From: Chromatiales bacterium
Lineage (GTDB): Bacteria; Pseudomonadota; Gammaproteobacteria; Xanthomonadales; SZUA-36
Reading direction: 5' to 3'
Length of the DNA: 60,454 nucleotides
Assembly (NCBI GenBank): GCA_024640045.1
Contig: JAHEFS010000005.1
Location: 1 to 60,454, forward strand
The position numbers and the translations under genes are program-made. The stretch's first letter is position 1. Every line of letters starts with the position of its first letter. The notes under the pieces are model-generated. The model had not been told where the DNA came from and ran no database searches. It was given only the letters and a program-made list of their open reading frames with translations. Of this stretch, positions 1 to 60,454 are shown piece by piece.

Positions 1-979
1 TCACGGCGCCGATGGCCATGGTGAAGTACCAGGCATTCCGCACCTGGCGGGCCAGCCCGTGGCTTACCTCGAACATGCACTGCATGACTACAAAGAAGGT
101 GTCAGGACGCATGCGGCGCTGCAGGATCTGACCTCGCACATGAGTGATCAGCAATTACTGGACGTGGCGGCCTGGTACGCCAGCCTGCCACCGACCACGG
201 TGACGGGTGCTGGACATCTGCAGATGACCTCGTATGAGCAGGGTGAGCAATTGGCAGCCACCTGTTCCGAATGCCATGGGGCAAACGGCAACAGCACGAT
301 GTCCGGCGTGCCCAGCCTGGCCGGTCAGCAGCCTTTGTATTTCATCGCCGCCACCCAGGCCTACCTGCATGGCACGCGTGAAATGTCAGGAATGGAAGAA
401 ACTGTGCGGGGCTTAAGCAAGACCGATATCGAAAAACTGGCGCTGTACTACGCCAGCCAGACTCCGTTGCAACGCGAAGCCCCGCCCTTCGGCGATCCGG
501 CAGCAGGTGAACCCCTGAGCGCCTCCTGTGGCGGGTGTCATGGAGCCGGCGGAGTCAGCCATGACGCGGCCACGCCCAGCCTGGCTGGCCAGGACCCTGA
601 ATACCTGGTGAAAGCCACCCAGCAGTACCGGGGACACGTGCGCCAGCATGACGTGATGTTCGGCGAGAAGAGCGACCAGGACATCCTGGATATCGCGGCT
701 TACTACGCGGTACAACCGCCGCGTGCCGCCGAGGAAGAGCCGATGTCGGCCGAGAAGCTGACCCGAGGGTGTGACCGCTGTCACGGCCCAGGCGTCGAGA
801 TGCCCAATATGGCGGTGCCGCGCCTGAACGGTCAGGATCGCGACTACCTGATCATGTCACTGCGTGCCTATCGAGACGACAAGCGCCAGAGCACCATGAT
901 GCACAAGATGAGCCTGCCCTATAGCGACTCCATGATCGAAGCCATCGCGGAGATATATGCGAACCGTCCGCCAGAATAA
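1..979 (+). CDS. Multiheme c-type cytochrome (tandem class I domains), 5' end outside window
   Basis: The reading frame is open from the left edge, so the start and any signal peptide are missing. The first complete codon is His, preceded by a base that fits a Cys codon, so a first heme motif (CxxCH) is cut by the edge. Three further motifs are visible: CSECH (262-276), CGGCH (527-541) and CDRCH (770-784). Each is followed by a cytochrome c553-like unit of about 85-95 residues with P-x-LAGQ, a Tyr-rich stretch and a late Met that could be the sixth heme ligand. At least four hemes are therefore inferred. By family it should be a periplasmic electron carrier; its partner is unknown. It is the apparent paralogue of the minus-strand gene at 1928-3160. 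Confidence 0.85.
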   Translation, partial: HGADGHGEVPGIPHLAGQPVAYLEHALHDYKEGVRTHAALQDLTSHMSDQQLLDVAAWYASLPPTTVTGAGHLQMTSYEQGEQLAATCSECHGANGNSTMSGVPSLAGQQPLYFIAATQAYLHGTREMSGMEETVRGLSKTDIEKLALYYASQTPLQREAPPFGDPAAGEPLSASCGGCHGAGGVSHDAATPSLAGQDPEYLVKATQQYRGHVRQHDVMFGEKSDQDILDIAAYYAVQPPRAAEEEPMSAEKLTRGCDRCHGPGVEMPNMAVPRLNGQDRDYLIMSLRAYRDDKRQSTMMHKMSLPYSDSMIEAIAEIYANRPPE

Positions 980-1059
980 AGTGTATTGGATTCTTCTTCA
1001 GGAGCGGTCAGCGGTCGAACGGGCGCGTCTCTCCCTGCAGGTAACGCGCTGATCAGGAT

Positions 1060-1836
1060 TTAGGTCTCCGCTCCGTCTACATCGTCACGTACCAGGAAGC
1101 CCGGCCGCTTGTAGAACCACATTTGCCACATGGCGGTGAACCACATGATGGCGAAGCACAAGGCCATCATGGCGCCGGCGGCCATGACGACGTAGGCGAA
1201 CCCAGCATAAAGCTTGGTGAAATACCAGGACATCACGTCAGCAACGATGCAGATGAACGGCGTCAAAATGACCAGGCTCTTGAACCATACCGGTCGCACG
1301 TAGGCATGGCTGAAGATGAAGCCCATGATGAAAAAGATGAACACCACTCCGAACAGGTGGATGTGCGACACACGCACCAACTGGTTCAGCGGCGTACCCG
1401 AGTCGTGGTCCACCACCACCTGAATGTTGTCCCACCCATCCAAGTTGGCGAGGTGGGGGTTGCTGCCATCATGGCAGTCCAGGCAGTTCTTTTCGAGCAA
1501 AGGCTGGATATCGGTTTCGTAGACGCCTTTCAGTGCCCCGCCGTGGATCCAGGCCAGAATTTCGGAGCGCTCATCGGGGGGTAGCATTGACGACATCGAG
1601 CCCCGCATGGCGGTCTCCAGCCGCGTGCCCTCGGATGAGCCGCTATAGGAAATCACGATGTCGTTGACGCTCAGTCCAGGGTTACCGTCCTTCCCGGAAT
1701 CCGTCTGGTAGACATAGATCAGGGCGAACAGGTAGCCGAGGCCGATGGCCAGGAGCGCGCCGGTGAAGAGCACCCGCATGCTCAGGGGCAGTTCCTGGAA
1801 ATGCCGGTACAGGCGATGGGTTTTCTGCTCGTTCAA
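1060..1836 (-). CDS. Membrane protein with one c-type heme motif and four C-terminal helices
   Basis: Predicted 258 residues. One membrane helix lies near residues 22-43, followed by a periplasmic stretch with a single CLDCH motif (118-122), then about four helices from 155 to 241. The first of these helices carries H158, H160 and H177, which could ligate a heme or metal; that is inference. I chose the TTG at 1836 because GGGAG lies about 8 bases upstream, whereas the in-frame TTG at 1854 has no ribosome site. It sits between two tetraheme cytochromes and shares the 'P-x-L-x4-CLxCH' pattern with the lipoprotein at 3237-3626, so it may be the membrane anchor of one electron-transfer system. 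I do not recognise a named family. Confidence 0.7.
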   Translation of the reverse strand: MNEQKTHRLYRHFQELPLSMRVLFTGALLAIGLGYLFALIYVYQTDSGKDGNPGLSVNDIVISYSGSSEGTRLETAMRGSMSSMLPPDERSEILAWIHGGALKGVYETDIQPLLEKNCLDCHDGSNPHLANLDGWDNIQVVVDHDSGTPLNQLVRVSHIHLFGVVFIFFIMGFIFSHAYVRPVWFKSLVILTPFICIVADVMSWYFTKLYAGFAYVVMAAGAMMALCFAIMWFTAMWQMWFYKRPGFLVRDDVDGAET

Positions 1837-1927
1837 AATCCTGCTCCCAATCAATGCGTTTACGATATATCAACACGTCGTTCAGCTGGTTCGTCGAAAG
1901 CCGAACATTGCAACCGACTGCGGTTCG

Positions 1928-3160
1928 CTACCGCTCATCACACGGTAACTCGAAATATATCACCGATGCCGGTTCCTGGATGCTGTAGTAAGCAGCTAGT
2001 CGCTGGATGGTGCCCCGGCTCAACGGCGCCGCCATTGCGTGCATGACACTGTTCTGGCGTTCACCGTTGACGTAAGCCTGCAGCGCCTTGGCCAAGTATT
2101 CTTCATTCTGGCCCGACAGGCGCGAGTAGCGTGGGTCGGAGCTGTTGCCGTCCAGGCCATGGCAGCGTTCGCAGCGAGACAGCCAACCGCGGGCCGTCAG
2201 GGGCTTGCGCACCACGCGTGGCTCCGGCGATTGAGCCGTATAGAATGCCGCAAGGTCCTTCATGTCCTCGTCGCTGAGCTCCGCGACCGCGCCCTGCATG
2301 GGACCGTGGTCCCGCCGACCGTTGTCGTAGGACTTGAGTGACTGGACGAAATAAGTCGGGTCCTGCCCGGCCAGTGACGGTGTGTCATTGGAAGTCGTGT
2401 TTCCGTCAATGCCGTGACAACTGGCACAGGATTCGGCCAGGCCAGCGCCCCGTTCGGCGTCACCCGTGGCCGCGTTGGGCGTGGGCTTGGGCGCCTGCAG
2501 CGCGTAATACAGCCCCATGTTGGCCAGCGTGTCATCGTCGAGGCTAGCGCTCAGGGTCTGCATCATGTTGTGCAGGCGGTCGCCGGCCCGGTATTCCTTC
2601 ATCACGTGCACGAAAAATTCCGGCGCCTGGCCGGTAAGGTTGGGCATGCCCGGTATCCGGGCATTCCCGTCGGCCCCGTGACAGCTTCCGCAGCCCGCCG
2701 TGGAGGATCTGACTGCAACCATTGGATCGTCATCCATAGCGGCGTCGATAGCCGGCGCTTCGGCCTGCCGCTGCCCATTGCGTGGCGGCGGCAGGCTGGC
2801 GTAATAGATCGCGGTTTTCAGCAGAGCCTCGCTGTCGAGGAACGCGACCGCTTCCCGCATGGCCAGATTGTTGCGGCGCCCCTGCTGGTAATTGAGCATT
2901 TCGCGATAGAGATAGATAGTGCGCTGACCTGCGAGGTTAGGGAAACTCCTGTCCACACTGATGCCATCCAGCCCGTGACAGGTGGCACAGGTCTGTTCCG
3001 CCAGGGCGCGACCTTGTTCGATGCTGTCCTGCGTGGGGAACAACGCTGCGCGTTCCTTGGCGTTTATGGGCGCATCCAAGGGTCCATCAACCTGCGCCAC
3101 GGCGTTGGTAAATACCAACAGGATGACCGCGGTCAAAAGCCATATCTGAAATCTTTTCAT
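1928..3160 (-). CDS. Tetraheme c-type cytochrome (four tandem class I domains)
   Basis: 410 residues starting at an ATG preceded by a strong GGAAGGAGAT ribosome site; the longer in-frame extension to 3229 lacks one. A signal peptide covers about residues 1-22, ending near AVA-Q, so the protein is exported. Four heme motifs occur at regular spacing: CATCH 58-62, CGSCH 157-161, CASCH 245-249 and CERCH 330-334. Each unit repeats the pattern CxxCHG, P-x-L-x-GQ, a Tyr-rich segment, a Met, then an LA-x-YY-like segment. The last unit carries an Arg in the motif (CxRCHG), as does the last unit of the plus-strand protein at 1-979, which points to duplication of the whole gene. Probably a periplasmic electron shuttle; donor and acceptor are unknown. 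Confidence 0.88.
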   Translation of the reverse strand: MKRFQIWLLTAVILLVFTNAVAQVDGPLDAPINAKERAALFPTQDSIEQGRALAEQTCATCHGLDGISVDRSFPNLAGQRTIYLYREMLNYQQGRRNNLAMREAVAFLDSEALLKTAIYYASLPPPRNGQRQAEAPAIDAAMDDDPMVAVRSSTAGCGSCHGADGNARIPGMPNLTGQAPEFFVHVMKEYRAGDRLHNMMQTLSASLDDDTLANMGLYYALQAPKPTPNAATGDAERGAGLAESCASCHGIDGNTTSNDTPSLAGQDPTYFVQSLKSYDNGRRDHGPMQGAVAELSDEDMKDLAAFYTAQSPEPRVVRKPLTARGWLSRCERCHGLDGNSSDPRYSRLSGQNEEYLAKALQAYVNGERQNSVMHAMAAPLSRGTIQRLAAYYSIQEPASVIYFELPCDER

Positions 3161-3236
3161 GCGATCTCCTTCCAGCCAGTGCAGATAGGCCGCTGTCTGA
3201 GTGTCGATGCACCCAACGGGCAGCGTCACACGCTAA

Positions 3237-3626
3237 TCAATTGTCTTTTGCGCCCTGGTCAATCCAGGCCTTGATCTTGTCAATCTGGTACTGGGCCACC
3301 TTGTCCGAACTGCCATGCGGCATCTTGATCGATGGGTCGGCCCGGCCCTCCATCAACACCACCAGGTTGCTGCCCAGGCTGTCGCCGGGGACAACCATCG
3401 CACCGTTGGCCGTACCTTTGAGCAAATCAGCGTGGCTGGCCATGCTCAAGCCCGTAGCGGCATGCCCGGCCCCACCAGGCTGGTGGCACTTGAGGCAATA
3501 CTGGTCCAGCACAGGTTTGACATCGGCCGCAAAGCTGACCGGTGCTTCGGATTGGCAGGCGACCAGGGCGGCGGGCAGCAATGCCAGTGCTGCCATCCGG
3601 GTGATTGTCGTTTTGTTGCTTTTCAT
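3237..3626 (-). CDS. Monoheme cytochrome c-like lipoprotein
   Basis: 129 residues from the ATG at 3626. The N-terminus is a lipoprotein signal with lipobox LVAC, giving acylated Cys24. Immediately after comes a planctomycete-type cytochrome segment with CLKCH at 44-48, and later a 'MPHG' stretch and a C-terminal amphipathic 'IKAWIDQGAKDN' helix typical of this fold. It should be tethered to a membrane facing the periplasm with one covalently bound heme. It lies just upstream of the tetraheme gene on the same strand (76 bp gap), so the two and the membrane monoheme gene at 1060 may be cotranscribed. The exact function is not known. Confidence 0.8.
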   Translation of the reverse strand: MKSNKTTITRMAALALLPAALVACQSEAPVSFAADVKPVLDQYCLKCHQPGGAGHAATGLSMASHADLLKGTANGAMVVPGDSLGSNLVVLMEGRADPSIKMPHGSSDKVAQYQIDKIKAWIDQGAKDN

Positions 3627-3772
3627 ATCTCTGTTCCTGTTGCCAGGCGACCTGGCATCAAAATACCCAATTTTGCGCGCGGTGATCAAGCTAACCTTGG
3701 TGGGAGGTGTACTCGTTGACGCATATCAACGCTCGTGCAGTTCAGCGCCAGCACCCCCGGCCTCAGCGATCT

Positions 3773-3778
3773 TATAAT
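3773..3778 (+). promoter_or_regulatory. Possible -10 element upstream of protoporphyrinogen oxidase
   Basis: A perfect TATAAT lies about 50 bases upstream of the chosen TTG start. No convincing -35 hexamer is seen at 16-18 bases spacing, so this is only a candidate. Confidence 0.35.
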
Positions 3779-3827
3779 GTAGGCATTGTCGCATACCCGG
3801 TATGCGCGGCGACAGAGGAGCAGGGCA

Positions 3828-5192
3828 TTGAAAATTGCCATCGTGGGGGCAGGCATTTCCGGCCTGGCCACCGCTTACGCGCTGAATGCGAAGCGCGATG
3901 ACCTGGAGATCGTCATATTCGAGGCCGGATCACGCACTGGCGGCAAGGTCTGGACCGAGCAGACGCTGGAAGGTTACGCCTGCGAGTGGGGCGTCAATGG
4001 TTTTCTGAACAACAAGCCCAAAACGCTGGAGCTTGCCGAGGGGTTGGGCCTGCAAGCCCAGGTCGGCGATGAATCGGCCAACCGGCGATACGTTTTCCGT
4101 CATGGCGCTTTGCACGCCCTGCCGGAATCACCCCCCGCCTTCCTCACTTCGAAATTAATGAGCCTGCCAGGGCGTTTGCGGGTTATGTGCGAGCCGTTCA
4201 TCCCCAGGGGCAAGGTCGAGGATGAGACGCTGGCGGATTTTGCCCGTCGGCGGCTCGGCGCCGAAGCAGGTGAAGCGCTGATCGACCCGATGGCCTCCGG
4301 GGTCTTCGCGGGCGATCCGGCGCGCATGAGCCTGAAGAGCTGCTTTCCCCGGATTCATGAGATCGAGTCGGAGTTCGGCAGCCTGATTCGCGGCATGATC
4401 AGGCTGCAGATCCGGGCGAAAAAGGAAGGGAAGGGTAAAGGCCCAGGACCCGGACCCGGCGGCAAGCTGACCTCGTTTGCCCGCGGTATGAGCGAGATGA
4501 CCGATGCCTTGACCGCACAGTTCGCGAGCCAGATTCGAGTGGGCACGGCTGTGCGAGCGGTTGATCGGACGGGAGATTGTTATGCGCTGAGCCTGGGAGA
4601 CGATTCCGTCGAAGAGGCAGATCACGTGGTGTTGGCTGCTCCTGCATTTGCGCAGGCCGAAATGCTCGATGAACTGTCGCCCCGGATTTCGAGCCTGCTG
4701 CGGGATATCGAATATCCTGCAGTCAGCGTCGTGTGCCTGGGCTATGACCAACAAGAACTGGGTGGCCACCTCGACGGGTTTGGTTTCCTGGTGCCCTCGA
4801 CCGAAGGGCGGGGCATTCTCGGCACGGTGGTTGACTCCAATGTTTTCCCAAACCGGGCCCCCGAAGGCAAGGTTCTGTTTCGAACGCTGGTCGGCGGCGC
4901 GCGGGCAACGGAAAAGGCCCGTTTGCCCGAGTCACAACTTATGGACCTGGTGCTGGCCGAACTTCGCGAAATCCTGGGCATCCATGTCGATGCAGAATTC
5001 GGCAAAACCTACACCCACCAGCGGGCCATCCCGCAGTACCAGGTCGGCCACGCGCAACGGCTGGCTGACATCGACGAGGAACTCACCCGGCATCCCGGCC
5101 TGACCCTGACCGGCAACGCCTTCCGTGGTGTCAGCCTGAACGACTGTATCGAGAATGCGTGGCGGAGTGCGGAACGGATTCTGCCCGTCTGA
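3828..5192 (+). CDS. hemG: Protoporphyrinogen oxidase, FAD-dependent (HemG/HemY type)
   Basis: 454 residues. Catalyses six-electron oxidation of protoporphyrinogen IX to protoporphyrin IX, the penultimate step of heme synthesis. The N-terminus is a Rossmann FAD site (VGAGISGL) followed by an E-x-G-x-R-x-GG segment; the C-terminus has the second FAD motif (LTGNAFRGVSLNDC) seen in this amine-oxidase superfamily. I placed the start at TTG 3828 because GAGGAG lies 8-9 bases upstream and the FAD motif then begins at residue 4; an upstream TTG at 3786 is possible but adds a non-conserved Arg-rich tail. It lies beside cytochrome c genes, which use its product. The oxygen-dependent HemY type is the best match; related oxidases cannot be fully excluded. 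Confidence 0.82.
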   Translation: MKIAIVGAGISGLATAYALNAKRDDLEIVIFEAGSRTGGKVWTEQTLEGYACEWGVNGFLNNKPKTLELAEGLGLQAQVGDESANRRYVFRHGALHALPESPPAFLTSKLMSLPGRLRVMCEPFIPRGKVEDETLADFARRRLGAEAGEALIDPMASGVFAGDPARMSLKSCFPRIHEIESEFGSLIRGMIRLQIRAKKEGKGKGPGPGPGGKLTSFARGMSEMTDALTAQFASQIRVGTAVRAVDRTGDCYALSLGDDSVEEADHVVLAAPAFAQAEMLDELSPRISSLLRDIEYPAVSVVCLGYDQQELGGHLDGFGFLVPSTEGRGILGTVVDSNVFPNRAPEGKVLFRTLVGGARATEKARLPESQLMDLVLAELREILGIHVDAEFGKTYTHQRAIPQYQVGHAQRLADIDEELTRHPGLTLTGNAFRGVSLNDCIENAWRSAERILPV

Positions 5193-5201
5193 CGTGGGTC
5201 A

Positions 5202-7988
5202 TCATGAGCCGGTCTTTTCGTCCAGGCCTGGCCGTGACGGCGGCGGTTCGGGGGTCATCCTGAACACCCACGGCGCCAGCAGCAGTGGCACCAGGCTCAT
5301 ACCGAAAATCAGGGCCCAACCCCTCCACGTGGGGTGTTGCAGTTCCAGCAATTCGCCAATGCCGGGCGCATAAACGGCAACCAGTATCAGCGCCATGCAG
5401 AGGCCGATCGCCCCCCAAATCCAGGCATTGCGGGTAATTTCATTTTGCCGCCAGTGACTGGAGGCATCGCGCATATTGAACACATGCCACAATTGCGAAA
5501 GCGCCAGTGTGCAAAAAGAGACGGTCACTGCCTGGGTGCCCGTAAGGCCCAGAACCAGCCGGGCGAGCCCCATGGCCGCCAGAACGCAGAATGACATCAC
5601 TGCTCCGTAGATGGCCACTCGCATCCAGTGGCGGCCACAGAGGATGCCCTCATCTGAACGGCGTGGAGGGTGGTCCATCAGGCCTGCATGACCCTCACCT
5701 ACCCCCAGTGCCAGGGCTGGAAAAACGTCCGTGACCAGGTTCAGGAACAAGATCTGCAGCGGCAGCAGGGGCAAGGGGGCACCGGCCAGGGTCGCCAGGC
5801 CTACGACCAGGACTTCACTGATGTTGCAGGAAAGCAGGTAGACCACGAACTTGCGAATGTTGGCATAGATGGCGCGACCCTGCGCGATGGCTTCCACGAT
5901 GGTGGGGAATTGGTCGTCCTGCAACACCATGGCAGCCGCTTCGCGGGCCACGGCGGTGCCACGGATACCCATGGCGACCCCGATGTCAGCCTGCTTGAGG
6001 GCGGGGGCGTCGTTGACACCGTCGCCGGTCATGGCGACGATGAATCCGTTTTGCTGAAAGTGACGAATCAGGTCAAATTTCTGCCGCGGCGAAACCCTGG
6101 CGATGACCTGCGCGCGCGCCAGTGTCGCCGCGTCCACCGGGCCTTGCTCCAGGGCGTCAATGCTGGTCGAAGCTGCCGCTTCGGGTTCGATCAGGTGGAC
6201 ATCCCGGGCAATGTGCCGGGCCGTGGCCACGTGGTCACCGGTTACCATCACGACCCGGATACCGGCCGCGCGGCAGCGCTCGATCGCTTCACGCACGCCC
6301 ATTCGCGCCGGGTCCATCAACCCTGCAGCCCCCAGCAGAACCAGGTCCTGGCGAGCGTCTGTTTCAGGCTGACTGGCCATGCGAAAAGCCAGCGCCAACA
6401 TCCGCAGCCCGGATTCCCCCAGTTCCTGGACTTCGCGAAGAAAGGCGTCAGCCCGGCCAGGTTCCATCGGCACGATGCCATCCTCGGTCAGCAGGGACGT
6501 ACAGCTGGGCACGAGGGCTTCTGGCGCACCCTTGACCGATATCAGGATTTCTTCGCCTGTACGATTGAACACCGCCATGCGCTTTGAGTCGGCGCTGAAG
6601 GGTTCTTCCTTCAGGCGGGGATATTCGGCGGCGAGCGCCGCCAGTTCGACACCGAAAGCTTCAGCGGCCAACAGCAGGGCGATTTCGGTCGGGTCGCCGA
6701 CAGCCTCGGTTTCCTCCCCGTCCCGAAAGGACAGGGCGGCATTGTTGCAGAGCGCGGCTGATCGCAGCAGTCTTCGGGCCAGTTCTTCTACCGGCATCGC
6801 AATGGCTTTGCCGTCCTCCAGTAATCGTGCACCGGTCGCGCCCGCTTCTCTTTCAAACTGGAGCAGGTGGCCCGGCAGGAGCAGCGCCTGCACCGTCATA
6901 CGGTTCTCCGTCAGGGTGCCCGTTTTGTCCGTCAGGATAATGCCGGTGGCGCCCAGGGTTTCAACCGCGGAAAGCCGGACGATCAGCGCGTTCCGCCGGG
7001 CCATGCGCCACATGCCCCTGGCCAGGGCGATGGTGGCGACGATAGGCAGGCCCTCAGGAATAGCGGCCACCATGAGCGCGACGGCGACCTGGATGGCCAG
7101 GACAACGTCGCGTCCTGCTGCAACGCCCGCAGCGGCGATCATGACGGCTATGCCGATCATGACCCAGACCAATCTCCGGCCAAGGGCGTCGAGTCGTTTC
7201 TCCAGGGGGGTTTCCTGGGCTTCTGCATTGCGCACCAGCTGGGCGATTTGCCCGAGTTCGGTGGACTGACCGGTGCCGGTGACGATGCCAAAGCCCGAAC
7301 CCCGCGTGATGGAAGTGCCTTTGAACAGCATGTTGCTGCGCTCCATCAGGGAGGAGTCCGGGGGCAGGGGTTCACTGGTCTTGTCGACCGGGTTGGATTC
7401 GCCCGTCAACGTGGACTCGTCCGCTTGCAGCGCCGAGGCTTGCAGGATGCGGAGGTCCGCAGTGATGATATCTCCGCCTTCCAGGATTACGATGTCGCCC
7501 GGCACAATCATCTCGGCGGGGATTTCGCTCAGTTGACCGTCGCGCCGAACCCGGGTCTGGAAGTGGCCAAGCTGCCGCAGCGCTTCCATTGACCGCGTGG
7601 CGCGCAACTCCGTGACGAACCCGATGCCGGTATTGAAGGCGATGACCGCCAACACGGCGAGTCCCTCGGCGTAGTCGCCAAACCAGAGCGCCACCGCGGC
7701 TGCCAGGCACAGCAAGCCGATGACCAGGCTGCGGAATTGCGCGAGGAGAATTTTCCAGGCCTTCTGGGGCCGGATTGCCTGCAGCTGGTTCCCACCGTAT
7801 TGCGCGAGGCGCTGCCGGGCCTCGGATGAGGAAAGCCCCTGCTCGGGGTCGGCCGACAACTTGTTTGCCACTTGCGTGCCAGCAGCAGCCCAGGGCGCAT
7901 CGGGCAGGGACGCGCCACTTGCCTTGGAACCGTTTGCGCCGTTAGCCTGTCTCACGTCAAGTCTGCGGTCGGGTGGGCGTGTTCCCAT
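5202..7988 (-). CDS. Cation-transporting P-type ATPase, type IIA (Ca2+-like)
   Basis: 928 residues, inner membrane. Motifs in order: an N-terminal cation-ATPase domain; TGES at 195-198 (actuator dephosphorylation loop); PEGLP at 311-315 in the fourth helix; DKTGTLT with the phosphorylated Asp at 354; an MVTGD and TGDGVNDAPALK hinge; and a C-terminal block of helices containing NLVTD followed by PALALG. PEGLP plus NLVTD is the type II signature found in SERCA/PMCA-like calcium pumps, although bacterial members can move Na+, Mg2+ or Mn2+, so the ion is not assigned. It converges on hemG with a 9-bp gap and is divergent from relA across about 70 bp. Confidence 0.88.
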   Translation of the reverse strand: MGTRPPDRRLDVRQANGANGSKASGASLPDAPWAAAGTQVANKLSADPEQGLSSSEARQRLAQYGGNQLQAIRPQKAWKILLAQFRSLVIGLLCLAAAVALWFGDYAEGLAVLAVIAFNTGIGFVTELRATRSMEALRQLGHFQTRVRRDGQLSEIPAEMIVPGDIVILEGGDIITADLRILQASALQADESTLTGESNPVDKTSEPLPPDSSLMERSNMLFKGTSITRGSGFGIVTGTGQSTELGQIAQLVRNAEAQETPLEKRLDALGRRLVWVMIGIAVMIAAAGVAAGRDVVLAIQVAVALMVAAIPEGLPIVATIALARGMWRMARRNALIVRLSAVETLGATGIILTDKTGTLTENRMTVQALLLPGHLLQFEREAGATGARLLEDGKAIAMPVEELARRLLRSAALCNNAALSFRDGEETEAVGDPTEIALLLAAEAFGVELAALAAEYPRLKEEPFSADSKRMAVFNRTGEEILISVKGAPEALVPSCTSLLTEDGIVPMEPGRADAFLREVQELGESGLRMLALAFRMASQPETDARQDLVLLGAAGLMDPARMGVREAIERCRAAGIRVVMVTGDHVATARHIARDVHLIEPEAAASTSIDALEQGPVDAATLARAQVIARVSPRQKFDLIRHFQQNGFIVAMTGDGVNDAPALKQADIGVAMGIRGTAVAREAAAMVLQDDQFPTIVEAIAQGRAIYANIRKFVVYLLSCNISEVLVVGLATLAGAPLPLLPLQILFLNLVTDVFPALALGVGEGHAGLMDHPPRRSDEGILCGRHWMRVAIYGAVMSFCVLAAMGLARLVLGLTGTQAVTVSFCTLALSQLWHVFNMRDASSHWRQNEITRNAWIWGAIGLCMALILVAVYAPGIGELLELQHPTWRGWALIFGMSLVPLLLAPWVFRMTPEPPPSRPGLDEKTGS

Positions 7989-8056
7989 GATGAAGGCCGA
8001 GCCACCCGGTACGGCAGACTTAAGTCAATCAATCTGCGGGGTCCTGGCTCGAGCTC

Positions 8057-10243
8057 ATGGTCAGCAAAATCGACTCACAAGGGGGTAACACCCGCCAGTC
8101 ACTGATCGAATGGCTGGACACTTACCAGGCATCAGTCGGTGACGCGGCGGCGGTTTGCACTCCGGTGCTCGAAGGCGTGCTTGCCGGCGCGCTTGCACGC
8201 AAGGATGCCCAGGGCCAGTTGCTCGAGCTGTTGCACATCCTGCAAACCTTGTCGCCCGACCCCGGTACCGTGTGTTGTGCCATGCTGTTCGTGGCGCAGC
8301 GCAATGGTGAAGACCTGGACCAATGGACGGATCTGCCGGCCAATATCCGGCAAAGGGTGAACGACCTGCTGCGCCTGAAGCAGGTCGAGTCGGAGAACAT
8401 CGACGGGGATGCCGCCAGCAGCGCGGAAGGGCTGCGTCGGTTACTGCTGGCCCTGGTCAAGGACGTTCGCGTCGTACTGGTCGCCCTGGCCTGGCAGCTG
8501 GTCAAGCTGCGCCTGGCGCGTAATGACAGCGAAACGGCCCGTGCGCTGGCACGCGAAGCGGTCCTCATCCACGCGCCGCTCGCCAACCGCCTGGGCGTGT
8601 GGCAGTTGAAGTGGGAAATCGAAGACCTCGCCTTTCGTTATGACGAACCCGAGGCCTACCAGCGGGTCGCTCGACTGGTGGCTGAACGGCGTAGCGACCG
8701 CGAACAGTTCATCCAGAGCTTCATCCATCGGCTCGAGCAGGCCATCGGTGACGCGGGCATCAAGGGAGAGGTGCTCGGCCGACCAAAACACATTTACAGC
8801 ATCTGGAAAAAGATGCAGCGCAAGGGGCTCGACTTTCACGAGTTGTTCGACGTGCGTGCGGTTCGGGTGCTGGTCGACGATCTCCCTTCCTGTTACAGCG
8901 TGTTGGGGCTGGTACACACCTTGTGGCAACCGATACCGGGGGAGTTCGATGACTACATTACGACACCCAAGGGCAACAACTACCAGTCACTGCACACGGC
9001 CGTGGTCGGCCCTGAGGGCAAGGCAGTTGAAGTCCAGATCCGCACCCACCAGATGCACGAGCACAATGAACTGGGTGTCGCCGCGCACTGGCGGTACAAG
9101 GAAGGCGGGCCCAATGACCCGGCTTTCGACAACAAGGTCGCGGTCATGCGCCAGTTGCTGGATTCTGGCGACGAGACGCTGGATGACGAAAGCCTGCTGG
9201 AAAGCTTCCAGGCGGCGACCAGCGAGGAACGCGTCTACGCACTGACCCCGAAGGGAAAGGTCGTGGATCTCGTGCTGGGTTCTACTGTGCTGGATTTTGC
9301 CTACCACATTCACACCGAGGTGGGTCACCGTTGTCGGGGCGCGAAGATCAACGGGCGCATCGTGCCACTGACCCACCGGGTCGAGACGGGCGACCGCGTC
9401 GAGATTCTGACCGCCAAGCAGCCCCGGCCCAGTCGCGACTGGCTGAACCCGCGGCTCGGGTTTATTCGTGGCGCCCGCGCCCGCTCAAAAGTCCGCCATT
9501 GGTTCCGCCGTGAGAGCTTTGACGAAAACCTGCGCCAAGGCCGTGAAGTCGTTGAAGCCGAGCTCAAGCGTATGGGCATGGGCGTGGCGGATCTGGACGG
9601 GGTTGCCGGTCGCTTCTCGGTGAAGAACCTGGATGATGTCTACGTGGCCGTGGGTTGTGGCGACCTGACCGTCAGCCAGGTCGTACATGCCGCTGAACGG
9701 CTGGCCACATCTGCGGTGGAGCCGAAGGCCGAAGACCTGGTGACGCGCGCGCCCAAGCGCGGGCGCGGGGGTGAGGAACCGGTCGCGGACGATGTGCGCA
9801 TCGAGGGGGTGGGTAACCTGATGACCACCATGGCCCGTTGTTGCCAGCCGGTGCCGGGTGATCCAGTGGTCGGGTACGTGACCCGTGGCCGTGGGGTGAC
9901 CATTCACCGTGAAGACTGCCCCAATGCCTTGCGTTGGCAGAGAGAAGACAGTCCACGACTGCTTCAGGTCAGTTGGGGACGCGCGCCATCGGTGAATTAT
10001 CCGGTCGAGTTGCTGATCAAGGCGTTCGATCGGCGTGAGCTGATTCGCGACATATCGGCCACGTTATCGGCTTCGGACGTGAGTATCACCGATATCAGCA
10101 GCCACCTGGACCCCGAGCACGAGGAGGTATCGATCCGGTTGCACGCCCGGGTGAACAGCTACGAACAATTGAGCGAACTGCTGAGCCGACTGCGCAATGT
10201 GCGCAACGTCAGCGAAGCCAGGCGCCTGCGTGAACAGACCTGA
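8057..10243 (+). CDS. relA: GTP pyrophosphokinase RelA, synthetase with degenerate hydrolase domain
   Basis: 728 residues, cytosolic and ribosome-associated in its family. Makes (p)ppGpp from ATP and GTP/GDP during amino-acid starvation. The N-terminal HD region (about 50-200) lacks the HDxxED metal motif (the corresponding stretch reads FVAQRNGEDLD), so hydrolysis is unlikely; this is the RelA rather than SpoT pattern. The synthetase domain (about 240-350) has GRPKHIYSIWKKM, FDVRAVRV and GNNYQSLH. A TGS domain (about 391-450) follows, then a zinc-finger/CC region with paired cysteines and a C-terminal ACT domain (about 650-728). The start has a weak ribosome site. It ends one base before the convergent glycosyltransferase gene. 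Confidence 0.92.
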   Translation: MVSKIDSQGGNTRQSLIEWLDTYQASVGDAAAVCTPVLEGVLAGALARKDAQGQLLELLHILQTLSPDPGTVCCAMLFVAQRNGEDLDQWTDLPANIRQRVNDLLRLKQVESENIDGDAASSAEGLRRLLLALVKDVRVVLVALAWQLVKLRLARNDSETARALAREAVLIHAPLANRLGVWQLKWEIEDLAFRYDEPEAYQRVARLVAERRSDREQFIQSFIHRLEQAIGDAGIKGEVLGRPKHIYSIWKKMQRKGLDFHELFDVRAVRVLVDDLPSCYSVLGLVHTLWQPIPGEFDDYITTPKGNNYQSLHTAVVGPEGKAVEVQIRTHQMHEHNELGVAAHWRYKEGGPNDPAFDNKVAVMRQLLDSGDETLDDESLLESFQAATSEERVYALTPKGKVVDLVLGSTVLDFAYHIHTEVGHRCRGAKINGRIVPLTHRVETGDRVEILTAKQPRPSRDWLNPRLGFIRGARARSKVRHWFRRESFDENLRQGREVVEAELKRMGMGVADLDGVAGRFSVKNLDDVYVAVGCGDLTVSQVVHAAERLATSAVEPKAEDLVTRAPKRGRGGEEPVADDVRIEGVGNLMTTMARCCQPVPGDPVVGYVTRGRGVTIHREDCPNALRWQREDSPRLLQVSWGRAPSVNYPVELLIKAFDRRELIRDISATLSASDVSITDISSHLDPEHEEVSIRLHARVNSYEQLSELLSRLRNVRNVSEARRLREQT

Positions 10244-10244
10244 T

Positions 10245-13200
10245 TTAATCCCGGGGTTTTTCCGGCAGAGTATCCAGCAGGTTTTCGAGGCTGGCGCGCG
10301 CGGCTTCGATAGAGAAGTGCGCTTTGACGTTTTCGACTGCGGCTGCTGATACGCGATTCCACAGTGTTTCGTCCTGGTACAGGCGCACGATCTGCTCGGC
10401 GAAGGTCTCGGCCGTTTCGGCCACCAGCACTTCCCGGCCGTCCTCGGCGAACATCCCCTCCACCGCGATGGGCGTGGCCACGACGGGCTGACCATAACTC
10501 ATGCTCATGTTGACCTTGCCCTTCACGCCGGCGCCATAGCGCAGCGGCGCCACGGCCAGGCGGCAACGATCCAGCCAGGGCTCGAGTTCTTCCACGAACC
10601 CATGGAATACGACGCCATTGCCATCCAACGCCCGGATTTCATCCGTGGCCTTGCTGCCGATCAGGTGAAACTGAACGTCCGGCAGACGCTGACGGACCAG
10701 CGGCCAGATGTCGCGCACAAACCAGGTTGCGGCGTCGATATTGGGCGGATGCTGGTAGCCACCCACGAAAAACAGGTCCTTGCGTTCGTTGAATCCCGTC
10801 CGGCAGCCCGGCACCTCGTGAATGTTGGAGAGCACGTGAACTCGAGAACCGGGAGCATCTTTCGCCAGGACCTCGACCTCGACCGGACTGACGACCACGG
10901 TGACGTCGGCGGCGGCCACGATGCCGAGCTCCGAGCGACGAGTCTGTTTTGCCACCTGGCGCAGAGCGGTGCTGTCTTCCAGTTCTGCCAGGCGCTGTTC
11001 TCGCAGGTAGTGCAAATCGACGGTGTCGAAGATAAAGGGTGCTCGCGGGCAGTATCGCTTCAGCAGGGACAGGTAGTTGACGGCAATGTAGTGGCGACTG
11101 ATGAACACGTAGTCGAACTCGGAACCGCGCTCTTCGAAAAAGGCCTTCAACGGATCCAGCCAGGGCAGGTAGAGCACCTCGACGCCATCCCGCTGCAGTT
11201 GCCGGGTGTAACGCCCCGCGTGCATGCGGTTGTCGGCAAAAAACGTCACGCCGTAACCCAGGCCCCGGAAACACTGCATGAGATTGGTCAGGCGGACGCT
11301 GCCCGAATCCTGGTCGGGCTCGGGCGTGGTGGCGTCAATCACCAGCACGCGGCCTTGCAGGTGATGATCCCGCGACTGCCGGACCTGAGCCAGGTTGTCA
11401 GGGTCATTGATCGGTGGTGCCTGTTGGGCCAGTGAATCCGCCCAGCGTTCGAGGAACTTGTCCCGGTTGACCTCCTGGTACCGCTTGGTGCCGCTGGCGG
11501 TGTCCGTACCCGAAGTGATGCCCTCGTGATGGATCACGACCGCGGCCGGCTGGACCAGGACTTTCAGACCGGCCTCGCGAATTCGGAAGGCAAGGTCGGT
11601 ATCCTCGTAGTAGGCGGGTGCGTAATGGCTGTCGAATCCGCCCAGTTCGCTGAAGGTGGCGGTACGCAGCATGATGCAGGCGCCTGAGCAGTAGTCGGTC
11701 TCGCGCAGGTACTGGTACTCCGGGCGGTCCGGGTCGTCATGGCGTCCGTAGTTCCAGCCCGAGCCATCGCTGAAAACCATCCCGCCGCATTCCTGCAAGG
11801 TTCCGTCGGGGTAGACCAGTTTGGCCCCGACCAGTCCGGCATCGGGTACTTCATTGAAGGTTTCCACCAGGCGATCCAGCCAGCCATCGCTCACCTGCGT
11901 GTCGTTGTTGAGCAAGACCAGGAAAGCGCCCCTGGCCTGTTTCGCGCCGCGGTTGCAACTGCCGATGAAGCCCAGGTTCTGTTTGTTGCGCAGGTAGCGC
12001 ACGCCTGCCAAGGCCGTCATTGCGGTCTCGGTTTCGTCGGCGGAAGCATCGTCCACCACGATGACTTCAAAAGAGGTCTCACAACGGGTGGCAGCGATGC
12101 TTTCCAGGCACTGCCTGGTGTAGGCCCACTGATTGTAGGCGGGGATGACGATGCTGATCTGCGGTTCATCGGGGCAGACCAGGCTCAGCGGCCGTTCCGG
12201 CGACGGGGTTGTCAGGGCGGTCGCTATCGCGCCCGGTTCCGCGTCACGCTTCGCTGCGCCGGTCGTTGTCGAACCGCTGTGGTCGGGTCCACGGCGGGCA
12301 GGCTTGTCGCCGCCGGATCGCTCCGGCGCCAGATCCGGCTTCCTGGGTGCCGTTTCCGGAGCAACAGCGCTCTGGGCCGGCGCCTGTAGGCGTTCGATGG
12401 TGCCCCCAACACCCCGGGTGGCCAGGTAGCGAACGCCCTTCGAGGCCAGCAGCGGCCACCGCAAGGGATTGTAGATGCGTGCCTGCCACAGGGTTCGGGC
12501 ACTGCGCTTGAGCACCCTCAGCGGTCGTGTGACGCGCCAGGAGAAGCTGGCCAGGATCAGGTCCTGAAGCTCCTGCAAGCGTCGACGTTCGGCTTCGGTC
12601 GATTCGTGCAGTTGCGCCAGTTCTCGCAATTCGGAGCGGGTGGTCGCCAATTCGGAGCGGTTCTCGGCCAGGGCTTTGCCCAGCGAGCTAATTTCAGCAC
12701 CGAGACTTTCCCGTTCCTCCCGGAGCGTTTTATCGAGTGCCTGGGCCCAGGCCGTGCGTTCCGCCACGGTCTGCTCCAGTTCCGCGGCGTGCTTACGGGC
12801 CTGCTCGGCTGCGGTGTTGGCCGCTTCTGCCCAGCGGGTGCGCTCCGCTACCGTCTGTTCCAGTTCCGCGACATGCTCACGGGCCTCTTCGGCTGCAGTG
12901 TTGGCCGCTTCTGCCCAGCGGGTGCGCTCCGCTACCGTCTGTTCCAGTTCCGCGACATGCTCACGGGCCTCTTCGGCTGCAGTGTTGGCCGCTTCCGCCC
13001 AACGAAGGCGCTCTGCCAGATCCGCCTCCAGCTCAGTGGCCCGTTGCTTGGCTTTTTCGGCGTCCTGGTTGGCACGCTCAGCCCACTCTTGTCGCTCACG
13101 GGCGTTCTGTTTGGCCTGTTCCGCCCACTGCGAACGGCGCCCCAGTTCGCGCTCGATTTCGCGCTGGCGAACCCGGGCCTGCCGAAGCTGCGTCCCCCCC

Positions 13201-15209
13201 TGGGCTACCAGGTAACGGGCTGACTCGGCCTGCGCTTGAGCCAGCGAGTGGTGCTGCCCCGGTGGGCTGGCAGCGCCTAGCTCCGCCGGGCACAGCTGTT
13301 CATATGCGCGCACCATGTCCGCCATGTCGTTCGATGGCAAGCTCAGAATTGCTTCACTGATGGACCGGAGCAGTTCGGGTTTGGAAGCGATCCGGGCCAC
13401 TGTCTCGATCAGTTCCTTGGATGAGGGTTCGATCAGCCAGCCAGTGACTCCATGCTCGATGCGTTCCTCGAAGCTGCCGCGGCGGGTCGCGATCACGGGC
13501 AATCCAAGCCGCTGCAGTTCCGACAGCATGTAGCTGTAAGTTTCCGGGACGATTGAGAGCAATGCTGCCAGGTGCGGACCGATCTCACGCAACAAATCCG
13601 GCAACTCTTCGCGCCGGTACTGCAGGACGACGGAAACACCCTGGAGACCGAAGAAGTCCTCTCCGTGCTTGCCGGTGCCCAGCAGGTAGATATGTGCGTG
13701 TTCGGCCAGTCCGGGCAGTGCGTCCTTTAGCAGGGCCTTACCCTTGCCCGGCTGTATCCTGCCGGGAATGAGCAGGCGCAGTTTTTGATCGGGGCGCGGC
13801 CGGGCAGCGACAGGCTGAGTCCGGAGTAGCGGCGGCAGCCCGTGCGGCACCAGTGCAATATCCACCCCATCCCAACGCGAATCCAGTTGTCGGTAGAGAT
13901 CGATGACCGACTGGCTGGGCGCCACCAACTTGACCGGGTGCCGGGTGATGGCCTCGTAACAGGCGTCCCGGAGGACGTACCATTGGTCTGCATCGCGGTC
14001 ACCAAATTCCATCTTGCCTTGCTGGCTGCGGATGGCAGCAGGCAGATCGATGCCGTCCTTGCCCGCGTAATCATGCGGATGCACGCTCAGAAGGGGCCAA
14101 AGCGGGAAATAATCGTGGAGGACCTGCAGCGTGGGCAGTCCGGTTCGCAAGGCATCCAGGCTATGGCCCACCAACGAGGAAACCAGCACGCGCCCGACGC
14201 CAAAACGCGCAAGGACTTCCTGCAGCGCTTGCTGATATTGCCCGTTTTCGATTTCGATCGAGGCAATCGGCGGCTGCAGCCACCAACTGGCAATCGGGAA
14301 TCGCAGTTCGTTGCCGGCATAGAGCGCCAGTCTCTGTCCGTTACCCCCGCCGGTTTGCGCTTGTTCCGAGCGCAGCTGCAGGTGATCCGAAGCCTCGTCC
14401 GCGTCGATAAAAGCCTGCGTCCACAGGCTGACCCCACCTCCCCAGCTGTGGGTGATGTGCAGCGTGACCGGCTGGCTGTTTGCGCCGGGCACTTTCACGG
14501 CCGGAGCGCCGGCATCCAGCCAACCCTGCAGGTGTTCGGAGAGCGACCCCCACGCCGCCGGCCTCTTTGATTCATGCGGCTCCAGTTTCGTGCTGCTGAA
14601 GACTGCAGATCTTTCATCCGGTACGAAAAGCCATTCCGCCAGTTCGAGGCTGTCAGACACAGAGGCCGTGAAATCAGCAGGTTCCGCTCGGGAGTGGGCG
14701 AACTCCCCGGCTGCGGCTGGTGAAAGCGCCAATAAGTGGTCAGGCCAGGCGCACTGTTTGTGCAGTGCGGGTTCCGCCATGAGACGGACCGCTGTAGAGA
14801 GGTCGCTCCAGTTGGGAGGTTCCGGGCCGGTCAGGCCGGCGAAAGGGTTGCATTCCGGTGCTGCGTTACTCATGACGGTCAGGGCCCGTGGCCCCTCGGG
14901 CGCCGACAGCAGGGCTTGCAGTTCTGCCAGTTGTTCAGCGGTGGGCCGCAATCCGGCACGAATCAGAACGATGGTCTGCCCCGGAGCTTCTGCTTGCAGT
15001 TCGTTCAACAGGGGGACGATTCGTTCGAGGTTGTTTTGTGTCTGCTGCGTACCCGGCAGTGAAGCGTGGCTGAAAACTCGCAGACCCAGGGCGTGAATTC
15101 GTTCCAGCCACGGCCTGTCAATGGCCTGGGTGCCCTTGGCATGGAGATACAGGACGGGACCGTTCGGGCGTCCTGCATTTTTGCGGGTTGTTGTCTTACG
15201 CGCAGGCAT
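10245..15209 (-). CDS. Giant three-catalytic-domain glycosyltransferase with coiled-coil repeat (GT4 - coiled coil - GT2 - GT4)
   Basis: 1654 residues. After an uncharacterised N-terminal region (about 1-230), a GT4-like GT-B domain runs to about 640 (LIPGRIQPGKGK; then a SELQRLGLPVIATRRGSFEE sugar-nucleotide loop). A coiled coil follows (about 665-883) with three 28-residue repeats at about 734-817, ending in the SWRVTRPLR segment often found in polysaccharide glycosyltransferases. A GT2 GT-A domain starts near 1016 (SIVIPAYN) with a VVDDAS motif and NND near 1102. A second GT4-like domain occupies about 1290-1654. It probably builds a surface glycan at the cytoplasmic face. There is no signal peptide. 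No adjacent polysaccharide operon is present; the nearest related gene is the tandem transferase at 20840. Substrates are unknown. Confidence 0.85.
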   Translation of the reverse strand: MPARKTTTRKNAGRPNGPVLYLHAKGTQAIDRPWLERIHALGLRVFSHASLPGTQQTQNNLERIVPLLNELQAEAPGQTIVLIRAGLRPTAEQLAELQALLSAPEGPRALTVMSNAAPECNPFAGLTGPEPPNWSDLSTAVRLMAEPALHKQCAWPDHLLALSPAAAGEFAHSRAEPADFTASVSDSLELAEWLFVPDERSAVFSSTKLEPHESKRPAAWGSLSEHLQGWLDAGAPAVKVPGANSQPVTLHITHSWGGGVSLWTQAFIDADEASDHLQLRSEQAQTGGGNGQRLALYAGNELRFPIASWWLQPPIASIEIENGQYQQALQEVLARFGVGRVLVSSLVGHSLDALRTGLPTLQVLHDYFPLWPLLSVHPHDYAGKDGIDLPAAIRSQQGKMEFGDRDADQWYVLRDACYEAITRHPVKLVAPSQSVIDLYRQLDSRWDGVDIALVPHGLPPLLRTQPVAARPRPDQKLRLLIPGRIQPGKGKALLKDALPGLAEHAHIYLLGTGKHGEDFFGLQGVSVVLQYRREELPDLLREIGPHLAALLSIVPETYSYMLSELQRLGLPVIATRRGSFEERIEHGVTGWLIEPSSKELIETVARIASKPELLRSISEAILSLPSNDMADMVRAYEQLCPAELGAASPPGQHHSLAQAQAESARYLVAQGGTQLRQARVRQREIERELGRRSQWAEQAKQNARERQEWAERANQDAEKAKQRATELEADLAERLRWAEAANTAAEEAREHVAELEQTVAERTRWAEAANTAAEEAREHVAELEQTVAERTRWAEAANTAAEQARKHAAELEQTVAERTAWAQALDKTLREERESLGAEISSLGKALAENRSELATTRSELRELAQLHESTEAERRRLQELQDLILASFSWRVTRPLRVLKRSARTLWQARIYNPLRWPLLASKGVRYLATRGVGGTIERLQAPAQSAVAPETAPRKPDLAPERSGGDKPARRGPDHSGSTTTGAAKRDAEPGAIATALTTPSPERPLSLVCPDEPQISIVIPAYNQWAYTRQCLESIAATRCETSFEVIVVDDASADETETAMTALAGVRYLRNKQNLGFIGSCNRGAKQARGAFLVLLNNDTQVSDGWLDRLVETFNEVPDAGLVGAKLVYPDGTLQECGGMVFSDGSGWNYGRHDDPDRPEYQYLRETDYCSGACIMLRTATFSELGGFDSHYAPAYYEDTDLAFRIREAGLKVLVQPAAVVIHHEGITSGTDTASGTKRYQEVNRDKFLERWADSLAQQAPPINDPDNLAQVRQSRDHHLQGRVLVIDATTPEPDQDSGSVRLTNLMQCFRGLGYGVTFFADNRMHAGRYTRQLQRDGVEVLYLPWLDPLKAFFEERGSEFDYVFISRHYIAVNYLSLLKRYCPRAPFIFDTVDLHYLREQRLAELEDSTALRQVAKQTRRSELGIVAAADVTVVVSPVEVEVLAKDAPGSRVHVLSNIHEVPGCRTGFNERKDLFFVGGYQHPPNIDAATWFVRDIWPLVRQRLPDVQFHLIGSKATDEIRALDGNGVVFHGFVEELEPWLDRCRLAVAPLRYGAGVKGKVNMSMSYGQPVVATPIAVEGMFAEDGREVLVAETAETFAEQIVRLYQDETLWNRVSAAAVENVKAHFSIEAARASLENLLDTLPEKPRD
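12757..13008 (-). repeat. Three tandem 84-bp units inside the glycosyltransferase coiled coil
   Basis: Units 12757-12840, 12841-12924 and 12925-13008. The second and third are nearly identical base for base; differences are confined to the last third of the unit. The first has scattered changes. Each encodes 28 residues, a multiple of seven, so gain or loss of a unit keeps both the reading frame and the heptad register. Confidence 0.95.
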
Positions 15210-15404
15210 TAGAATGTCGGCTGGCGGTCCTTTTGAAGCTTAAGGTTGAATGCACACCGGGAACTTCGCAGGTCCGCGGAATGATCTGCTGGCGATTCGT
15301 ATCCGGCGTGTTCGGTCGCCGGGGCAGCCAGCCGGTCATTATCGTAAATCCATCGCGTGATGTCACGGCATTGCCCCGTCGTATCACTGCCAACCGGGTA
15401 TTGA

Positions 15405-17747
15405 ATGAAGAAAACCAGCAAGAAGCGCCCGGTCCGGCGCGGCCGTGCCAAACGCTCCGTACGGGTTTCCCTGTGGCGGCGCCTATGGAAAGTGGCGATG
15501 CTGGGCGCCGGATTTGCTTTGGGTCTGTCGATCCCGTGGCTCGTATGGCTTAACTTCCAGGTAACCAGTGAGTTCGAAGGTCGAAAGTGGGATTTGCCCA
15601 GCCGGGTTTATGCCCGGCCGCTGAGCCTGTACGTCGGCCGGGAAATCTCGCTGGTCGCGCTGGAGCACGAGTTGGAGATCGCGGGCTACCGGGCCGTCGA
15701 TGGCGCTGATCAGCCCGGTACATTTCACCGCTCGGTGAATGACTTCGAGATTTATCGCCGTCCCTTCAATTTCGATGACGGACCGGAGCCTGCCCTGCGT
15801 TTTCGGGCCCGCCTGTCGGGCGGCTCGGTCACTGGCCTGGTGGACGCCGGCAGTGCCGCGCCGCTGAGCCTGGTTCGTCTCGATCCAGCCGAAATCGCCT
15901 CGATTTTCCCCCTGCATGATGAAGATCGCACACTGATTGCGATCGGCGATGCGCCCGAATTATTGGTGACCGGCCTGCAGGCGGTGGAAGACCGGCAGTT
16001 CAAACGCCACGCGGGGGTCGATTTTCGGGGTATTGCACGGGCCCTGGTGGCTAACGTGCGGGCCGGCAAAGCGGTACAGGGTGGCAGCACCCTGACCCAG
16101 CAGTTGGTCAAAAATTATTACCTCAGTGACGAGCGCACCTTGCTGCGCAAGATCAATGAGGCCGGGATGGCTTTGCTGCTGGAGTGGCACTATGACAAAT
16201 CCGAGATACTGGAAGCCTATCTGAACGAGGTGTATCTCGGTCAGCAAGGCAATCATGGTATTCATGGTTTTGCACGGGCCAGTGAGTTTTACTTTGCCCA
16301 GCCCCTGCAAGAACTGAAACCGGATCAGGTCGCGCTTCTGGTTGGAATGGTTCGCGGCGCTTCCCTGTATAACCCACGGCGCAATCCTGAGCGGGCATTG
16401 GAGCGGCGCAACCGGGTGCTGGATATTTTTGCCGAGACCGGGTTGCTGACTGTGCAGGAGACTTCGCGGGCGAAGTCGCGGCCACTCGCGGTCACCCGGT
16501 CGCCAGGTTCTGGTCGCAGCCGCTTTCCGGCGTTTGTCGACCTGGTGCGCCGCCAGCTGCGGCGCGACTACCACGAGGAAGACTTGCGCAACGAGGGCTT
16601 GCGCATCTTCACCACGCTTGCGCCTTCAGACCAGGTTGCCGCCGAGGCAGCCGTAAGCCGCGAACTCCAGAAGCTGGCTGAACGCGGGTTGCCCGGCGAC
16701 TTGCAGGCCGCGCTGGTGTTGGCCGATGTTTCCAGTGGCGAAGTGCGAGCCCTGGTGGGGGACCGTGCGCCCAACCAATTCGGGTTCAACCGTGCCCTGG
16801 ATGCCCGTCGTCAAGTCGGTTCCGTGATCAAGCCGCTGGTTTACCTGGTGGCCCTGGAGCACGATTCGGACTACAACCTGATGACCTTGCTGGATGACGA
16901 GTCGATCAGCCTGCGCCAGCCCGATGGCAGTATCTGGTCGCCCAAAAACTATGATGGAAAGGTTTATGGCCAGGTCAGGTTGATTGACGCACTGACGGCT
17001 TCCCTGAACCTGGCGACGGTGCGCCTGGGGATGCGTCTTGGGGTACAGCATGTGATCACTGCCCTGGGCCAGTTGGGTGTGGAAGCTGACGTGCTGCCGG
17101 TGCCTTCCACCTTGTTGGGTGCGGTCGAATTAACCCCCATCGAGGTCGCCCAGGTGTACCAGTCACTCGCGGCAGGCGGTTACAGCGTGCCCCTGCGTGC
17201 GGTGACAGCCGTCCAGACAGCCTCCGGTGATCTCCTGCAGCGTTACGCATTGCGGTTGTTGCCGCTGGAGCGGCGCGATGCCGTTGCGGTACTCAACTAC
17301 GCATTGACACAGGTTGTGGAAACGGGCACCGCCCGGGCATTGCCCGGCCTGCTGGCCAGTCCGGTGCGGATTGCGGGGAAAACCGGTACGACCAATGAAC
17401 GAAGAGACAGCTGGTTTGTCGGATATACCCGTGACCTGTTGGCGGTCACCTGGGTGGGGCTCGATGACAACCGGCCCGCTGGCGTGACGGGCAGTAATGC
17501 CGCGATGCGCGTGTGGGCTGAACTGTTCAAAGGTCTGCCGCTCAATCCGGTCGGCCTGGACATGCCGGAAGGTGCGTACTGGACCTGGGTTGAGCCCGAT
17601 CTGAATGCATTGAGTGACCCCGTGTGCGCCGGGGCCGTACAATTGCCGTTCGTCGCCGAGTCGGAACCTTCATCGGAGTCTCCCTGCCTGGCCAGGCTGG
17701 AAAAACGGGCACAAAAGCCTTTCTGGAGAAAGTGGTTTGAACGTTAA
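15405..17747 (+). CDS. mrcB: Penicillin-binding protein 1B (bifunctional transglycosylase/transpeptidase)
   Basis: 780 residues. Polymerises lipid II into glycan strands and cross-links them. A basic cytoplasmic tail (1-28) precedes one membrane helix (about 29-50), then a UB2H-like region typical of PBP1B (about 60-150). The GT51 domain has catalytic Glu195 in EDRQF, GGSTLTQQLVKN and a conserved YLNEVYLG. The transpeptidase domain has S473-x-x-K, SLN 533-535 and K659-TG. It is somewhat shorter than E. coli PBP1B (844). It overlaps the next gene, a TPR lipoprotein, by 11 bp, which suggests translational coupling. The upstream 195 bp is a divergent intergenic region in which I see no clear promoter. 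Confidence 0.94.
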   Translation: MKKTSKKRPVRRGRAKRSVRVSLWRRLWKVAMLGAGFALGLSIPWLVWLNFQVTSEFEGRKWDLPSRVYARPLSLYVGREISLVALEHELEIAGYRAVDGADQPGTFHRSVNDFEIYRRPFNFDDGPEPALRFRARLSGGSVTGLVDAGSAAPLSLVRLDPAEIASIFPLHDEDRTLIAIGDAPELLVTGLQAVEDRQFKRHAGVDFRGIARALVANVRAGKAVQGGSTLTQQLVKNYYLSDERTLLRKINEAGMALLLEWHYDKSEILEAYLNEVYLGQQGNHGIHGFARASEFYFAQPLQELKPDQVALLVGMVRGASLYNPRRNPERALERRNRVLDIFAETGLLTVQETSRAKSRPLAVTRSPGSGRSRFPAFVDLVRRQLRRDYHEEDLRNEGLRIFTTLAPSDQVAAEAAVSRELQKLAERGLPGDLQAALVLADVSSGEVRALVGDRAPNQFGFNRALDARRQVGSVIKPLVYLVALEHDSDYNLMTLLDDESISLRQPDGSIWSPKNYDGKVYGQVRLIDALTASLNLATVRLGMRLGVQHVITALGQLGVEADVLPVPSTLLGAVELTPIEVAQVYQSLAAGGYSVPLRAVTAVQTASGDLLQRYALRLLPLERRDAVAVLNYALTQVVETGTARALPGLLASPVRIAGKTGTTNERRDSWFVGYTRDLLAVTWVGLDDNRPAGVTGSNAAMRVWAELFKGLPLNPVGLDMPEGAYWTWVEPDLNALSDPVCAGAVQLPFVAESEPSSESPCLARLEKRAQKPFWRKWFER

Positions 17748-18237
17748 ACGGATATTTTTGTTGTCCATGGCGACCGGGATCATGGTTGCCTGTACCAGCC
17801 CCCAACCCGCACCCGTGGAAGAGCGTGAGGTCACTCGCAAGGTTCGTACCCCGGCGGAGCAGGAAAGCGCGGGTGTACAGGTTTACCCTTTGCAAAACCC
17901 GGCGATTGTGGAACTGACCGAGCAGGCCGCGGCTGCCGAGGCTTCGGGCGACTTTCAGGCTGCGGCCGTGTTGCTGGAACGCGCCTTGCGCATTCGCCCA
18001 CGCGACCCGCAAATTCTGCAGCACATGGCGGAAGTCCAGTTGCAGATGAAAGACTATGACCAGGCGCTGAGTTTTGCCGTCCGTTCCTACGACATCGGAC
18101 CCCGTGTTGGGGAGATCTGCGCCCGAAACTGGCGCACCATCGCGGTGGCCCGCGAACATCTTGAAGATGGTCCCGGGGCCCGCGAGGCGGAACAACGAGC
18201 CGGGCAGTGCATGAACACCCGGCCCCAGTCACTCTGA
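17737..18237 (+). CDS. TPR-containing lipoprotein, possible PBP1B partner
   Basis: 166 residues. The TTG at 17737 is chosen because GGAGA lies 7 bases upstream and because it restores a complete lipoprotein signal (MNVKRIFLLS..., lipobox MVAC, lipidated Cys19); the longer frame reads through the end of mrcB. The mature part has a short linker and then about two tetratricopeptide-like helices pairs (about 70-140; 'AAAAEASGDFQAAAVLLERA', then 'QMKDYDQALSFA'). By position, overlapping mrcB, it may activate or scaffold PBP1B as LpoA/LpoB/CpoB do in enterics, but I see no sequence motif that proves that. Family membership beyond TPR is unknown. Confidence 0.75.
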   Translation: MNVKRIFLLSMATGIMVACTSPQPAPVEEREVTRKVRTPAEQESAGVQVYPLQNPAIVELTEQAAAAEASGDFQAAAVLLERALRIRPRDPQILQHMAEVQLQMKDYDQALSFAVRSYDIGPRVGEICARNWRTIAVAREHLEDGPGAREAEQRAGQCMNTRPQSL

Positions 18238-18240
18238 GTA

Positions 18241-20178
18241 TTGGCAGTGGATGCGGCTAAGGACCGGGCCGCTCGCCTGTTGGGTGAAGACGGACCGTTC
18301 AGGGACATACTTTCAGGTTTTGCGCCGCGCCAGGAACAAATCGATCTGGCCCAGGCCATTGAGAATGTCCTGGAATCAGAAGGCCTGTTGGTCGCGGAAG
18401 CCGGAACCGGCATCGGCAAGACGCTTGCCTACCTCGTGCCGGTGATCTTGTCCGGAAAACGGGCCATCGTCTCGACCGGCACCAAGACCTTGCAGGATCA
18501 GCTCTATTTTCGTGACTTGCCCCTGGTGCAGGGCGCGCTGGATGTGCCGGTCAGTACAGCACTGCTCAAAGGGCGCGGCAACTACCTTTGCCTGTACCGG
18601 ATGGATCAGGCACGCGAGTCGGGCGAATTGCCCAGCCGCAAAGCAGTTGCCGAATTGGAAGCGGTATTCAAGTGGTCCAGTCGCACGGTCGATGGCGATC
18701 TGAGCGTGACCGCGGAGATCAGTGATGACAGTGGTCTTTGGCCATTCGTGACTTCAACGCCGGACAATTGCCTCGGTGGGGAATGCCCGCGTTTCGAGCA
18801 GTGTTTCGTGGCCAATGCGCGCAAGGCTGCCCAGGAAGCTGACGTGGTGGTGGTCAATCATCACCTGTTGTTCGCCGACATGGCCATCAAGCAGAGTGGC
18901 TTCGGCGAGGTACTGCCCGGGGCGGGCGCCTTTATCATCGACGAGGCTCACGAGGCTCCGGAAGTTGCCTCGCAGTTCTTCAGCGCTACGGTCTCCGCGC
19001 GCCAGATCTCCGATTTGTGCCAGGATATCCTGGTCGAGTCAGGAAAGCAGTCTGCCGGACTGGCGACGACACGCGAGCCGGTTGAAAACTGCCGCCTGGC
19101 CCTGCAGCAGCTGCAAGCTGCGATCAGTGAGCACTTGCCCGAGAAGGGTTCCTGGCATGAACTGCTGGAGCGGCAGGAATTGCGGCAGGGTTTACAGGCT
19201 CTGGACCAGGCTGTCGCAGACTTGGCGCCGGCGCTGGAAGCACTGGATGGGAGCAGCCGGGGCGTTGAGGCTTGCGTCCACCGGCGTGACGAGTTGCAGC
19301 TCATGTTCGACCGGCTGGATCACGCTGTTTCTGCGGGTGAAGTGCGTTGGTTCGAACGGCGCGGCCGAGGTTTCGCCCTGCACATTACGCCGCTGGATAT
19401 CTCGGCCGTTTTCACCGACTTCCGCCAGCAGCAGGAAGCTGCCTGGGTGCTCACCTCGGCTACCTTGTCAGTCAGCGGCGAGTTCGGGCACTTCACTCGC
19501 CTGATGGGACTCGAGGATGCGGACACGCTGAAACTGGATTCGCCGTTTGATTATGCCAGCCACGCCAGGTTGTGGCTGCCCGAAGGTTTGCCTGAACCTC
19601 GGCACCCGGCATTCCTTGAGCGGATGCTCGAGCAAGTGCTGCCCGTTCTGGAGGCGTCGTCGGGGCGTGCTTTCCTGCTTTTCACCTCGCATCGCGCTTT
19701 GAAGGAGGCGGCGGTCTGGTTGGCAGAACGTGTTGATTACCCGCTCTACATCCAGGGTGAATTGCCTCGAAGTATCCTGCTGGAGGAATTTCGGGAGTCA
19801 GGCAACGGCGTGTTGCTGGGCACCGCCAGTTTCTGGGCCGGTGTAGATGTCATCGGCGAGGCCCTGTCGCTGGTGGTCATCGATAAATTGCCCTTTGCCG
19901 CACCCGACGATCCCGTGCTGATGGCTCGCAGTGAAGAATTGCGCCAGGCGGGGGAAAACCCGTTCATGAGCCTGTACCTGCCGCGTGCGGTCATTACCCT
20001 GAAGCAGGGCGCAGGCCGGTTGATCCGGGACGTCAACGACACGGGTGTCTTGGTAATATGTGATCCCAGAATTCGTTCGAAAAATTACGGCGCGGCTTTT
20101 CTGGATAGCCTGCCACCCATGAAGCTAGCCCTGGATCGATCTGAGGTCATTGAGTTTCTTGAACATACTCGCGATTGA
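18241..20178 (+). CDS. yoaA: ATP-dependent DNA helicase, YoaA/DinG (XPD-like, Fe-S) family
   Basis: 645 residues, close to E. coli YoaA (636) and shorter than DinG. Superfamily 2 helicase: Walker A AGTGIGKT at 54-61, DEAH at 234-237, and a C-terminal GTASFWAGVDVIGEAL / QGAGRLIR block. Four cysteines (117, 177, 182, 188) in the usual positions should bind a 4Fe-4S cluster, needed for 5'-3' unwinding. In E. coli YoaA works with HolC at damaged forks. The start is uncertain: TTG 18241, directly after the lipoprotein stop, or GTG 18247. The 3' end overlaps tsaB by about 20-30 bp, an arrangement common in gammaproteobacteria. Confidence 0.87.
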   Translation: MAVDAAKDRAARLLGEDGPFRDILSGFAPRQEQIDLAQAIENVLESEGLLVAEAGTGIGKTLAYLVPVILSGKRAIVSTGTKTLQDQLYFRDLPLVQGALDVPVSTALLKGRGNYLCLYRMDQARESGELPSRKAVAELEAVFKWSSRTVDGDLSVTAEISDDSGLWPFVTSTPDNCLGGECPRFEQCFVANARKAAQEADVVVVNHHLLFADMAIKQSGFGEVLPGAGAFIIDEAHEAPEVASQFFSATVSARQISDLCQDILVESGKQSAGLATTREPVENCRLALQQLQAAISEHLPEKGSWHELLERQELRQGLQALDQAVADLAPALEALDGSSRGVEACVHRRDELQLMFDRLDHAVSAGEVRWFERRGRGFALHITPLDISAVFTDFRQQQEAAWVLTSATLSVSGEFGHFTRLMGLEDADTLKLDSPFDYASHARLWLPEGLPEPRHPAFLERMLEQVLPVLEASSGRAFLLFTSHRALKEAAVWLAERVDYPLYIQGELPRSILLEEFRESGNGVLLGTASFWAGVDVIGEALSLVVIDKLPFAAPDDPVLMARSEELRQAGENPFMSLYLPRAVITLKQGAGRLIRDVNDTGVLVICDPRIRSKNYGAAFLDSLPPMKLALDRSEVIEFLEHTRD

Positions 20179-20839
20179 AACAGCTTCCGAGGCCTGTTCA
20201 GTGGCGCTGTCCCTGAACGGCGCCACGATCGAGCGCTTTGCCATGGCGCCGCGCGGCCACGCCGAACTCGTGCTCCCCTGGGTGAAAGAGTTACTCGCGG
20301 AAGCGGGAACGGGTCTGCGCCAGTTGGACGCGATCGCCTTCAGCCGTGGCCCCGGCAGTTTTACCAGCCTGCGCATCGGCATCAGTATCGTCCAGGGGCT
20401 CGCCTGGGGTGCGGACCTGCCCGTTGTGCCGTTGTCTTCGCTACAGATTGTCGCGCAGGGGGCAGCGGCCCTGGCCGGCACCGAGCAGACCCTGGTGGCC
20501 ATGGATGCCCGCATGGGTGAGGTCTTCTGCGGGCTTTTCGAACGGGATGGAACGGGCATCATGCGGCCCCGGGGCCCGGAACGTGTCTGCCCGCCTGAAG
20601 TCGCGGCTGGTTTGGTGGAGGCAGGAACCAGTGGCGTAGGCTGCGGCTTTCAGCGATTTCCAGCCCTGAGTGAATCTGCGGGCCTGCTTGGCGGCGTTTA
20701 CGCCGACATCTGGCCGCGCGCTGCGACCATGTCCGGCCTGGCGGAGGATTGGCTGCAATCACATGAACCCTTGTCTGCCGCCGAGGCACAGCCAGTGTAC
20801 TTACGTGACAAGGTGGCAGAAAAGCAGCCGGTTGCCTGA
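20150..20839 (+). CDS. tsaB: tRNA threonylcarbamoyladenosine biosynthesis protein TsaB
   Basis: 229 residues. Acts with TsaD and TsaE to attach the threonylcarbamoyl group to A37 of ANN-decoding tRNAs. The N-terminus (ILAIETASEACSVAL) and the SRGPGSFTSLRIG block are diagnostic of the actin-like ASKHA fold of TsaB. Two TTG starts are possible, 20150 and 20159; a TGAGGT ribosome site at 20142-20147 is close to the first and rather far from the second, which better fits the usual protein N-terminus. Either start overlaps the helicase gene. The stop abuts the stop of the convergent glycosyltransferase gene with no spacer. Confidence 0.92.
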   Translation: MSFLNILAIETASEACSVALSLNGATIERFAMAPRGHAELVLPWVKELLAEAGTGLRQLDAIAFSRGPGSFTSLRIGISIVQGLAWGADLPVVPLSSLQIVAQGAAALAGTEQTLVAMDARMGEVFCGLFERDGTGIMRPRGPERVCPPEVAAGLVEAGTSGVGCGFQRFPALSESAGLLGGVYADIWPRAATMSGLAEDWLQSHEPLSAAEAQPVYLRDKVAEKQPVA

Positions 20840-23296
20840 CTAGCCCTGCGATTTACCCTCGAGCGTATCGAAAATCCGCACATACTCTGATGCGATGGAC
20901 TTCCAGTCCATCGTGGCCGCCATTGCTCGTGCCGCAACGGCGAGCGATTGAGCACGGTCGGGTTCGCGCAGCAACTGCCCGATCGCTGCGGCCATCGCGT
21001 CCCAGTCGTCGATGACCAGTGCATGCTTGCCGTTGATCACGGGAATGCCCTCGATGCCCTTGGAGGTGCTGACCACGGCCGTGCCGGCTGCAAAGCAGTC
21101 GATGATTTTCATCCGCGTGCCCCCACCATCGAGCAATGGGACCACCGCCAGGTCTGCCGCTTTGATCCAGGGGCCGACCTTGTCTACGCTGCCGGTCAGG
21201 TGAATGTGCGGGTGCGGGCTTTTCTCCGGTGGTTCTCGGCCCACGGCAAGCACATGGCAGGAAAGACCCGCTTGTTCCAGGCGTGGCAACAGTTCTTGTG
21301 CGTAGACCTCCAGTGCTCGCAGGTTGGGCGGATAGGAAAACGTACCGTGGTAGACCAGCAGCGGCGCCTGTTCGGGGATGCCGAATCGCTCGCGCAGCCC
21401 CGCTTCGGCTGGAAGGTCGAACTGGTCCAGGTCGACACCGTGCGGCACCGTGTACAGGCGGTCCAGGTCGACGCCGTCCTCGGCCAGCTTTTGCCGATCG
21501 TTGTCTGAGACACAGATGACGGCGTCGCAATGGTTGCACAGGTCAATCTCGATCGCTTTGTACCGCCGGTATTGCTCCTCGGTCAATTCCGCGACCTGGG
21601 TGCGGATGCGCTCGTACTCGACATTGTGTTCGACCAGTGCCAGGCGGGTATCCAGGACCTCACTGGCATGAATACAGGGACGCACATAGGCGGGAAACTC
21701 GGCTTGCAGAACGCGGGCGCCTACCCGTCGCGCCGCGTACAGCGTACGCCAGAAATAGCTGCCGTCCGTCAGCGGCAGATAAAGGAAAGCATTGTTGCCG
21801 GGAATATCCTTGCTGTAGTGCAATGCCTTGCTGACGAAACCAGGCAGGGATATGGCCCGGACCCACAATGGCACGCGCTTGCGCGTGACTTCGCCGTTGT
21901 TGACCCGCCACCAGTATCTTCGGTCATCGGTCACCAGCGCCACGTCGCGGCCGACGCGGGAAAGCCCCCTGGCCGTTTCCACGATCTTGACCGCGGCACC
22001 ATGGTCAGCCGGGAACAGGTCGCTGCGGGTGACGATCACCACGCCCCTGTCCTGATGCCCGCCGAATACCCTGCGCTGCGCTTTCAAGACCCGCGAGCGT
22101 GCACCCGGGAAGCGCGCACCCAACGAGCGCTTTCCGAGTTGATAAATCGCCCCCGCCCGCCGCTTCAACGCGGGCGCTCCGAGTTCAGGGGGTGCCGGGA
22201 TTTCGCGCGGGAGGCGCGCAGCTTTGCGCGGTGACTTCAGCCATTCCAGAAGGGGAGCACAGGTTTCTGCCGGTGAAAACAACGACTCAGCCAGCCTGCA
22301 CGCGTTCGAGGACTTGGCACGCCACGCTGATGGATCGCTCATGATCGCGCGCAGCAATTCCGGCAAGTCGTCGGCATTGTCGATGAGCCAGCCCGCGTCA
22401 TAACGTTCGATCTGGCGGGCCAGCGACAGGTAGGTGTTGCAGATCACAGGTAGGCCATGACGCAGGAATTCGATGGAGCGAAAAGACTGGCTGAAGCGGC
22501 GCTCCACGTTGTCGTCCGCCAGTTCCAGCCCGATGTGGCCGTGTTCGAGCAGCCACTCGGAGAATTGCTCATACGGCAGCAACGAGCGGACTTTGCGCTT
22601 GCCGTGGTCGGAGGCCTCGTGCCTGCCATCCAGGGCGTAGCCGCCCCCAAACAAAATCAGCTCCAATTTGTCTGAGCCGTGTTCCGGCATGCTTTCGATG
22701 GCTTTCCAGTAGGGTTCGGTATTCCGCCACGGCCAATTGACGCCACCGGATACCAGTTTCCAGCCATCTGCCTTCGGATTGGATCGCGGCTTGTCGATGG
22801 TCTCGGCGGCCAGCGGAACCACGACTGCGCCCGTTTCCCGTCCGAGATCGAGTCCGGCTTCGAGCAGGGGTAGCAGCATGAGGGCATGTTGTTTTTCGCT
22901 GCCGGTCAGCAGCAGGTCCACCTTGGACAGGTCAACCTGCAATCGTCGCAGGTCCTGTCTCAGTTGATGTGGGTCTTCGAACAGTTGCTCCAGTGGCCTC
23001 GGCGCCAGGAAGTCCAGGATCAGCGGCACATCCGATTCGAAGGGCATCAGGTCCAGCAATTCCCAGTAGCCCACCAGGTGTACGTCGGCGTTCTGGCGCA
23101 TCAACAGCCCGCGCAGATCGTCGCGGCCCGTAAATGTCGTCTCCGAGTCTGAGCGCGGATTTTCCTGCCAAATATGCGCCACCTCGTGCCCGGCCTGTTC
23201 CAGGCAGCGGGTCAGTTGACGGGTTCGGATTGAATTGCCAGTGACCACTCTGTCGTGAGACAGCGGTGGTTCCTGGGCAATCAGCAGTACCTTCAT
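20840..23296 (-). CDS. Tandem glycosyltransferase (two GT4-like domains)
   Basis: 818 residues with two GT-B modules. The first (about 1-370) begins MKVLLIAQEPPLS and includes a SIEFLRHGLPVICNT donor loop. After a basic linker (about 370-410), the second (about 415-818) has VPHGVDLDQF near 612, a VYHGTFSYPPN segment and GTRMKIIDCFAAGTAV near 732, where the GT4 glutamate loop normally lies. The protein is cytosolic, perhaps peripheral to the membrane. It starts 21 bp after the mgtE stop on the same strand and so may be transcribed with it, which is an unusual neighbour. Donor and acceptor sugars are unknown. It may cooperate with the giant transferase at 10245-15209; that is inference. Confidence 0.85.
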   Translation of the reverse strand: MKVLLIAQEPPLSHDRVVTGNSIRTRQLTRCLEQAGHEVAHIWQENPRSDSETTFTGRDDLRGLLMRQNADVHLVGYWELLDLMPFESDVPLILDFLAPRPLEQLFEDPHQLRQDLRRLQVDLSKVDLLLTGSEKQHALMLLPLLEAGLDLGRETGAVVVPLAAETIDKPRSNPKADGWKLVSGGVNWPWRNTEPYWKAIESMPEHGSDKLELILFGGGYALDGRHEASDHGKRKVRSLLPYEQFSEWLLEHGHIGLELADDNVERRFSQSFRSIEFLRHGLPVICNTYLSLARQIERYDAGWLIDNADDLPELLRAIMSDPSAWRAKSSNACRLAESLFSPAETCAPLLEWLKSPRKAARLPREIPAPPELGAPALKRRAGAIYQLGKRSLGARFPGARSRVLKAQRRVFGGHQDRGVVIVTRSDLFPADHGAAVKIVETARGLSRVGRDVALVTDDRRYWWRVNNGEVTRKRVPLWVRAISLPGFVSKALHYSKDIPGNNAFLYLPLTDGSYFWRTLYAARRVGARVLQAEFPAYVRPCIHASEVLDTRLALVEHNVEYERIRTQVAELTEEQYRRYKAIEIDLCNHCDAVICVSDNDRQKLAEDGVDLDRLYTVPHGVDLDQFDLPAEAGLRERFGIPEQAPLLVYHGTFSYPPNLRALEVYAQELLPRLEQAGLSCHVLAVGREPPEKSPHPHIHLTGSVDKVGPWIKAADLAVVPLLDGGGTRMKIIDCFAAGTAVVSTSKGIEGIPVINGKHALVIDDWDAMAAAIGQLLREPDRAQSLAVAARAMAATMDWKSIASEYVRIFDTLEGKSQG

Positions 23297-23317
23297 GGTA
23301 TCCGTCGTCGGTGCGGG

Positions 23318-24682
23318 TCAGGACCCGAGCAGGATGTAGGTCGCCAGGCCGATGAAGGCCAGAATTCCGACGACGTCTGTCACCGTTGTCAGTACCACGC
23401 CGCCGGCCAACGCGGGGTCGATTGACAAACGCTTGAGGATTCCGGGAATTAAAGCGCCCGCGAGGGCGCCCGCGAACAGGTTGGCCAATATGGCCACGGC
23501 CATCACCGCACCCAGTCGAATGTCGCCATACCAGTAAAACGCGATCACGGCGACCAGTAGTGAAAACACCAACCCGTTGAGAACGCCGACAGCCAACTCT
23601 TTGCGCAAAATCGCGGGCGCGTTGCTGGCGCTGACCTGGCCGGTCGCCATGCCCCGGATCACCAGTGTGAGGGTCTGGGTGCCGGCAATGCCGCCCATGC
23701 TCATGACGACCGGAAACAGGACGGCGGTTGCCACGACCTGGTCCAGGGTCGGCTCGAAAGCGTACAGAACCATGGCTGCGACCAAGGCAGTGATCAGGTT
23801 CACGCCCAGCCATAACCAGCGCCGCCGCGCAGATTGCACGATCGGCGCGAACATGTCGTCTTCCTCGTCCAGGCCGGCCATGGTCAGGACCGAGTGTTCG
23901 GCTTCTTCTCGGATGACGTCGACGACGTCATCGATGGTGATGCGGCCCAGCAGGACGTTTCTCTCGTCCACGACCGGGGCCGAGATCAGATCATGGTGCT
24001 CGAATTCGATGGCTACCTGGCCGGCGACCATGCTGACCGGCATGGCGGGCCGAGAACGGTCCATCAGGTCGGCGACGGTGCTGGAAGGATCGCGGGTCAG
24101 AAGGTCCGAAAGCTTGAGGTCGCCCAGGTATTTGCCGGAGCGGTTGACGACGAATAACTGGTCGATCCCGGCAGGTAATTCTCCACGCAACCGCAAGTAG
24201 CGAAGAACGACGTCCAAAGTGACGTCTGCCCGAATCGTCACTACGTCCGGGTCCATCAGGCCGCCGGCAGAATCTTCCGGGTAGGAAAGCACCTGTTCCA
24301 GGCGTTCCCGATTTTCCCTGTCCATGGCATGCAGGACTTCACGGATGACCGCGTCCGGCAGGTCATCGAGGATGTCGGCAAGATCGTCGATGTCGAGATC
24401 GCCGACCGCCGCAACCAGTTCTGCCGGCGCCATGTCCCGGATCAGGCTTGCCCGGACCTCGTCATTGACTTCGACCAGGACCTCGCCATCCAACTCGGGA
24501 TCTACGAGTTCCCATACCGCCAGCCGCTTGGTCAGTGGCAGTGATTCGAGCAGGTCACCGATCTCGCCTCCGGACAGGCTGTTGATTAACCTCCTGACGC
24601 GGTGCTTGGTGCCGGAATCCAGCGCCTCGGACAGGTGTTCGAGGTGCCGGGCAGTCTTGTCGTCCCGTGTATGGTCAAGCAT
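23318..24682 (-). CDS. mgtE: Magnesium channel/transporter MgtE
   Basis: 454 residues, the family's usual length. Mg2+-gated Mg2+ channel of the inner membrane. An N-terminal helical MgtE_N superhelix (about 1-130) precedes two CBS domains (about 131-255; SAGGLMDPDVVTIR marks their start). A connecting helix and five membrane segments follow (about 280-454), with the pore-lining stretch P-V-V-M-S-M-GG-I-AG-T-Q. The ATG is preceded by GAGAGG about 12 bases away. The upstream gap of 110 bp to ptsI carries a TATAAT, so mgtE may have its own promoter in addition to read-through from the PTS genes. I see no M-box riboswitch. Confidence 0.95.
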   Translation of the reverse strand: MLDHTRDDKTARHLEHLSEALDSGTKHRVRRLINSLSGGEIGDLLESLPLTKRLAVWELVDPELDGEVLVEVNDEVRASLIRDMAPAELVAAVGDLDIDDLADILDDLPDAVIREVLHAMDRENRERLEQVLSYPEDSAGGLMDPDVVTIRADVTLDVVLRYLRLRGELPAGIDQLFVVNRSGKYLGDLKLSDLLTRDPSSTVADLMDRSRPAMPVSMVAGQVAIEFEHHDLISAPVVDERNVLLGRITIDDVVDVIREEAEHSVLTMAGLDEEDDMFAPIVQSARRRWLWLGVNLITALVAAMVLYAFEPTLDQVVATAVLFPVVMSMGGIAGTQTLTLVIRGMATGQVSASNAPAILRKELAVGVLNGLVFSLLVAVIAFYWYGDIRLGAVMAVAILANLFAGALAGALIPGILKRLSIDPALAGGVVLTTVTDVVGILAFIGLATYILLGS

Positions 24683-24752
24683 GGTGTCGACAACCTCTCG
24701 TGAATCGGAAACCCTGAAAGAGATGGCCTCTTGGGGCCACTGAAGCGTGCCT

Positions 24753-24758
24753 ATTATA
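24753..24758 (-). promoter_or_regulatory. Possible -10 element of mgtE
   Basis: TATAAT on the minus strand about 70 bases upstream of the mgtE ATG. The hexamer 17 bases further upstream (TGTGGT) is a poor -35. A short hairpin (GGCC...GGCC) lies in the leader between it and the start. Confidence 0.45.
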
Positions 24759-24792
24759 AGGATTCCGGCCCAGCTACCACAGCGGGGATGGA

Positions 24793-26547
24793 TTAGCGGT
24801 CGATCTGGGAATTATCGAGGAAATTGACCAGGGAGGATTCGGGATCGTTACCGCCTGACTGCAGCCACTCCTGCAAGGCACTTCGCGCACGCACGATGTC
24901 CGTTTCAAGAATGACCTGTTTGACCTCGAGCAGATTGCGTGGCTGCATGCTGAACTCGCGCAGGCCCAGCGCCAGTAACAGGCGGGTGTAGCGTCGGTCG
25001 CCGGCCAGTTCTCCGCAAACGGCCAGGGGAATGTCAGCCTCCTCGGCGGCCTTGAAGATCCACAGCAGCAGCTGTATCACGCCGGGATGCTGTGGGTCAT
25101 ACAGGTGCGCAACCGACTCATCAACCCGGTCAGTGGCCAATGCGTACTGGATCAGGTCATTGGTGCCAATGGAGAGGAAATCGAGGTGTGGGCTAAGTTC
25201 ACGAATCGCCAACGCCGCGGCTGGAACTTCGATCATGCCGCCCAGACGCATTCCCGGGTTGTACTTCAGTCCCTCACCCGCCAGTTCTTCCCGGGTTTCA
25301 TCGAGTAAAGATTTTACTGCCAACACTTCCCGGACACTGGTCAGCATTGGAATCAGGCAGCGGACATCCCCGAAAGCACTGGTTCGCAGAATGGCGCGTA
25401 ATTGTGACTTGAACAGCTCCAGTTCACGCAAGCACAAGCGCACGGCACGCAGGCCGAGCGCCGGGTTCGGATTGCTGCGCAGGTTTTTGAAATCGAGCAG
25501 GTCTACACCCTTGTCAGCGCCGATATCCAGCGTCCGGATCACCAGTGGGCCGCCCTCCAGCGCCTGCAGGGCCGACAGATAGGCCTCGAATTGCTCTTCC
25601 TCTCCTGGCGGGTTGCCCTGCAGGAACAGGAATTCACTGCGATAAAGACCGACACCCAGGGCTCCGTCGGACCGCGCCCGTTGCAGGTCATTCGGGCGCT
25701 CGGCATTGGCCATCAGGCGAATACGCTTGCCGTCCAGGCTGGTGGTGGGGCGGTCGCGGACCGCTTCCAGTGATTGCAGGAACCGTTCCGATTCTGCTTG
25801 TTTCAACAGGTAGTGCTTAAGGATGGATTCTTCCGGATCGGCGAACACGATGCCGTAATGGCCATCCAGAACGAGTTGTTCTCCTTCCTTGATTAAGGTC
25901 TGACCTCGCCGGACGCCCATGACCGTCGGGATGCCGAGGCTGCGCGCGAGGATGGCAGTGTGCGAGTAGGTGCTGCCGTGTTCCGTGACAACGCCGGCGA
26001 TACCGCGTTCTCTGAGTACGGCGAGCTCGCCGGGCGTGAGTTCGGAGGCCACTACCACGGTTTGCGCCAGGCGTTCCGGAATCAAGCCGAGGGGTTCGGT
26101 TGACGATTCGGCAGTCAGGAACTGCTGCACCATGCGCACGACCTGTACGGCATCGTCTGCACGGCTGGCGATGTAAGGGTCGTCTATCTGGCGAAATTCC
26201 ACCAGCAGGTCACCCAGCTGTAGTTGTAAAGCCCACTCGGCGTTGCATTGCTTCGAGCGAATGCGTTCGCGGCTAAGATCAGTGATCGCGGCATCCGAGA
26301 GCATCATCACGTGGGTGCGGATGATTTCCTCTGCGGTGGTGCCGGCGGAGTTGCCCATCTGGTCTGCCAGCGATTCGAGGTGCTTTCTGGCGGCCGCGAA
26401 CGCCTTGTCCAGGCGGCGGACTTCGGCTTCGATGCCGGCAGGTTCAATCCGGTACTCGTGGATCTCCAACTCGTTGCGTTGGATGATATGCGCCTGGCCG
26501 ACGGCAATGCCACTCTCAATTGCGTGTCCCGACAACGCCAGCGTCAT
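24793..26547 (-). CDS. ptsI: Phosphoenolpyruvate-protein phosphotransferase (enzyme I)
   Basis: 584 residues. Transfers phosphate from PEP to HPr. The N-terminal HPr-binding and phospho-His domain carries TEHGSTYSHTAILAR with active His196; the C-terminal TIM barrel has GLYRSEFLF, an RTLDIGADK signature and the catalytic-Cys region VCGELAG. It lacks the N-terminal GAF domain that defines PtsP of the enteric nitrogen PTS (748 residues), so it is a plain enzyme I. It overlaps the HPr gene by four bases (ATGA). No sugar-specific enzyme II is nearby; the only EIIA here is PtsN, so the relay EI-HPr-PtsN is probably regulatory. Confidence 0.93.
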   Translation of the reverse strand: MTLALSGHAIESGIAVGQAHIIQRNELEIHEYRIEPAGIEAEVRRLDKAFAAARKHLESLADQMGNSAGTTAEEIIRTHVMMLSDAAITDLSRERIRSKQCNAEWALQLQLGDLLVEFRQIDDPYIASRADDAVQVVRMVQQFLTAESSTEPLGLIPERLAQTVVVASELTPGELAVLRERGIAGVVTEHGSTYSHTAILARSLGIPTVMGVRRGQTLIKEGEQLVLDGHYGIVFADPEESILKHYLLKQAESERFLQSLEAVRDRPTTSLDGKRIRLMANAERPNDLQRARSDGALGVGLYRSEFLFLQGNPPGEEEQFEAYLSALQALEGGPLVIRTLDIGADKGVDLLDFKNLRSNPNPALGLRAVRLCLRELELFKSQLRAILRTSAFGDVRCLIPMLTSVREVLAVKSLLDETREELAGEGLKYNPGMRLGGMIEVPAAALAIRELSPHLDFLSIGTNDLIQYALATDRVDESVAHLYDPQHPGVIQLLLWIFKAAEEADIPLAVCGELAGDRRYTRLLLALGLREFSMQPRNLLEVKQVILETDIVRARSALQEWLQSGGNDPESSLVNFLDNSQIDR

Positions 26548-26816
26548 ATTTCCGGCTCCCCGAAACCCGACTCAATCAGTGCGGAGAGCGCCAGTACGGC
26601 GGCTTCTTCGTCCGTTCCACGGGTCTCTATCTGGACCGCCATACCCGGCCCCGCCGCCAGCATCAGCAAGCCGAGGATGGACTTGCCGTCCACCCGTTTG
26701 TCGTCGTGGCTGAGCCAGATTTCGCTCTCAAAGTGGTTGGCGCACTCCACCAGCCGGGTCGCGGCACGGGCGTGCAGGCCGAGTTCGTTACGAATGGTGA
26801 CCTGTCGCTGCGCCAT
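26544..26816 (-). CDS. ptsH: HPr-family phosphocarrier protein
   Basis: 90 residues from the ATG at 26816; this start places the active histidine at 15 (GLHARAATRLV) and the regulatory-type serine at 46 (GKSILGLLML), the canonical HPr numbering. A GTG at 26828 would add four residues. It carries phosphate from enzyme I to EIIA proteins, here most likely PtsN. Ser46 is present but no HPr kinase gene lies in this cluster, although related bacteria have hprK beside rapZ. Translationally coupled to ptsI by an ATGA overlap. It could equally be called NPr (ptsO) because of its rpoN-linked position. Confidence 0.9.
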   Translation of the reverse strand: MAQRQVTIRNELGLHARAATRLVECANHFESEIWLSHDDKRVDGKSILGLLMLAAGPGMAVQIETRGTDEEAAVLALSALIESGFGEPEI

Positions 26817-26870
26817 CGCCTCAGTCACCCGGCTTGCAGGGTGACGATGGGTGCAGCGTGGGTATCGGGG

Positions 26871-27791
26871 TCATGCCTTCAGTTCCCGGTGGTGGACCAG
26901 GACTTCTGAAAAAGCGCCCTGCAGAGAGCGCGAAAGCATTTCGACCAGGTAGACCGAGCGGTGCATGCCGCCGGTGCAGCCGATTCCAATCGTCACGTAG
27001 CTGCGTTGGGCGTCTTCGAAGCCCGGCAGCCAGTGCTTCAGGAAGCGCAGGATATCCTCGCCCATTTCCACGACCACGGGTTCCTGTTCCAGCCATTGCT
27101 GGACGCGCGCGTCCAGTCCGGTCAGGTCCCTCAATTCCTCCTGCCAGTGTGGGTTGGGCAGGTTGCGGGCATCGAATACGAAGTCCACGTCCTGGGGAAC
27201 GCCGCGTTTGAAGGCGAATGATTCCAGCACCAGGGTCATGCCCTGCCGGCCCGGGCCGACGCACTTCCAGACCTGCTGACGCAACTGGTGGATATTCGTG
27301 TCTGTGCTGTCCAGCACCCAGTCCGCCTGCTTCTTGAGCGGCTCCATGATGACCATCTCTTGCTCGATGGCCTCGCTGAGTACGGTGGTATCACGGGTCA
27401 GCGGGTGCCGCCGCCGTGTTTCACTGAAACGCTTGATCAGGGTGCTGCGACTGGCCTCGACATACAGCAGTTCGCACTCGAGGCCATTGGCCCTGAGACT
27501 TTCCATCCAGTCGGGAATGCGTTCCAGGCCTGCTCCGCCGGCGCGGGAGTCGATCCCGAGGGCTACGCGTTGATACAGAGACGGGTGTTTGGTGATTTGT
27601 GGGGGAAACTCTTCCAGCAGTGCGGGCGGCAGGTTATCGATGCAGTAATAGCCGAGGTCTTCCAGCGCATTGAGGGCGGTAGATTTGCCACCGCCGGAGA
27701 GCCCGCTGACGATGATGATGTGTTGATTACTCGTGGGCACCCTGGCCGAAATTCTCCTGCTGTGGTTGGCGTCGAAACGCAGCGTTGGCAC
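26871..27791 (-). CDS. rapZ: RNase adapter protein RapZ
   Basis: 306 residues, slightly longer than E. coli RapZ (284) because of an N-terminal tail. Nucleotide-binding protein that in enterics directs RNase E to the sRNA GlmZ and so tunes glucosamine-6-phosphate synthesis. Walker A GLSGGGKST at 30-38; the conserved C-terminal GIGCTGGMHRSVYLVE block is present. The start is a GTG with GGAG about 10 bases upstream; a second GTG at codon 18 would give the usual length and cannot be excluded. It lies between ptsN and HPr, as in most proteobacterial rpoN clusters, and links amino-sugar supply to the envelope genes around it. Confidence 0.93.
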   Translation of the reverse strand: MPTLRFDANHSRRISARVPTSNQHIIIVSGLSGGGKSTALNALEDLGYYCIDNLPPALLEEFPPQITKHPSLYQRVALGIDSRAGGAGLERIPDWMESLRANGLECELLYVEASRSTLIKRFSETRRRHPLTRDTTVLSEAIEQEMVIMEPLKKQADWVLDSTDTNIHQLRQQVWKCVGPGRQGMTLVLESFAFKRGVPQDVDFVFDARNLPNPHWQEELRDLTGLDARVQQWLEQEPVVVEMGEDILRFLKHWLPGFEDAQRSYVTIGIGCTGGMHRSVYLVEMLSRSLQGAFSEVLVHHRELKA

Positions 27792-27824
27792 GATGAGCCC
27801 GCTCCGCGGCGGGCTTACAGTATT

Positions 27825-28280
27825 TCAGTGTTGCGTGTCGGAAAGCAACTGAACGAGTTCGTTCGCACCTTCCGCCTTACGCAGTTTTTCCAATAGTTCA
27901 GGATCGCTGAAGCGCTCAGCGATCTGGGCCAGCAATTTAAGATGGTCGCTCGTGCAGTTTTCCGGCACCGCCAGCGCAAAAAGCAAATCGACGGGCTCGC
28001 CGTCAACGGCATCGAAAGCCAGTGGCTTGGACAGGCGGATAAATACCGCTTGCGGCGCAGCGCTGCTGTTGACGCGGCCATGCGGGATGGCCACGCCGTG
28101 CCCCAGTCCAGTGCTGCCGAGGCGCTCCCTTGCGCAAAGGCTTTCAAAGACTTCCCTGGGGTTGAGCGAAGCATCATTGCGCACCAGGGCCTCGCTGATG
28201 AATTCCAGGAGGCGTTTCTTACTACTGGTTCGAACGTCCGGGAGCACGCGCTCCGCGCTGAGCAGATCACTAACGAGCAT
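27825..28280 (-). CDS. ptsN: Nitrogen-regulatory PTS EIIA protein PtsN
   Basis: 151 residues, the normal size. EIIA domain of the mannitol/fructose type with active His67 in GVAIPHGR and the PVDLLFALAVPE strand. Accepts phosphate from HPr. In enterics the unphosphorylated form controls K+ uptake and stress sensors rather than sugar transport. It lies 37 bp after hpf and 33 bp before rapZ on the same strand. No membrane EIIB/EIIC is in this window, consistent with a purely regulatory chain. Confidence 0.94.
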   Translation of the reverse strand: MLVSDLLSAERVLPDVRTSSKKRLLEFISEALVRNDASLNPREVFESLCARERLGSTGLGHGVAIPHGRVNSSAAPQAVFIRLSKPLAFDAVDGEPVDLLFALAVPENCTSDHLKLLAQIAERFSDPELLEKLRKAEGANELVQLLSDTQH

Positions 28281-28317
28281 ATTGGCCTGAATTCCGGTGT
28301 GGTTGGGTTGTGGGCGG

Positions 28318-28641
28318 TCAGAAACCGGACGCCGCGCCTTCCGGGCGGCCGTGGTGGTTGTCGCGCAGGCGTTGTTTCAGCCGGCGGACCTGTCGATCGA
28401 TCTTGTCGGAGAGGGCATCGATCGCGGCATACATGTCGGTGGCCGACGCGTTGGCAAAGACAGTCCGCCCTGCGGCATTGACCGTGGCTTCGGCTTTTTG
28501 ATCCAGTTTTTCGACCTTCAGTATCACATCAACAGAGATGACATGGTCGAAGTGCTTTGAAAGACGCTGCAGTTTTTCTGTGACGTAAGCCCGCAGGGCC
28601 GGGGTCACTTCAACGTGATGTCCGCTGATATTCATTTGCAT
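28318..28641 (-). CDS. hpf: Ribosome hibernation-promoting factor (short HPF)
   Basis: 107 residues, a short-form HPF/YfiA-fold protein without the long C-terminal dimerisation domain. It binds the 30S decoding channel and favours 100S dimers in stationary phase. The N-terminus (MQMNISGHHVEVTPALRAYV) and the VEKLDQKAEATV stretch are typical. AAGGAG lies 8 bases before the ATG. The 232-bp gap to rpoN is the longest in this operon and contains an A/T-rich patch, so hpf may have its own promoter. Confidence 0.93.
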   Translation of the reverse strand: MQMNISGHHVEVTPALRAYVTEKLQRLSKHFDHVISVDVILKVEKLDQKAEATVNAAGRTVFANASATDMYAAIDALSDKIDRQVRRLKQRLRDNHHGRPEGAASGF

Positions 28642-28873
28642 CGTCAGTCTCCTTTTTGTGTCAACAGGTTCGCGCCACCGCGGCCGAGCCGGGGCAGCGT
28701 GTCGCTGCGCATGGTTTGAATCTTGACCCTTGGCCGGGGGGCCGGGTACGGATTCCCCTTGTTTTGGATCGTAAAAAACGCTCCATATAGAAATAATATA
28801 CCCCGTTGGCCGGTTTTCCTAGCCTACCTGGAAAAAGCTTTTGCCCAGGCTCTTGTCTGATAGATGGGGGCCG

Positions 28874-30325
28874 TTAGCCCGACATTCTACGATAGGCCCG
28901 TCGCCGCTCGCTGGAGGAACCGATGCCCAGGGATTCCCGGTACTTGGCGACCGTTCTCCGGGCAGCGATGATCCCCGTGGTCCGTAGTAAATCAGAAATT
29001 TCCTGATCGCTGAGCGGCGAATCGTGTGGTTCGTGTTCCACCAGTGTCTGGATGCGCGCCTTGACCGAAGTGGCGCTGATCGTTAGCCCATCCACGGTAC
29101 GGACGTAGCTGGAGAAGAAGTATTTCAACTCGTATATGCCACGCGGTGTCAGCATGTATTTACGCGTGGTTGCGCGCGAAACGGTTGACTCGTGTACGCC
29201 GATCAGATCTGCCACATCCTTGAGAATCAGAGGCTTCATGGCGATCTCACCCTGCTCGAAGAAGGGTTCTTGTTGTTCAACGATGCACTGGGTGACCTTG
29301 ATCAAGGTCTGGTTGCGCAACTCCAGGCTGGAAAGCAGCCAGCGCGCTTCCTGCAACCGACCCTTCAGATACTCGGCGTCCTTGCCGCCTTGCTGCCGCA
29401 GCAGATTGATGTAGAAATTGTTCAGGCGCAGCTGCGGATCGTTATCGGGGCTGAGGGAGGTCACCCACTCGTCATCATGGCGGCGGACATAAACGTCCGG
29501 GACGAGGTATTCATCCCGCCGGTTGTCGAAACGAGCGCCTGGTCGAGGTTCCAGTCCCCGGATCAAATCGAGTGCCTGCGCCAGCCCTTCGGCCGAAGCG
29601 CCTGTCTCCTTGCGCAGGCGATCGGTATCGTTATCCGCTACCAGGTCGATGTGGCTGCGGGCCAGGCGCCGAGCCAATTCCAGCCCTGCGGTGCTGGCCG
29701 GCATGACCGACAGCTGGACGCGGATGCATTCAGCCGGGTCGCGGCTGGCCACCCCGACAGGCTCCATTCTCTGGATGCGGTGCAGCACGGCCAGTACCTC
29801 GTCGGTCTCCACCAGGAGATCCGGGGCCAGGCTGGCACGGATTTCGTCGATCGTGTCGCCGAGAAAACCATCCTCGTCCAGTGCATAAACGATGGCTGCG
29901 GCAATGGACGCATCCGTGGGGCTGAAATGTCCCAGGTTGATCTGCCAGAGAAGGTGGTCGCGCAGGGAGCCTTCGGAATCATCCGCGATCTGCGGTTCCA
30001 GAAAATCTCCGGAATAGGCCGTCGATTCGGGCCACTGGTCACCGGGCCCGAGTGATGACTCCCAGTTGTAGTCATCCCCGTAACGATCCTCGGCATATTC
30101 GTCGCCACCCGTTTTTTCCTGGGGTTCGGCGTTGGAGTCCGGTTCATTCCCGTCACTTGAGTCGCCCGGTTCCACCCGTTCCAGCAGTGGGTTGGCGTCG
30201 ACGGTTTCCTGGATGTAGTCGCGCAGTTCCAGCCGCGTCAGTTGCAGCAGACGGATGGCCTGTTGCAGTTGTGGCGCCAAGGCCAGCTTCTGCGCCAGCC
30301 TGAGTTGCAGGGAGTGTTCAGCCAC
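28874..30325 (-). CDS. rpoN: RNA polymerase sigma-54 factor
   Basis: 483 residues. Region I is Gln-rich (LAQKLALAPQLQQAIRLLQ), region II is acidic (about 55-110), the core-binding and central domains follow, and the C-terminal RpoN box ARRTVAKYRESLGI recognises the -24 element. It directs enhancer-dependent transcription. The C-terminal tail after the box (GSSSERRRAYRRMSG) is ordinary. The gene lies 39 bp after lptB, the standard proteobacterial arrangement. Confidence 0.96.
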   Translation of the reverse strand: MAEHSLQLRLAQKLALAPQLQQAIRLLQLTRLELRDYIQETVDANPLLERVEPGDSSDGNEPDSNAEPQEKTGGDEYAEDRYGDDYNWESSLGPGDQWPESTAYSGDFLEPQIADDSEGSLRDHLLWQINLGHFSPTDASIAAAIVYALDEDGFLGDTIDEIRASLAPDLLVETDEVLAVLHRIQRMEPVGVASRDPAECIRVQLSVMPASTAGLELARRLARSHIDLVADNDTDRLRKETGASAEGLAQALDLIRGLEPRPGARFDNRRDEYLVPDVYVRRHDDEWVTSLSPDNDPQLRLNNFYINLLRQQGGKDAEYLKGRLQEARWLLSSLELRNQTLIKVTQCIVEQQEPFFEQGEIAMKPLILKDVADLIGVHESTVSRATTRKYMLTPRGIYELKYFFSSYVRTVDGLTISATSVKARIQTLVEHEPHDSPLSDQEISDLLRTTGIIAARRTVAKYRESLGIGSSSERRRAYRRMSG

Positions 30326-30364
30326 CGGGGCGCTGGGGTTTCAGAGGGCCTGGGTGAAAGGAGC

Positions 30365-31084
30365 TCACAACCGGAACTCCTGCCCCAGGTAAACGGTCCT
30401 GACCTGCTCGTTCGCGAGGATGGATTCAGCGTCACCTTCCGCGAGTACCAGGCCCTCGTTCAGGATGTAGGCCCTGCTGCAGATCTTCAACGTTTCGCGT
30501 ACGTTGTGGTCGGTGATGAGCACACCGATACCCCGTTCGATCAGGTGCTCCACGATGTGCTGGATTTCGACGACCGAAATGGGGTCGATGCCTGCGAAAG
30601 GCTCGTCGAGCAGGATGAAGCGGGGGCGAGTGGCCAGCGCCCGCGCGATCTCAACCCGCCGGCGTTCACCGCCCGAAAGGCTGACGCCTGACTGGCGGGA
30701 CAGGTGAGCTACGCCCAACTCTTCCAGCAGGGTTTGGAGGGTCTCTTCACGGCCATCGGCATCGAGATCCTTTCGCATTTCCAGGATAGCCATGACGTTG
30801 TCGCGAACGCTCAGTTTGCGAAAGATCGACGCTTCCTGGGGAAGGTAGCCCACGCCCAGGGCCGAACGGACGTTGACCGGTTGGTGCGTGACGTCGGTCT
30901 GATCGATCAGGATGCTGCCTTCGTCCGCCGCGATCAGGCCGACGATCATGTAAAAACAGGTGGTCTTGCCGGCGCCGTTGGGACCCAGCAGGCCGACCAC
31001 TTCGCCGGCTTCGACCTGGATATTGACACCCCGGACCACCGCGCGCTTGCGGTAGGATTTGTGCAGGTTCTCAGCGCGAAGCAT
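30365..31084 (-). CDS. lptB: LPS export ABC transporter ATP-binding protein LptB
   Basis: 239 residues from the ATG at 31084; the longer in-frame extension runs back through lptA and is not supported. Powers extraction of LPS from the inner membrane with LptF/LptG. Walker [10 protein letters not shown] at 34-42, signature [15 protein letters not shown], Walker [14 protein letters not shown] and switch TDHNVRETL, all characteristic of LptB. The start lies 14 bp inside the end of lptA, indicating translational coupling. Confidence 0.95.
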
Positions 31085-31664
31085 TTTGAACCGGATTGCT
31101 GCCGCCTGAATCGGACTCAGAGGGCTCCCGGGGAGGGTTGTCGGAGTCCTGACCGCCTTCTTTTTCGATGACCTCGGGATCGAGCCGGATTCGGATGCGG
31201 CCGTCGCCTGCATCACTGCCGACCCCTTCGAAGTGCTGTGCGCTCAAGTCATAGCGCAATTGGTCTCCGCTGACTTCGTACTGGGGGTGTTGGACTTCGG
31301 CATTGCCTGTAAACACTACCAGGCCGTTGGCGACCTGGTATTCAATGAGTTTCGCTTGTGCCTTGACCAGGCCCTGTTCTTCGATTTCCTGTTCCAGCGT
31401 GGCGGTTTCGCCACGCAGCGTGATTTGGGTGACTTTGCCGTCAATCTTGTCGACATCTGCCTGGTCGGCGCGGATCAGAAGGGTTCCCTGCCGGACTTCG
31501 ACATGGCCACGCAGGGTTGTGACGCCGTCGCCCAGCGTTCCATCGGTGGAGTCGGCCTTGACGTCGAGAGGTTGCTGCCGATCTGATTGCAGTGCTTTGA
31601 GCGGCCACGCCGTCAGCAACAGGCAGGTGGCCAGGAAGAGACCAACCGCGCTACGGCAAGACAT
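31071..31664 (-). CDS. lptA: LPS transport periplasmic protein LptA
   Basis: 197 residues from ATG 31664, which has GAGGG five bases upstream; a GTG at 31679 is the alternative. The signal peptide covers about residues 1-25. The OstA-like beta-jellyroll region (about 30-155) begins with [11 protein letters not shown] and contains [19 protein letters not shown]. LptA molecules bridge LptC to LptD across the periplasm. The C-terminal 40 residues are acidic and Ser/Pro/Asn-rich ([10 protein letters not shown]...), a low-complexity tail not part of the jellyroll. Overlaps lptC by 14 bp. Confidence 0.93.
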
Positions 31665-32214
31665 AATGCCCTCGCACACTCTTGTCCAGGTGGAAATTGT
31701 TGCTGGTCATGTCGAGCATGAACCCCGTTGCGGCCAGAAAATCCTGATCTTGTTGAATGGTAACTGCTTCATCGGAACGCGCTATCCTGGGGTCAATCTC
31801 CACGGTTACATTGCTGCTCTGAATTTCCACTTCCCGCAGGGTTCCGGCTTCACGTCCCGTCATGTTAACCGCCCCCGTCAAGACGACGCGTTGGCGATCG
31901 GGGGTCAAGGTCGCCGAGTCCGACAGGATAGTCCAAAGGTTCCCTTCATGCACCACCCGCACGCGCGGCTGGTCAATTCGTCCGATACCGGTTTCAGCCT
32001 CGTTGGTCAGCAAGGGGGCCGTAATGTGGCCGGCCAGTTGTCCCTGTTCGTCGAAGTAGCGAGCCTCGAAATCACGCAACGCGTAATTGAGGCGCGTGTC
32101 CAGACCGCTGATGCCCGTTGGTCGTTGCTCGGTGGTGTCGCGGTTGAGCCAGAAACTCAGCGCCGCGAGCACTCCCAGCACCACGATGCCCCGGATGGTT
32201 CGGTGCTGGATCAT
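31651..32214 (-). CDS. lptC: LPS export protein LptC
   Basis: 187 residues, about the size of E. coli LptC (191). One N-terminal membrane helix (about 8-23) anchors a periplasmic jellyroll that passes LPS from LptBFG to LptA. The RYFDEQGQLAGHITAP and LTGAVNM segments match the family. Its ATG overlaps the kdsC stop (ATGA) and its end overlaps the lptA start, so the three are translated as a unit. Confidence 0.93.
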   Translation of the reverse strand: MIQHRTIRGIVVLGVLAALSFWLNRDTTEQRPTGISGLDTRLNYALRDFEARYFDEQGQLAGHITAPLLTNEAETGIGRIDQPRVRVVHEGNLWTILSDSATLTPDRQRVVLTGAVNMTGREAGTLREVEIQSSNVTVEIDPRIARSDEAVTIQQDQDFLAATGFMLDMTSNNFHLDKSVRGHYVLP

Positions 32215-32741
32215 GACTCCAGCAACTCCGCGAGCAATACTGTGTCATGGCCCTGGGCGGAAAGGATAAGGTCGCATATTTCCCGCACCGCTCCTTCGCC
32301 ACCGCGTCTGTGGGTGACCCAGTGCACCCGTTCCCGCACATGCTCATCTGCATCAGGTACGGTGACCGACAGGCCGACACGCAAGAGGACCGGCAAATCG
32401 ACCCAGTCGTCGCCGGCGTAGCAAACCTGCTCCGCGGCCAGTCCCGTTTTTTGCAACAGGTCCATGTACGCACTGAGCTTGTCGTCACTTCCCTGGTAGA
32501 TGTGCTGGATGTCGAGTTGCGTCGCCCTGACCGTGACCATCGGGGATTTTCGGCCCGTAATGATGGCCAGATCGATCCCGAATCGTTGCAGGGCCTTGAG
32601 ACCCAGCCCGTCACGAGTGTTGAAGGCTTTGAGTTCGTTGCCCTGGCTGTCGAAGTACAAGCGCCCATCGGTCAGTACGCCATCCACATCCAGCGCCACC
32701 AGGCGCACACGGGCGGCTCGTTCACGCAACATCGGGTCCAT
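32211..32741 (-). CDS. kdsC: 3-deoxy-D-manno-octulosonate 8-phosphate phosphatase KdsC
   Basis: 176 residues from ATG 32741, set by a strong GGAGGT seven bases upstream; the open frame continues upstream without support. HAD-superfamily phosphatase that releases phosphate from Kdo-8-P in Kdo synthesis for LPS. The Asp nucleophile motif DVDGVLTDG is at 18-26, then a Ser/Thr motif (IITGRKS) and the acidic motif AGDDWVDLPVL. The partner isomerase kdsD, normally directly upstream, is absent; a possible 50-codon reading frame ends at this gene's ribosome site. Confidence 0.94.
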   Translation of the reverse strand: MDPMLRERAARVRLVALDVDGVLTDGRLYFDSQGNELKAFNTRDGLGLKALQRFGIDLAIITGRKSPMVTVRATQLDIQHIYQGSDDKLSAYMDLLQKTGLAAEQVCYAGDDWVDLPVLLRVGLSVTVPDADEHVRERVHWVTHRRGGEGAVREICDLILSAQGHDTVLLAELLES

Positions 32742-32746
32742 GGCAG

Positions 32747-32899
32747 TCACCTCCGCCACTCGTTCAGCCAAGAGATATTCAAAGCGGTGTGCTCCGGCCA
32801 GCCCAACGCTGCCATTGGCCCTGCGGGCACGGGCAGACCAGCCTGGACCACACATTCGATCATCGCCACCGCGAAGCGACTGCTGTTATCGGTTTTCAT
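32747..32899 (-). CDS. Possible 50-residue small protein upstream of kdsC
   Basis: An ATG at 32899 opens 50 codons ending with a TGA five bases before the kdsC ATG, so its last codons overlap the kdsC ribosome site. The product begins MKTDNSSRFAVAM and ends in WLNEWRR. It has one Cys, no obvious membrane helix and no similarity I recognise; it does not look like a kdsD remnant. The ribosome site is weak (AGGG about 13 bases upstream). It could be a real small protein, a translational leader for kdsC, or chance in a GC-rich gap. Confidence 0.3.
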   Translation of the reverse strand: MKTDNSSRFAVAMIECVVQAGLPVPAGPMAALGWPEHTALNISWLNEWRR

Positions 32900-32930
32900 G
32901 TGGGTATTCTAACCCTGAGCGGGTTTGCAA

Positions 32931-33920
32931 TCAGCCTGGGCCGGACCCGGTAAATGCGGTTGCGCTGAACCACACCATCAACTGGTAACCGAAGAAGATG
33001 ACCAGGAAGGCCAAGCCGGAGGGTCGGCCCATCTTGCCGGGTCCCCGGAAATCCGAGGCAATCAGGTATAACAACCCCGTGAGCAGGAACATAATCGGAT
33101 AGTCGCGTGCCAGCACCATGGGGGCGACTTGGATAGGGTGGACCACCGCGGCAATTCCCAGCACGCCAAGCATATTGAACATGTTCGAGCCGATGATGTT
33201 GCCAATGGCGAGATCGTCTTCACGTCGCAGCGCACTGGTCACGGCGGTGGCCAGTTCGGGCAGGCTGGTACCGAGTGCGACCAGGGTGAGTCCGACCACG
33301 GTATCACTGATGCCGAGTGTGGTCGCGATGGTTATTGCGCCTTCGACCAGGAACTGGGAACTCAACGGCAGGACCAGCAGGCCGATGACCAACCAGAAAA
33401 TCGCCTTTCGAGTCGGGACGTCGGTCGGTATTTCCGCCTCGAACTCTTCAGCCAGGGGGTCAGCAGGGGTTCTTTGCAGACCGAGCCAGACCAGGAAGTA
33501 CATCAGTGCCGCCAGGCCAACCAGGAGAATGACGCCATCGATGACGCCGTAAATCAGGTCCATGCCCATGATGAAGCAGATCAGCATGATCAGGATCAAC
33601 AAGGGGTATTCGCGTTTCAGCGCCTTGGATTCGAGTCGCAGCGGGTAGATGACTGCCGTGAGTCCAAGGACCAGTCCAAGGTTGGCGATATTCGAGCCGA
33701 TCGCGTTACCCAGCGCCAGCCCTGAGTTTTCCCGGTAACTCGCGACCGCAGATACCACCAGTTCGGGTGCCGAAGTGCCGAAGCCCACGATGGTCAGGCC
33801 GATGATGAGCGGCGATACGCCAAAGTTGCGCGCGGCCGCGGCAGCGCCCGCTACCAGGCGGTCAGCCCCCCAGACCAGCAGGACGAAGCCGCCGGCGAGT
33901 TGTGCCAGTGCGATCAACAT
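32931..33920 (-). CDS. Calcium/sodium antiporter, CaxA/YrbG family
   Basis: 329 residues, about ten membrane helices in two inverted halves. The alpha-repeats carry GFGTSAPE at 46-53 and ALGTSLPE at 215-222, the ion-binding signatures of the family. A charged cytoplasmic loop (about 150-172) separates the halves. It exchanges Ca2+ for Na+ or K+ at the inner membrane. In E. coli yrbG is first in the same cluster, followed by kdsD; here kdsC follows directly apart from a 50-codon reading frame. Confidence 0.92.
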   Translation of the reverse strand: MLIALAQLAGGFVLLVWGADRLVAGAAAAARNFGVSPLIIGLTIVGFGTSAPELVVSAVASYRENSGLALGNAIGSNIANLGLVLGLTAVIYPLRLESKALKREYPLLILIMLICFIMGMDLIYGVIDGVILLVGLAALMYFLVWLGLQRTPADPLAEEFEAEIPTDVPTRKAIFWLVIGLLVLPLSSQFLVEGAITIATTLGISDTVVGLTLVALGTSLPELATAVTSALRREDDLAIGNIIGSNMFNMLGVLGIAAVVHPIQVAPMVLARDYPIMFLLTGLLYLIASDFRGPGKMGRPSGLAFLVIFFGYQLMVWFSATAFTGSGPG

Positions 33921-34158
33921 TCGGCGCAGCCGACCTCGGTCATCAGGAGGGGTCCTGCACGGGTGAACTGGCGTGGGTGCCGCCTGGCATGGTGTTTTTA
34001 TGGGGTCTCGATTGTTTTATCATGCGCGCTAACTGGAGACTCCGGGGGAGGTTGACCTCAGTGCAGCGCAGCACCTCGGCGCGAAATTGCACTGAATGTT
34101 CCTGGTCATGATCTACCCCCGATCGAATTCCGGCTCAATCTCAAGAGGACGCTAGTCT

Positions 34159-35663
<1,505 letters not shown>

Positions 35664-35670
35664 GATCGGC

Positions 35671-37227
35671 TCAGTCGGCGACCCGGGCTTGCGTGACGGT
35701 GCACTGCAGCCGTTGGTTCACACTACTGGTATTGCTGGTTTTCCAACCCAGTGAGATGTTCGCCTGCGCTCCTTCCGCGAGATTTTCCTGCAATACGCGC
35801 GAAGCCTGCAGACTTGCGCCCTCATCATCCATGTAGCGCGCATCGACGGTAATTTGCGCCAGGGCGATAGATGTCCGATTTCCAACCAGGCAGTAAAGCG
35901 TTCCGTCGCCGTCGCTGGCCGGGGCCGTAGCGACATATTTCTGGGGATTGCTACTGATTTCCAGCAGGGCCAGTTCCCGTTTGGCCTTGCGGCCGGTCTC
36001 TGAATCGGAACCGGCGGCACTTTCGTAATGCTGCGCGGCGGACTTGCGGTTCCCAGCATCCCGATCGAGGTTACCAAGCAGGTAATGGGCCGTGGCGGTG
36101 GGCAACAAATCCAGGCTTCGCTGCAGGTCCGTCCGCGCATCGGCGAGACGCCCCATGTCCAGGTATACCTGGCCCCGGCGCAGCCGATTGTAGTAGAAGT
36201 CACCATTCAGGCTCACCGCGCGCTCGTAGGAATCCAGGGCCGACTGATTCTCGCCCGCCTGCATTTTCAGATCGCCGTTCAGTGCGTGGAACAGGCCTTC
36301 TCGGGTCTCGATCGCCAGGGCCTCATCCAGGGCGGCCTGGGCCTGGCCATACTCTTCGTTGCTGGCATGCTTCATGGCCCTGTCGTACGCCGCATAGGCT
36401 GGTTCAACCCGTCTCAGGTAGGCTGTTTTCTGCTGGTAGGGTGCTTCGCCTGAATCGCCGCCTTGCGGCAGGCCCGCGGCGGTTTCCCGGTTTCGCTCCA
36501 CGCGTTCACGAGAGGCAGGGTGGGAGGCGAATAATCCGCTCAGCCAGTCTTGGCGACGGCCCTCGGAAAGCCGCACGAAGGTTTCTTGCAACTGCACTGC
36601 ACCGGCTGGGTCGTAGCCGGCTTCCGACATGTACTGCATGCCGTATTGGTCTGCTTCGCGTTCGGCGTCACGGCTGTACTTTTGGGTCAATAACTGTGCC
36701 CCCAAAACGGGCACCATGACTGCTGCTGCGCGGCCCGCGCTGGAGTCCGTCTGGGTGCCGATCAGCACCATTCCGGCCGCAGCGCCCACCTGCGTCAAAA
36801 CTCCTTTGGATTGCTGGCGTGCCGTATGCGCGGCATCGGCGTGGACAATTTCATGGCCCAGCACGGCGGCCAACTCCGCTTCGGACTTCAGTTCGGTCAA
36901 CAAACCCCGGTTAATCGAGATTTTCCCCCCGGGCAGTGCCCAGGCATTGGGGGTGGAATCGTTGATGATGTTGAACTCAAACTGCAATTCACCCTTGCGC
37001 CGTGCGCGGGCGGCCAATTTGTCCCCCACGGACTGCACGTAGTCGGTCAGTTCGGGGTCGAGCAGGAAGTCCCCGCCTTGCTGCTGGCGCAGCGGTGCGT
37101 AGTAGTTGGATCCGATGTCCTGTTCCCAGGCCGTGTCGTAAAACTGCACGTGCCGTTGTCCCGTGACCGGGTTGACAGCACAGGCGGTTGCTACGCACAC
37201 GACGGCCAGAAGTGTCCAAAATCGCAT
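35671..37227 (-). CDS. M48-family metalloprotease lipoprotein with C-terminal TPR region
   Basis: 518 residues. Lipoprotein signal with lipobox ATAC (Cys16). Zinc-protease motif HEIVHADAAH, with HEIVH at 125-129, and a downstream EREADQYGMQYM segment providing the third ligand. The second half (about 270-440) has tetratricopeptide-like helices (YDRAMKHASNEEYGQAQAAL; GQVYLDMGRLADARTDLQ). A C-terminal beta-like domain of about 90 residues follows. The layout resembles BepA and YggG/LoiP, which act in outer-membrane quality control, but the protease is longer than either. It converges on murA with a 7-bp gap. Confidence 0.88.
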   Translation of the reverse strand: MRFWTLLAVVCVATACAVNPVTGQRHVQFYDTAWEQDIGSNYYAPLRQQQGGDFLLDPELTDYVQSVGDKLAARARRKGELQFEFNIINDSTPNAWALPGGKISINRGLLTELKSEAELAAVLGHEIVHADAAHTARQQSKGVLTQVGAAAGMVLIGTQTDSSAGRAAAVMVPVLGAQLLTQKYSRDAEREADQYGMQYMSEAGYDPAGAVQLQETFVRLSEGRRQDWLSGLFASHPASRERVERNRETAAGLPQGGDSGEAPYQQKTAYLRRVEPAYAAYDRAMKHASNEEYGQAQAALDEALAIETREGLFHALNGDLKMQAGENQSALDSYERAVSLNGDFYYNRLRRGQVYLDMGRLADARTDLQRSLDLLPTATAHYLLGNLDRDAGNRKSAAQHYESAAGSDSETGRKAKRELALLEISSNPQKYVATAPASDGDGTLYCLVGNRTSIALAQITVDARYMDDEGASLQASRVLQENLAEGAQANISLGWKTSNTSSVNQRLQCTVTQARVAD

Positions 37228-37294
37228 CAGGTTAATCCTCGAACCGGTTCATCTGAATTATAAACTTGCCTGCCGGCATCGACGCGGAGCGTGC

Positions 37295-38071
37295 CTAAGT
37301 GCCGGGTCCGCAATCTGCGCCCAGAGCGATGGTCTGGCCATCCAGGGTCAGTTCGCGGATGCGCATTTCGAATTCGTGTCCGTCGCGCTTGCCGTGCACC
37401 ATCTGCACCGTTACAAATGACAGTTCAGGTGCGAACCAGATGCTCGAATAACGCTTGTTGTTGTCGCGCACGCGCTCCACTTCTATCGCCTGAACACAAC
37501 CCAGTGCGGTCTGCAACGGGGCCGCCGGTTTAGCACGAAATTTCTGTTCGTCTATTTCGTCTTCGTCCACCACCTGGATGGTCCATTCCGTCCGTTGCTG
37601 GTGGAGATTCGATTGCAGCGCGAGAGTGATGCCGAGTGGGTCGACTGTGCCGCGCTCGAGTGGCAGTACCGACTCTCCTTCTTCATGGCTGGTCAGGATG
37701 CGGGCATTCTCCCAGTCGAATTGTGCTGTCCAGGCATCTTTTTTCAGAGCAATTTTGGCTTCGTGCGAAAAGCTCAAAGGCAGCGTGGTGGTGTTCTCCC
37801 AGGTGCCCGAAGCGGATTCCGTGGTCTCGATACCAAGGAACCGGGCCAGACCCTTGGTGCCGTTTCCGGTGTTTTCGAATCGCCACGTGTCTCCTTCGCG
37901 CGTGAAGCGCGCGCTGGTTTCCACCCGGGGTTTTCCGTCCATTAAGACTTCGTAGACAGCCGCGTATGAGGGCGGAGGCCAGTCGGCGCTGAGTGGCAGC
38001 GGCAACCCCACTAACCAGCAGACCAGCAGACTTGGTATCAGTCGGAGCATGTTTTTAGACCAGTCGGCCAT
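37295..38071 (-). CDS. DUF3108-family secreted protein
   Basis: 258 residues. N-terminal signal peptide ending near LSA-DW. The body begins with YAAVYEVLMDGKPRVETSARF and ends in a beta-rich region typical of DUF3108, whose molecular role is unknown. ATG 38071 has AAGGA close upstream; ATG 38050 is the alternative. The gene overlaps the end of purN by 17 bp, and DUF3108 genes commonly follow purM-purN in proteobacteria. Confidence 0.82.
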   Translation of the reverse strand: MADWSKNMLRLIPSLLVCWLVGLPLPLSADWPPPSYAAVYEVLMDGKPRVETSARFTREGDTWRFENTGNGTKGLARFLGIETTESASGTWENTTTLPLSFSHEAKIALKKDAWTAQFDWENARILTSHEEGESVLPLERGTVDPLGITLALQSNLHQQRTEWTIQVVDEDEIDEQKFRAKPAAPLQTALGCVQAIEVERVRDNNKRYSSIWFAPELSFVTVQMVHGKRDGHEFEMRIRELTLDGQTIALGADCGPGT

Positions 38072-38716
38072 TTTCCTTCAACAACAACGGATTCGTGAGT
38101 TTTTTGCCGTCCAGCAGGACGCCATCCGGACCCATTTCGACCGCGTGAAGAGTGAATAATTCCACGGTGGCTACAATCAGCCTATGTTCCATGGGGCCCA
38201 GCCTGGCGGCCAGGCTGGCAGCGGTGTCGTCGGTGTGCACGGGGATTCTGACCTGTGCAATCAAAGGACCATCGTCCAGACCTTCTGTAACGAAGTGCAT
38301 GCTTGAGCCGTGCTCGTCATCGCCCGCCGCCAGTACCCGGCGGTAGGTATCCAGACCGGGATATTTCGGCAGCAACGAAGGATGGAGATTGATAATTCGG
38401 CCTGCAAAATGCTGCACCAGATCGGCGCCAAGAATCCGCATATAGCCAGCCAGCACCACGAGGTCGGGTTGAACTCCGTCCAGGCAACGAATGATCGCCC
38501 GATCCAAAGCGGCCCCTTTCCCGGCGTTTTGCACATCGAGCACGCTAACGGGAATGCCCGCATTTCGCGCGTGCTGGAGGCCGCCGGCATCAGCACGGTT
38601 ACTGATCAGATGCACGATGTCAACATTCAGCTTGCCTGCCCGCCGCGCATCGATCAGGGCCTTGAGGTTGCTGCCGGTTCCTGAAATCAGCACGGCGACC
38701 CTGAGCGGCTGGCGGT

Positions 38717-38720
<4 letters not shown>
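38055..38720 (-). CDS. purN: Phosphoribosylglycinamide formyltransferase PurN
   Basis: 221 residues. Transfers a formyl group from 10-formyl-THF to GAR, the third step of purine synthesis. The phosphate-binding [10 protein letters not shown] loop is near the N-terminus; the catalytic Asn/His/Asp set is seen in [13 protein letters not shown] and a later D-x-GP segment. Its ATG overlaps the purM stop by four bases, so the two are coupled. Confidence 0.95.
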
Positions 38721-39781
<1,061 letters not shown>

Positions 39782-39877
39782 GGGTATCCATCCGATCGTT
39801 TTTGCGATGAGCCCTATGGTATCTTATTTGGCATTCTTCCAGCCGGTTTCGTCCGGCCTCGCAATCGACAGGAACGG

Positions 39878-40903
39878 ATGCTCAGAATCCTTGCATACTT
39901 ACTGCTGGCCTTGGGTGCTTGTGCTGCCAATGCGCAGTCACTTGACCTCTATGCGGGTGAAGTGCCCGTGAAAGGTAAAGGCGAAGCCGAACGTCGCCAG
40001 GCTATTCCTTCGGCGCTCATTCACACTCTGCAAAAACTCAGTGGACAACGGGAAATTGAACCATCACCGCAACTGGACCTGGCCTTGGCCGGGGCCGAGC
40101 GCATGATGCTGGCCTTCCACTACGACGAAGTCCGTCGACTGCTGCCGGATGGTTCCTCTCAGCCGGAAACCTGGCTGGTCGTCAATTTTCTGCCTGATGC
40201 GGTTGATGGTGTTGCGCGTGAACTGGAATTGCCCCGCTGGCGCCAGGAGCGTCCGCCGCTGACTTTCTGGGTCCTGCTCGACGACGGTTCCGGCCGGCGA
40301 CTATTGCCGCTGGAGTATGAATATGCCTGGGATGCGATGAGCCAGGTCGCCCACCAGCGCGGCCTGCCCATTCTCCGTCCAGAAATCGACCCCGAGGCTC
40401 CGCCCGCTATTGACTTGCAGCTGGTTTGGGGTGGTTTCACCGAACAGGTGCCCAAACCGGCCAGTCCTTCCGGCGGCATCGTCGTGGTGGCGGCCCGGCG
40501 CCTTGGCCCGGAATGGCAATTGCGCTGGACGTATGACAGCGGCCTGGAAACGGCTGGCTGGCGCAGCCAGGATCTCAACCTGTCGATTGCCCTGACCGAT
40601 GGCTTGCATCGCTTGACGGATCTGGTGGCAGACCGGGACTCCATTCGTGCTGCTGCCGGGGCATCCTGGCAGCTTTCATTGTCAGTGAGCGGGCTGGATG
40701 GCCCCGAGGCTTACGCACGCTGCCTTTCCTATCTCGACGGATTGAGCCCGGTCGATGAGCTCGTGGTTGTCTCGGCGGCGCCGGGGCAGGTGGTGTTCCG
40801 GCTGGTGTTGAACGCAGAGCCACGTTATTTCCACGAGGTGCTGCTGCGCGACCGAGTACTCGAGTCCGGCACAGCGCCAGACAGTTACCGGTTGGTCCGG
40901 TGA
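39878..40903 (+). CDS. DUF2066 domain protein, secreted
   Basis: 341 residues from the ATG at 39878, which has AGGAA close upstream; the frame is open much further upstream but that part is antisense to purM. A signal peptide (MLRILAYLLLALGACAANA) is followed by a DUF2066 domain (about 20-330) of unknown function. Genes for this family are typically divergent from purM and upstream of perM and hda, exactly as here. Overlaps the next reading frame by four bases if the GTG at 40900 is used. Confidence 0.82.
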   Translation: MLRILAYLLLALGACAANAQSLDLYAGEVPVKGKGEAERRQAIPSALIHTLQKLSGQREIEPSPQLDLALAGAERMMLAFHYDEVRRLLPDGSSQPETWLVVNFLPDAVDGVARELELPRWRQERPPLTFWVLLDDGSGRRLLPLEYEYAWDAMSQVAHQRGLPILRPEIDPEAPPAIDLQLVWGGFTEQVPKPASPSGGIVVVAARRLGPEWQLRWTYDSGLETAGWRSQDLNLSIALTDGLHRLTDLVADRDSIRAAAGASWQLSLSVSGLDGPEAYARCLSYLDGLSPVDELVVVSAAPGQVVFRLVLNAEPRYFHEVLLRDRVLESGTAPDSYRLVR

Positions 40904-40914
40904 AAGAGGGTGGG

Positions 40915-42000
40915 ATGATACCTCAGGAGTCACGCGGCTGGTTTGGGCTTGCCCTGATCATTGCGCTCGGATGGCTGATCTACCTGCTGGCTCCTGTGAT
41001 AACACCATTCGCCATTGCCGCCGGTTTGGCCTATTTGGGCGATCCCCTGGTCGACCGCCTTGAACGGCGTGGATTCCGCAGCTGGAAGATGGGCAGAACG
41101 CTGGCCGTCGTGCTCGTTTTCGGGTTGATGGGCCTGTTGTTCGTGATTGTTTTACTGGTCCTGCTACCCATGTTGGTCGACCAGATCAGGTTGCTGATTG
41201 AGAAATTGCCGGCCTACACCGAATGGGCTTCGACCACGGCCTGGCCCTGGCTGGCGGCGCAGTTGGGAATCGACCCCGGTTCGATTAACGTTGGCCAGTT
41301 TTCTGACTGGGCCAAGGCCTACTGGAAGGAGATTAGCGGCGCCGCATTCCAGGTCGCCGAGACCTTGGGGCGTGGCGGTCAGGCTATCCTGCATTGGGTG
41401 ACCAACCTGGTCCTGATCCCGGTGGTGGCTTTCTACCTGATGCGTGACTGGGATGCGCTGGTGCGGGGTGTGCAAGACCTGCTGCCGCGAAGTATTGTTG
41501 ATCGGGCCAGCGGCATGGCCGCGGAGATCGATGAAGTCCTTGGCGCCTTCATGCGCGGCCAGTTGGTTGTCATGCTGGCCCTTGGCATCATCTACAGCAT
41601 TGGCCTCTCGTTGATCGGGATCGATCTCGCCTTCCTGATTGGAATGGGCGCAGGTCTGCTGAGCATCGTGCCTTACCTGGGATCGATCATCGGTCTGCTG
41701 GCCGCCGCTGGCGCGGCCCTGTTCCAGTTCCACGATGTAACGCACCTGCTGTTGGTGTTCGCCGTCTTCAGTGCCGGACAGATGGCAGAAGGGATGGTTC
41801 TGACCCCGAAGCTGGTGGGAGACAAGATCGGACTTCATCCTGTGGCGGTGATATTTGCGGTGCTGGCGGGTGGCCAGTTGTTCGGATTTCTCGGCATCCT
41901 GCTGGCATTACCGGTGACTGCGGCATTGAACGTACTGGTTCGCCACGCGGGCGATGAGTATCGCAGTAGCTCCGTTTATCAAAAGCGGGAGGAAGGCTGA
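40915..42000 (+). CDS. AI-2E family transporter (PerM-like)
   Basis: 361 residues. About eight membrane helices: a pair at the N-terminus, one near 60-85, a long amphipathic stretch, then a C-terminal block with PYLGSIIG and PKLVGDKIGLHPV typical of the family. Members have been linked to export of autoinducer-2 or to Na+/H+ exchange; the substrate here is unassigned. ATG 40915 is preceded by AAGAGGG; a GTG at 40900 overlapping the upstream stop is possible. The hda ATG follows immediately after the stop. Confidence 0.85.
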   Translation: MIPQESRGWFGLALIIALGWLIYLLAPVITPFAIAAGLAYLGDPLVDRLERRGFRSWKMGRTLAVVLVFGLMGLLFVIVLLVLLPMLVDQIRLLIEKLPAYTEWASTTAWPWLAAQLGIDPGSINVGQFSDWAKAYWKEISGAAFQVAETLGRGGQAILHWVTNLVLIPVVAFYLMRDWDALVRGVQDLLPRSIVDRASGMAAEIDEVLGAFMRGQLVVMLALGIIYSIGLSLIGIDLAFLIGMGAGLLSIVPYLGSIIGLLAAAGAALFQFHDVTHLLLVFAVFSAGQMAEGMVLTPKLVGDKIGLHPVAVIFAVLAGGQLFGFLGILLALPVTAALNVLVRHAGDEYRSSSVYQKREEG

Positions 42001-42696
42001 ATGCTGTTTTCACCCCAGATACCGCTGCCACTCGAACCTCGGCGCGACAGCCGCTTCGATGACTACGTCACCGGACCCAACCAGGCTGCGGTCGACGCCT
42101 TGCGTCACGTGTTGGTCCAGCCGGCAGTCAGCGTGTATCTGCAGGGCGCTGCGAGCAGTGGCAAGACCCATTTGCTGAACGCCCTGTGCCACGCCACCCG
42201 TGATGCCGGCCGCACCGCGTTCTATGCGGGGCTGCGGCGGATGCCCGCCAACGCCTATTCCACCCTCGAAGGCCTGGAGGGGCTGGACCTGGTATGCGTC
42301 GATGATCTTGAGGTGGTGGCCGGAGACGGTCACTGGGAAGAGGCTTTATTCCACCTTTTCAACCGACTTCGCGATGCTGGGGGCAAACTGGTCATCAGCA
42401 GTCAACGTGCTCTGTCCGCTTTGCCGCTGCAGTTGCCTGATCTTCGCTCCCGGATTGCCTCCGGTGTCCGATTGCAGCTGCAGGCGCTGGATGAGACCGC
42501 CAAGCTGGCGGTCCTGAATCGGCACGCCGAGTCACTCGGCGTTGAATTGCCGGTAGAGGTTGGGCAATATCTTCTGAGCCGCGGCCATCGTAGCCTGGGC
42601 CATTTGCTTGGCACGGTTGAACGCCTGCAGAACGCGGCCTTCACAGCCAAGCGCCGGATCACGATACCGCTGGCGCGAGAGATTCTGAAGCACTGA
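42001..42696 (+). CDS. hda: DnaA regulatory inactivator Hda
   Basis: 231 residues. An AAA+ protein related to DnaA domain III that, bound to the sliding clamp, stimulates hydrolysis of DnaA-ATP. The clamp-binding motif QIPLPL is at 6-11; the Walker A region GAASSGKTH is at 49-57, and Walker B is VCVDDLEVV. Starts directly at the end of the permease gene, so probably cotranscribed. It lacks the DNA-binding domain of DnaA, as expected. Confidence 0.94.
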   Translation: MLFSPQIPLPLEPRRDSRFDDYVTGPNQAAVDALRHVLVQPAVSVYLQGAASSGKTHLLNALCHATRDAGRTAFYAGLRRMPANAYSTLEGLEGLDLVCVDDLEVVAGDGHWEEALFHLFNRLRDAGGKLVISSQRALSALPLQLPDLRSRIASGVRLQLQALDETAKLAVLNRHAESLGVELPVEVGQYLLSRGHRSLGHLLGTVERLQNAAFTAKRRITIPLAREILKH

Positions 42697-42738
42697 CACA
42701 GCCCGGCCGACGTTGCCTTCATGGGCGGGTTCCTCCGG

Positions 42739-42744
42739 TATAAT
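42739..42744 (+). promoter_or_regulatory. -10 element six bases before an ATG (leaderless promoter candidate)
   Basis: TATAAT ends six bases before the ATG at 42751. Transcription normally starts about seven bases after the -10, which would put the start site on the ATG itself. A TTGCCT lies 20 bases upstream as a loose -35. The region lies after the hda stop. Confidence 0.6.
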
Positions 42745-42750
42745 CCCGCC

Positions 42751-43524
42751 ATGCTGAACAAACTCGATATCACCCGCAACTGGCTCCCGCGTTATACCGG
42801 TATGCCGCTGGACCAATTCGGCGACTACGTGCTGCTGACCAATTTCAGCAATTACGTGGAAAAATTTGCCGAGCAGTTCGGTTGCGATCTTTACGGTGAA
42901 GACCGGCCCATGCAGGCGGCGACGAACAGTGCGGGCCTTTCGATCATCAACTTTGGTATGGGTTCCAGCAATGCCGCGACGGTGATGGACCTGTTGAGTT
43001 CCATCAGCCCAAAAGGCGTTTTGTTCCTGGGCAAGTGCGGCGGCCTGAAGAAATCCACTGAAATCGGGCACTTCATCCTGCCCATCGCGGCGATTCGCGG
43101 GGAAGGCACCAGTAATGACTACTTCCCGCCCGAGGTCCCGGCGTTGCCGTCGTTCAAACTGCACAAGTTCGTTTCCGACAAGATCCTGGCCCACGAAGTC
43201 GATTACCGTACGGGTGTGATCTACACCACCAACCGGCGGGTGTGGGAACACGACGAGAAATTCCACGAGCGGCTGCGGGAGATGACCTGCATTGGCATCG
43301 ACATGGAAACCGCCACGCTGTTTATCGTGGGGCACGCCAACGAGATCTCCCGTGGCGCCCTGTTGCTGGTTTCCGACGTGCCGATCACACCCGACGGGGT
43401 CAAGACCGAGGAATCAGACCGCAAGGTGACGCAGAACTGGGTGAACCTGCATTTGCAAATCGGCATCGAAGCGATGACCGAGCTCGGCCAGAAAGGCGAG
43501 ATGATTAAACACTTTACTTATTGA
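42751..43524 (+). CDS. amn: AMP nucleosidase, short form
   Basis: 257 residues, about half the length of E. coli Amn (484), corresponding to the C-terminal nucleoside-phosphorylase-like catalytic domain alone. Cleaves AMP to adenine and ribose-5-phosphate. The FLGKCGGLK, RGEGTSNDYFPPEVPA and GIDMETATLF segments resemble the Amn/PNP family, with the Met-Glu pair that contacts ribose. No ribosome site precedes the ATG and a TATAAT lies six bases upstream, so the mRNA may be leaderless; an upstream in-frame ATG at 42721 would lie before that promoter. Followed by an inverted-repeat element and a terminator. Confidence 0.85.
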   Translation: MLNKLDITRNWLPRYTGMPLDQFGDYVLLTNFSNYVEKFAEQFGCDLYGEDRPMQAATNSAGLSIINFGMGSSNAATVMDLLSSISPKGVLFLGKCGGLKKSTEIGHFILPIAAIRGEGTSNDYFPPEVPALPSFKLHKFVSDKILAHEVDYRTGVIYTTNRRVWEHDEKFHERLREMTCIGIDMETATLFIVGHANEISRGALLLVSDVPITPDGVKTEESDRKVTQNWVNLHLQIGIEAMTELGQKGEMIKHFTY

Positions 43525-43530
43525 ACCGGA

Positions 43531-43779
43531 TCAAGAGACGCGAATTACACGAAAAAATTCTAATTACGCGAAATTTCATGATCAGGTTGGTGGCAACTCA
43601 GCGCTAATCGAGACAGGAAAGCCGAATAAGTGCATAAGGCCAGCAAAAGAACTGTTTTTTTAAGCGACCCGAATAGCCCTGATTAACTTGATTGCTTCAG
43701 GTGCTTGCAGTGCTCAGCGGTAGTGGTTGCAATTTTTGCGTAATTAGAATTTTTTCGTGTAATTCGCGTCTTGTCTTGA
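43531..43779. mobile_element. MITE-like element with 33-bp perfect inverted repeats
   Basis: Left arm 43537-43569 and right arm 43738-43770 are perfect inverted copies; matching TCAAG/CTTGA at the outer ends extends the element to 43531-43779. The 168 bp between the arms has no credible coding frame. The arms are A/T-rich, unlike the surrounding genes. No clear target duplication was found. It may instead be a large RNA hairpin. This element and the terminator fill the 312-bp gap between amn and the lipoprotein gene. Confidence 0.7.
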
Positions 43780-43793
43780 TATACGAAAATATG

Positions 43794-43818
43794 AAAGGGC
43801 CGCGAGTGCGGCCCTTTT
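43794..43818. terminator. Bidirectional rho-independent terminator
   Basis: Perfect 10-bp stem AAAGGGCCGC / GCGGCCCTTT with a GAGT loop and flanking A and T tracts. It lies between the convergent amn and lipoprotein genes and can serve both. Confidence 0.9.
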
Positions 43819-43836
43819 CAGTTCCCACCGAAATGA

Positions 43837-45579
43837 CTACTTGAACGTCATCTGATTGTAGATCTCAAAACCGGCCGGCGTGAAGCGAAACTCGACACGT
43901 GCGCGGCCCAGCGTGTCACGGTAGGCATCCGCCATTTCCTGCATCAGATCCATCACCTGCTGGGTCTCCGGGTTGACTTCTCCATTCGCAGCGGCGGCCG
44001 ATGATGCCTGTGCCTGCATGTGGTCCTGGAATTGCATCTGGGCGGCCATGTCGTAGGACACCGAGAAAAATGTGCCTTCGTTTTCTCCATCCTGTTCCAG
44101 GAAACCCATCAGGCCGGCTTGCTGGTCCTTGCCCATGGAAAGGGCGAGTGCGTCCTTACTCATCGCGGCCGAGATATGCATGCCGTCGATAGAGAGTGTC
44201 ATCAATTCCTGCGGCACTTCGACTGGCTCGCCACCGGGTTCGAGGTTCAGGTTTTCGAGTCCCGGAATAAACATTTGCGCCGAACCGACCAGCATCTGAG
44301 GTTTTTCGACTTCCAGGACCACGATGCCACGGGCATTTTCGGGGGCCGGGTTGGTGAAATCGATGTCCTGCAGCTTGAGGCGTAACCCGTTGATGTTGCC
44401 GATAAACGGTGGCATGGGTTGGTTCATCTGTGCCAGGGCCTGGTTGGCCATCTCGTTGGCGGTCTGTAACTGTTCGCATGCAAACGGTTGCGACACGCGC
44501 TCCATGGCTTTTTCCAGCAGGAACTCGCGCAAGCGCCCTGTTTGCACGGCCAGGGACATGGCCAACATGTTGTCCGGGCTCTCTTCTGCAGTCGGTACGT
44601 CCGAGACCAGGTGGGCGAGTTGGCTGGCGAGGCCGGATGCCATTTCGAACTGGTACTGAATGCCGATGGCGTCGACGCTCAACTCCATCGTTCCGAGAAC
44701 CATTCTTGGCACTTCGTCGATCAGGCCGTTGATTTCAGTCACGCACACTTCGTTGAAGCCCGGGGTCAAGGCGTGACCGGAAGCCGACAGCCCCCGGTTG
44801 GTCCGGCTATCGGGCAGCATGAATTCCGCAGCGAGTTTGTGGAAGTCCAGGTACCCCGATCCATAATCCAGGAAGCCTTTCTCCCGGTTCAGTGTGGCAA
44901 GGGCTCCGTTGGCATCGAACGTACCAACCGGGTCGGCCTGGCCCAGGAATTCGGGGAGGAATTCGTTTTCCAGGGCGGATGGGAACAACCCGATTGCCAG
45001 ATGGTCCGGCAGTATGGCGATGTAAACGCCGCCCTGCTCGTCACCTTCGGCCAGTCGCCAATAGGAAATTTCGCCCGCCTGTCTCGCGGTGAATGTGAAG
45101 CCCGCCTCGGCTTCGACGCGCGCGATGGCCGCGCGCAAGGCGTCGGCGTCCTTGAGGGCGAGGCGCATGACGGGAAAAGCACCCATGCCGTAAAGCGCTT
45201 TGTGTGACTCCAGCGACAGGCCAAGGCTTTCAAGGCCGGCACGGTTCAGTTTGCCATCGAGTTCATTCATGATGGCGACCATCAATGCGGCGTGGTTCAT
45301 ATCGCTGCTGCCATCCGACCGGATTTCCACGTGCAGGTCATCGAGCATCGTCTGCACCAGGTCGAAGGTCGGCTTAAACCTGCCCAGGTAGGCATCCACC
45401 ACTTCGGATGGTGTGGGTTCCAGGTTCGCAAAAAGGTAGGGCGTATCTGCAGACACGTAAGAGAGCAGTGGATTCTGAGGCGCTGCTTCCAGCGCGGATT
45501 CTTCCTTGCTCTTGCAGGCCATCAGCAACAGTGTGCCAACGGTCACGAGAATGGCGGTCCGGGAGAACTTCATCTTCAT
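43837..45579 (-). CDS. Large lipoprotein of unknown function
   Basis: 580 residues. Lipoprotein signal with lipobox LLMAC (Cys22, numbering from the first ATG). The mature protein has no motif I recognise. It shows alternating beta-like strands and helices, two Cys near the middle (one in NEVCVTEINGLI, one in PFACEQLQTAN), a Met/Gln-rich stretch (MAAQMQFQDHMQAQ) near 520 and a final beta segment. It is probably attached to the outer or inner membrane facing the periplasm. AAGGA lies before both ATG 45579 and ATG 45573; the second has better spacing. It stands alone between its own strong promoter and a terminator. Not recognised; no function proposed. Confidence 0.75.
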   Translation of the reverse strand: MKMKFSRTAILVTVGTLLLMACKSKEESALEAAPQNPLLSYVSADTPYLFANLEPTPSEVVDAYLGRFKPTFDLVQTMLDDLHVEIRSDGSSDMNHAALMVAIMNELDGKLNRAGLESLGLSLESHKALYGMGAFPVMRLALKDADALRAAIARVEAEAGFTFTARQAGEISYWRLAEGDEQGGVYIAILPDHLAIGLFPSALENEFLPEFLGQADPVGTFDANGALATLNREKGFLDYGSGYLDFHKLAAEFMLPDSRTNRGLSASGHALTPGFNEVCVTEINGLIDEVPRMVLGTMELSVDAIGIQYQFEMASGLASQLAHLVSDVPTAEESPDNMLAMSLAVQTGRLREFLLEKAMERVSQPFACEQLQTANEMANQALAQMNQPMPPFIGNINGLRLKLQDIDFTNPAPENARGIVVLEVEKPQMLVGSAQMFIPGLENLNLEPGGEPVEVPQELMTLSIDGMHISAAMSKDALALSMGKDQQAGLMGFLEQDGENEGTFFSVSYDMAAQMQFQDHMQAQASSAAAANGEVNPETQQVMDLMQEMADAYRDTLGRARVEFRFTPAGFEIYNQMTFK

Positions 45580-45608
45580 CGTTCCTTGGTTGTGGTCTAT
45601 GTGTAGGT

Positions 45609-45637
45609 GTTATACAACAGTACAACACTAAAGTCAA
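45609..45637 (-). promoter_or_regulatory. Sigma-70 promoter of the 580-residue lipoprotein gene
   Basis: TTGACT (45632-45637), 17-base spacer, TATAAC (45609-45614) on the minus strand, about 30 bases upstream of the ATG. The match is among the best in the window. Confidence 0.8.
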
Positions 45638-45695
45638 ATAGGGAGGTGAGAAAATCGGCTACAACGATCGGCCAGATTCTGGGGTGTGGATGGGT

Positions 45696-46358
45696 TCAGG
45701 TTTCCTGGGACAGCAGCGCGCGCAGCGACTCGAGGCGTTTCGGAGTTCCGGCATCGAACCAGCGCCCCCGGTAAACCTCGCCCGTGACGAGGTGATGATC
45801 GACGGTCTGGCGCAGAAGGGGGACGACGGAGTACCGCCCTGGCTGGCACGCTTCGAAGATACGAGGGTGGTAGACAGCGATGCCGCTGAAGGTTTGCAGA
45901 TCATCCCCGGTGTTGCGGATGCGACCCGCCTGGAGCCCGAAGTCGCCATGGTTTTCATAGCGAGGTACCAGCACCAGGTGCGCATGGTCGCACTTGATGG
46001 CGCGCAGATCGCCGAGCGGGTAATCGGTCCAGATATCTCCGTTGATCGCCAGGAAAGGCCCTTTGCCCAGTAGCGGCAACGCCTGCACGATGCCTCCGCC
46101 GGTCTCCAGTGCTTCCGGCGGTTCTTCGGAATAGTGCAGATTCAGTCCCCAGGTCTGACCGTTGCCGAGGGCTTCGCGCAACTGTGAACCCAGGTGCGCC
46201 AGGTTGATCACGACTTCGCGGAAGCCCGCTCGGGCCAGTGCCTCGAGATGCCACGAAATGAGGGGTTTGCCGCCGACCTCGATCAGGGGCTTGGGTACCG
46301 AATCGGTCAGGGGGCGCAGGCGTTCGCCGCGTCCAGCCGCCAGGATCATGGCGCGCAT
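45696..46358 (-). CDS. murU: N-acetylmuramate-1-phosphate uridylyltransferase MurU
   Basis: 220 residues. Nucleotidyltransferase fold with the signature LAAGRGERLRPLT near the N-terminus, KPLIEVGGKPL, an ETGGG motif and NGDIW metal-binding Asp. In Pseudomonas MurU converts MurNAc-1-phosphate to UDP-MurNAc, letting recycled wall sugar bypass de novo MurA/MurB synthesis. It overlaps the end of amgK by 13 bp, the arrangement that identifies this pathway. A general sugar-phosphate nucleotidyltransferase is the alternative. Confidence 0.88.
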   Translation of the reverse strand: MRAMILAAGRGERLRPLTDSVPKPLIEVGGKPLISWHLEALARAGFREVVINLAHLGSQLREALGNGQTWGLNLHYSEEPPEALETGGGIVQALPLLGKGPFLAINGDIWTDYPLGDLRAIKCDHAHLVLVPRYENHGDFGLQAGRIRNTGDDLQTFSGIAVYHPRIFEACQPGRYSVVPLLRQTVDHHLVTGEVYRGRWFDAGTPKRLESLRALLSQET

Positions 46359-47350
46359 GAAGGATCTCTCAACAGTTCGTGAACGTCACCGAATTCCGGG
46401 TAGAGGGGCAGTACGTCCATCAGGTAACCATAAAAACGCGGAATCATTTCTACGTAGCCGTGCTTTTTCTGCTCGTGTTTCAGCAGGGCAAAGCGCCCGA
46501 CGATCTTGATATTGCGCTGCAATCCCATCAGGTCGCACCATCGTGTCCAGCGATCACCCGGAATATCGGGTGCAGCCAACAGGCGGAACTGCTCCATCCA
46601 GCGTTCGATGTTTTGCCTCGGCCAGGGGATATAACGATCCCAGACCAGTGAAACGAAATCGTAGCTGACGGGGCCGCGAACTGCGTCCTGAAAATCGATG
46701 ATGCCCGGGTTGTTGCCCGATGTCCGCATCAGGTTGCAGGAATGAACGTCCTTGTGGACGAAAACCTGGGGTTGCGACAAGGCGTTCTCGACCAGGGTCC
46801 TGCAAAAACGGTTCCAGGTTTTCCGTTGACCATCGCTCCAGTGGTGTCGGCGCTCCTTTTCCAGGTAAAACCCGGTGAACCAATCGAGTTCCTGCGCGAA
46901 CAGTTCCGGGCCATAGGCGGGCAGCCCGGTCGGATCCACATCCCGGGCCATGACGGCCAGGGCGGCGAAGGTTTCCCCGAACAAGGCTTCTACCGTGTCG
47001 CTCGATAGCAGGTCCCGGTAGAGATCATCTCCCAGATCTTCCAACAATAAGAAACCCTGGTTCAGGTCTGCGAGTATGATTTCCGGCGCGTGCAGGCCGA
47101 CATCACGCAGGCGCCTGGCGACATCGACGAAGGGCGCGGAATCCTCGAGCTCAGGCGGTGCGTCCATCAGGATGCGAGAACAACCGCCTATCGCTACTCT
47201 GAAATAGCGCCGAAAACTCGCATCGCCCGCCATGGGTTGCCAGTCTGGGGGCTCGGCACCCGTTTGCTGCTTCAGCCACTTTCGGGCTGCCTCCAGCCGC
47301 GGATCGTCCTGGTCAGGGGAGGGGGGGCTCGTTTCACTCATGGCGCGCAT
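46346..47350 (-). CDS. amgK: Anomeric MurNAc/GlcNAc kinase AmgK
   Basis: 334 residues. Aminoglycoside-phosphotransferase fold with HKDVHSCNLM (catalytic Asp) and IDFQDAVRG (metal-binding Asp). Phosphorylates the C1 hydroxyl of N-acetylmuramate for MurU. Start is either ATG 47350 or ATG 47341; neither has a good ribosome site. It is divergent from the suf regulator across about 115 bp. Confidence 0.88.
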   Translation of the reverse strand: MRAMSETSPPSPDQDDPRLEAARKWLKQQTGAEPPDWQPMAGDASFRRYFRVAIGGCSRILMDAPPELEDSAPFVDVARRLRDVGLHAPEIILADLNQGFLLLEDLGDDLYRDLLSSDTVEALFGETFAALAVMARDVDPTGLPAYGPELFAQELDWFTGFYLEKERRHHWSDGQRKTWNRFCRTLVENALSQPQVFVHKDVHSCNLMRTSGNNPGIIDFQDAVRGPVSYDFVSLVWDRYIPWPRQNIERWMEQFRLLAAPDIPGDRWTRWCDLMGLQRNIKIVGRFALLKHEQKKHGYVEMIPRFYGYLMDVLPLYPEFGDVHELLRDPSCAP

Positions 47351-47396
47351 TCTGCCGCATCCGCCGGCCCGATGAAAACACCCGGTTCATCCAGGT

Positions 47397-47426
47397 TTGA
47401 ATTCCTTTAATCAGGACTAATATGGT
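47397..47426 (+). promoter_or_regulatory. Candidate suf promoter and operator
   Basis: TTGAAT (47397-47402), 18-base spacer, TATGGT (47421-47426). A second A/T-rich -10-like stretch (TATATAAA, 47429-47436) follows. The ACTAATATGGTACTA segment between them has two ACTA copies and could bind the Rrf2 regulator encoded next, which in related systems represses its own operon. Confidence 0.45.
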
Positions 47427-47466
47427 ACTATATAAAAGTTCCTGAAATTCAGATCGGGCGTCAGCG

Positions 47467-47913
47467 ATGTTGAGAATCAGCAAATTAACCGATTACGCCA
47501 TCATGGTCATGGTGGAATTGAGCGGTGCCCAGGGTGAAGTGCTCAGCGCGCAAGCCCTGGCGGAACGGTCGAAACTCGAGTTGCCGACCGTCAGCAAACT
47601 GCTGAAGCTGTTGACCAAGTCGAAGCTGGTGCGCTCTTTCAGGGGCGCCAATGGCGGCTACTGTGTCGAGCGCGCCGCTGAAGAGATCAGTGTCGCGGAG
47701 ATAATCGCCGCGATCGAAGGACCCATTGCCATGACCGAATGCAGCGTCGACCCGGGCGTTTGCCAGCAGGAAGACAGCTGCAATCTCCGCAGCAACTGGC
47801 AGCGTATCAGCACGGCGGTTGCCGAAGCGATGGCCCAGGTCAGCCTGGCGGAAATGGCCCGCCCAACGGCGGCACGGAAACCAGCACTCAAAATTGCGAC
47901 CTTTAACGCTTGA
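47467..47913 (+). CDS. SUF operon transcriptional regulator, Rrf2 (IscR-like) family
   Basis: 148 residues. Winged-helix DNA-binding domain (about 1-80; [28 protein letters not shown] recognition helix) and a cluster of three cysteines with spacing C-x6-C-x5-C (ECSVDPGVC...DSC) that should bind an Fe-S cluster. IscR itself has C-x5-C-x5-C. It senses Fe-S status and controls the suf genes that start 19 bp downstream. The Xanthomonas-type SUF regulator is the closest match I recall. Confidence 0.9.
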
Positions 47914-47932
47914 ACAGGCAGCCAGAAGCACC

Positions 47933-49381
47933 ATGAGCAACGAAACCGGATCTATCGAGTCCCATCTCGAGCGCAAGTACCGACACGGCTTTGTCACCGA
48001 TATCGAGGCGGACACCCTGCCGCCGGGCCTTTCCGAAGAGGTGATCCGCGGTATTTCCGCCCGCAAGAATGAGCCGGAATGGCTGCTCGAGTGGCGCCTG
48101 AAGGCCTATCGTACCTGGCTGGAAATGCACCAGCCCAACTGGGCTCACCTGAACATCGAGCCGATTGACTTCCAGGCGATTTCCTATTTTTCTGCTCCCA
48201 AGTCGAACAAGGACAGGCCCCAAAGCCTGGATGAGGTCGATCCGAAACTGCTGGAGACCTATGACAAGCTGGGCGTACCCCTGCACGAGCGCGCACGCCT
48301 GGCGGGCGTGGCCGTGGACGCGGTGTTCGATTCCGTCTCGGTGGGTACGACCTTCAAGGAAGAACTGAAGAAAGCGGGTGTCATTTTCTGTTCCTTTTCG
48401 GAGGCGGTCGAGCATCATCCCGAACTGGTGCGCGAGTACCTCGGCACCGTCGTGCCGCAGGCGGACAATTTCTTCGCTGCCCTGAATTCGGCCGTTTTCA
48501 CTGACGGCAGCTTCGTTTACATTCCCGAAGGTGTGCGTTGCCCGATGGAACTGTCGACCTATTTCCGGATCAACGCAGCGGAGACAGGGCAGTTCGAGCG
48601 CACCCTGATCGTTGCGGCCCCCGGCAGCCATGTCAGCTACCTGGAAGGGTGCACGGCCCCCATGCGCGACGAAAACCAGTTGCACGCCGCCGTGGTTGAG
48701 CTGGTGGCCCTCGAAGGGGCCAACATCAAGTACTCGACGGTGCAGAACTGGTATCCAGGCGATGAGAACGGGGTCGGCGGTATCTACAACTTCGTCACCA
48801 AGCGCGGCCTGTGCAAGGAGGCGAAATCCAGAATTTCCTGGACCCAGGTCGAGACCGGGTCCGCCATCACCTGGAAGTATCCCAGCTGCGTGCTGCGCGG
48901 TGACGACAGCGTGGGCGAGTTCTACTCGGTCGCCCTGACCAACAATTGCCAGCAAGCAGACACCGGCACCAAGATGATCCACATCGGCAAGAACACGCGC
49001 AGCACCATTATTTCCAAGGGTATCTCCGCCGGGCGGGGTCAGAACGCCTACCGCGGACTGGTTCGGATTGCACCAACGGCCGCCAATGCACGCAATTTCA
49101 CCCAGTGCGATTCCATGCTGATCGGAAAACAGTGCGGCGCACATACGTTCCCCTACATCGAAACGCGAAACCCCACCGCTCGGGTGGAGCATGAGGCGAC
49201 CACCTCTCGGATCGGTGAAGACCAGCTTTTTTATTGCCTGCAGCGCGGTATTGGAGAGGAAGACGCGGTATCGATGATCGTGGATGGTTTTTGCAAACAG
49301 GTCTTCCGCGAACTGCCGATGGAGTTCGCCGTCGAGGCCAAAGCGCTGCTGGAAGTCAGCCTCGAAGGGGCGGTCGGCTAG
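47933..49381 (+). CDS. sufB: Fe-S cluster scaffold protein SufB
   Basis: 482 residues from ATG 47933; the longer open frame overlaps the regulator gene and is not used. With SufC and SufD forms the SufBC2D scaffold that assembles Fe-S clusters under iron or oxidative stress. The beta-helix core ([17 protein letters not shown]) and the C-terminal [17 protein letters not shown] and [13 protein letters not shown] segments are typical. The start lacks a strong ribosome site but position and conservation support it. Confidence 0.95.
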
Positions 49382-49467
49382 GCGCGCCATTCAATCCGGC
49401 GGGGAGGCCGTTCGTGACCGATAACGTCTTCCCTGCATCAACAGACCAGAGTAAGAGTGTGACAATG

Positions 49468-50240
<773 letters not shown>

Positions 50241-50244
<4 letters not shown>

Positions 50245-51554
50245 CCTCGGTTGCCACGTCTCTCACCGAAGGCCTGGAGCAGCAAATGGCCGCGCTCGAT
50301 ACACAGGGGCAACCATCGTGGCTGTCCGCAGTGCGCCAGGAGGGATTGACACAGTTTCGCGCCCAAGGATTGCCCACCAAGCGGTCTGAGCGCTGGAAGT
50401 ACACCTCGTTGCAGCCGCTGGAAGCCCGTGATCCGCGACTGGGCAGCACGGTCGAAGAAGCTGACCCGAGCGTCTTTACTCAGCCATTGGTCCAGGCCGG
50501 CGTCAGGGTGATGCTGCAGGACGGAAGATGTATCGGCATCCACGGTGCGCGCGCGGAAGGGCTCAGCGTGATGCCCATGGAAGAGGCTTTGGCCGAAGGT
50601 GATGAGCGCCTGCAGGAGATGCTTGCAGGCCTGGAAATCAGCGACCACTCGGCCGGGTTGGCGGCACTCAACACGGCGGTGCTTCGGGACGGTATCTTCA
50701 TCCGCGTCGGCGCGGGTGTCGAGGCGGGCCGGGTCCTGCTGCAGTGGGCTTCATCCGGTCAGGCCGCCTCCCTGATGGCGACTCCACGTGTGTGCATCTT
50801 ACTGGAAGCAGGTTCGAGACTGGAGCTGGTCGAGCAGTTCGAGAGCGGCGCCGACGGCGAATCACAGATGAGCCTGGTGGTGCAGGCCAACGTGGCTGAG
50901 AAGGCGCATCTGAGGCACACGCGGCTGCAGCAGGAAAATGACCAGGCCATCCTGGTAACCCGCACCGAAGTCAGACAGTCGGCCGGCAGTGAGTATCACT
51001 ATTCAGGACTGGATTTCGGCGGTGCCCTGGTGCGGCATGACGTGCGCGCGCGCCTGGGATCGACTGGTGCGGCGTGCAGCCTGAATGGCGCCAGTTTTAC
51101 CCGGGGCCGGTGTCACGTGGACAATCACCTGGATGCCGAACACCTCGCGGTGGATTGCAGCAGCAGCCAGTTGTTCAGGGCTGTTTTGGGCGACCGCAGT
51201 CGAGTGGTCTTCAACGGTCGTGTTTATGTCGCGCCCGGCGCGGACGGCACCGATGCGCGCCAGTCGAGCGCGGGGTTGCTGCTTTCCCCGCTGGCCGAGA
51301 TCGACAGTAAGCCGGAGCTCGAAATTTATGCCGACGAGGTGGTCGCCAGCCACGGCGCCACGGTCGGGCAACTGGATCCGGACCAGCTGTTTTACCTGCA
51401 AAGCCGCGGGTTGGACCGCGATGCCGCGCGCAATCTCCTGACCGTCGCATTTTGCCGCACCGTGATCGATTTGCTCCCAGATGAGTCATTGCGCGAGTCA
51501 TTGGAAGCGCGCCTGCATGCCAGCCTGGATGCCGCCGGGATCCGGCGTGGATAA
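50241..51554 (+). CDS. sufD: Fe-S cluster assembly protein SufD
   Basis: 437 residues. Paralogue of SufB that pairs with it in the scaffold. The N-terminal helical domain includes GLPTKRSERWKYTSLQPLE; the beta-helix core follows; the C-terminus has GATVGQLDPDQLFYLQSRGLD with the His/Asp characteristic of the family. Coupled to sufC by ATGA, and overlaps the sufS start by eight bases. Confidence 0.93.
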
Positions 51555-52794
51555 AGAGAATGGCGGCCGCGTTGCCGGACTCGATGTCGAGCGGATTCGG
51601 ACAGATTTTCCGATCCTGGATCGGGAGGTTCACGGCAAACCACTGGTCTATTTCGACACCGCCGCGTCGGCCCAACGCCCCCTGGCGGTTATCGAGGCGA
51701 TTGACGACTTTTACCGGCGCTACAACGCGAATATTCACCGCGGTGTCCACACGCTGAGCCAGGAGGCTACGGACGCTTATGAAGCCGCCCGGGCCAAGGT
51801 GGCCGGATTTCTGAACGCCGATTCCGCCGGTGAAGTCGTGTTCACCCGCGGCACGACCGAGGCCATCAACCTGGTCGCGCAAAGCTTTCTGCGGCCGACT
51901 ATCGGCCCCGGGGACGAGATCCTGATCACACACATGGAGCACCATGCCAACATCGTGCCCTGGCAGATGCTGTGTGAGCAGACCGGCGCCGAGCTCCGTG
52001 TTGCACCGATCAACGAGCGCGGCGAACTGGAGTTGAGCGCCCTGAAGGCCATGCTCTCCGAGCGGGTCAAGCTGATCGGGATCGTGCACGTTTCCAATGC
52101 GTTGGGCACCATCAATCCGGTTGCGGAGGTCTGTTCGGCGGCCAGGGCCTTCGGTATCCCCGTGCTGGTCGATGGCGCGCAGGCCACCCCCCACCAGGCG
52201 GTCGATGTCCAGGCCCTGGGCTGCGCGTTCTACTGTTTCTCAGGGCACAAGATGTATGGCCCGACCGGGATTGGCGGCTTATGGGCTCGCAGGGAGACCT
52301 TGCAGGCCATGCCGCCCTACCAGGGCGGGGGCGAGATGATCAGCGTGGTTTCTTTTGAAGGGACGACCTACAACGACCCGCCGGGCCGTTTCGAAGCCGG
52401 CACGCCCCATATCGCCGGGGCCATTGGGCTGGGCGCTGCCGTTGATTACCTGCGTTCACTGGGAATGGACCGGGTGGCGGCCGCCGAGGCGGAACTACTG
52501 GCCTACGCGACCCGGGCCATGTCAGAAATCGATGGCTTACGGATCGTCGGCACTGCAGCGCACAAGGCGGGAGTGATTTCATTCGTACTGGACGATATTC
52601 ACCCCAATGACATCGGCACACTCATTGATCACTACGGCATCGCCATCCGGACCGGTCACCACTGTGCCATGCCGGCGGTGAAGTATTTCGGTTTGCCGGC
52701 TACCGCGCGCGTTTCGTTCGGCATCTACAACAAGCCGGCCGAGGTCGACCAGCTGGTGGATGCGTTGCGTCGCATCAAGGACATGTTTGCGTGA
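51547..52794 (+). CDS. sufS: Cysteine desulfurase SufS
   Basis: 415 residues from a GTG that overlaps the end of sufD. PLP-dependent enzyme that takes sulfur from cysteine as a persulfide. Lys235 in SGHKMYGP binds PLP; active Cys373 lies in RTGHHCAMP, the short-loop group II type that normally needs SufE or SufU as acceptor. Neither sufE/sufU nor sufA follows; the operon ends here at a strong terminator. An upstream start (51481) would run into sufD and is unlikely. Confidence 0.95.
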   Translation: MDKENGGRVAGLDVERIRTDFPILDREVHGKPLVYFDTAASAQRPLAVIEAIDDFYRRYNANIHRGVHTLSQEATDAYEAARAKVAGFLNADSAGEVVFTRGTTEAINLVAQSFLRPTIGPGDEILITHMEHHANIVPWQMLCEQTGAELRVAPINERGELELSALKAMLSERVKLIGIVHVSNALGTINPVAEVCSAARAFGIPVLVDGAQATPHQAVDVQALGCAFYCFSGHKMYGPTGIGGLWARRETLQAMPPYQGGGEMISVVSFEGTTYNDPPGRFEAGTPHIAGAIGLGAAVDYLRSLGMDRVAAAEAELLAYATRAMSEIDGLRIVGTAAHKAGVISFVLDDIHPNDIGTLIDHYGIAIRTGHHCAMPAVKYFGLPATARVSFGIYNKPAEVDQLVDALRRIKDMFA

Positions 52795-52800
52795 AGAAAA

Positions 52801-52829
52801 AAGGCCGGGTTCGACGAACCCGGCCTTTT
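52801..52829. terminator. Rho-independent terminator after sufS
   Basis: 12-bp perfect stem AAGGCCGGGTTC / GAACCCGGCCTT with a GAC loop, an A tract before it and TTTT at its end. It ends the suf operon and may also serve the convergent EF-G-like gene. Confidence 0.9.
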
Positions 52830-52848
52830 GCGTAACGAAGTCGACAGG

Positions 52849-54879
52849 CTACTCGGATTCCCTGGGCTTGTACTCCGCCTGCAATTCCTGCTGCACATTA
52901 TGTGGCACCGGGTCGTAATGGCTGAACTCCATGGTGAACGTACCCTGGCCCTGGGTGAGGCTCTTGAGTTCGGTGTGATAATCCGAAAGTGAACTCAGGG
53001 GTATGTCCGCTTTCACGGTAACCAACCCGCCCCGCAAGCTTTCCGTGCCGCTGATACGCGCCCGGCGTCCCGCCAGGTTGCCGGTGATGTCGCCCATGAC
53101 CGCATCGGGAACGGTAACGTCCACGGAAACGATGGGCTCCAGAATCTGCGGCCCGGCGTTTTGGATGGCGTCGAGGAAAGCGTGGCGCGCTGCGATGACA
53201 AAGGCGATTTCCTTGGAGTCGACCGGGTGGTATTTGCCGTCATAGACCTCGACTTCGAGGTCCTGCAGGGCATAACCGGCGACAGCACCCTCGTCCAGAA
53301 TCTGGCGAATACCTTTTTCCACCGCCGGGATCAGGCTGGTCGGAATGGAGCCGCCCACGACCTTGTTGAGAAACTCAAAACCGTCACCCCGTTTGCGCGG
53401 TCGCACGCGCAGGAAGACTTCGCCGAACTGGCCGGCGCCGCCTGTCTGTTTCTTGTGCCGGTAATGACCTTCGGCTGGCCGCGTAATCGTCTCGCGATAG
53501 GCGATTCTCGGCGGACGGGTATCGACCTCGACATGGTACTTTTCCTTCATGCGCTCCAGCAAGACCCGCATGTGCAGCTCGCCAAGGCCGCGCATGACGG
53601 TCTCGTTCAATTCCTGGTTGTGTTCGACGACAAAACAGGGGTCTTCCTCGCTGATCTTCTGCAGAGTCTGCGACAGCTTTTGCTCCTGCCCCCTGGTCCT
53701 GGTGTTGACCGCCAGGCCATACATGGGTTGGGGAAAGTCGATGCGCTTCATGAGGTACTCGTCCTCGTCATGCGAGTCGTGCAGTACCGCGTCGTAGTGG
53801 ATTTCGTCGACCTTGGCCACGGCGCAAATATCCCCGGGAATGCCGGCTTCGACTTCCTCGTGCTTGCCACCCTGGACACGGAACAGGTGACCGACCTTGA
53901 ACGGTTTACGGGCGTCGCCGATGTACAGCTGTGTATCGGGTTTTACCGTGCCCTGGTAAATTCGAAAAATCCCCAACTTACCCACAAACGGATCGTTGGA
54001 AATCTTGAATACGTGCGCCAGCACGTGTGCGTCCGGATCCGGCTTCGCTTTGACTTCTTCGCCCTCCTTGAGAAACGGCGGAGGGTTGCCTTCGGCCGGG
54101 TTGGGCGCCAGGCGCTTGCAGAATTTCAGTAATTCGCCGAGGCCGGCGCCCGTGGCAGCGGAAGTGAAGAGAATCGGCACCAGGTGCCCCTCCCGCAGAG
54201 CCTTTTCGCAGGCGTCGTGTAACTCTTCGCGGGTGAGCGATTCACCCTCGAGGTATTTCTCCATCAGGCTGTCATTGACCTCTACCACCTGGTCGAGGAT
54301 GGCTTCATGCGCCTCGGCCAGGGAGAAAATATCGGTCTCGCCTTCATCGTGGAAGAAACAATCGCGCACGGTACTGAGGTTTTCAGCCGGCAGGTTGATG
54401 GGCAGACACTCAGGTCCGAACTCCTCGCGGATCTCCCGCACCAGACCTTTCAGATCAACATTTTCCTGGTCGATCTTGTTGATGATGATCATCCGGCACA
54501 GCCGCCGTCGCTTGGCCCGGCGGATCAGGCGCCGCGTTGATAGTTCGATGCCACTGTTGGCGTTGATCACGATGGCGCAAGTCTCCGCAGCGGCCATGGC
54601 GGACAGGGTCGGGCCGCGGAAGTCGGGGAAGCCGGCCGTATCGATCAGGTTGAGATGCATGCCCTCGAAATCCAGGCTGGCGATGGCCGAATCGAGGGAA
54701 TGCTGATATTTGTGTTCCAGGGGGTCGAAGTCTGTGACGGTGCTGCCACGCTCTACGCTGCCGGTTTCGCCGATGGCGCCTGCCTTGGCGAGCAGTGCTT
54801 CAATCAGCGTGGTTTTGCCGCAGCCGGCGTGGCCGATCAGGGCGATGTTGCGGATGTCCTCGGTTTGGTATGTGGGCAT
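52849..54879 (-). CDS. EF-G-like translational GTPase lacking the catalytic histidine
   Basis: 676 residues, with the five-domain layout of elongation factor G. P-loop GHAGCGKTT at 16-24, a G3 motif that reads DTAGFPDF (80-87) instead of DTPGHVDF, and NKID at 134-137. Domain II (PFVGKLGIFRIYQG), domain IV (HKKQTGGAGQFGEV, residues near 465) and domain V follow. Phe84 replaces the His required for fast GTP hydrolysis in EF-G, as in the EF-G-2-like group, so it is unlikely to be the main translocase. The true role of that group is unsettled; no ribosomal-protein genes adjoin. It may act in ribosome rescue or recycling, which is inference. Confidence 0.85.
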   Translation of the reverse strand: MPTYQTEDIRNIALIGHAGCGKTTLIEALLAKAGAIGETGSVERGSTVTDFDPLEHKYQHSLDSAIASLDFEGMHLNLIDTAGFPDFRGPTLSAMAAAETCAIVINANSGIELSTRRLIRRAKRRRLCRMIIINKIDQENVDLKGLVREIREEFGPECLPINLPAENLSTVRDCFFHDEGETDIFSLAEAHEAILDQVVEVNDSLMEKYLEGESLTREELHDACEKALREGHLVPILFTSAATGAGLGELLKFCKRLAPNPAEGNPPPFLKEGEEVKAKPDPDAHVLAHVFKISNDPFVGKLGIFRIYQGTVKPDTQLYIGDARKPFKVGHLFRVQGGKHEEVEAGIPGDICAVAKVDEIHYDAVLHDSHDEDEYLMKRIDFPQPMYGLAVNTRTRGQEQKLSQTLQKISEEDPCFVVEHNQELNETVMRGLGELHMRVLLERMKEKYHVEVDTRPPRIAYRETITRPAEGHYRHKKQTGGAGQFGEVFLRVRPRKRGDGFEFLNKVVGGSIPTSLIPAVEKGIRQILDEGAVAGYALQDLEVEVYDGKYHPVDSKEIAFVIAARHAFLDAIQNAGPQILEPIVSVDVTVPDAVMGDITGNLAGRRARISGTESLRGGLVTVKADIPLSSLSDYHTELKSLTQGQGTFTMEFSHYDPVPHNVQQELQAEYKPRESE

Positions 54880-55053
54880 TCGGTAATCCTTTCCTGAATT
54901 TGCTCGGAATCAGTGGGAGCAACATCCTAGTACAGAATGCCAGAACGCGCCACGGGTGCCGCCCGTTTGCTTGATCTACGTTCAGCTTCAATTCAGGAAA
55001 CCCGTACTAGCCTGTAAGCGACGATCAGGGCATGACCCTTAAAGGAGCTAGCG

Positions 55054-55581
55054 ATGAACAGGATCAGGCATTTTTTCACTCTGGCTATTTTGGTTTCCAG
55101 TGCGCTCCCGCTGGCCGCCAACGCACAGCAGCAACGCCAGGCCTGGGCGGACGTGATCGAGGCCCAGCCCGTGCGCCAGCAGGTTCGCATTCCGGTGGAA
55201 AATCAGGTGTGCTGGGACGAGCAGGTGGTTCGCCCGGTGCCAGTCCGACGTTCGGCCGCACCCGGAATTTTCGGCGCCATCATCGGCGGCGTGATCGGTC
55301 ACCAGTTTGGCGGCGGATCAGGTCAGGACATCATGACGGCAGCCGGCGCAGTGGTCGGCGCATCCGTGGCGTCGGAGGCACAATACCGAAGGTATCCCGA
55401 TCGCTATTACCAGGCGACGGAACAACGCTGTGAAACGCAAACAGAGTGGCGTTACGAGGACCGAATCGTTGCCTGGGACGTGACCTACGAATTCAACGGT
55501 GAACGGTATCGTTCGCAGCTGCAGCAAGCGCCGGGTGACCGGATTCGCATCCAGGTGGGTGTGAGGCCGCTTGCTCAATGA
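55054..55581 (+). CDS. Glycine-zipper 2TM surface protein
   Basis: 175 residues. Signal peptide (about 1-24, cleavage after ANA). A glycine-zipper hairpin (about 68-108; GIFGAIIGGVIGHQFGGGSG then TAAGAVVGASVAS) typical of Rickettsia 17-kDa-type outer-membrane proteins follows. Two Cys (in VCWDEQ and RCETQTEW) sit on either side of the zipper and could form a disulfide in the periplasm. AAGGAG lies eight bases before the ATG. Monocistronic, followed by a terminator. Function unknown. Confidence 0.83.
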   Translation: MNRIRHFFTLAILVSSALPLAANAQQQRQAWADVIEAQPVRQQVRIPVENQVCWDEQVVRPVPVRRSAAPGIFGAIIGGVIGHQFGGGSGQDIMTAAGAVVGASVASEAQYRRYPDRYYQATEQRCETQTEWRYEDRIVAWDVTYEFNGERYRSQLQQAPGDRIRIQVGVRPLAQ

Positions 55582-55912
55582 ACCGATTGCCCCAGCACGA
55601 GCGAATGAATTGATGAACTTACACTCCACGCACAGGTAACACTCCTCCCTCCAAACCGAGAACTGTGCCTTTTGCGGCGCCATACGATCGAAGATCGGGG
55701 CGCCGCTTTTTTTTGCCCGGGCGATGATGCCTGACGATACTGAGTTATTTTTGGCGCCTGTAATAAAGGAGACCGCGGGCAGGGATGAGGAGTGCAAAGA
55801 ACCCTGGTTGGTAAGAGGGAGAGACCAATTTTTTCCCGCGATCTCCCGTACACTATGACCTTTGCAGAGCAGCAAAAGTTTCGTGATTGAAAACCTGGAA
55901 TGGAGAAATGGA
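55582..55912. other. Intergenic region with one terminator, no gene seen
   Basis: 331 bp between the glycine-zipper gene and the cyclophilin gene. It holds the terminator at 55674-55714. A TACACT at 55849-55854 could be the -10 of the cyclophilin gene but has no good -35. The minus-strand frames here look like chance. Confidence 0.7.
55674..55714 (+). terminator. Rho-independent terminator after glycine-zipper gene
   Basis: Stem GCGGCGCC / GGCGCCGC enclosing a smaller CGATC-GAA-GATCG hairpin, followed by eight T residues. Confidence 0.88.
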
Positions 55913-56431
55913 ATGACTGATGCGGCCAACCCTTTAACCGTTGAAATGAAAACCTCGAAGGGCACGATCAACCTGGAGTTGTTTCCTGACAAGGCACCGG
56001 TGACCTGCGCGAGTTTCGTCAACCTCGCGCGTCGCGGTTTCTATGACGGGCTGAGCTTTCACCGCGTGATACCGGATTTCATGGTTCAGGGTGGTTGTCC
56101 GAAGGGTACCGGAACCGGTGGGCCTGGATACCAATTCCAGGATGAGTGCCATCCGCAAGCCCGCCACGATCGCCCTGGCATGTTGTCCATGGCCAACGCG
56201 GGCCCCGGTACCAACGGCAGCCAGTTTTTTATCACCCATGTCGTGACACCCTGGCTGGATGGCAAGCACACAGTCTTCGGCGGTGTCATGTCCGAGGCCG
56301 ATCAGTCGGTGGTGAATGCCATTGCCGTCGGAGATCAGATTGAATCGGTAACGGTGGCTGGGGGCGATGAGTTGCTCCAGCAACATGACGAGCAGGTGAG
56401 GCGCTGGAACCAGATCCTCGATACGCCCTGA
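55913..56431 (+). CDS. Peptidyl-prolyl cis-trans isomerase, cyclophilin type
   Basis: 172 residues from the ATG at 55913 with GGAGA about eight bases upstream; a longer frame from 55862 lacks a ribosome site. Catalyses prolyl isomerisation in protein folding. The active-site stretch [13 protein letters not shown] includes the catalytic Arg, and GSQFFITH and [10 protein letters not shown] are conserved. There is no signal peptide, so cytoplasmic, like PpiB. Convergent with ispB (19 bp apart). Confidence 0.93.
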
Positions 56432-56450
56432 AATCTGATTGGCTGACCGG

Positions 56451-57464
56451 CTAGTGCGTGCGCCGGACGCTGTAGCCGGCCAGGAAAGCGAGCGCTTCCC
56501 GCCACGGTGAGGGCTTGAGCACCTTGAGGGCGTCCAGGGCTTCATCGGCCCTGGCCTGGGCGAATTCCATGGCGCTTTCCAGAGAACCTGTTGCCCGCAT
56601 GACCTCGAGAATGTGTTCGAGGTGCGGGCCGCCGCCGTTTCGGATGGCTTCGTTGATCAATTCCCGTTCGGCGGCACCGGCTCGGGCCCGCGCATAAATC
56701 AGGGGGAGCGTGGGTTTGCCCTCGGTCAGGTCGTCGCCAATATTCTTGCCCAGTTCCTTGCCGTTGCCATCGTAGTCCAGGACATCGTCCGCGACCTGGA
56801 AGGCGCAGCCCAACTGGTTACCAAACATGGCCAGCGCTTCCTCGACCGGCTTTGGCTGGCCGCTGATCACCGCGCCCAGCCGGCAAGCGGCTTCGAACAG
56901 CTTTGCCGTCTTGTTCTCGATGACTGCGAGGTAGGCGTTTTCACTGACATCCGGGTCGCCCATGTTGAGCAGTTGCAGCACTTCGCCTTCGGAAATCGTA
57001 TTGGTGGTATCGGCGAGTATGTCCATGATGCGCATGGAATCCAGCTTGACCATCATCTGGAAGCTGCGTGAGTAAAGAAAATCGCCGACCAGGACGCTGG
57101 CCGCGTTGCCCCAGACCGCGTGGGCGCTTTGTTGCCCGCGTCGGGTATCGGACTCATCCACCACGTCGTCATGCAGCAGGGTGGCGGTGTGAATGAATTC
57201 GATGATGACCGCCAGTGGGATGTGGGATGTGCCCTCGTAGCCGCAGGCCCGGGCGGCCAGTACCAGCAGCATCGGCCTGAGCCGCTTGCCCCCGCCTGCG
57301 ATGATGTAATTGGCAACCTGGTTGATCAGCACCACGTCGGAGTCCAGGCTCGCGCGAATATGGTCATTGATGTCCTGCATATCGCCGCCGCACAAATCGA
57401 GAACCTGATCGAGGCTCTGCATCGCAGGACTGGATACGTTAGGGCTGGATTGCTGCGCTTTCAT
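56451..57464 (-). CDS. ispB: Polyprenyl diphosphate synthase, octaprenyl type
   Basis: 337 residues. Elongates farnesyl diphosphate to the quinone side chain. First aspartate-rich motif DDVVD at 99-103 preceded by GGGKRLRP (57-64); second motif DDVLD at 226-230. The long chain length of IspB is inferred from the overall match and from the small residues upstream of the first motif. Preceded by a good promoter at 57501-57529. Confidence 0.92.
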   Translation of the reverse strand: MKAQQSSPNVSSPAMQSLDQVLDLCGGDMQDINDHIRASLDSDVVLINQVANYIIAGGGKRLRPMLLVLAARACGYEGTSHIPLAVIIEFIHTATLLHDDVVDESDTRRGQQSAHAVWGNAASVLVGDFLYSRSFQMMVKLDSMRIMDILADTTNTISEGEVLQLLNMGDPDVSENAYLAVIENKTAKLFEAACRLGAVISGQPKPVEEALAMFGNQLGCAFQVADDVLDYDGNGKELGKNIGDDLTEGKPTLPLIYARARAGAAERELINEAIRNGGGPHLEHILEVMRATGSLESAMEFAQARADEALDALKVLKPSPWREALAFLAGYSVRRTH

Positions 57465-57500
57465 TCGGGTTTTTCGACGCCTGGTCGCGGGACTGAGGGC

Positions 57501-57529
57501 ATTATACGGTCCGCTTCATGGGCGGTGAA
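57501..57529 (-). promoter_or_regulatory. Promoter of ispB
   Basis: TTCACC (57524-57529), 17-base spacer, TATAAT (57501-57506) on the minus strand, about 30 bases upstream of the ispB ATG. Confidence 0.7.
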
Positions 57530-57564
57530 GGACGAGGACTGGATTTAAGGAGTCAGTACGACTA

Positions 57565-58764
57565 ATGTGGCGCCTTTCATTGGTCCGCCAGGAGCCCCGT
57601 TTGTCGTTTGCTTCTCTGCAACCCGCTGAGTTGAGCCTCGGCCTGAAATTGGCGGCCGTGCTGGCCATGCGTATGCTGGGCCTGTTCCTGGTGCTGCCTG
57701 TTTTCATGGTGTTGGCGCAGGATATTCCGGGCTTCACCCCGACCCTGGCCGGTCTGGCTATCGGCGTTTACGGCCTGACCCAGGCCGTTTTGCAGCAGCC
57801 AGTCGGTCGCTTGTCGGATCGCTGGGGCAGGCGGCGCGTGATGTTGCTTGGGCTTGCCATTTTTGCCGTCGGCGGCGTCGTGGCGGCCCTGGCGCCGTCC
57901 ATGCCGTGGCTGATTGCCGGTCGGGCGTTGCAGGGCTGTGGCGCCATAGCGGGTGTGACGCTGGCATTTGCTGCCGACCACACGCGTCCCGAGAAACGGT
58001 CACTGATCATGGCCATGATTGGAATGGGGATTGGTGCTTCGTTTCTGCTGTCCATCATGTTGTCGGTACCGCTGGCCTCGATCTTCGGTCTGCGTGGCCT
58101 GTTCTGGTTCACCAGTGCGCTCGGGGTCATGGGGATGTTGCTGCTCGTGGGAACACCCGATGGCGATTCGAAGCCATTGGAATCCCTACAGCAATCAGGG
58201 GAATTGGGTGGTATCTGGCCGCTCGCCATTTCGGTATTCTTGCTGCATGCGTTAATGACACTATTTTTCGTGGTGCTACCGGGCACCTTGATGAGCGCGT
58301 ATGGGCTGCCCCTGTCCAGGCACTGGCAGGTGTATGTCCCCACCATGGTGGTTTCAGCGGTGATCGTATTTCCGTTGTTGCGCCGCCTGGCGCAGGGTAG
58401 TCGGGAACACCAGTCCCTGAAGTGGGCATTCGCCGGGCTGGGCGTATCGCTGGGGTTGTTTGCCCTGTCCTTGCCGATGCCTGCACTGTTGTTGGGTGGG
58501 ACGCTGTTTTTCCTGGCATTCAACCTGTTGGAAGCGTCCATGCCTTCCCTGGTCAGCCGTCTGACGGGTACCGAGGGTCGTGGCCGGAAAATGGGGGTTT
58601 ACACCACTTTCCAGTTTCTGGGTGCGTTCGCCGGCGGGGCCTGTGGAGGCTGGTTGCTGCATCACGCCGGCAGCATCAACACGCTGTGGTTTGCGGCTGG
58701 TGCTGCGATGGTTTGGGCCATGTTTCTCGCCGGGCTAAAACCGGGAGAAAACGGCCGAATTTGA
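57565..58764 (+). CDS. MFS transporter (drug/metabolite efflux type)
   Basis: 399 residues with about 12 membrane helices. The loop between helices 2 and 3 carries GRLSDRWGRRRV, the major-facilitator signature, and the N-half GVYGLTQAVLQQPVGRL resembles YajR-type exporters. The C-terminal YAM domain of YajR (454 residues) is absent. AAGGAG lies 12 bases before the ATG. Gene order MFS-ssb is common in gammaproteobacteria. Substrate unknown. Confidence 0.85.
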   Translation: MWRLSLVRQEPRLSFASLQPAELSLGLKLAAVLAMRMLGLFLVLPVFMVLAQDIPGFTPTLAGLAIGVYGLTQAVLQQPVGRLSDRWGRRRVMLLGLAIFAVGGVVAALAPSMPWLIAGRALQGCGAIAGVTLAFAADHTRPEKRSLIMAMIGMGIGASFLLSIMLSVPLASIFGLRGLFWFTSALGVMGMLLLVGTPDGDSKPLESLQQSGELGGIWPLAISVFLLHALMTLFFVVLPGTLMSAYGLPLSRHWQVYVPTMVVSAVIVFPLLRRLAQGSREHQSLKWAFAGLGVSLGLFALSLPMPALLLGGTLFFLAFNLLEASMPSLVSRLTGTEGRGRKMGVYTTFQFLGAFAGGACGGWLLHHAGSINTLWFAAGAAMVWAMFLAGLKPGENGRI

Positions 58765-58777
58765 GCGCAATGGGGTG

Positions 58778-58786
58778 TGCTACACT
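58778..58786 (+). promoter_or_regulatory. Extended -10 promoter of ssb
   Basis: TGCTACACT, i.e. a TGn-extended -10 hexamer TACACT, about 60 bases before the ssb ATG. No strong -35 is seen, which an extended -10 does not require. Confidence 0.55.
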
Positions 58787-58810
58787 GCGTTGCAATCTGG
58801 AAAATGAGCA

Positions 58811-58832
58811 GGGTTCGTATCAAGTCGAACCC
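58811..58832 (+). promoter_or_regulatory. Hairpin in the ssb leader
   Basis: GGGTTCG and CGAACCC form a 7-bp stem with an 8-base loop immediately upstream of the ribosome site (GGAG). It could influence ssb translation; no T tract follows, so it is not a terminator. Confidence 0.6.
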
Positions 58833-58847
58833 GGAATGGAGATGTGA

Positions 58848-59297
58848 ATGGCACGTGGTATCAATAAAGTTATCCTGGTGGGCAATCTCGGCGCTGATCC
58901 GGAAACCCGTTACACCGCCAGCGGTTCGGCAGTAACCAATATCCGGTTGGCGACGACCGAAGCCTGGCGTGATCGCCAAAGCGGCGACAAACAGGAAAAA
59001 ACCGAGTGGCACCGGATCGTTTTCTTCAATCGTCTGGCGGAAATCGCCGGCGAATATCTGCGTAAGGGCAGCCAGGTCTACATCGAGGGCAAATTGCAGA
59101 CCCGCAAGTGGCAGGATCAGGGCGGTCAGGACCGTTACACCACGGAAATCGTCGCCAACGAGATGCAAATGCTCGGCGGGCGCGCCGGCGGCCCGGATGA
59201 TCGCGCCCCGGCCAGTGGGGGGTTCCGCGATAATGGACCGCCTTCACAGACGGGCGAACCGGAACCGGACTTCCAGGATGATGACATCCCGTTCTGA
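58848..59297 (+). CDS. ssb: Single-stranded DNA-binding protein
   Basis: 149 residues. N-terminal OB fold (about 1-110; [43 protein letters not shown]) and a short Gly/Pro-rich linker ending in the acidic tip DDDIPF that binds replication and repair partners. GGAG lies eight bases before the ATG. The linker is shorter than in E. coli (178). Confidence 0.97.
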
Positions 59298-59381
59298 GCG
59301 GGTTGATCGTCACACTGAAATGGGATTGCATGCTTCAGCCGGCGCGCGTTTGCGCCTGGTGATAGCGAGACGGGTGACCGC

Positions 59382-60293
59382 TTGAACATCCTGCTGGCAG
59401 GCGCCGCCGGACAACTTGGCAACGAACTTTATCCGCTGCTGAGCGCGGCCGGGCAGGTGACGGCTGCCGACGTGAACCCAGCCTCCAGCAACGCGTCGCG
59501 CTGCCTGAAAGTCGATCTCGGCAATGCCGGCCAACTGGAGAATCTGCTCAATCGCTACACACCCGACCTGATCGTCAATGCCGCGGCTTATACCGCGGTA
59601 GACCGGGCGGAAGCTGATCGCGAGCTTGCTTTCCTCGTCAACGAAAAAATGCCGGGTCGCATGGCGCGCTGGGCAGCCCGCAACGATTGCAGCCTGATCC
59701 ACTATTCGACCGACTACATTTTCGATGGACGATCGGATCGCCCCTACCGGGAATCGGATACACCGGCACCGCTGAACGTCTATGGTGAGAGTAAGCTTGC
59801 GGGCGAGCGGGCGATCGAGGACAGCGGGTGTCGATCCGTGATCCTGAGAACTTCCTGGGTTTACTCCGCCCACGGCAATAATTTCGTGCTCAGCATGCTG
59901 AAGCTGGCGCGTACCCATCCGCAATTGCGGATTGTCGATGACCAGATGGGTTGCCCCACATGGGCCCGCAACCTGGCGCTTGCCACGCAGCATGTGATCC
60001 AGCACGGGTTGCTCCCGGCCGAACCCGGTTGCAACGTCTATCATTACAGTGATCGCGATGCCGTTTCCTGGTTCGAGTTTGCCTCATTGGTGTTCGACAC
60101 CGGTGTGCAATTGGGTTTGCTGGACCGGGCGCCCCGGCACGTGCCCATCGACACCGATGGATATCCGCAGGCTGCAATTCGGCCAAAGTATTCGGTGCTG
60201 GATACCAGCGCCATCCAGGCGAAAGGGTTCCATCCGCTGCCGCTAAAGGCGTCCATCGAGGCCTGCATGAAGGGAATTACGATCGATGAGTGA
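59382..60293 (+). CDS. rfbD: dTDP-4-dehydrorhamnose reductase
   Basis: 303 residues from a TTG start. Reduces dTDP-4-dehydrorhamnose to dTDP-L-rhamnose for surface polysaccharide. Rossmann motif GAAGQLG near the N-terminus, IHYSTDYIFDG and catalytic YGESK. GGTGA lies about five bases upstream. The stop overlaps the following guanylyltransferase start by eight bases, so the two are coupled. rfbA/B/C are not in the window. Confidence 0.92.
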   Translation: MNILLAGAAGQLGNELYPLLSAAGQVTAADVNPASSNASRCLKVDLGNAGQLENLLNRYTPDLIVNAAAYTAVDRAEADRELAFLVNEKMPGRMARWAARNDCSLIHYSTDYIFDGRSDRPYRESDTPAPLNVYGESKLAGERAIEDSGCRSVILRTSWVYSAHGNNFVLSMLKLARTHPQLRIVDDQMGCPTWARNLALATQHVIQHGLLPAEPGCNVYHYSDRDAVSWFEFASLVFDTGVQLGLLDRAPRHVPIDTDGYPQAAIRPKYSVLDTSAIQAKGFHPLPLKASIEACMKGITIDE

Positions 60294-60454
60294 AAGCCAT
60301 GACTATCCGCCACTGATTCCTGTGATCCTGTCCGGTGGCGCCGGGACCCGGCTCTGGCCGGTTTCCCGACGAGCGCACCCCAAGCCCTTCATGCAACTGG
60401 CCGACGGTGAGTCTCTCGCGGAGAAAACCTGGTTGCGGGCCCGGGATATAGCCG
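60286..60454 (+). CDS. manC: Mannose-1-phosphate guanylyltransferase, 3' end outside window
   Basis: The first 56 codons (MSESHDYPPLIPVIL...) are present; the window ends inside the gene. The nucleotide-binding signature SGGAGTRLWPVSR followed by HPKPFM is specific for GDP-mannose pyrophosphorylases of the ManC/AlgA type. It makes GDP-mannose for exopolysaccharide or LPS. The ATG lies inside the last codons of rfbD. Confidence 0.88.
   Translation, partial: MSESHDYPPLIPVILSGGAGTRLWPVSRRAHPKPFMQLADGESLAEKTWLRARDIA

Follow-up and report, generated by a model that had tools for sequence, protein, structure and literature searches.

A gene of 1654 codons, devoid of internal stops and read on the minus strand of the window (the whole stretch analysed, 60,454 nucleotides, which is one entire 60-kb contig of a 3.2 Mb genome), encodes a giant glycosyltransferase (GT) in which sugar-transferring modules are joined by a coiled coil. 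A role in the making of envelope glycans is likely. Since GpsX, a short relative of the protein, is needed for O-antigen in Xanthomonas, the window enzyme most likely helps to build surface sugar chains. We hold it reasonably probable that it is a membrane-docked, multi-module GT which assembles the O-polysaccharide that Wzm/Wzt exports onto LPS, or a conserved portion of this polymer; polymerase activity, the identity of the sugars, and the parts of the head as terminator and of the coiled coil as ruler are what we infer beyond this. A lone order-wide gene would thus be tied to an ABC-exported surface polysaccharide, and gpsX, a poorly understood virulence-related gene, would be given an origin in evolution, together with a mechanism open to test. 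The features of the window are as follows.

10245..15209, minus strand: giant GT gene, whole (1654 aa)
14490..15209, minus strand: residues 1-240, putative degenerate GT2-like (GT-A) head without DXD or ED residues (moderate evidence)
13275..14480, minus strand: residues 244-645, canonical GT4 (GT-B fold) with HDY, GR-x4-KG and EX7E (E556, E564); Pfam PF00534
12552..13244, minus strand: residues 656-886, coiled coil with period-3.5 hydrophobicity
12754..13001, minus strand: 84-bp tandem repeat, 3 copies, 93% match, each copy 28 residues or 4 heptads
12375..12551, minus strand: residues 887-945, SFSWRVTRPLR amphipathic, strongly basic helices, probable membrane-docking element
11400..12182, minus strand: residues 1010-1270, canonical GT2 with D1053-D1054, NND 1101-1103 and E1202-D1203; Pfam PF00535
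10260..11363, minus strand: residues 1283-1650, GT4-fold domain without EX7E; Pfam PF13692; invariant R1557, K1563, K1565, GG(1483-4), H1487 and N1490
15210..15404, no strand: divergent intergenic region between the giant GT gene and mrcB, with a promoter-like site on the minus strand (15366-15338) found by consensus scan only
20840..23296, minus strand: second large GT, 818 aa, with GT-B domains, near the locus and retained by family members

Domain architecture of the giant GT

On one side the gene meets relA tail to tail, with 1 bp between the two stop codons; on the other it is transcribed away from mrcB (PBP1B), and 195 bp separate the starts. An earlier note had read in this single frame a GT4 domain, a coiled coil ending in SWRVTRPLR, a GT2 domain and a second domain of GT4 fold, and Pfam, AlphaFold and sequence periodicity bear out this order. 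In the fold prediction recommended by the note both halves are well modelled (AlphaFold pLDDT 91 for the N-terminal and 88 for the C-terminal half). The gene had been described as sitting alone between relA and mrcB: the neighbours are indeed those, but the 818-aa GT lies nearby. The second GT sits past dinG, and its N-terminal 400 residues are unannotated; family members retain it there, and at another locus (L124) its homologue directly adjoins that of the giant GT, which suggests that the two GTs may form a working pair. No match to the giant GT was found in a plasmid collection.

Residues 244-645 are, as judged from the sequence, a complete canonical GT4 of the retaining type, in which the GT-B fold, the GR...K signature and EX7E are all found. 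Pfam Glycos_transf_1 matches residues 471-620; G483, K489, G490, E556 and E564 are invariant in 48 aligned sequences, and the other motif columns are invariant or nearly so. A fold search made with the model, which covered residues 245-644, returned BshA and HepE among the best folds (Z 27-29). Residues 1010-1270 are in turn predicted to be a complete GT2 enzyme, endowed with the GT-A fold, the DD pair, the DXD-type NND and the catalytic ED. The Pfam GT2 match spans 1019-1153 (E 2.8e-29), and the D, N and E residues are invariant or nearly so in 55 sequences.

The C-terminal domain, matched by Pfam Glyco_trans_1_4 at residues 1477-1613, has a confirmed GT-B fold (sucrose-phosphate synthase and TarM among the best folds, Z 33). 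The closest NCBIfam model is TIGR03087 (stp1, PEP-CTERM/XrtA glycosyltransferase), found at E 6e-40 but far below its cut-off (138 vs 317 bits). By profile alignment to TarM, both Glu residues of EX7E and the phosphate-binding R/K pair are absent from the domain, and GAGVKGKVNMSM and GGYQHPPN are found in their place. The claim that all three domains show recognisable motifs holds for the GT4 at 244-645 and for the GT2, and fails here; a domain lacking the GT catalytic residues had been named as a finding that would refute the three-domain reading, and of the three the GT4-fold domain alone is in this state. GGxxHxPNxD and GAGVKGKVNMSMS are invariant or nearly invariant where the GT4 catalytic residues are expected; the domain is one of the best conserved stretches of the protein, and is hence strongly constrained whether or not it is active. 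The loss of both Glu residues and of the R/K pair might mean that the domain is catalytically dead and binds a sugar nucleotide or an acceptor, so that the chain has two active sites only. We consider this doubtful: the KGK, GGxxHxPN and DxGS columns are invariant in a highly conserved domain, and the second Glu is kept in the distant relatives L102, L119 and L149 (KGKxxEAM), so that different residues may serve in this subfamily.

The N-terminal 230 residues were said to match nothing. They have in fact no match in Pfam, even at E 5, and the idea of a known Pfam domain was rejected. Yet, when profiles are compared, the head region is matched to the GT2 of the same protein with 63% probability, whereas reversed-profile controls gave 0.2 to 2%. 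The match covers the metal-binding strand, where LNNDT of the GT2 reads IRAGL in the head; the DXD and ED residues of GT2 are absent, and mean column identity in the region is 20%. The AlphaFold model of the N-terminal half displays alternating strands and helices in the head. A homologue from another order (L149) has the order GT2-GT4-coiled coil-SWRITRPLR-GT2-GT4, and its first GT2, intact (LNSDT, GEENDF), occupies the same position as the head, which strengthens the view of the latter as a decayed GT2. With moderate confidence, the head of the window protein may thus be regarded as a decayed copy of a GT2 domain like that of L149.

That a coiled coil joins the catalytic modules is confirmed by hydrophobicity, which over residues 660-884 scores 185 at period 3.5, against a maximum of 76 in 500 shuffles. 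Trp residues recur every 28 residues along it, and the three near-identical 84-bp repeats preserve the heptad register. The window protein has a spacer (coiled coil plus flanks) of 244 aa; that of the closest relative, L038, has 142, and lengths in homologues run from 100 to 339. As the spacer of L038 is about 100 residues shorter, the repeat array may be recent. The coiled coil ends at SFSWRVTRPLR, and S-x-S-W-x-x-T-x-P is found there in most of 49 other aligned sequences. The helices that follow the motif carry 12 K/R and 1 D/E in 60 residues, with a hydrophobic moment of 0.66, and probably dock the protein to the membrane, by analogy with WbdD (PMC11231755). A literature search for the SWRxTxPLR motif returned no paper.

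Conservation of the locus and short forms

Matches were found in all the 41 genomes searched as relatives, with open frames mostly of about 1450-1720 residues, and a scan of GTDB genomes yielded 68 loci. Forty-nine homologues longer than 1400 residues align end to end with the window protein. Because these come from other assemblies and share the same domain order, an assembly join of two genes, the other finding named as fatal to the three-domain reading, is excluded, and the frame is real and ancient. The order dinG-mrcB-GT-relA is retained across much of Lysobacterales (Xanthomonadales), gene order and strands being constant for dinG, mrcB, GT and, at many loci, relA. In the comparison of neighbourhoods proposed in the earlier note, both the mrcB/relA context and the domain order recur in relatives. 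mrcB is close by in 46 of 61 long-form loci and 12 of 23 short-form loci, and several of the loci without it end at a contig edge or fall outside the order. The search of the order, in which the C-terminal half was the query, covered 200 genomes and detected this half in 181; it is present in 9 of 143 genomes drawn from the class, some of the 9 belonging to the order. A protein of 256 aa, probably secreted and with a weak DUF4412 match, lies between mrcB and the GT gene at several Marinicella loci (e.g. L076:6472-7242); its cluster, c6, numbers 13 loci in all.

In genomes here called Xanthomonas-like, a label resting on family and fit to GpsX (L114, L147), the gene at the mrcB/relA locus encodes only the half made of GT2 and GT4-fold domains (48% identical). 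Genes are ordered dinG-mrcB-GT-relA, with one reading frame before relA. The mrcB-GT-relA locus is found in L114, L121, L147 and others, and the closest C-terminal half resides there, as expected of the GpsX group. A search for the N-terminal GT4 in 20 short-form genomes gave generic matches only (best E 4e-7). A quick tree computed from 96 C-terminal halves puts the order's short forms within the long-form clade at two or more distinct points, which argues that the N-terminal half has been lost more than once; the long form is probably ancestral in the order. As the GT4 and the coiled coil were lost while the GT2 and GT4-fold domains stayed, the halves do not make one obligatory three-step series. 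Of the proposal that one chain performs three successive transfers, what survives is the multi-GT chain with its coiled coil; the C-terminal domain without standard residues and the repeated loss of the N-terminal half speak against the rest.

The short form resembles GpsX (XAC3110) of X. citri in length (675-700 aa), in the order GT2 then GT-B, and in having opposite-strand neighbours on both sides; between the DTD motif and the C-terminus there are 441 residues in the short form and 442 in GpsX. In contrast to the 1654 residues of the window protein, the 675-700 aa of GpsX include no decayed GT2 head, GT4 or coiled coil. By this analogy the window protein would be a long-form GpsX, the match to GpsX being one of description and position and not of the XAC3110 sequence. 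A literature search did not return the names of the genes flanking XAC3110. The gpsX mutant of X. citri loses two O-antigen LPS bands and has EPS lowered by 30-50%, the gene restores both, and flagella are normal in the mutant (PMC3364877). In Xanthomonas O-antigen is exported by Wzm/Wzt (PMC3826837). The remark that the gene lies outside a polysaccharide locus is literally true, but is weakened by the need of the short orthologue for O-antigen (PMC3364877) and by relatives that adjoin wzm/wzt.

Exchanged heads and linkage to wzm-wzt

The C-terminal core is found in association with different heads. A methyltransferase head precedes the same core in L119, L151, L152 and L155, and likewise in L156, which lacks the SW motif. 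In L161:4999-7173 a PIG-L deacetylase and a GT2 are followed by SWRLTSPLR and the same core. L125:8393-12016 carries a sulfotransferase-like head (best matches sulfotransferases, E 0.004) and a coiled coil made of KETEAKHASKL tandem repeats on the same GT2 and GT4-fold core. In L149:3411-8117 intact GT2, GT4, coiled coil, GT2 and GT4-fold domain make up a four-GT chain, encoded directly behind wzm and wzt. A wzt homologue is close to L119, L149, L151, L152 and L155, and wzm is close to L149 as well. In L118, L135 and L139 the open frames extend upstream, but these extensions appear to be non-coding and were excluded from the heads. A kinase head in L102 was suspected from motifs only; no match was found, and the assignment was rejected.

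The genome of the window has a wzm-wzt locus of its own, on another contig.

L132:1402-6056: wzm, wzt with Wzt_C domain, GT2, methyltransferase, GT2

The L132 methyltransferase shares 48% identity with the head fused to the core in L119, and the first GT2 shares 35% with the fused GT2 of L149. Domains fused in one genome and separate in another are the usual sign of a shared pathway. The locus is compact, lies near glyA and has no obvious polymerase; the giant GT could supply it. Among genomes of the family of the window, 28 have both the GT and a close Wzm, 4 the GT only, 3 neither, and none Wzm only (Fisher p 0.005, kinship ignored); some of the 4 genomes with the GT and without close Wzm are incomplete. 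Two genomes of the family about 99-100% complete (G243, G312) have neither a strong GT match nor a close Wzm, though both occur in their genus mates; a joint loss of GT and Wzm is possible.

Proposed mechanism and rival explanations

Among the closest known parallels are two proteins of Klebsiella pneumoniae, O12 WbbB and O7 ORF6, in which one chain has a terminator at the N-terminus, a coiled coil as ruler and two GT modules at the C-terminus (PMC11231755). WbbB (GT99, GT102, GT103; PMC11231755) is like the giant GT in having three GT modules, arranged as an N-terminal head, a coiled coil and two C-terminal modules. The giant GT shares this layout but, judged by Pfam alone, its modules match models of GT4 and GT2 kind (GT4, GT2, GT4-fold) instead of GT99, GT102 and GT103; it carries moreover an extra decayed head, is order-wide, and lies far from wzm-wzt. 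ORF6-O7 features a methyltransferase-kinase, a coiled coil and two GT2 (PMC11231755), again in the same layout, and its methyltransferase head is paralleled by L119, L151, L152 and L155; in the giant GT, the second C-terminal module is GT-B, and the head a GT4. In the WbdD/WbdA pair of E. coli O9a (PMC11231755) a coiled coil is followed by an amphipathic membrane helix, as in the giant GT, but terminator and polymerase are separate proteins.

On the strength of the layout shared with WbbB and ORF6, we propose that the core builds the chain, and that the GT4 head completes or modifies this chain, the coiled coil determining the distance at which it does so. The protein would be cytoplasmic, and the C-terminal GT2 and GT4-fold domains, held at the membrane by the basic SWRVTRPLR helices, would be the chain-building core. 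The coiled coil would hold the head away from the membrane; the GT4 head, by analogy with WbbB and ORF6-O7, would most likely add a sugar that ends or modifies the chain, and the chain length at which this comes within reach would be dictated by the spacer. A fuller scenario, which we offer tentatively, sees polymerase, ruler and GT4 terminator in one order-wide protein whose core has been head-swapped: the fused GT2 head would have decayed after its job passed to a stand-alone enzyme of the wzm-wzt locus, and Xanthomonas would later have shed the N-terminal half, giving rise to GpsX.

Several facts weigh against the O-polysaccharide reading. A single fixed locus across the order is unusual for an O-antigen polymerase, because O-antigen genes normally vary, and the product may be instead a conserved adapter or core extension. 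In contrast to WbbB, the gene is unlinked to wzm/wzt in the genome of the window; the C-terminal GT4-fold domain lacks the standard catalytic residues, and in the 4 family genomes mentioned above the GT occurs without close Wzm. In addition, the methyltransferase of the wzm-wzt locus, rather than the GT4 head, could be the terminator.

The last point bears on a possible alternative, to which we give less than even credit, namely that the GT4 head and the coiled coil serve to add a side branch or a second polymer, or to bring chains together as an oligomer, and have no influence on chain length. A canonical retaining GT4 need not be a terminator, and the wzm-wzt locus already holds a methyltransferase able to terminate; yet in relatives the position of the head is taken by a methyltransferase and other end-modifying heads, as in ORF6-O7. 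The vertical, order-wide conservation at one locus would suit a conserved structure better than the variable O-antigen, and both LPS and EPS are affected by gpsX. From this it might be argued that the product is a short, fixed LPS segment shared across the order, either an adapter or a core-extension oligosaccharide, each GT domain adding one sugar and the coiled coil being a scaffold. We find this rather unlikely, since head swapping, linkage to wzm-wzt and spacers of varying length resemble polymerase-terminator systems, and the N-terminal GT4 has been lost in several lineages. In some bacteria flagellin is glycosylated by large GT4/GT2 proteins. Glycosylation of protein (flagellin, pilin or S-layer) is here highly improbable, and a flagellin glycosyltransferase is rejected for the family of the window, flagellin being found in 0 of 25 of its genomes; the gpsX mutant moreover lacks O-antigen bands and not flagella (PMC3364877).

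If head, spacer and core work as proposed, machines of the WbbB type would extend to different enzyme families, and natural spacers of 100-339 residues, together with exchangeable heads, would allow direct tests of how polysaccharide length is set.
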